Below the pieces are notes generated by a model. The model had not been told where the DNA came from, made no database searches, and saw only the letters and a program-made list of their open reading frames with translations. The translations under genes and the position numbers were made by a program. DNA of 19,345 nucleotides from Anaerolineales bacterium (GTDB taxonomy: Bacteria > Chloroflexota > Anaerolineae > 4572-78 > J111): assembly GCA_012032575.1 (NCBI GenBank), contig JAAUSP010000074.1, positions 1 through 19,345 of the forward strand, written 5' to 3'. How positions within the stretch are numbered: position 1 is the stretch's first letter; each line of letters begins with the position of its first letter. This document shows positions 1-19,345 of the stretch, one piece after another.

Positions 1-1
1 C

Positions 2-3000
2 CCTCTGCCCCCGCGATCCCCTGCTCCCCCGGCTCCCCCTCTCCGCGACCGGCTCTGGCGGACCCTTCTATCCGAGCGAACCCTGCAAGCGCTGCTCTTT
101 CTGGGTATCTTTTTGCTCTTCTCCGCCGCCCTTTCTTTTGTGGTTTGGGGCTGGAAAGACTTTTCTGCGCCGCTGCGGGTAGCTATCCCGGCCGGATTTA
201 CCGCGCTCTTCTTTACCCTGGGCTGGTACGTCCGCACCAAAACGCCCCTCTATCGCTCTGGCATTGCCCTGAGCGCCATCGCCGCCCTGCTCATTCCCAT
301 AGATTTCTACACTATCTATGTCAACTTCCATATTTCGCCGGATTTCTGGCCGACTTTCTGGCTGATCACATCGCTCATCTGCCTGATTGCTTATACCGGC
401 GCGACCCTTATAATCCGCAGCCGCTTCTTTGGCTATTTGGTCGGCACCGCCGCCGGAAGTACCGCCCTGGCCCTGCTCCAACTACTGCACCAGACATTCG
501 GCCTCTCCCTCGACTGGCAAACCGCCAGCCTTTGCGGCGTGGCGCTCGGTCTGATCGTTGTGGCCACTGGTTTGGAAAAACAGTCCACCCGCTTCACCGC
601 AGCTCACTTTTTCGCCGAGCCGTTCCGCTCCCTATCACTCCTGACCGTCGGCGTGCTCATGCCGCTGACCTTTGGCTGGCGCTACATTGGACGCGACGCC
701 TATGATACCCTCCACCACGCCGTCACGGTTAATTGGTGGCTGGGCGGCTTTATTTTTGCCTGGGGCGCTATTCACTATCGCAGCCGCAGTTTGGGCTTGT
801 TGGCCGCCATTGCTTTGCCGGTTGCCATGTACCTGACGCAGGCCGCCGCTTTTTATCACACCGGCATCAATCCGGCCTGGCACGGCCTGGGACTGGCCTG
901 GCTGGTGCCGCTCTATTTTGTCACCGGCCGCAAACTGCTGGCCCGCAAAAATGACCCCATTCTCTACAGTCACGGGCGCACCGCCACCGGCTGGGGCGTA
1001 GCGCTGCTCATGATCGCCGCCCTCTGGTCCCTCACCGATATCACCAACGGGGTGGCGGCGGCCTGCACCCATATAGTCTTGGCCGGCGCAGTTACGCTGG
1101 CCGCCTGGCTGTGGCGACAGCCTCGCTACCTTTACGCCGCCTCGCTATTCTCCCTGTCAGCCGTTACCTTTGGCATGGCCGAACTGGATTTAAACCTTTC
1201 GCAACTGGGCGTTGGCTGGGCTTCTCTGGCCCTTGTACATCTCCTGGTCGCGCTCAATTTGGGAACCCGGTTCCCCAATTCAAATAAGACAACTCAGCCG
1301 ATAGTTGGCTCCGGTTATGTCATCGCTGTGCTGGCCCTGCTGCCGCCCCTGTTTCCCTACAACGGCGATGCTTTGGCCTACACGCTAGGCAACTGGCTGG
1401 GTCTGACCGCCTGGGGCGCTCACCTGGCCCAGCAGCGCCGGCCCGGTTTTACCTGGGAAAGCAAATGGAGTAAATCCATTTTTCACTGGTTTACGGCCTG
1501 GTCGCTGCCCCTCTGGATAGGGCTGCTCTTTGCCAATCGCGGCCCGCTTGACTTCAGCCTGCCTCTGGCTCTGGCTGTATTGGCCTGGGGCTTGGTGCTG
1601 CTGAGTTACCGGCTGGCCCTGGCTGATCCGGCTTATCGCTGGCCCTGGTATCTGGCCGGGCTGCTGGTCAGTGTGGCTGCGCCCATCGCTGCTTTTATCA
1701 TTGCGCCCGACGGCTTTACCCCCGCCCTGACTCTGCTCAGCGCCGGCCTGCTCTATTTTGCCGACGCCAGCACCCGCCGCCAATCGTTTGAACTGGCTCC
1801 GGGGGCAGTTGTGACTGCCTGGGGTTATACTTTGGCCGCACTTCAATTTCACTTATCGTTCGAAACGGTCAGCTTTGCCCTGGCCCTGCTCATTGCCAGC
1901 TACTTTGGGGCCGGCTTGCAAACCGAACGCAGCAGGTCAGTTATCTTCAACCACAAATTTCTGACGCCTCTTTATCTGGTCGGCCATAGTCTGACCCTGT
2001 TGGTTCTTTATCGAATTTTCCTGCAACCACTCAATGATCTTTTCCTGGGCCTGCCCTGGACCGATCCAATGCGCTTGTGGGGAGCAGCCGCGCAGGTGGT
2101 GTTGGCCTTAACCTATACCTGCTATGGCTGGGTAACTTATAAAGAACGGTGGGGACATCTGGCGGTCTGGCTGGCCGTAGCCGCCGGAGGGTTTGTGGTC
2201 ATCAACTACAGCCAGGGGCGCGGCTCGTCGGCGGCTTCGGTGGCGATGATGGCGCTGGTATTGGTCCTGCTTGAGCGCGGTTTAAACTGGCTCCGGTCCC
2301 GTCAACAGGCTAGCCTGCCTCAGCGTCAACGGGCATATTTCCGATTAACCTGGCGTCTGTTCCGGCGTCCTTTGCTGGCAGCGGGCTGGATTGTTTCCGG
2401 CGGAGCAGTTGGCCTGGCCCTGGTGCGCAATTTGTGGCTGTTGGGCGGCGGGCGCATCCAGCAAATTTGGGCGATAGTGGGGTTGCTGGTAGTGGTCGGC
2501 CTGTCTACCTTATCGGCCCGCTTGTTCCGGCAGGCTCGTTTCGTCTGGCTGGCCGCGTTGCTGATTTTTGCGCCGTGGACCATCCTGACCAACCTCGGCT
2601 GGTTTACCGTCTACCGGCCCACCGTGCCCGGATTTGCCCTGAGTTGGGTTATTTTGGCCTGGACCCTGTATTTGATCGCTCTGGCCCTGCTTCGGCTTAT
2701 CCCTGCTCCTTATCTTCGCCCTTTAAAAGTTGTCGCTCATGTCCTCTTCCCATTTTCGCTCTTGTGGGGCGTTGCCAATGTGGATACCAGCCGCTTCACC
2801 TTTGCCCTGGCCATTGGCCTGTACACCCTCGCGGCAGTTTTGGATCATCGCCGCCTTGTCACCCGGACAGGTGAGGCACTTTCTCCATTAAAGAAAACAA
2901 AGTTCTTCTACCCGGCTTTGGGCCTGCTGCCTGTCTGGTGTGTCTATTTATTGGCCTGGTTACTACCCCAGGCTCATCACGAGCACTACGGCTTAATGCT

Positions 3001-5146
3001 GTTGACTTTTGGTCCCTTAGGATTAATCGTCGGGCAGTGGCTCAAACGGCTAGCTCCGCGACCCGCTCTGGCTCCGAATTATGAGCTGCCGGCCTATTTG
3101 CCCGGATACGGCTCGCTGATTGTGGGGACGATGCTGGTGGCTCACGACACCGCTCTGCTGACGCTGGCGCTGCTGTTCGATGCTGTGCTGCTGGTCTTTT
3201 CGGCGCGTTTGTTCAAACAACCCGGCTGGGTTTACCCGGCAGCCATTATCACGCCGGTTTCCCTTTTATTAGCCTTGCATGAAGCCAATGTCGCTGGTAA
3301 TCGCCAGGGGTGGTGGTTAATCGGATTAGCTTCGATTTACCTGGCTTTGGCCTGGGCGCTGCGCCGCGTTAAACTCGAAACCTATGCTGCCGCAATTCTG
3401 ACCGTCGGTTTTGGGCTAATTGCATTGGGGCTGCCTCCGTCGAGTCAGGACCAAACAGGAGCATTGTGGGGTTATGGGGGAGCAGCCTTGCTTTACGCCA
3501 TCACGGCTTTCTGGCTGCGGCAGCCGCTGCTGCTTACCCCGGCCAGCGCCCTGGTCATTGTTCCTTACGCCATGGCACTGCAAAAATCAACGTTATCAGC
3601 CGAGTATTACGGTGTAGCTCTCTTTCCCGGCGCTCTAACGGCCCTGGCATTGGGCTGGGCGCTGGACCACCATTTCGGCGCTCAACGGGATTTCCCGTGG
3701 GGTCAGCCCCATCAATGGCTGTTGGCATTAGCCGGTCGTTTTTTAACATGGTGGGGGTTGCCGCTTTACGCTTTGGGATTTGGCCTGGCCGTCGCCAGCC
3801 CTTTCTTTACCGAATTCAAAGCCGGACTATCAGCCTTGAATTTCTTGCTGTTGATGCCGCTCTTTGGTTGGGCGATTTACCGCTTCCGCCTGCGCGGATG
3901 GCTGCTGGCGTTAGCTTTAGCCGGACACCTGGCCGCCATTTATTACTTGCAGGAATTGGGTTGGTGGCGTTATCCCCCCTGGGCCTGGCACAGATTTCTG
4001 CCAGTTACCCTGATTACAGTTGGAGTTGCCCTATTTATTGAACACGTCCGGCAAGAAGGCCCCCCCCTCCAGCCGTACCGTTTTTTGACGGGGTGGTCTC
4101 GGCCTCTTTACATAATTGGATTAGTTGACATAATATTCGGACAGGTATTTAGCCTGAGTGCAACGATGGTGGGCATGACGGTCACTTTGGGCCATGCCCT
4201 TGTGATCGCAATACTGGCTTCATTTTGGTTGTCTACCTGGCTGCCTTATGCAAGCAGCACTTTAGGGGTGGTCGCTCTGGTTCAGTGGCTCTCCACGTTA
4301 GAAGGTCCCCTTGAAGGTTTACCCGTCGCCTTGGCTGGATTAGCTTTGTGCTATGGTTCGATAGGTTATGGGCTGAACTGGATTCGGCAAAACTTGCCGG
4401 CACATAGAACTTTGCGTTCCTGGCTTGTTATCTGGGAGTTACCCTTGCAGCAATTCAGCTTGATTTTTTCAGCCGGTATTTTGTTGTTCACGGCCTCGTT
4501 AAGTTTGGATGTAGTTGGCTGGATAATCAGAGCGATCATAGGTTTACCATTCCGAGAAGTGGTCGAGTTAGCAACAGTTCAGATGCTTGTTCGGGTGTTG
4601 TCGCTGCTGGGGCTGCTATATGTAGCGGCGGCATTTACTTATCGCCGGCTGGATTTAGGTTATGCATCCATTGGGATGTTACTGGCGGCCTGGATGCTAC
4701 ACGCATTTTTCGTGCAGCGTTGGGAGAATATTCAATGGTACGCTATTCCGGCCGGTTGCTATTTGTTGGCCATTGCTTACCTGGAGTGGCAACGGGGCAA
4801 TAAGGTTCCAGCTCGTTGGCTCGATTATACGGCAATGGTTCTGCTGCTTGGCTCGTTGTTCTGGCAAACCTTGTTATTTGGGTGGAGCTATGCTTTGCTG
4901 CTAGGCACTGAAGGGTTTTCGGCGCTGTGGTGGGGCAGCGCTCGCCGGATGCGCCGCTTTTTGTACGCGGGTATGGTTGCCGTGATATTGGCTACGTTAG
5001 GGCAATTGCTCAATTCCCTGCGCTCAATCAACCAGTGGATTGTTTTCGGTTTCATTGGTTTGTCACTGGTTGTCATAGCGGTGCTGGTGGAACGCAAACT
5101 TGAAAATCTTAAAGCCTGGTACGAAGTATTGGAAACTTGGGAATGA
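2..5146 (+). CDS. Giant polytopic membrane protein, 5' end outside the window
   Basis: The frame is open to the left edge, so the first TTG seen inside (113) is not the true start. The visible protein begins with a Pro/Ala-rich linker (about residues 1-20), then runs into a charged stretch and an almost uninterrupted series of hydrophobic segments for about 1,680 residues, separated by short Arg/Pro/Trp loops. It ends in a charged tail (VERKLENLKAWYEVLE). This architecture resembles the giant membrane proteins annotated as DUF2157 / SCO7613 C-terminal-domain proteins in Actinobacteria and Chloroflexi; that match is from memory and the function of the family is unknown. I see no catalytic motif. 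Internal duplication is suggested by RFLTWWGLPLY (nt 3737) and RFLTGWSRPLY (nt 4079), 114 residues apart. It is first in an operon, one base ahead of a PrsW-type protease gene. Confidence 0.85.
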   Translation, partial: PLPPRSPAPPAPPLRDRLWRTLLSERTLQALLFLGIFLLFSAALSFVVWGWKDFSAPLRVAIPAGFTALFFTLGWYVRTKTPLYRSGIALSAIAALLIPIDFYTIYVNFHISPDFWPTFWLITSLICLIAYTGATLIIRSRFFGYLVGTAAGSTALALLQLLHQTFGLSLDWQTASLCGVALGLIVVATGLEKQSTRFTAAHFFAEPFRSLSLLTVGVLMPLTFGWRYIGRDAYDTLHHAVTVNWWLGGFIFAWGAIHYRSRSLGLLAAIALPVAMYLTQAAAFYHTGINPAWHGLGLAWLVPLYFVTGRKLLARKNDPILYSHGRTATGWGVALLMIAALWSLTDITNGVAAACTHIVLAGAVTLAAWLWRQPRYLYAASLFSLSAVTFGMAELDLNLSQLGVGWASLALVHLLVALNLGTRFPNSNKTTQPIVGSGYVIAVLALLPPLFPYNGDALAYTLGNWLGLTAWGAHLAQQRRPGFTWESKWSKSIFHWFTAWSLPLWIGLLFANRGPLDFSLPLALAVLAWGLVLLSYRLALADPAYRWPWYLAGLLVSVAAPIAAFIIAPDGFTPALTLLSAGLLYFADASTRRQSFELAPGAVVTAWGYTLAALQFHLSFETVSFALALLIASYFGAGLQTERSRSVIFNHKFLTPLYLVGHSLTLLVLYRIFLQPLNDLFLGLPWTDPMRLWGAAAQVVLALTYTCYGWVTYKERWGHLAVWLAVAAGGFVVINYSQGRGSSAASVAMMALVLVLLERGLNWLRSRQQASLPQRQRAYFRLTWRLFRRPLLAAGWIVSGGAVGLALVRNLWLLGGGRIQQIWAIVGLLVVVGLSTLSARLFRQARFVWLAALLIFAPWTILTNLGWFTVYRPTVPGFALSWVILAWTLYLIALALLRLIPAPYLRPLKVVAHVLFPFSLLWGVANVDTSRFTFALAIGLYTLAAVLDHRRLVTRTGEALSPLKKTKFFYPALGLLPVWCVYLLAWLLPQAHHEHYGLMLLTFGPLGLIVGQWLKRLAPRPALAPNYELPAYLPGYGSLIVGTMLVAHDTALLTLALLFDAVLLVFSARLFKQPGWVYPAAIITPVSLLLALHEANVAGNRQGWWLIGLASIYLALAWALRRVKLETYAAAILTVGFGLIALGLPPSSQDQTGALWGYGGAALLYAITAFWLRQPLLLTPASALVIVPYAMALQKSTLSAEYYGVALFPGALTALALGWALDHHFGAQRDFPWGQPHQWLLALAGRFLTWWGLPLYALGFGLAVASPFFTEFKAGLSALNFLLLMPLFGWAIYRFRLRGWLLALALAGHLAAIYYLQELGWWRYPPWAWHRFLPVTLITVGVALFIEHVRQEGPPLQPYRFLTGWSRPLYIIGLVDIIFGQVFSLSATMVGMTVTLGHALVIAILASFWLSTWLPYASSTLGVVALVQWLSTLEGPLEGLPVALAGLALCYGSIGYGLNWIRQNLPAHRTLRSWLVIWELPLQQFSLIFSAGILLFTASLSLDVVGWIIRAIIGLPFREVVELATVQMLVRVLSLLGLLYVAAAFTYRRLDLGYASIGMLLAAWMLHAFFVQRWENIQWYAIPAGCYLLAIAYLEWQRGNKVPARWLDYTAMVLLLGSLFWQTLLFGWSYALLLGTEGFSALWWGSARRMRRFLYAGMVAVILATLGQLLNSLRSINQWIVFGFIGLSLVVIAVLVERKLENLKAWYEVLETWE

Positions 5147-5147
5147 T

Positions 5148-6446
5148 ATGCAATCTCTCCTGAATAAGCCTCTGTCTAAAAATGTAAAACGCGCTACTGC
5201 TATCGCGGGGTTACTTCTTTTTTTATCCGGTCTTCCTCTGACCCTGGGTTTTTTCTGTATGATCTTGATATTGGTTGCCGAAGGTGACTCTGAAGCGATT
5301 CAGGTTGGATTGGGTGGTTTTACGCTGATAACAATTATGCTGGGGGCTGGCGGGATAATCCTCTGGCATAGTTTACGATCGTTACAGGGAAAACCTTCCA
5401 ACTCGCTAAGCTTGCCCTCGGTTTGGGTAATGGCTGGCCTTTTTGGTATATGTGTTGCCGTCGGTTTGTTTATCACCGAAAGCAATTTTGCGGCTGGATT
5501 GCTCTTTCCACCCTTGCTACTTGTTGGAGCCGCAGTTCCCCCTTTACTGGCTATTTCCTGGTTTACCGCTCAAAAAGCAGGGGGTTTAACCTGGCGATGG
5601 GGGTTAGTGGCTCTGGCCGGGGGAGCCACGCTCGGTGTACTTGTGGCGCTAATCCTGGAAATTATCCTGCCGCTGATTGTGCTGTCTCTGGTGCTCAATC
5701 TGGCTGAGATGATGACCGCCAGTTTTGAAGACCTACTCATTGCCTTGACCGGAGAAAATATTGCGCTGGCGCTTACCGAACCCGGCTTTATATTTCTCCT
5801 CGTTCATCTGGCCGTGATCGCGCCGTTGGCTGAAGAATTAGCTAAACCGCTTGTCACATTGCCGTTAGTGGGCCGACTATCCCGCCGCGATGCTTTTCTG
5901 GTTGGAGCTATAGCGGGCGCGGGTTTTGCGGCATTGGAGAACGTACTTTACGCCGGCTTTGGTTTTTATTTCTGGGCGGGAATTTTGGTAGTTCGAGCGT
6001 TGGGAGGAGCCATTCATCCGCTTGGTTCTGGGTTGGTCGCTTTGGGCTGGCGAAGCGTCTTGCAAAACGAGCCAGGCGCGTGGCTCAACTGGCTGGCACG
6101 CTTTGGGCTGGCCGTAGGCGTACACGCCTTATGGAACGGGAGTTCCCTGCTGATTATTACTTTGGCCGGAGCGAAGTTTTTCGGCCAGCTTCCGCCGGAG
6201 ATAAATATCTTGGGCTTATCCATGGCTGGAATGACCCTGGCCCTGCTCATTATCCTGGGTGTAACAGCATTATGGGCCGGTCGTTCGATAGTTCAAAATG
6301 TTGAACTTGATATTTCAGAGAATCGTGAATCGGCAAAGCTCGATTTTATTGTTTCCGATAGAAGCATAGCAATCTGGGCTATGATTTGCCTTGTTGCTAT
6401 CGTGCCCGTAGGGATTACCGGATTACAACTTCTATTCAGGTTATAG
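5148..6446 (+). CDS. PrsW-family intramembrane protease
   Basis: A multi-pass membrane protein of 432 residues. The C-terminal half holds the four motifs of the PrsW family: EExxK (E229, E230, K233), FAxxEN (E264, N265), a His in AIHPLGSG (H290), and HxxWN (H326, N330). The family, within the wider CPBP/PrsW group, cleaves membrane substrates inside the bilayer; Bacillus PrsW cleaves an anti-sigma factor, but no anti-sigma gene is seen here. The N-terminal half is a run of extra hydrophobic segments. I chose the ATG at 5148, one base after the upstream stop, over a TTG at 5100 that would overlap the upstream gene by 47 bases and add a polar, non-conserved leader. It sits between the giant membrane protein and a membrane-anchored small protein, suggesting a shared envelope role (inference). 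Confidence 0.85.
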   Translation: MQSLLNKPLSKNVKRATAIAGLLLFLSGLPLTLGFFCMILILVAEGDSEAIQVGLGGFTLITIMLGAGGIILWHSLRSLQGKPSNSLSLPSVWVMAGLFGICVAVGLFITESNFAAGLLFPPLLLVGAAVPPLLAISWFTAQKAGGLTWRWGLVALAGGATLGVLVALILEIILPLIVLSLVLNLAEMMTASFEDLLIALTGENIALALTEPGFIFLLVHLAVIAPLAEELAKPLVTLPLVGRLSRRDAFLVGAIAGAGFAALENVLYAGFGFYFWAGILVVRALGGAIHPLGSGLVALGWRSVLQNEPGAWLNWLARFGLAVGVHALWNGSSLLIITLAGAKFFGQLPPEINILGLSMAGMTLALLIILGVTALWAGRSIVQNVELDISENRESAKLDFIVSDRSIAIWAMICLVAIVPVGITGLQLLFRL

Positions 6447-6448
6447 AA

Positions 6449-6997
6449 ATGAGAAAATTTTTATTGACTCATCTCAATGTTTGGATTGCGATTGCGCTTA
6501 TTCTGGCCAATCTTTTCGCCTGGGGCGATTTACTCCTGGCGATGCCAGCGCCTTATGTGGTCGAGCCTATCAGAGATCCAGAAATCGAAACCTTGTTGGA
6601 TTATATTCACTCCGGTGAACATTCTGGCGAAACCTGGCAAATCACGTTGACAGAGTTGGAAGCAGAGCAGACGATTACCTGGTATTTGCAGCGCTACCCC
6701 CAGATTCCTTTTGCCAACCCGCAGGTAGAGATCAATCCAACTTATGTGAGCGGAGAAGGTGATGCGACCATTGCCGGCCTGCGTGTTCACGTAGGAGGTA
6801 AAGCTCGTATTACCCTGGCCGAGGGGCTACCGCAGGTTAAAATTTTGGAGTTAAGCTTGCCGGTGCCAGGGCCAATCCGGCAGGCGATTGAAGATGAAAT
6901 TCAGGTTCAATTGCAGCGAGCGGATTTGCTGCCGGTGCGATTCACTTCGGCGGAATGGCAAGATGGACAAGTAATTGTACGGGGAATTATTCGTTAG
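6449..6997 (+). CDS. Membrane-anchored LmeA/DUF2993-like protein
   Basis: A protein of 182 residues starting 2 bases after the PrsW stop. Residues 10-30 form one hydrophobic segment ending in LLLAMPAP, so it is a signal anchor or uncleaved signal. The remaining ~150 residues look extracytoplasmic: an acidic helix with LTELEAEQTITWYLQ, then beta-rich blocks (DATIAGLRVHVGGKARITL, VKILELSLPVPGPIRQAIED) and a closing strand GQVIVRGIIR. This pattern recalls DUF2993/LmeA- and YpmS-like lipid-binding proteins, but the match is by eye and weak. A longer frame from 6386 exists but overlaps PrsW and lacks a better start. It is the last gene of the operon; no strong intrinsic terminator follows, only the palindrome at 7033. 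Confidence 0.75.
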   Translation: MRKFLLTHLNVWIAIALILANLFAWGDLLLAMPAPYVVEPIRDPEIETLLDYIHSGEHSGETWQITLTELEAEQTITWYLQRYPQIPFANPQVEINPTYVSGEGDATIAGLRVHVGGKARITLAEGLPQVKILELSLPVPGPIRQAIEDEIQVQLQRADLLPVRFTSAEWQDGQVIVRGIIR

Positions 6998-7032
6998 TGA
7001 GGAAGTACATACCAAAGAGAAAGAATAAAAAA

Positions 7033-7048
7033 TGGGAACCCAGGTTCC
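7033..7048. promoter_or_regulatory. Candidate parS site A
   Basis: The 16-mer TGGGAACCCAGGTTCC is identical to the site in the initiator gene (9864-9879, opposite strand) and differs at one base from that in parB. GGAACC-CA-GGTTCC is a 6-2-6 inverted repeat. It lies in the 56-base gap between the converging membrane operon and parB. On the minus strand the palindrome is followed by CATTTTTTATTC, so it could also serve as a weak intrinsic terminator for the par operon (5-bp stem). Reading it as parS rests on its repetition around parAB. Confidence 0.55.
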
Positions 7049-7053
7049 TAATT

Positions 7054-8709
7054 TTAGTCCTCATCCACAACAGTTACTCCGGTGATTTCTGCTTTCATCA
7101 GCTTGAACTGACTCTCTCCTCGTCTTACCAAAAGCTCGTGCGCCCAATAAACTGAAATACCAGCTTCAACCCGGTAGATCATGATTTCGCCATAACTGGC
7201 CTTTTTTTCGCCTCTAAGCCGGGGAAGTGGCATAGGTTCTCCGGCTCGCAGCGCCTCAGCATCAAACTCAATCTGATTAAAAAAGGGGTCCAGCCGGCTG
7301 GCCAGAACACCGTCATTCTCCCGCCAGGTTATAAGCTGCTCAAGTATTTGACCACCAGTTAATACTTCCGCCTCAAACACTTCAAATTTCTCGGCCGGTA
7401 AATGGCGCTTCAAAGCGTCAAGGGGGGGGATGATTGCCAGCAGTGATACTTCAACCATACTTGACTCGGCAAAATCTTCCGCTTTTAATAATACTTCTTC
7501 CAGGGTTTGCCGGAGCGCCTGTAAAGCCTGACGCGTTTTTGAGTCTTTAGCCCGCATAGCCAAAGCTATGACAGCATCCTCATAATTTTCGGACGGCAAA
7601 GATAAAAGCGAATGAATGGTCTTGGCAGCATCAAGGACTCGCTTTTCAAAGCGCTGCTCGACCGAGGTCTGCGCTATTTCGCGCAGGGTGGTTTTTGGTA
7701 TGGAAGGAGCTTTTACCTCCTGCAAAACTTTGCGCCCACTCCACTTCTCCTCGACAATTCGTTGAATCATGGCTAACTGTTCGGCATCCGTAGATAAACT
7801 TGTAACCGGACGCAGTTGCTTTTCAGTAAGCTGCGCAGCTTCAACCAAATCTTGGATTGCTGGTGATAAATTCAAAAGGGCCAAATAGTTACGCACCATC
7901 CGGTCGCCGATGGCCCGCCCGGTAAAACTTTTAACCCGTTGTCCCACCAAAATCTGTAACTCGCGCTGGCTGGGCAACTTGATGGTGTTTTCGCCTGGAA
8001 CCCGGGTTCCCATCTCGATATTTAAACGCTCTTTTATCCGCTGCATGGAACGCGCTCGCGCCAGCGCCGGCAAATCAACTCGAGCGGCATTTTCCGCTTC
8101 CTGGCGTTGATGAATAATTTCTTCATCGTCCGGCAATGTTTCAACAATACATTTTACGCTATTGAATTCCGCATAACCCCGCTGCACCAAAAGATGATGC
8201 GCCCAGAAGCGCCGCTCGCCTTCACCCAAACGATACGCTGTCCGATCAGGCTGCTCTGGGTCATCAATACGATAAACATTTAAAGGCTGACGTAGCCCAA
8301 CCTCCTGAATAGATTGGGCCAGAGCAAACAGGCCGCTATCCTCAACAATTTCATCCTCTTCTTCAACCGGTCCTTTCTGTCGCGCCCCCAGAATCAAAAG
8401 AGCAACTGTATCGCCACTTTCGGCTCGTAACACCAGCTCCCGCATCGCTTCCGCCGGTGATATTGTTTTTTCGTGGATGGCCGTTCTCAAATCGTGGGGG
8501 AGTAAATGACGGGGTTGGGTAGGGTCAGGGGTAATCCGATCCAAATTTATTTCGTAAACTCTCTGGTCGGTTGGGCGAAATCCAATATCTATTCCAGACA
8601 TAGTGGAGGTCAACTGATCTATTACACTTCCCGGCCCTGGGGCAGTTTGCTCCAGCAGGGTTGCTTTTGTCCCCAGATTACGCTGGATGTTAATTTTTCT
8701 CCTGGCCAT
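7054..8709 (-). CDS. parB: ParB-like partition protein with duplicated motif region
   Basis: ParB family protein of 551 residues, unusually long (chromosomal ParBs are about 280-350). Visible parts: the start of the N-terminal domain (INLDRITPDPTQPR, 55-67); a ~55-residue insertion with an acidic run (115-124); the resumed domain (LAQSIQEVGLRQPLNVY, 130-146); the CTP-binding box GEGERR (162-167); ENAARVDL (206-213), matching the family ENxQRxDL box; and a helix-turn-helix centred on 245-282. The long C-terminal half is helical. The last 40 residues (512-551) resemble 159-190 but lack GERR. ParB binds parS, loads CTP and spreads as a clamp; ParA then moves the complex. The ATG at 8709 follows AAGGGGG and overlaps the parA end by 20 bases, indicating translational coupling. 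The gene itself contains a parS-like palindrome. Confidence 0.88.
   Translation of the reverse strand: MARRKINIQRNLGTKATLLEQTAPGPGSVIDQLTSTMSGIDIGFRPTDQRVYEINLDRITPDPTQPRHLLPHDLRTAIHEKTISPAEAMRELVLRAESGDTVALLILGARQKGPVEEEDEIVEDSGLFALAQSIQEVGLRQPLNVYRIDDPEQPDRTAYRLGEGERRFWAHHLLVQRGYAEFNSVKCIVETLPDDEEIIHQRQEAENAARVDLPALARARSMQRIKERLNIEMGTRVPGENTIKLPSQRELQILVGQRVKSFTGRAIGDRMVRNYLALLNLSPAIQDLVEAAQLTEKQLRPVTSLSTDAEQLAMIQRIVEEKWSGRKVLQEVKAPSIPKTTLREIAQTSVEQRFEKRVLDAAKTIHSLLSLPSENYEDAVIALAMRAKDSKTRQALQALRQTLEEVLLKAEDFAESSMVEVSLLAIIPPLDALKRHLPAEKFEVFEAEVLTGGQILEQLITWRENDGVLASRLDPFFNQIEFDAEALRAGEPMPLPRLRGEKKASYGEIMIYRVEAGISVYWAHELLVRRGESQFKLMKAEITGVTVVDED
7997..8012. promoter_or_regulatory. Candidate parS site B, inside parB
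   Basis: On the minus strand this reads TGGGAACCCGGGTTCC; the core GGAACCCGGGTTCC is a perfect 14-bp palindrome. It differs from sites A and C only at one central base. It encodes GTRVP in ParB. Confidence 0.55.
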
Positions 8710-9514
8710 TTAACCCCCTTGGCAAACCGGTTCGCTGCAAGACTTCTTTTCTCAGGGCACGGTACATATCCGCATAGCGTACAAACTCTGAACCCTCGCA
8801 GTAGACCAGGGGAACCTGGGCTTCCGATGACTCACGCACTCGCACCGAAGCGGTCACAGTGGTTTTAAAGACAAGCTCCCCGTAGGTTTCCCGGACTACT
8901 TCTTCTGTGGCCTGGTCATAAATGGTGCGAGGGTCAGTATTGTTGATCAGCAATCCCAACACTTTTAGGGTAGGATTATACCAGCGCTGGGCTGACTGAA
9001 TATATTCAATCGTATCTCCCAGAGCGCCACGTCCACCTGCGCCCGGGTCAACAGGTATCAAAACGTAATCGCTGGCAGCCAGGGCATTCATGGTCAACCT
9101 ATCCAGACTGGGAGGACAATCAATCAAAATCCAGTCTATTTGGTTGATATTATTAATCCGGTCAATATCGGTTTTGATGCGAGTCAGGCAACTGCGCAAC
9201 CTTAATTCCCCCCCCTCAATTTGGGTTTGACCACTCTTGATTGCCTTAAGACCATCATCAGCCGGAATGACCTGCAAATTGGCGAAGTTGGTAGACTGCA
9301 CCGTCGTTCCAATCATCCCATCCTCGATTAACACGGTTGACAAAGTCGCGTCACCGGCATAGACCCCAAAAAAAGCTTCGCCCAATGTTTTTTGCGGGTC
9401 AATGTCAATGCACAAAACTCGAAATCCAGCCTCAGTTAAAACACCAGCCAGATTAAAAGTTGTGGTACTTTTAGCCGAACCACCTTTAAGATTAGCCAGG
9501 GTTACTACAACCAT
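8690..9514 (-). CDS. parA: ParA partition ATPase
   Basis: ParA/Soj-type deviant Walker ATPase of 274 residues, the usual length for a chromosomal-type ParA without an N-terminal DNA-binding domain. It begins directly with the strand and deviant Walker A loop KGGSAKST (10-17, signature Lys10). The Walker A' strand is CIDIDPQKTLGEAFFG and Walker B is WILIDCPPSLDRL. ParA dimers bind the nucleoid with ATP and are released by ParB, segregating parS-bearing DNA. The ATG at 9514 follows AGGAAA. It lies 57 bases downstream of the initiator-like gene and overlaps parB, giving the order initiator, parA, parB in one apparent operon. A degenerate parS-like sequence lies near its 3' end. Confidence 0.93.
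   Translation of the reverse strand: MVVVTLANLKGGSAKSTTTFNLAGVLTEAGFRVLCIDIDPQKTLGEAFFGVYAGDATLSTVLIEDGMIGTTVQSTNFANLQVIPADDGLKAIKSGQTQIEGGELRLRSCLTRIKTDIDRINNINQIDWILIDCPPSLDRLTMNALAASDYVLIPVDPGAGGRGALGDTIEYIQSAQRWYNPTLKVLGLLINNTDPRTIYDQATEEVVRETYGELVFKTTVTASVRVRESSEAQVPLVYCEGSEFVRYADMYRALRKEVLQRTGLPRGLNGQEKN
8811..8826. promoter_or_regulatory. Degenerate parS-like site, inside parA
   Basis: On the minus strand this reads CGGAAGCCCAGGTTCC, matching 13 of 16 positions of sites A and C. One arm is intact and the other degenerate. It falls between sites B and C, giving site spacings of about 960, 810 and 1050 bases along the operon. It could be chance. Confidence 0.25.
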
Positions 9515-9571
9515 AATTAATTTCCTGTGTTTCGACAGATGAAAAATATAAGCAGATTGGGATATTAAAGG

Positions 9572-11023
9572 TTATTTACCTGCATCTATCAATCTGAACT
9601 CGACATTTACCGTTACACCAATCACATTTGACAAGGCGCGGCGCACAATATCACGCAAACGGTTCTCCAGCCAATCCTTAGCCATATCCGTTTGCACGCC
9701 CACAATATAATTGCCATTCTCCCGACCCAGGAGCGTCGTCCCCTGGATAATGGTGTCGTAAGTGGCGCGGGTCATTTGGGGGCGCAAGACCGACTGGGTT
9801 TCGGCCCAAATAGCCTCATTAACCGACGGAGGAGTCAGCGCAGGAAGCGAGTTTGTTGAACTGGGAACCTGGGTTCCCACTGCTTCATAGTCTCGATTTT
9901 CAACCTCTCGCTCGGACGATTGCTTTAAGCCCAAATCTACTTCGGCTTCATCGGCAAAATCCCGCAGAGCACGCACAAAAACTGCGCCTTGATTAATTTC
10001 AGGATCGGTATCTATCGCATCTACGGCTGTCTGAATAGCCGCCATATACAAATCCAGATGTTTGGGATGCAAAGCCGTTAGCATTTTATAAAACATTGCG
10101 CCTGAATGATGATCTTGGAGTAGTTCTTCAGTAAAACGAACAATGGGTTCCAAAACAGCCCGACGATTGCTCCGGTTTAAATTTGTTCTTTTGAGTTGTT
10201 TAATTAATATGTCAAGTTGGTTAACGTTCTTGCCGGATTCTACCGATTTACTGTCAGGTGAATTTGAATAGGGTAGATTTACATAACTATCTAAGCCAGG
10301 ATTATTCTGTTTCACGGCTGGCGGTAAATCGGAACTATCTGGATTTACAGGCCCTTTATGTAAATCCGCTGGCCTCGGATTAGCAAGGTGAGGTAATTCC
10401 AAATTCTTTTGATTTACATAACGTAAATCGGCTTTTTGCGGTTCACGATAATTGGCCGATATTCTAGGTAAATCCAAATTGTCGCTTCTTACGGGTTCAG
10501 TAACACGATAGGTTTCCAGGCCCAATTCACCCTGTTGCAACCGCAGCAATTCAACCTGCTGCTGTAACCGGGCTTCGTCTTCGGGCACAACCGGGTCTTC
10601 CATAACGATTTCAAGCAAAAAGCCAACCCGCCGGGTTTTGCCGTTATAGGTTTCGTAGGCATAGCGAACTCGAGGGATAAAAAGAGAGAGATATTTAGCT
10701 TTTTCATCACTGGGGACGATACTGCGCCAGGGTTTATCGTTGGGGATAGGCTCATGTTTCAACCAACTGGCCACAGTCTCTTCGTGAACATCGAGCATTT
10801 CCGCCAGATCCCGCCAGCTACAGATGACTCGCTTGGTGCCATCACCCCGTCGAGGGGCGTCTATACATAAGCCACGCAGAAGGATCACCAAACACCAGCG
10901 TTCGGGACCAAGCCGGGGTAACCATTTTTGAGCGGAATAGAGACTGACCGGAACAGCGCGTTCGGGGGTAACGATGGCCGCTCGGGCGCTTAAATATACC
11001 GGATGTATTGACAGGTCAGACAT
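9572..11023 (-). CDS. Replication-initiator-like protein with C-terminal DnaA domain I
   Basis: A protein of 483 residues. Residues 30-130 form a helical N-terminal domain with a helix-turn-helix at about 66-91 (WRDLAEMLDVHEETVASWLK), like plasmid or phage initiators. Residues ~150-270 are a low-complexity Pro/Asn/Ser/Asp linker. Residues 270-365 are helical. Residues 405-483 align with DnaA domain I: IWAETQSVLRPQMT, the strand NYIVGVQTDMAKDWLENRL, and the ending GVTVNVEFRLI. DnaA domain I recruits DnaB helicase and mediates self-assembly. No AAA+ or DnaA domain IV DNA-binding region is present, so this is not DnaA. The proposed role, binding the iterons in its own gene and recruiting helicase, is inference. 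It is the first gene of the apparent initiator-parA-parB operon. The ATG at 11023 has AAGGG about 8 bases upstream. Confidence 0.75.
   Translation of the reverse strand: MSDLSIHPVYLSARAAIVTPERAVPVSLYSAQKWLPRLGPERWCLVILLRGLCIDAPRRGDGTKRVICSWRDLAEMLDVHEETVASWLKHEPIPNDKPWRSIVPSDEKAKYLSLFIPRVRYAYETYNGKTRRVGFLLEIVMEDPVVPEDEARLQQQVELLRLQQGELGLETYRVTEPVRSDNLDLPRISANYREPQKADLRYVNQKNLELPHLANPRPADLHKGPVNPDSSDLPPAVKQNNPGLDSYVNLPYSNSPDSKSVESGKNVNQLDILIKQLKRTNLNRSNRRAVLEPIVRFTEELLQDHHSGAMFYKMLTALHPKHLDLYMAAIQTAVDAIDTDPEINQGAVFVRALRDFADEAEVDLGLKQSSEREVENRDYEAVGTQVPSSTNSLPALTPPSVNEAIWAETQSVLRPQMTRATYDTIIQGTTLLGRENGNYIVGVQTDMAKDWLENRLRDIVRRALSNVIGVTVNVEFRLIDAGK
9862..9879. promoter_or_regulatory. Candidate parS site C, inside the initiator gene
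   Basis: TGGGAACC-TG-GGTTCCCA, a perfect 8-2-8 inverted repeat and the best of the set. On the minus strand its 16-base core is identical to site A. It encodes GTQVP. It lies about 300 bases from the iteron cluster. Confidence 0.6.
10176..10210. other. AT-rich stretch beside the iterons, candidate unwinding element
   Basis: This 35-base stretch has only five G/C bases (about 86% A+T), including TTTAAATTTG and GTTTAATTAATAT. It ends 34 bases before the first iteron, inside the initiator coding sequence. The position, immediately next to an iteron cluster, is where DNA unwinding elements occur in iteron and lambda-type origins. It encodes part of an ordinary helical region, so the composition could be incidental. 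Confidence 0.4.
10245..10474. repeat. Iteron-like cluster: eight copies of GATTTAC/GTAAATC
   Basis: Exact heptamers start at 10245, 10276, 10342 and 10411 as GATTTAC, and at 10324, 10360, 10423 and 10468 as GTAAATC. Three copies extend to GATTTACATAA. Pairs form inverted repeats: 10324-10348 and 10342-10366 (7-11-7), and 10411-10429 (7-5-7). I found at least five scattered copies in the other 19 kb, so the density here is over 100-fold higher. Seven share a codon phase but lie on both strands, encoding Asp-Leu or Val-Asn; the eighth is out of phase (Ser-Lys-Ser). The repeat is therefore conserved as DNA rather than as peptide. Most likely these are initiator-binding sites. Confidence 0.6.
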
Positions 11024-11040
11024 GACCGGACCCTTGTAGA

Positions 11041-11082
11041 AGGTTACTCAAAAACGAGCCAGGTTAACTCAAACATCGAGCA
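11041..11082. repeat. Two tandem direct repeats in the initiator leader
   Basis: Adjacent imperfect copies: AGGTTACTCAAAAACGAGCC (11041-11060) and a second starting AGGTTAACTCAAACATCGAG (11061-11082). They differ by small indels. They lie between the presumed initiator promoter and its start codon, so they would be in its 5' leader. Candidate operator or initiator-binding site for autoregulation. Confidence 0.5.
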
Positions 11083-11108
11083 GCGAAGCAAGCTTGAGTG
11101 AATCTATT

Positions 11109-11138
11109 AATATAGTTGAATCAAGGTCGGCCTGAGAA
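11109..11138 (-). promoter_or_regulatory. Candidate promoter of the initiator-parA-parB operon
   Basis: Read on the minus strand: -35 TTCTCA (11138-11133), 18-base spacer, -10 TATATT (11114-11109). Initiation would be near 11102, leaving an untranslated leader of about 80 bases that carries the tandem repeats. The -35 is weak (4 of 6). It abuts the -35 of the divergent promoter with one base between them. Confidence 0.4.
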
Positions 11139-11139
11139 C

Positions 11140-11169
11140 TTGACAGAACTCACCTCTTTATGGTATATT
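11140..11169 (+). promoter_or_regulatory. Strong sigma70-type promoter of the small RNA
   Basis: Perfect -35 TTGACA (11140-11145), 18-base spacer, -10 TATATT (11164-11169, 5 of 6). It points away from the initiator gene into a short transcription unit closed by an intrinsic terminator at 11277-11306. Confidence 0.65.
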
Positions 11170-11196
11170 TAATCCCAGAAAGAGTAAGAGGTAGAA

Positions 11197-11265
11197 ATGA
11201 CAATCCTGCCTCGGATGGCGTCTCAGATGGCGGCAACCAATCTGAGTAACAACACAACCAACTAA
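11197..11265 (+). CDS. Possible 22-residue small ORF inside the small RNA
   Basis: ATG at 11197, 5 bases after AAGAGG (11186-11191), stop TAA at 11263. The peptide starts MTILPRMASQMAATNL and ends in an Asn/Thr-rich tail, with no hydrophobic toxin-like segment. Promoter, ribosome site and terminator are well placed for a tiny gene, but hairpins H1 and H2 overlap it, so the RNA itself may be the product. Coding status is uncertain. Confidence 0.3.
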   Translation: MTILPRMASQMAATNLSNNTTN

Positions 11266-11276
11266 ATCTTCAGAAT

Positions 11277-11306
11277 AAAGAGGCTCGCGGCAACGGGCCT
11301 CTTTTT
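11277..11306 (+). terminator. Rho-independent terminator of the small RNA
   Basis: AAAGAGGCUCG pairs with CGGGCCUCUUU (11277-11287 with 11294-11304), giving an 11-bp stem with one U-G pair, loop CGGCAA, and a T-tract at 11302-11306. Confidence 0.8.
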
Positions 11307-11324
11307 CTATCTCCGCGGCAAACC

Positions 11325-11350
11325 AATTTGGGTAAGTATAACCCTAAATT
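11325..11350. repeat. Imperfect inverted repeat in the intergenic region
   Basis: AATTTGGGT (11325-11333) faces ACCCTAAATT (11341-11350): nine complementary bases with one extra T and a 7-base centre. It lies between the small-RNA terminator and the AAA+ gene promoter. Possible protein site. The remaining bases to 11408 are AT-rich with no other clear signal. Confidence 0.35.
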
Positions 11351-11408
11351 AGCTTTACTCCAGGCCTTACTATCCAGGATTATAAACATATCTACATAAA
11401 ATGTCAAG

Positions 11409-11443
11409 AGTTACTTGTAACTTTGGGGGGTAGGTGCTATAAT
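11409..11443 (+). promoter_or_regulatory. Promoter of the AAA+/RHH operon with operator palindrome on its -35
   Basis: -35 TTGTAA (11415-11420), 17-base spacer, perfect -10 TATAAT (11438-11443). Initiation would be near 11450, about 27 bases before the start codon. The perfect palindrome AGTTAC-TT-GTAACT (11409-11422) covers the -35, a classic repressor position. The ribbon-helix-helix protein of the same operon is a natural candidate autorepressor (inference). Confidence 0.65.
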
Positions 11444-11476
11444 TACGCCTACGTTTCCCGGGGAGGTAACTTCTTC

Positions 11477-12276
11477 ATGCTCGACTTGAGTCCGCTAGGG
11501 TTGGTAGAGCCGCCTTTCTCGCTCTCGCCCGATCCGCGCTATTTTTACGTTTCTCTCCAGCACAAAGCTACTCTGGCTAAAGCCACTTATGCCATTGAGC
11601 AGCGGCAGGGTCTTTCGGTTATTTTTGGCGATGTGGGCGTGGGTAAAACCACTATTGCCCGCCGCCTGTATCAGGTCTATCGGGATCGTTCGGATTACCA
11701 CACGGCCTATATTCCCACGCCGCTTTTTCCCTCAGATTTTCAGTTTCTCAAAAGTATTTGCGCTGAATTCAACCTGAGTCCCAAACGCAGCAAATTGCTT
11801 CAGTTAGCCGCCTTTGAGGAGTTTTTAATTAAAGCGTTTCGGGATGACAAAAATATTTTGCTCATCATTGACGAAGCTCAGGGACTCATTGGCCCCCAGT
11901 TTGAGCTAATCCGCCAACTGCTGAATTTTGAAACAAATACTCAAAAGTTAATTCAAATTGTTTTGATCGGTCAGAATGAGCTGCGCAACAAGCTGCGGCT
12001 TAAGCGGGCGTTGGCTTCACGGGTGGCCACCGCTCGACGTTGGAGCCGCTCCATTTTGAGGACACCCGTTCCATGATCAATTTCCGGGTGATGGTGGCCG
12101 GACGCCAGGAATCTCTCTTTACCGAGGCGGCCCTGATCAGAATCTACAATTACAGCCGGGGGATGCCGCGCGATATTTGTGTGATCTGTTTGAATATTCT
12201 ACCCATCGCTATCCTGAATAAAGTATTAATTGTTGACGAGCCATTGGTTGAGCAAGTCATTGAGGAGTTGCGGTAA
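11477..12276 (+). CDS. ExeA/TniB-type AAA+ ATPase, frameshifted
   Basis: ATG at 11477 follows a strong Shine-Dalgarno (GGGAGGT, 11461-11467). The first frame (199 residues, stop 12074-12076) has Walker A GDVGVGKT (51-58), Walker B LLIIDEAQ (128-135) and a sensor-1-like VLIGQNELR (162-170). The family C-terminus (LEPLHFEDTRSMINFRV, LFTEAALIRIYNYSRGMPRDI) continues in the -1 frame from about 12040 to TAA 12274. A break between 12004 and 12040 is needed; one extra base after CGACG (12035-12039) gives RVATARRLEPL, the spacing normal for the family, and a protein of about 266 residues. I see no slippery sequence, so a mutation or assembly error is likelier than programmed frameshifting. The family includes GspA/ExeA and transposition ATPases; no transposase is nearby. 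Its stop overlaps the next start (TAATG). Confidence 0.8.
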
Positions 12277-12623
12277 TGACGGAGAAAAAAATAATAAGAG
12301 AGGGCCAGGGAACCTTTGCCCAGCTTTATGATGTGCAAGAAGAGTTAAGCCGGCGTAATACCAAACCCTTGGGACGCCCTCCCAAAAAGGTTCAGCGTAA
12401 ACCCACTACCGTCCATTTAACCAAAACCGAAACCAGGAATTTGAACAAATTGCACCTGTTAATTGGAGAGCAATTCTCGGTTAACCGGAGCGAATTGGTA
12501 GGCATAGCAATTGATACTTTAACGCTTTTATTAGAGGAAAAAGGTAAAAACGCGGTCGAAATTGGTCAGATACGGGATATAGAAACTTTTCGGCGCTTTA
12601 TTTTTGATTTTATGAAATCATAA
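12276..12623 (+). CDS. Ribbon-helix-helix DNA-binding protein
   Basis: A protein of 115 residues. Residues 30-40 hold a basic, AT-hook-like GRPPKKVQRK. Next is a strand RKPTTVHLTK and two helices (ETRNLNKLHLLIG and SVNRSELVGIAIDTL), the pattern of an Arc/MetJ/CopG-type ribbon-helix-helix domain at about 40-88. The last ~25 residues are acidic-helical. The start overlaps the AAA+ ATPase stop by one base (TAATG), implying coupled translation and suggesting the AAA+ C-terminal frame is really translated. Such proteins often autoregulate or bind replicon control sites; candidate targets are the palindrome at 11409 and the AT-rich inverted repeat overlapping this gene's own end. Confidence 0.75.
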   Translation: MTEKKIIREGQGTFAQLYDVQEELSRRNTKPLGRPPKKVQRKPTTVHLTKTETRNLNKLHLLIGEQFSVNRSELVGIAIDTLTLLLEEKGKNAVEIGQIRDIETFRRFIFDFMKS

Positions 12624-12643
12624 AATTACAATTTCATAAAATC
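12606..12643. repeat. 13-bp perfect AT-rich inverted repeat at the RHH gene end
   Basis: GATTTTATGAAAT (12606-12618) and its exact reverse complement ATTTCATAAAATC (12631-12643), separated by 12 bases. It overlaps the stop codon of the RHH gene. The stem is too AT-rich and lacks the T-tract of a standard terminator; a protein-binding site is an alternative. TCATAAAAT also occurs twice in direct orientation inside it. Confidence 0.55.
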
Positions 12644-12656
12644 ACGCTTTGACTCG

Positions 12657-12682
12657 CGGTTAAATCAACCCTTGTTTAACCG
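12657..12682. repeat. 8-bp inverted repeat between convergent genes
   Basis: CGGTTAAA (12657-12664) and TTTAACCG (12675-12682) with a 10-base centre. It lies between the convergent RHH gene and the small minus-strand gene. No T-tract follows on either strand, so it is either a weak terminator or a protein site. Confidence 0.4.
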
Positions 12683-12688
12683 AAAAAA

Positions 12689-12916
12689 TCATTTTAACCC
12701 GTTCAAATTCTGAGCCTGACTAATCAAATCTTCAAGTTTGCTCGTATCCAGAAGCGAAAAAGAAATCCCAGCCAGCGCCAACTCCTCATGGCCCAAATTG
12801 TGAAAAGAACGAGCGCACGCGGCCCGCGACATGGCATCGTAGATTGCCACAAAATCAGCGGCTTTTGGATTTTGCTCAAGCACATAACGCACAAATTCCA
12901 AGGCAATTCTGTTCAA
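12689..12916 (-). CDS. Unrecognised 75-residue protein
   Basis: TTG start at 12916 with AGAGGA about 7 bases upstream, and an extended -10 (TGTTATAAT) about 50 bases further up. The sequence (MNRIALEFVRYVLEQNPKAA..., with an Ala/Cys-containing middle ending in RSFHNLGHEELALAGISF) looks like a compact mostly helical soluble domain. There is no membrane segment and no motif I recognise. It converges on the RHH gene. I cannot assign a function; small proteins beside plasmid-type modules are often antitoxins or regulators, but nothing in the sequence shows this. Confidence 0.55.
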   Translation of the reverse strand: MNRIALEFVRYVLEQNPKAADFVAIYDAMSRAACARSFHNLGHEELALAGISFSLLDTSKLEDLISQAQNLNGLK

Positions 12917-12942
12917 CGTATGTCCTCTGTAGTCAGACTAAC

Positions 12943-12971
12943 ATGCCAAAAATACTAGTATCATGTATTAT
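12943..12971 (+). promoter_or_regulatory. Possible promoter of the GT4 gene, with internal palindrome
   Basis: ATGCCA (12943-12948, 4 of 6), 17-base spacer, TATTAT (12966-12971, 5 of 6). The spacer contains the perfect 10-bp palindrome ATACTAGTAT (12952-12961). It overlaps the opposing promoter of the 75-residue gene, so the two would interfere. Confidence 0.3.
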
Positions 12972-12975
12972 AACA
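12967..12975 (-). promoter_or_regulatory. Extended -10 promoter of the 75-residue gene
   Basis: On the minus strand this reads TGTTATAAT: a perfect TATAAT with an upstream TG. No good -35 is seen, as is usual for extended -10 promoters. Initiation would be near 12960, giving a leader of about 45 bases. Confidence 0.45.
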
Positions 12976-13044
12976 CAGATTAGTCCGCTCAGATAAATCA
13001 AATACCCTCCAGACCTTAAAAAATTGCTTGACAAGTAGATAGAT

Positions 13045-14448
13045 ATGAACAAAACCACTGCATCGGCTCAAAAAGTCCCTACCGTTGCCCTCATTACCAA
13101 TGATGTTATTGGCGAGCGCATGGCCGGCCCCGGTATTCGCTATTGGGAATTTGGCCGGGTTTTGGGGCAACATTTTCCGGTCAAGTTGATTGTGCCCCCA
13201 ATGGTTTCCCTGCCGGCTATACCGGCGACAAAGGATGTCCCCTTTCACATTTACACTCCCCATAATTTAACCGAGTTTCGTACTCTGGTTGAGGATTGTG
13301 ATTTGATGGTGGCGCTGGGCATCCTGTTATACTTTTATCCCTTCCTGGCCGAATTAAATAAACCTTTAGTTTTAGATATCTATAATCCCTATCTCCTGGA
13401 GGCTATACATCGCGCCGCGGTGTATGATCTGTCGAAACAGTTGACCTCAAACGAAACCTATCTGGCGGCGATCAAAAATCAGCTTGCCGCCGGTGATTTT
13501 TTTATTTGCGCGGGCGAGAAACAGCGGGATTATTGGCTTGGCGCATTGTCGGCGGTGGGGCGAATCAATCCGTATACCTATGCCCAGGACTCAACCCTGC
13601 GCCGGCTGATAGATGTGGTGCCGTTTGGTCTGCCGGCCCAACCCCCGGAGCAGACCAAAGCTGTCCTAAAAGGGATTTATAAAACCATCACGCCTACCGA
13701 TAAAGTAATTCTGTGGGGCGGAGGCATTTGGAATTGGTTTGATGTTTTAACCCTTATCCGGGCCATGCCGGTAATGCTGCAACAACGAAGTGACATCAAA
13801 CTGTTTTTTATGGGTATCAATCAGCCTGACCAGGACCTGCCGCAAATGGAGGCAGTCCAGCAGGCCATTGCCTTGAGCAAAGAGTTGGGACTTTATGACC
13901 GCCACATTTTTTTTAATGATTGGGTCGCCTACAACGACCGCCAGAATTACCTGTTGGAGGCCGACATCGGCGTGAGTTTGCACTTTGACCACGTGGAGAC
14001 GCGCTTTGCCTTTAGAACTCGCCACCTGGATAATCTGTGGGCGGGGCTGCCGGTAGTTTCAACCCAGGGCGATGTGATGAGCGAAATGCTGGCCGCCCAA
14101 GGCCTGGCTTACCTGGTTGCGCCGGGCGACGTAGCGGGCGTGGCTCAAACCATTCTAACCCTGCTTGACCGGCCCGATTTGAAGGCTGAACTAAAAGCCC
14201 AATTTCAACAGGTGGCGGCGCAGTACCACTGGGATGTGGCGGTTCGTCCCCTGCTGGAGTTCTGCGCTGCCCCAACCATCGCCCCTGATAAGGCTTACCT
14301 GGCCCAATGGGGGCGCACCACCGAAAAACAGAATCTATCGGTATTTCAGAAAGGGTGGCGAGCCTTGCGGATGGGCGGTCTACCGAGTTTAGCCCGCCAA
14401 ACCGGCGAATATCTGCGCTGGAAGTCCAAAAAGTTCCGCAAGCTATAA
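13045..14448 (+). CDS. GT4-type glycosyltransferase
   Basis: A protein of 467 residues with the GT-B two-domain layout. The N-terminal domain opens with VALITNDVIGERMAGPGIRY (14-33), the acceptor-side signature common in this group. The C-terminal domain has VILWGGGIWNWFD, then HVETRFAFRTRHLDNLWAGL with PVVSTQGD, a nucleotide-sugar-binding signature. It probably transfers a sugar from a nucleotide donor to a cell-surface glycan at the inner membrane; the specificity cannot be read. No membrane segment is obvious. The ATG at 13045 has only a weak ribosome site. Its last 6 bases overlap the end of the convergent gene on the minus strand. Confidence 0.85.
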   Translation: MNKTTASAQKVPTVALITNDVIGERMAGPGIRYWEFGRVLGQHFPVKLIVPPMVSLPAIPATKDVPFHIYTPHNLTEFRTLVEDCDLMVALGILLYFYPFLAELNKPLVLDIYNPYLLEAIHRAAVYDLSKQLTSNETYLAAIKNQLAAGDFFICAGEKQRDYWLGALSAVGRINPYTYAQDSTLRRLIDVVPFGLPAQPPEQTKAVLKGIYKTITPTDKVILWGGGIWNWFDVLTLIRAMPVMLQQRSDIKLFFMGINQPDQDLPQMEAVQQAIALSKELGLYDRHIFFNDWVAYNDRQNYLLEADIGVSLHFDHVETRFAFRTRHLDNLWAGLPVVSTQGDVMSEMLAAQGLAYLVAPGDVAGVAQTILTLLDRPDLKAELKAQFQQVAAQYHWDVAVRPLLEFCAAPTIAPDKAYLAQWGRTTEKQNLSVFQKGWRALRMGGLPSLARQTGEYLRWKSKKFRKL

Positions 14449-15147
14449 GCCTTTATCGCCCGCATGGTTGGTGAGCTGCCAAAAGAAGATGACTACCAGC
14501 AGCGTATAGAGAGCAGCCGCAAACAGATAAAAGGCAGGCTGACCCCACCAGGCCGGGCGAAAGCGGGTCATTTGCTCCGCCAGAACTTGTAACTTTTCCC
14601 CACCATCCATTTGAAAACAGACGCGGAAGGTAAGATCAGCCAGAACGGGGGCATTATTTAAGAAGGCCGAGCCGGGTGGGTAGATATTTTTTTCCACCCC
14701 GTTGACCGTAACGGCGTTTCCCGGCCTGGAGGTGGGCGATTGCAGGGTGATCAGATAACTTTTCTGAGCGGAATTGGCCACAGGCGCAAAAGCAAAGGTG
14801 CGCCAGCGTTGGTCGCTTAACGAAATGGCGTTAAAAGAAGTTGAGTAAATTTCAACCGGGGAGTCTTCCGCCGGAAGCTCAAAGAGCTTAAAGGTTATCT
14901 CGCCGGTGTTTTGGCGGCCATAGGTTTGAAAGCGGATATCAACCCGGTTGAGATTATCGCGAGGGGCCGTAAAACTCTGGCCAATAGATTGTTCCCCCCA
15001 GATTTGCTGCAGGTCGGTAGGCGGCGTGTAGAAATAGAGAAGTTGGCCCTCGCAGCCAAGCTGATTAAAAAATGAGACCACGATCATGACCAGGCCAACC
15101 AAACCAACCAGATAGGTAACGCTGAGAAAAAGTTTATTACTGAACAT
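14443..15147 (-). CDS. Two-TM protein with extracytoplasmic beta-rich domain
   Basis: A protein of 234 residues with one hydrophobic segment near the N-terminus (about 7-26), a ~170-residue external region and a second hydrophobic segment (about 205-223) before a short charged tail. The middle resembles a beta-sandwich: SIGQSFTAPRDNLNRVDIRF, GEITFKLFEL, RWRTFAFAPV and KSYLITLQSP, similar in style to carbohydrate- or surface-protein modules, but I cannot name a family. The ATG lies 1 base after the stop of the DUF2142-like gene (TGA-G-ATG), so the two are coupled. It is the last gene of the minus-strand GT2/DUF2142 operon. Confidence 0.75.
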   Translation of the reverse strand: MFSNKLFLSVTYLVGLVGLVMIVVSFFNQLGCEGQLLYFYTPPTDLQQIWGEQSIGQSFTAPRDNLNRVDIRFQTYGRQNTGEITFKLFELPAEDSPVEIYSTSFNAISLSDQRWRTFAFAPVANSAQKSYLITLQSPTSRPGNAVTVNGVEKNIYPPGSAFLNNAPVLADLTFRVCFQMDGGEKLQVLAEQMTRFRPAWWGQPAFYLFAAALYTLLVVIFFWQLTNHAGDKGL

Positions 15148-15148
15148 C

Positions 15149-16515
15149 TCAATACCGCGAGTAAAAAAAGGGGATGATGTAGTTTAGCAAAACCATGGTG
15201 TCGAACAAAAACAGACTTAACGCTAATATCAGGATCGCCTGCATCCGCCAGGCCCGGCGGATTAATTGCTGCCAGCCCAGGACCAAAAAAATCGAGATGG
15301 GGATGATTACCGGATAGATGGAGCGACCTTGCGAATAACTGATGCTCCCGGTAAGCATGTGCCAACCCACCTGGATGCCCACTGCACTGAGGGTTGCCAG
15401 AATCAGGAAGAGATATGCACCGAAACGCGGCCCGTCTAACCCCAGTCCCTTTGTTTTCCTGGTCAGAAGCAGTTTGATTAAACCAACCCCGGCAATGAAA
15501 CAGCCCGCAAATAGAATAGAATACCAAAAGAGCGGCAAACGTAAGGTTAACCAGCCGGGCATAGCCCAATAGCTGTAAAATATTTCGGTGATAACCTTTG
15601 GCTCAAAATAAAGTTGGCCGGTGAAGGGTTGAGTGATAGCCTGAACGACAAGCCCTTTTAGCCGCACGGGCGCCAGCAATAGGCCAAGCCCCACGAGCAT
15701 GGCCGCAGGCAAAACAACCCACCGCCAATGTTGCCGAAACCCCCATAACTGATGGATGACCAGATAACCGAGCGGTACCAGTAAAAAAAGCTGGTTGGCT
15801 TGGTCCAGATGGCGGCAAACGACAGCAGCAGGATGAGCACTATCCTCACCCAAGAAAACCCCCGCATAAACCCCTGGACCCCGATAAACAACACCGTGGC
15901 GGTCAGCACTTCAGCCAGGTTGCCATTGTTAACCGCTGCCAGAAGATGGGTGTGCTGCGGATTAAATAAAATCAACAGCGGCGGCCCCAGCATCAAAAAA
16001 CTGTTCCGAGGAAAAATGGTCCGGGCGGTGAGGTAAGCCAGCAAAACAACGGCTGCTGCCATTATAACCATATTGAGCCGGACGAGATAAAGCTGGGTAA
16101 CAATACTCTGACCGGCGGCAAAAACAAGCGGCCAGCCCATTACCGCGTAAGAGAAACGATTGCTGTACGTGCCGCCATAACTTGGAAAGTAAAGGGCAAT
16201 ATAGCGATCAAGCGGCAAATCACGCTGTTTGGTTACGCCGGTAAAAAGATAGTCCGGCCATCTGAACTGAAACAGCGACTCTCTTATCTCGCCGTACCAG
16301 ACCGGATCTTCCGTGAACGTATTGTTCCATGCTTCGGCGCTGAGGGCGGCCCTGGTCCGCTCGAATTGAGCAGGTTCGTCGGGGGCCTGCCAGGGGGGCA
16401 CGACGGCAGCATAGATAACCCCGCGAATGACGGCCAGGACCAACATCAGATAAACGATAGTTCTGAGCCAGGTGAAATCAGCTTGCGTTTTTGCCGAAGA
16501 GCTTGATTGGGCCAT
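15149..16515 (-). CDS. DUF2142-like polytopic membrane protein, frameshifted
   Basis: The first frame (16515 to about 15790) gives a TM segment, then PPWQAPDEPAQFERTR, the acidic loop typical of DUF2142 / GT-C-like proteins, then several TM helices to FAAIWTKPTSFF. The same protein continues in another frame as LLVPLGYLVIHQLWGF and runs to the stop at 15149. The junction is a run of seven T on the coding strand (15783-15789); eight T would restore one frame of 455 residues. A homopolymer sequencing error is the simplest cause; slippage or phase variation is possible. DUF2142 proteins occur in polysaccharide loci and resemble lipid-linked-sugar glycosyltransferases; the reaction is not established. 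It starts 2 bases after the GT2 stop. Confidence 0.8.
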
Positions 16516-16517
16516 AG

Positions 16518-17657
16518 CTAATAGTTTTTGTGTTTAAGCCACCACAACCTGACCGGCTTAAATTGAAGCAGTTGCCAGCCGACATATTCCTTGAGTTCAT
16601 AGAAAAGCGGCCAAAAGCCTCTGCGTTGCCACAACCGGATCATGCGGCTGGACCGGAGCAGGCTGGACTGGACAAAGCCCGGTTGAACTTGTGGGGCCGC
16701 CGGAGACTCCTCCAGCACGGCTTGCCTGGCCCGTTCGAGCGCCTGGGCCAGAGGACTCGTTGGGTTGTTGGCGGCCTGAATGATGGATTGGCGATAATGG
16801 GGATAACGGGCGTGGATAATCAACGCATGGGTTTGCTGGAGCTTTAACTGCGGCAACTGCTCTGTCCCCGCGAAGGAACTGCCCCCTTTGTGGAAAACAA
16901 ACAGATCGTCTGCTGCTACATGACAAAAGCCGGCCTGCAACGCCCGCTGTGAAAAATCTACTTCTTCGCCATACCCCGGCGCAAAAACCGGGTCAAAATA
17001 ACCCACTTTATCCAACGCCGCCCGCCTGAAATAAACACAGTGGCCCACGGCCGTGGGCAGAAGCGGCCGCAGCTTGAGCGAAGCCCGGGCAATGCGGGTA
17101 TCTATTTCAGCCAGGGTTAAGCCGGCCACAAGTTCGGGCGTGGGCTGGTTCCGATAGGGTACGGATAAAATAGTCCCGCTATTGGTGAGTGGGGTAGCAC
17201 TGGCCGCGTCAGGATAACTATAAGCGGCAGCCCGGAGGCGTTCCAGCCAACGGGGGGGGACAACAACATCACTATTGACCAGGACCACATCGTGAGGCCG
17301 GCAGGCGTTAAAGGCCAGGTTAACCGTACCGACAAAACCACTGTTGACCGCTTTGCGCCCATATTGCCCACGTGGGCCTAAAGGCAAAGCGCTCAAGGTC
17401 TGCGGCAGGCGTTCATCCGTACTGGCATCATCGAGCAGCAGCAGGGGGACATCCCCAGGTAAGGTAGCCAACAAACTTTCAACACAAACCATTACCTCGT
17501 TGTAAGCATTATAAATGGGCACGACGACGACGGGAACATCAGCCGGAAAACGTTTCAGCCAGGATTGAAGCTGCTGCTCAAGGTTATGCTCATGCTTGGG
17601 AGTGATCATCTCATCGGGAGAAAAGGAAGAATGGCCTGCCTTTGACTCAGGCGGCAT
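16518..17657 (-). CDS. GT2-family glycosyltransferase
   Basis: A protein of 379 residues with a GT-A fold. VPVVVVPIYNAYNEVMVCVE (41-60) is the nucleotide-binding start; LLLLDDAST (72-80), VLVNSDVVVPP (125-135, metal-binding Asp region) and GYGEEVDFSQRALQAGF (228-244, catalytic-acid region) are in the usual order, followed by HKGGSSF (256-262). It transfers a sugar from a nucleotide donor, probably to a surface glycan. The ~40-residue N-terminal extension is polar; a later Met at residue 17 could be the start. It is first in an operon with the DUF2142-like gene (gap 2 bases). It is divergent from the second GT4 gene with only 31 bases between start codons, so its promoter must lie inside that gene. 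Confidence 0.88.
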   Translation of the reverse strand: MPPESKAGHSSFSPDEMITPKHEHNLEQQLQSWLKRFPADVPVVVVPIYNAYNEVMVCVESLLATLPGDVPLLLLDDASTDERLPQTLSALPLGPRGQYGRKAVNSGFVGTVNLAFNACRPHDVVLVNSDVVVPPRWLERLRAAAYSYPDAASATPLTNSGTILSVPYRNQPTPELVAGLTLAEIDTRIARASLKLRPLLPTAVGHCVYFRRAALDKVGYFDPVFAPGYGEEVDFSQRALQAGFCHVAADDLFVFHKGGSSFAGTEQLPQLKLQQTHALIIHARYPHYRQSIIQAANNPTSPLAQALERARQAVLEESPAAPQVQPGFVQSSLLRSSRMIRLWQRRGFWPLFYELKEYVGWQLLQFKPVRLWWLKHKNY

Positions 17658-17670
17658 TCTAACATACTAT
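17642..17670 (+). promoter_or_regulatory. Candidate promoter of the second GT4 gene
   Basis: TTGACT (17642-17647, 5 of 6), 17-base spacer, TACTAT (17665-17670, 4 of 6). Initiation would be near 17677, about 12 bases before the ATG at 17689. The -35 lies inside the start of the divergent GT2 gene. This supports the short start over a frame opening at 17596. Confidence 0.45.
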
Positions 17671-17688
17671 AGGGGGGTGGGCAAAACA

Positions 17689-18777
17689 ATGCATCTGGTG
17701 ATTAATGCCACCGAGCTGGGCCGCCAGCGCGGCGGCAACGAAACCTACATTGCCGGGCTGCTGGCCGGGCTAACCGACCTTAATCCCGCCGTTCAACTCA
17801 GCCTGCTTACCTGCCAATGGCCTGTGGCTGCCCCCCTCCCCCCGCTGTTTCGGCAGATGAACCTGGGCGTTTATCAACGCTTCCCCTTTTTGCTGTGGCA
17901 GCAAACCCTGGCCTTACGCCAATTAAAAGCTGACTGGTACCTGGCTAACTTTTTTTTGCCGCCTCTCCTGCCATGCCGGGGCGTGGTTATGGTCCATGAT
18001 TTATCGTTCCGGGCGCACCCCGAATATTTTCCCCGCAGCGTGAGCTGGTATATGCGCTGGCTGACCGGCCTGGCCGTCCAGCAGGCCGAGCGCGTCCTGA
18101 CCGTATCCGAATTTTCGCGGCAGGAGTTGTGCCGCTTTTATCCGGTGGAGCCGGCCAAAGTAACGGTGGTGCCTAACGGCGTCGGCGCTGAGTTCCAGCC
18201 TGCTTCCCCGACCACCATCGCCTCCGATCAAGCGGCCCTGGCTCGCTACGGCCTGGAACCGCCTTATATTTTAGCTCTGGGGAATATTCACCCGCGCAAG
18301 AATCTGGCCCGGTTGCTGCAAGCGTACCACTGCCTGAAGCAGCAGTTGCCGCATGTTCCGCCGCTGGTTTGGGCCGGGCTGCCCCGCTGGGAAAGCAGCG
18401 CCCTGTTGACCGAGGCCCACGCCGCCGGAGTGATCTTGCCCGGCTTTATTGCCCAGGCCGATTTACCGGCGCTGTACCGGCAGGCGACGATGTTGGTCTA
18501 CCCCTCTCTTTACGAAGGATTTGGCCTGCCCCCCCTGGAGGCAATGGCCTGCGGCACCCCGGTTGTGACCAGCAGCACCACCAGCCTGCCCGAAGTGGTC
18601 GGCGAGGCCGGCCTGACCGTAGACCCCACCCGCATCGAGGCGATAACGGCCGCTATGGCCCGCCTGCTCACCGACCCTGCCCTGGCCCACCATCTGCGCC
18701 AGGCCGGTTTGGAGCGAGCCGCCGGATTTTCCTGGCAGCAAGCCGCCCAAAACACCCTGGCCTGCCTGGTCAGTTAA
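17689..18777 (+). CDS. GT4-type glycosyltransferase (second)
   Basis: A protein of 362 residues with a complete GT4 layout. The N-terminal MHLVINATELGRQRGGNETY includes the Gly-rich acceptor loop. VVMVHDLSF follows at 99-107, and VTVVPNGVGAEF (158-169) starts the linker. ILALGNIHPRKNLARLL (194-210) opens the donor domain, and YEGFGLPPLEAMACGTPVV carries the EX7E pair E276/E284. This is typical of mannosyl- and related transferases; the exact sugar is unknown. The ATG at 17689 follows GGGGGGTGG and matches the usual family N-terminus; a frame from 17596 would run back through the GT2 gene start and is rejected. Confidence 0.92.
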   Translation: MHLVINATELGRQRGGNETYIAGLLAGLTDLNPAVQLSLLTCQWPVAAPLPPLFRQMNLGVYQRFPFLLWQQTLALRQLKADWYLANFFLPPLLPCRGVVMVHDLSFRAHPEYFPRSVSWYMRWLTGLAVQQAERVLTVSEFSRQELCRFYPVEPAKVTVVPNGVGAEFQPASPTTIASDQAALARYGLEPPYILALGNIHPRKNLARLLQAYHCLKQQLPHVPPLVWAGLPRWESSALLTEAHAAGVILPGFIAQADLPALYRQATMLVYPSLYEGFGLPPLEAMACGTPVVTSSTTSLPEVVGEAGLTVDPTRIEAITAAMARLLTDPALAHHLRQAGLERAAGFSWQQAAQNTLACLVS

Positions 18778-18783
18778 TGACGT

Positions 18784-18840
18784 GAGGTGGCGTGAGGCGA
18801 TGACGCGAAAGACCTCTTCGCCACCTCGCCTCTTCGCCTC
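18784..18840. repeat. Inverted and direct short repeats between convergent genes
   Basis: GAGGTGGCG (18784-18792) pairs with CGCCACCTC (18819-18827). GAGGCGA (18794-18800) has complements TCGCCTC at 18826-18832 and 18834-18840. The stretch separates the convergent GT4 and HEAT-repeat genes and could act as a bidirectional terminator, although no T-tract is present. Confidence 0.4.
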
Positions 18841-19345
18841 AGCCCAACCGCCGCAGCAGTTTTCGCCCCCGGCTTTGCATAGCCGGACTGCCCGTTTGGG
18901 TCAGTTCGGTCAGCACGCTGATGACTTGGGGCCGCAGGCTGGCCGCTTGTTCGGCCAGGTCGGCCAGAGCCTGCATGGTAAAGGTTTTGACGATTTTGCT
19001 GGGGTCGTCCAGGTAAGTCAGCAGAATTTCGACGGCCTGGGCTATCTCGGCGCTGCTCAGGTGAAGCCGGGGTAATAATTGGGCCACGTGCCAGCGAACC
19101 TCCTGCTGGTTGATCCGGGCCACCTGTTCGATGAGCTGGGTTTTGTACGGCTGGAGATACTCCGGCTGCTGCGCGGTTATTTTCTCGACCGCATCGGCCG
19201 CCCGCATGCGGATCAGCGGATCGTCGCTGAGCATGCCCTCAAAGAGCAGTGGAAACAGGGCTGGCTCGGCCAGCACCTCGGCAGCTACTTCCTCCGCGTG
19301 CCCAATCGAGCGCCGGTCGCCGCCGCTCAGTTTTTGCAGCAGGGG
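18839..19345 (-). CDS. HEAT-repeat protein, 5' end at the window edge
   Basis: The frame is open through to the right edge, with LLQKLSGGDRRSIGHAEEVA visible before an internal GTG at 19276, so that GTG is probably not the start. The ~168 residues are all-helical with repeated hydrophobic/Asp/Arg patterns typical of HEAT repeats: DDPLIRMRAADAVEKI, QQEVRWHVAQLLPRL, DDPSKIVKTFTMQALADLAE and SPAMQSRGRKLLRRLG. Little of the protein is missing if it belongs to the short stand-alone HEAT family it resembles. It would be a protein-interaction scaffold; the partner is unknown. It is unrelated in obvious function to the neighbouring polysaccharide genes. Confidence 0.75.
   Translation of the reverse strand, partial: PLLQKLSGGDRRSIGHAEEVAAEVLAEPALFPLLFEGMLSDDPLIRMRAADAVEKITAQQPEYLQPYKTQLIEQVARINQQEVRWHVAQLLPRLHLSSAEIAQAVEILLTYLDDPSKIVKTFTMQALADLAEQAASLRPQVISVLTELTQTGSPAMQSRGRKLLRRLG

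Follow-up and report, generated by a model that had tools for sequence, protein, structure and literature searches.

Gene content of the locus and domains of the Rep protein

The window, i.e. the whole stretch of 19,345 nucleotides analysed here, encodes an initiator-like protein (Rep) together with a ParA protein and a divergent ParB on the same strand, and an AAA_22/TniB-like ATPase and a 115-aa protein in the opposite orientation (Table 1). The rep, parA and parB genes and the divergently oriented ATPase gene occur together in all 11 loci compared (the window and loci L001 to L010), and the gene of the 115-aa protein is present in 10 of them, L003 ending at a contig end. This cassette is fuller than in the first-pass annotation, which had described the initiator gene: parA, parB, the ATPase gene and a predicted antisense RNA have to be added to it. 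The 115-aa protein, which is possibly a small DNA-binding regulator, has no Pfam match at E 0.1.

Some frames of the cassette are irregular. The ATPase of the window is encoded by two overlapping ORFs in different frames (11423-12076, 217 aa; 12040-12276, 78 aa) and by a single ORF (266-284 aa) in relatives; either a frameshift or an assembly error could explain the split. In L003, which is a MAG contig, parA is present as two ORFs of 109 and 158 aa (2490-3326), and the ParB of L005 (4535-5737) has 400 aa, compared with 531-552 aa in complete relatives.

Table 1. Positions of the genes, domains and sequence elements of the rep locus in the window
Feature	Position	Strand	Basis
parB, divergent, 551 aa	7054..8709	-	HTH_ParB, E 3.4e-11; after parA in compared loci
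parA	8690..9514	-	AAA_31, E 2.9e-35; adjoins rep in compared loci
rep, initiator-like gene, 483 aa	9572..11023	-	ORF; DnaA_N; orthologues
DnaA domain I-like C-terminal domain, aa 401-478	9590..9823	-	Pfam and fold match
Five-helix middle domain, aa 261-360	9944..10243	-	AlphaFold model
AT-rich element, candidate unwinding site	10176..10223	.	A+T content; softest window
AACGTTAAC box (NVN), between repeats and AT-rich element	10220..10228	.	Orthologue comparison
Array of eight GATTTAC heptamers (candidate iterons)	10245..10474	.	Motif count, synonymous-codon null and codon alignment
GTGAAACAG box (VKQ)	10307..10315	-	GTGAAA identical in all nine clade A and B genes
N-terminal winged-helix DNA-binding domain, predicted, aa 1-173 (confident ~28-166)	10505..11023	-	AlphaFold models
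Predicted recognition helix region HEETVASWLKH, aa 80-90	10754..10786	-	Clade C differs here
Predicted promoter of counter-transcribed RNA, TTGACA-18-TATATT	11140..11169	+	11/12 match
Predicted antisense RNA versus rep leader	11176..11306	+	Promoter-like site, terminal hairpin, fold z -4.06
Predicted rep promoter, TTGACA-17-TATAAT	11379..11407	-	12/12 match
AAA_22/TniB-like ATPase, two ORFs	11423..12276	+	ORFs, Pfam, neighbour comparison
115-aa protein, after ATPase	12276..12623	+	PHROG transcriptional repressor, E 5.5e-4

The Rep protein is predicted to consist, in this order, of a winged helix, a disordered linker, a five-helix domain and a DnaA domain I. The first-pass annotation had read a DnaA-domain-I-like module at the C-terminus, and both a Pfam match to DnaA_N (PF11638; aa 403-465, E 9.1e-8) and a structure comparison, in which the C-terminal model has the fold of DnaA domain I, agree with it. 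The helix-turn-helix that it had proposed at the N-terminus is backed by the structure models, Pfam giving HTH matches below threshold only. In a Foldseek search with the model of the N-terminal domain, structures of staphylococcal-type Rep N-terminal domains rank first, as weak matches, and the best match in BFVD is a 347-aa initiation protein of Brevibacillus phage SecTim467 (E 7.6e-3). A phage protein guessed to be the counterpart of this match (SECTIM467_152, 345 aa) was set aside: it has an HTH_36 domain, falls into another PHROG, has no DnaA_N listed, and gives no hhalign match to the Rep N-terminal domain. The RepA_N family is not listed by Pfam for the N-terminal domains of the window, L006 and L008 at E up to 10, in a scan whose HMMER filters discard most matches above E ~0.1.

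Upstream of rep, the region 10950-11520 contains four promoter-like sites (0.7 expected) and one terminator-like hairpin at 11277-11304 (0.5 expected). The promoter pattern on the rep strand is found in all 11 upstream regions and that on the opposing strand in 7 of the 11; a hairpin with a T-run is found in 10, L003 lacking it. The predicted RNAs of seven loci (119-135 nt) fold better than shuffled sequences on average (z -2.4 to -7.1), an excess of which the terminator hairpin itself supplies part, and those of L008 and L010 are equalled by 2 and 4 of 200 shuffles, respectively. No Rfam family matches the region 10900-11500 at E up to 1.

Repeats, boxes and AT-rich DNA within rep

The heptamer GATTTAC is present in 14 copies on the two strands of the window, for a whole-window chance expectation of 1.83, and eight of these copies make up an array of 230 bp in the linker-coding part of rep. 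Four copies lie in each orientation, seven of the eight are in codon phase 0 and the one at 10245 is in another phase, and inverted pairs are formed at 10324-10348, 10342-10366 and 10411-10429. The first-pass annotation had described precisely this arrangement (eight heptamers, both orientations, two codon phases, inverted pairs), as well as a nearby 35-base stretch of 86% A+T, which is found at 10176-10210 (30 of 35). It had also suggested the codon-shuffled expectation for GATTTAC as a check, and the window gene exceeds it: with the protein and the codon usage of the gene fixed, synonymous shuffles contain 1.62 heptamers on average and 6 at most, and none of 2000 reaches eight. The highest count of any 7-mer in 300 such shuffles of the window rep is 5, and the looser motif GRTTYAC has 9 sites in the gene, a number reached by none of 500 shuffles (mean 3.17).

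The rep gene also harbours the densest heptamer cluster in the 0.8 Mb sampled from genome G001 (7 copies; an intergenic tandem repeat comes next with 6), as it does in 1.2 Mb sampled from genome G002 (5 copies, followed by 3 outside rep). On the dnaA contig of G001 (G001:C1, near 1.812 Mb; L150, 12100-12180), a short and seemingly intergenic ATTTACG-like repeat was observed in both orientations, with six GATTTAC copies within 237 bp; the heptamer is the same as in the rep array and the setting is another.

DNA was compared between the window and 11 orthologues, namely L001 to L010, which come from Anaerolineae or Chloroflexi records, and L044; the remaining relatives were judged on the protein level. 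Three clades were considered: A (window, L001, L002, L003, L004, L044), B (L005, L006, L007) and C (L008, L009, L010). In these orders, the exact heptamer is present 8, 7, 5, 5, 5 and 3 times in clade A, where the observed count is reached in 0, 0, 0, 6, 2 and 57 of 2000 shuffles; 4, 2 and 5 times in clade B (6, 175 and 5 shuffles); and 1, 2 and 0 times in clade C (538, 5 and 2000 shuffles). L006 and L044 are therefore weak for the exact heptamer, the null being reached in 175 and 57 of the 2000 shuffles, and L009 has its two exact heptamers although its main repeat differs. With GRTTYAC, all nine genes of clades A and B lie above the null (reached by 0 to 6 of 500 shuffles), and those of clade C not clearly so (34, 48 and 92 of 500).

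Conservation at the DNA level was assessed from the rate at which identical residues use the same codon in clades A and B, i.e. in nine of the twelve genes. The linker has a rate of 0.65 and the AT-rich part one of 0.80, versus 0.38 for the N-terminal domain and 0.43, 0.29 and 0.35 for the parts that follow the AT-rich part, and peptide identity between the two clades is 0.32 in the linker and 0.72 in the N-terminal domain. Since the motif columns were picked by eye from the codon alignment, weight is placed on these whole-region rates. At several sites of the alignment, GAT alternates with GGT or TTA with TCA, so that residues are exchanged (D/G, L/S) while the DNA remains GRTTYAC, and the out-of-phase copy (GTAAATC over KS codons) is retained in seven of the nine genes. 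Between clades A and B, the heptamers are kept at the DNA level while the linker peptide drifts, which was the outcome that the first-pass annotation had looked for in an alignment of homologues.

The softest 45 bp of the gene (10178-10223 in the window) lie next to the AACGTTAAC box, where the array ends, in all 12 orthologues. This softness is modest relative to the synonymous null, the same place being as soft in 4 to 38 of 500 shuffles for 11 genes and in 176 of 500 for L009; when any place in the shuffled gene may count, 7 to 363 of 500 shuffles are as soft. Among the nine genes of clades A and B, L007 alone departs from the AACGTTAAC sequence, having AACGTAAAC instead; the clade C genes have two to four copies of the AACGTTAAC box, flanking the AT-rich part on both sides. 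In the same three genes, as well as in proteins P0127 and P0128, AACGTT runs (peptide NVNVN) flank the AT-rich element; they are possibly a single-strand site or a second initiator site.

Orthologues, clade C and genomic setting

Protein searches with the Rep of the window and with a clade C query gave 164 relatives (best 120 of 164 listed) and 143 relatives (best 120 of 143 listed), respectively. A search that scored at most 4 candidates per genome gave full-length orthologues (E below 1e-97) for 11 of the 396 genomes sampled across the class, and for 11 of 25 in the order; the other matches, among those listed, cover the DnaA-domain part alone. The rep frame is open in all 12 orthologues. 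The search of a plasmid collection gave three records (a Leptolinea plasmid and two Listeria DnaA matches) and that of a phage collection two Listeria phage records, matching in the DnaA-domain part only; among viral contigs, 17 stretches fitted a pattern and none was confirmed as a relative. Several additional DnaA_N matches per genome were observed in G001 (six), G002 and others, some of them in frames of ~242 aa.

Clade C differs from clades A and B both in the recognition helix, which reads HKRTLLRWFK(H) or DKRTLHRWFE(H) instead of HEET[VI]ASWLK, and in the repeat, its linker-coding DNA containing repeats of the GACAAAATGTCAC type that are spaced by 33 bp in most cases (L009 has 14); clades A and B share the same helix and the same heptamer. 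The neighbouring proteins of clade C are closer to those of the window than are their clade B counterparts, with identities of 71-75% versus 57-61% for ParA, 55-58% versus 47-49% for ParB (L005 and L009 left out), 83-84% versus 80-81% for the ATPase and 55-59% versus 40-41% for the 115-aa protein, whereas whole Rep is 47-49% identical to that of the window in clade C, below the 50-53% of clade B. Inspection by eye shows little change in clade C in the HTH of ParB or in the RKPTTVHLT stretch of the 115-aa protein. As the repeats and the Rep helix change together while the ParB HTH stays largely the same, Rep is the protein pointed to as the reader of the repeats.

The same covariation was followed on the protein level. 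Among 131 proteins, the helix reads HEET in 115, KRTL in 7, HQ[ED]TL in 2 and none of these in 7. Among 126 proteins, QNVT-type units average 0.0 (maximum 1) in 118 of E-type, which is the default class in this count, and 8.8 (2 to 14) in 6 of K-type; the 2 of Q-type (HQ[ED]TLASWF) have no such units, P0128 having ~20 VN...DL units. A tree was built from the 126 of 131 proteins with at least 420 aa, the five shorter ones that were dropped including one K-type protein (P0130); it is unrooted with respect to clade B and so does not give the order of the three groups. When rooted on P0001, it nests the two Q-type proteins within the K-type (supports 0.94 and 0.32), which would weakly suggest two joint switches. 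As the helix-repeat switch amounts to one, perhaps two, events, the strength of this evidence lies in its direction and not in the number of cases.

The rep contigs of G001 and G002 have 1.23 and 1.89 Mb and carry 4 of 46 and 3 of 42 tRNA matches, respectively. Sampled stretches of the G001 rep contig have 23 reciprocal best matches to the G002 rep contig, 15 to the G002 dnaA contig and a further 12 and 6 to contigs C4 and C5, and those of the G001 dnaA contig match the G002 dnaA contig only (28). This comparison of contigs, in which gene blocks of the G001 rep contig recur on the G002 dnaA contig, favours a chromosomal place for the cassette, with rearrangement; an exchange between two replicons or a misassembly could also account for the pattern. 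DnaA is present as well in all seven genomes tested, and ParB-HTH matches beyond the neighbour of rep exist in 10 of 11 genomes, G006 having only the rep-adjacent one. No clear sign change of GC skew was seen at rep in the sampled G001:C5 and G002:C3, nor on the dnaA contig G001:C1; at fourfold sites of G002:C3 the skew is -0.21, -0.08 and -0.15 to the left of rep and +0.02, +0.07, -0.01 and +0.04 at and to the right of it, and swings as large occur elsewhere, so that the skew check proposed in the first-pass annotation carries little weight here. Of 12 genomes of the family, four have a PrsW neighbour; none of the four that lack rep has it, so that no empty site is readable.

A putative origin within an initiator-like gene

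It is probable that rep is a plasmid-type initiator gene carrying its own origin, with Rep-bound repeats, an AT-rich opening site, helicase recruitment, ParAB and antisense control. This reading builds on the repeats, their conservation at the DNA level and joint change with the helix, the soft DNA, the domains, the cassette and the promoter-like sites. The N-terminal winged helix of Rep would bind the GATTTAC-type repeats in the linker-coding DNA, and the bound protein would melt the AT-rich DNA that adjoins the AACGTTAAC box. Recruitment of the replicative helicase or its loader would then fall to the five-helix domain and the DnaA domain I, and the origin would fire; ParA and ParB would partition the replicon, and the antisense RNA would restrain rep expression.

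Judged by layout, the closest analogues are the staphylococcal RepA_N plasmids such as pSK41, and then lambda O. In pSK41, an N-terminal winged helix binds four Rep boxes located centrally in rep, the origin encodes the linker of Rep, an antisense RNA lies in the rep leader, and the C-terminal domain of Rep, composed of five helices, contacts DnaG (PMC5703833). The window Rep shares the order of parts with pSK41 Rep, including a five-helix domain after the linker, and its gene has a central conserved array, to which binding of Rep is putative. It differs from the RepA_N initiators in that no RepA_N match was obtained with Pfam, and from pSK41 in the addition of a DnaA domain I, of the neighbouring parAB and of the divergent ATPase. 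The staphylococcal antisense RNA has as its counterpart a predicted promoter, hairpin and fold only. Finally, the RepA_N plasmids belong to Firmicutes, whereas the host is here a member of the Anaerolineae and the locus is probably chromosomal.

The first-pass annotation had proposed a lambda O-like origin in the initiator gene; the repeats, the AT-rich element and both terminal domains stand, and pSK41 offers the closer layout. In lambda O, the DNA-binding domain is N-terminal. The window rep has, as lambda O does, inverted repeats and an AT-rich region inside the initiator gene. Inside the O gene, the lambda origin has four inverted repeats and, after them, an A+T-rich region of 40 bp (PMC5043065); the four repeats of lambda are 19 bp long, whereas the window rep has many dispersed 7-bp sites, and the DnaA domain I, ParAB and the predicted antisense RNA set the window apart. 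No match to lambda P was found among the rep neighbours in the families scanned; the AAA_22 ATPase could play a lambda P-like loader part.

DnaA domain I is known to contact DnaB in E. coli and DnaD in B. subtilis (PMC6393240). Compared with the DnaA domain I of seven genomes, the Rep domain I is identical at 20 to 32 of 74 positions (27-43%; 30 of 74 between the window and G001), is no closer to the DnaA of its own host than to others, and stands, unlike in DnaA, in a gene with no DnaA AAA+ match. A related binding domain joined to a DnaA domain I is encoded on the complete 212-kb plasmid of Leptolinea sp. HRD-7 (AP024711; hrd7_34450), where the gene follows those of an AAA_22 ATPase and a small protein, two neighbours also present in the window cassette; it differs in having the DnaA domain I first, a length of 295 aa and no obvious embedded array, and no repeat family of more than 4 copies was found among the 20 families listed, out of 28, for this plasmid. 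A published description of this system was not found in the part of the matching literature that was reached.

Alternatively, Rep could be a chromosomal regulator of its own gene or a titrator of replication factors, the array being an operator and not an origin. The apparently chromosomal place of the cassette, inferred from the blocks shared by the G001 rep contig and the G002 dnaA contig, and the additional DnaA in all seven genomes would fit such a role, and an intragenic array could act as an internal roadblock; the AT-rich element, the AACGTTAAC box, parAB, the predicted antisense RNA and the Rep-like gene on the Leptolinea plasmid would nevertheless be left unexplained, and we regard this explanation as rather unlikely. 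It is much less likely that the heptamers serve the neighbouring ParB as its centromere (parS). The presence of parB in the same gene row is in keeping with this, and so is the conserved GTGAAACA box, which resembles half of the usual parS; against it, the clade C repeats change with the helix of Rep and not with the largely unchanged ParB HTH, and a search of the 11 loci for the usual parS 16-mer, with up to 3 mismatches allowed, gave a single weak match, in L006 and ~3 kb from rep. Slightly less probable still, the heptamers could result from the repetitive DL and VN motifs of the linker peptide or from the 7-mer use of the lineage: the codon phase common to seven of the eight copies and the intergenic repeat of G001 could be read in this way, but not the failure of all 2000 synonymous shuffles to reach eight, the out-of-phase GTAAATC kept in most clade A and B genes or the exchange of residues under a persisting DNA motif. 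The least probable reading of all is that a plasmid replicon became integrated, has decayed and no longer functions, which the split ATPase frame of the window, the parA in two ORFs of L003 and the short ParB of L005 might recall, given the open rep frame in every orthologue and the motifs kept across deep divergence.

Under the preferred reading of rep as an initiator gene with its own origin, what appears to be new relative to known origin-in-initiator systems is a contact domain shared with the chromosome initiator DnaA. More tentatively, and with some doubt, an order of Anaerolineae may inherit on its main chromosome, beside the DnaA system, a second, plasmid-type origin that has an initiator, partition genes and an antisense RNA of its own, and in which the specificity of the initiator and the embedded origin were switched together at least once. 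If this co-switch is real, a single gene would be both lock and key, and clades that are related but differ in repeat sequence and recognition helix, with two of each, would constitute a natural experiment in initiator-origin co-evolution. Replicons with the origin in the initiator gene would then also occur outside Firmicutes and lambdoid phages, in Anaerolineae that are for the most part uncultured and have little genetics, and the locus would be a possible starting point for vectors in them; if the locus is chromosomal and active, two initiation systems would operate on one chromosome.
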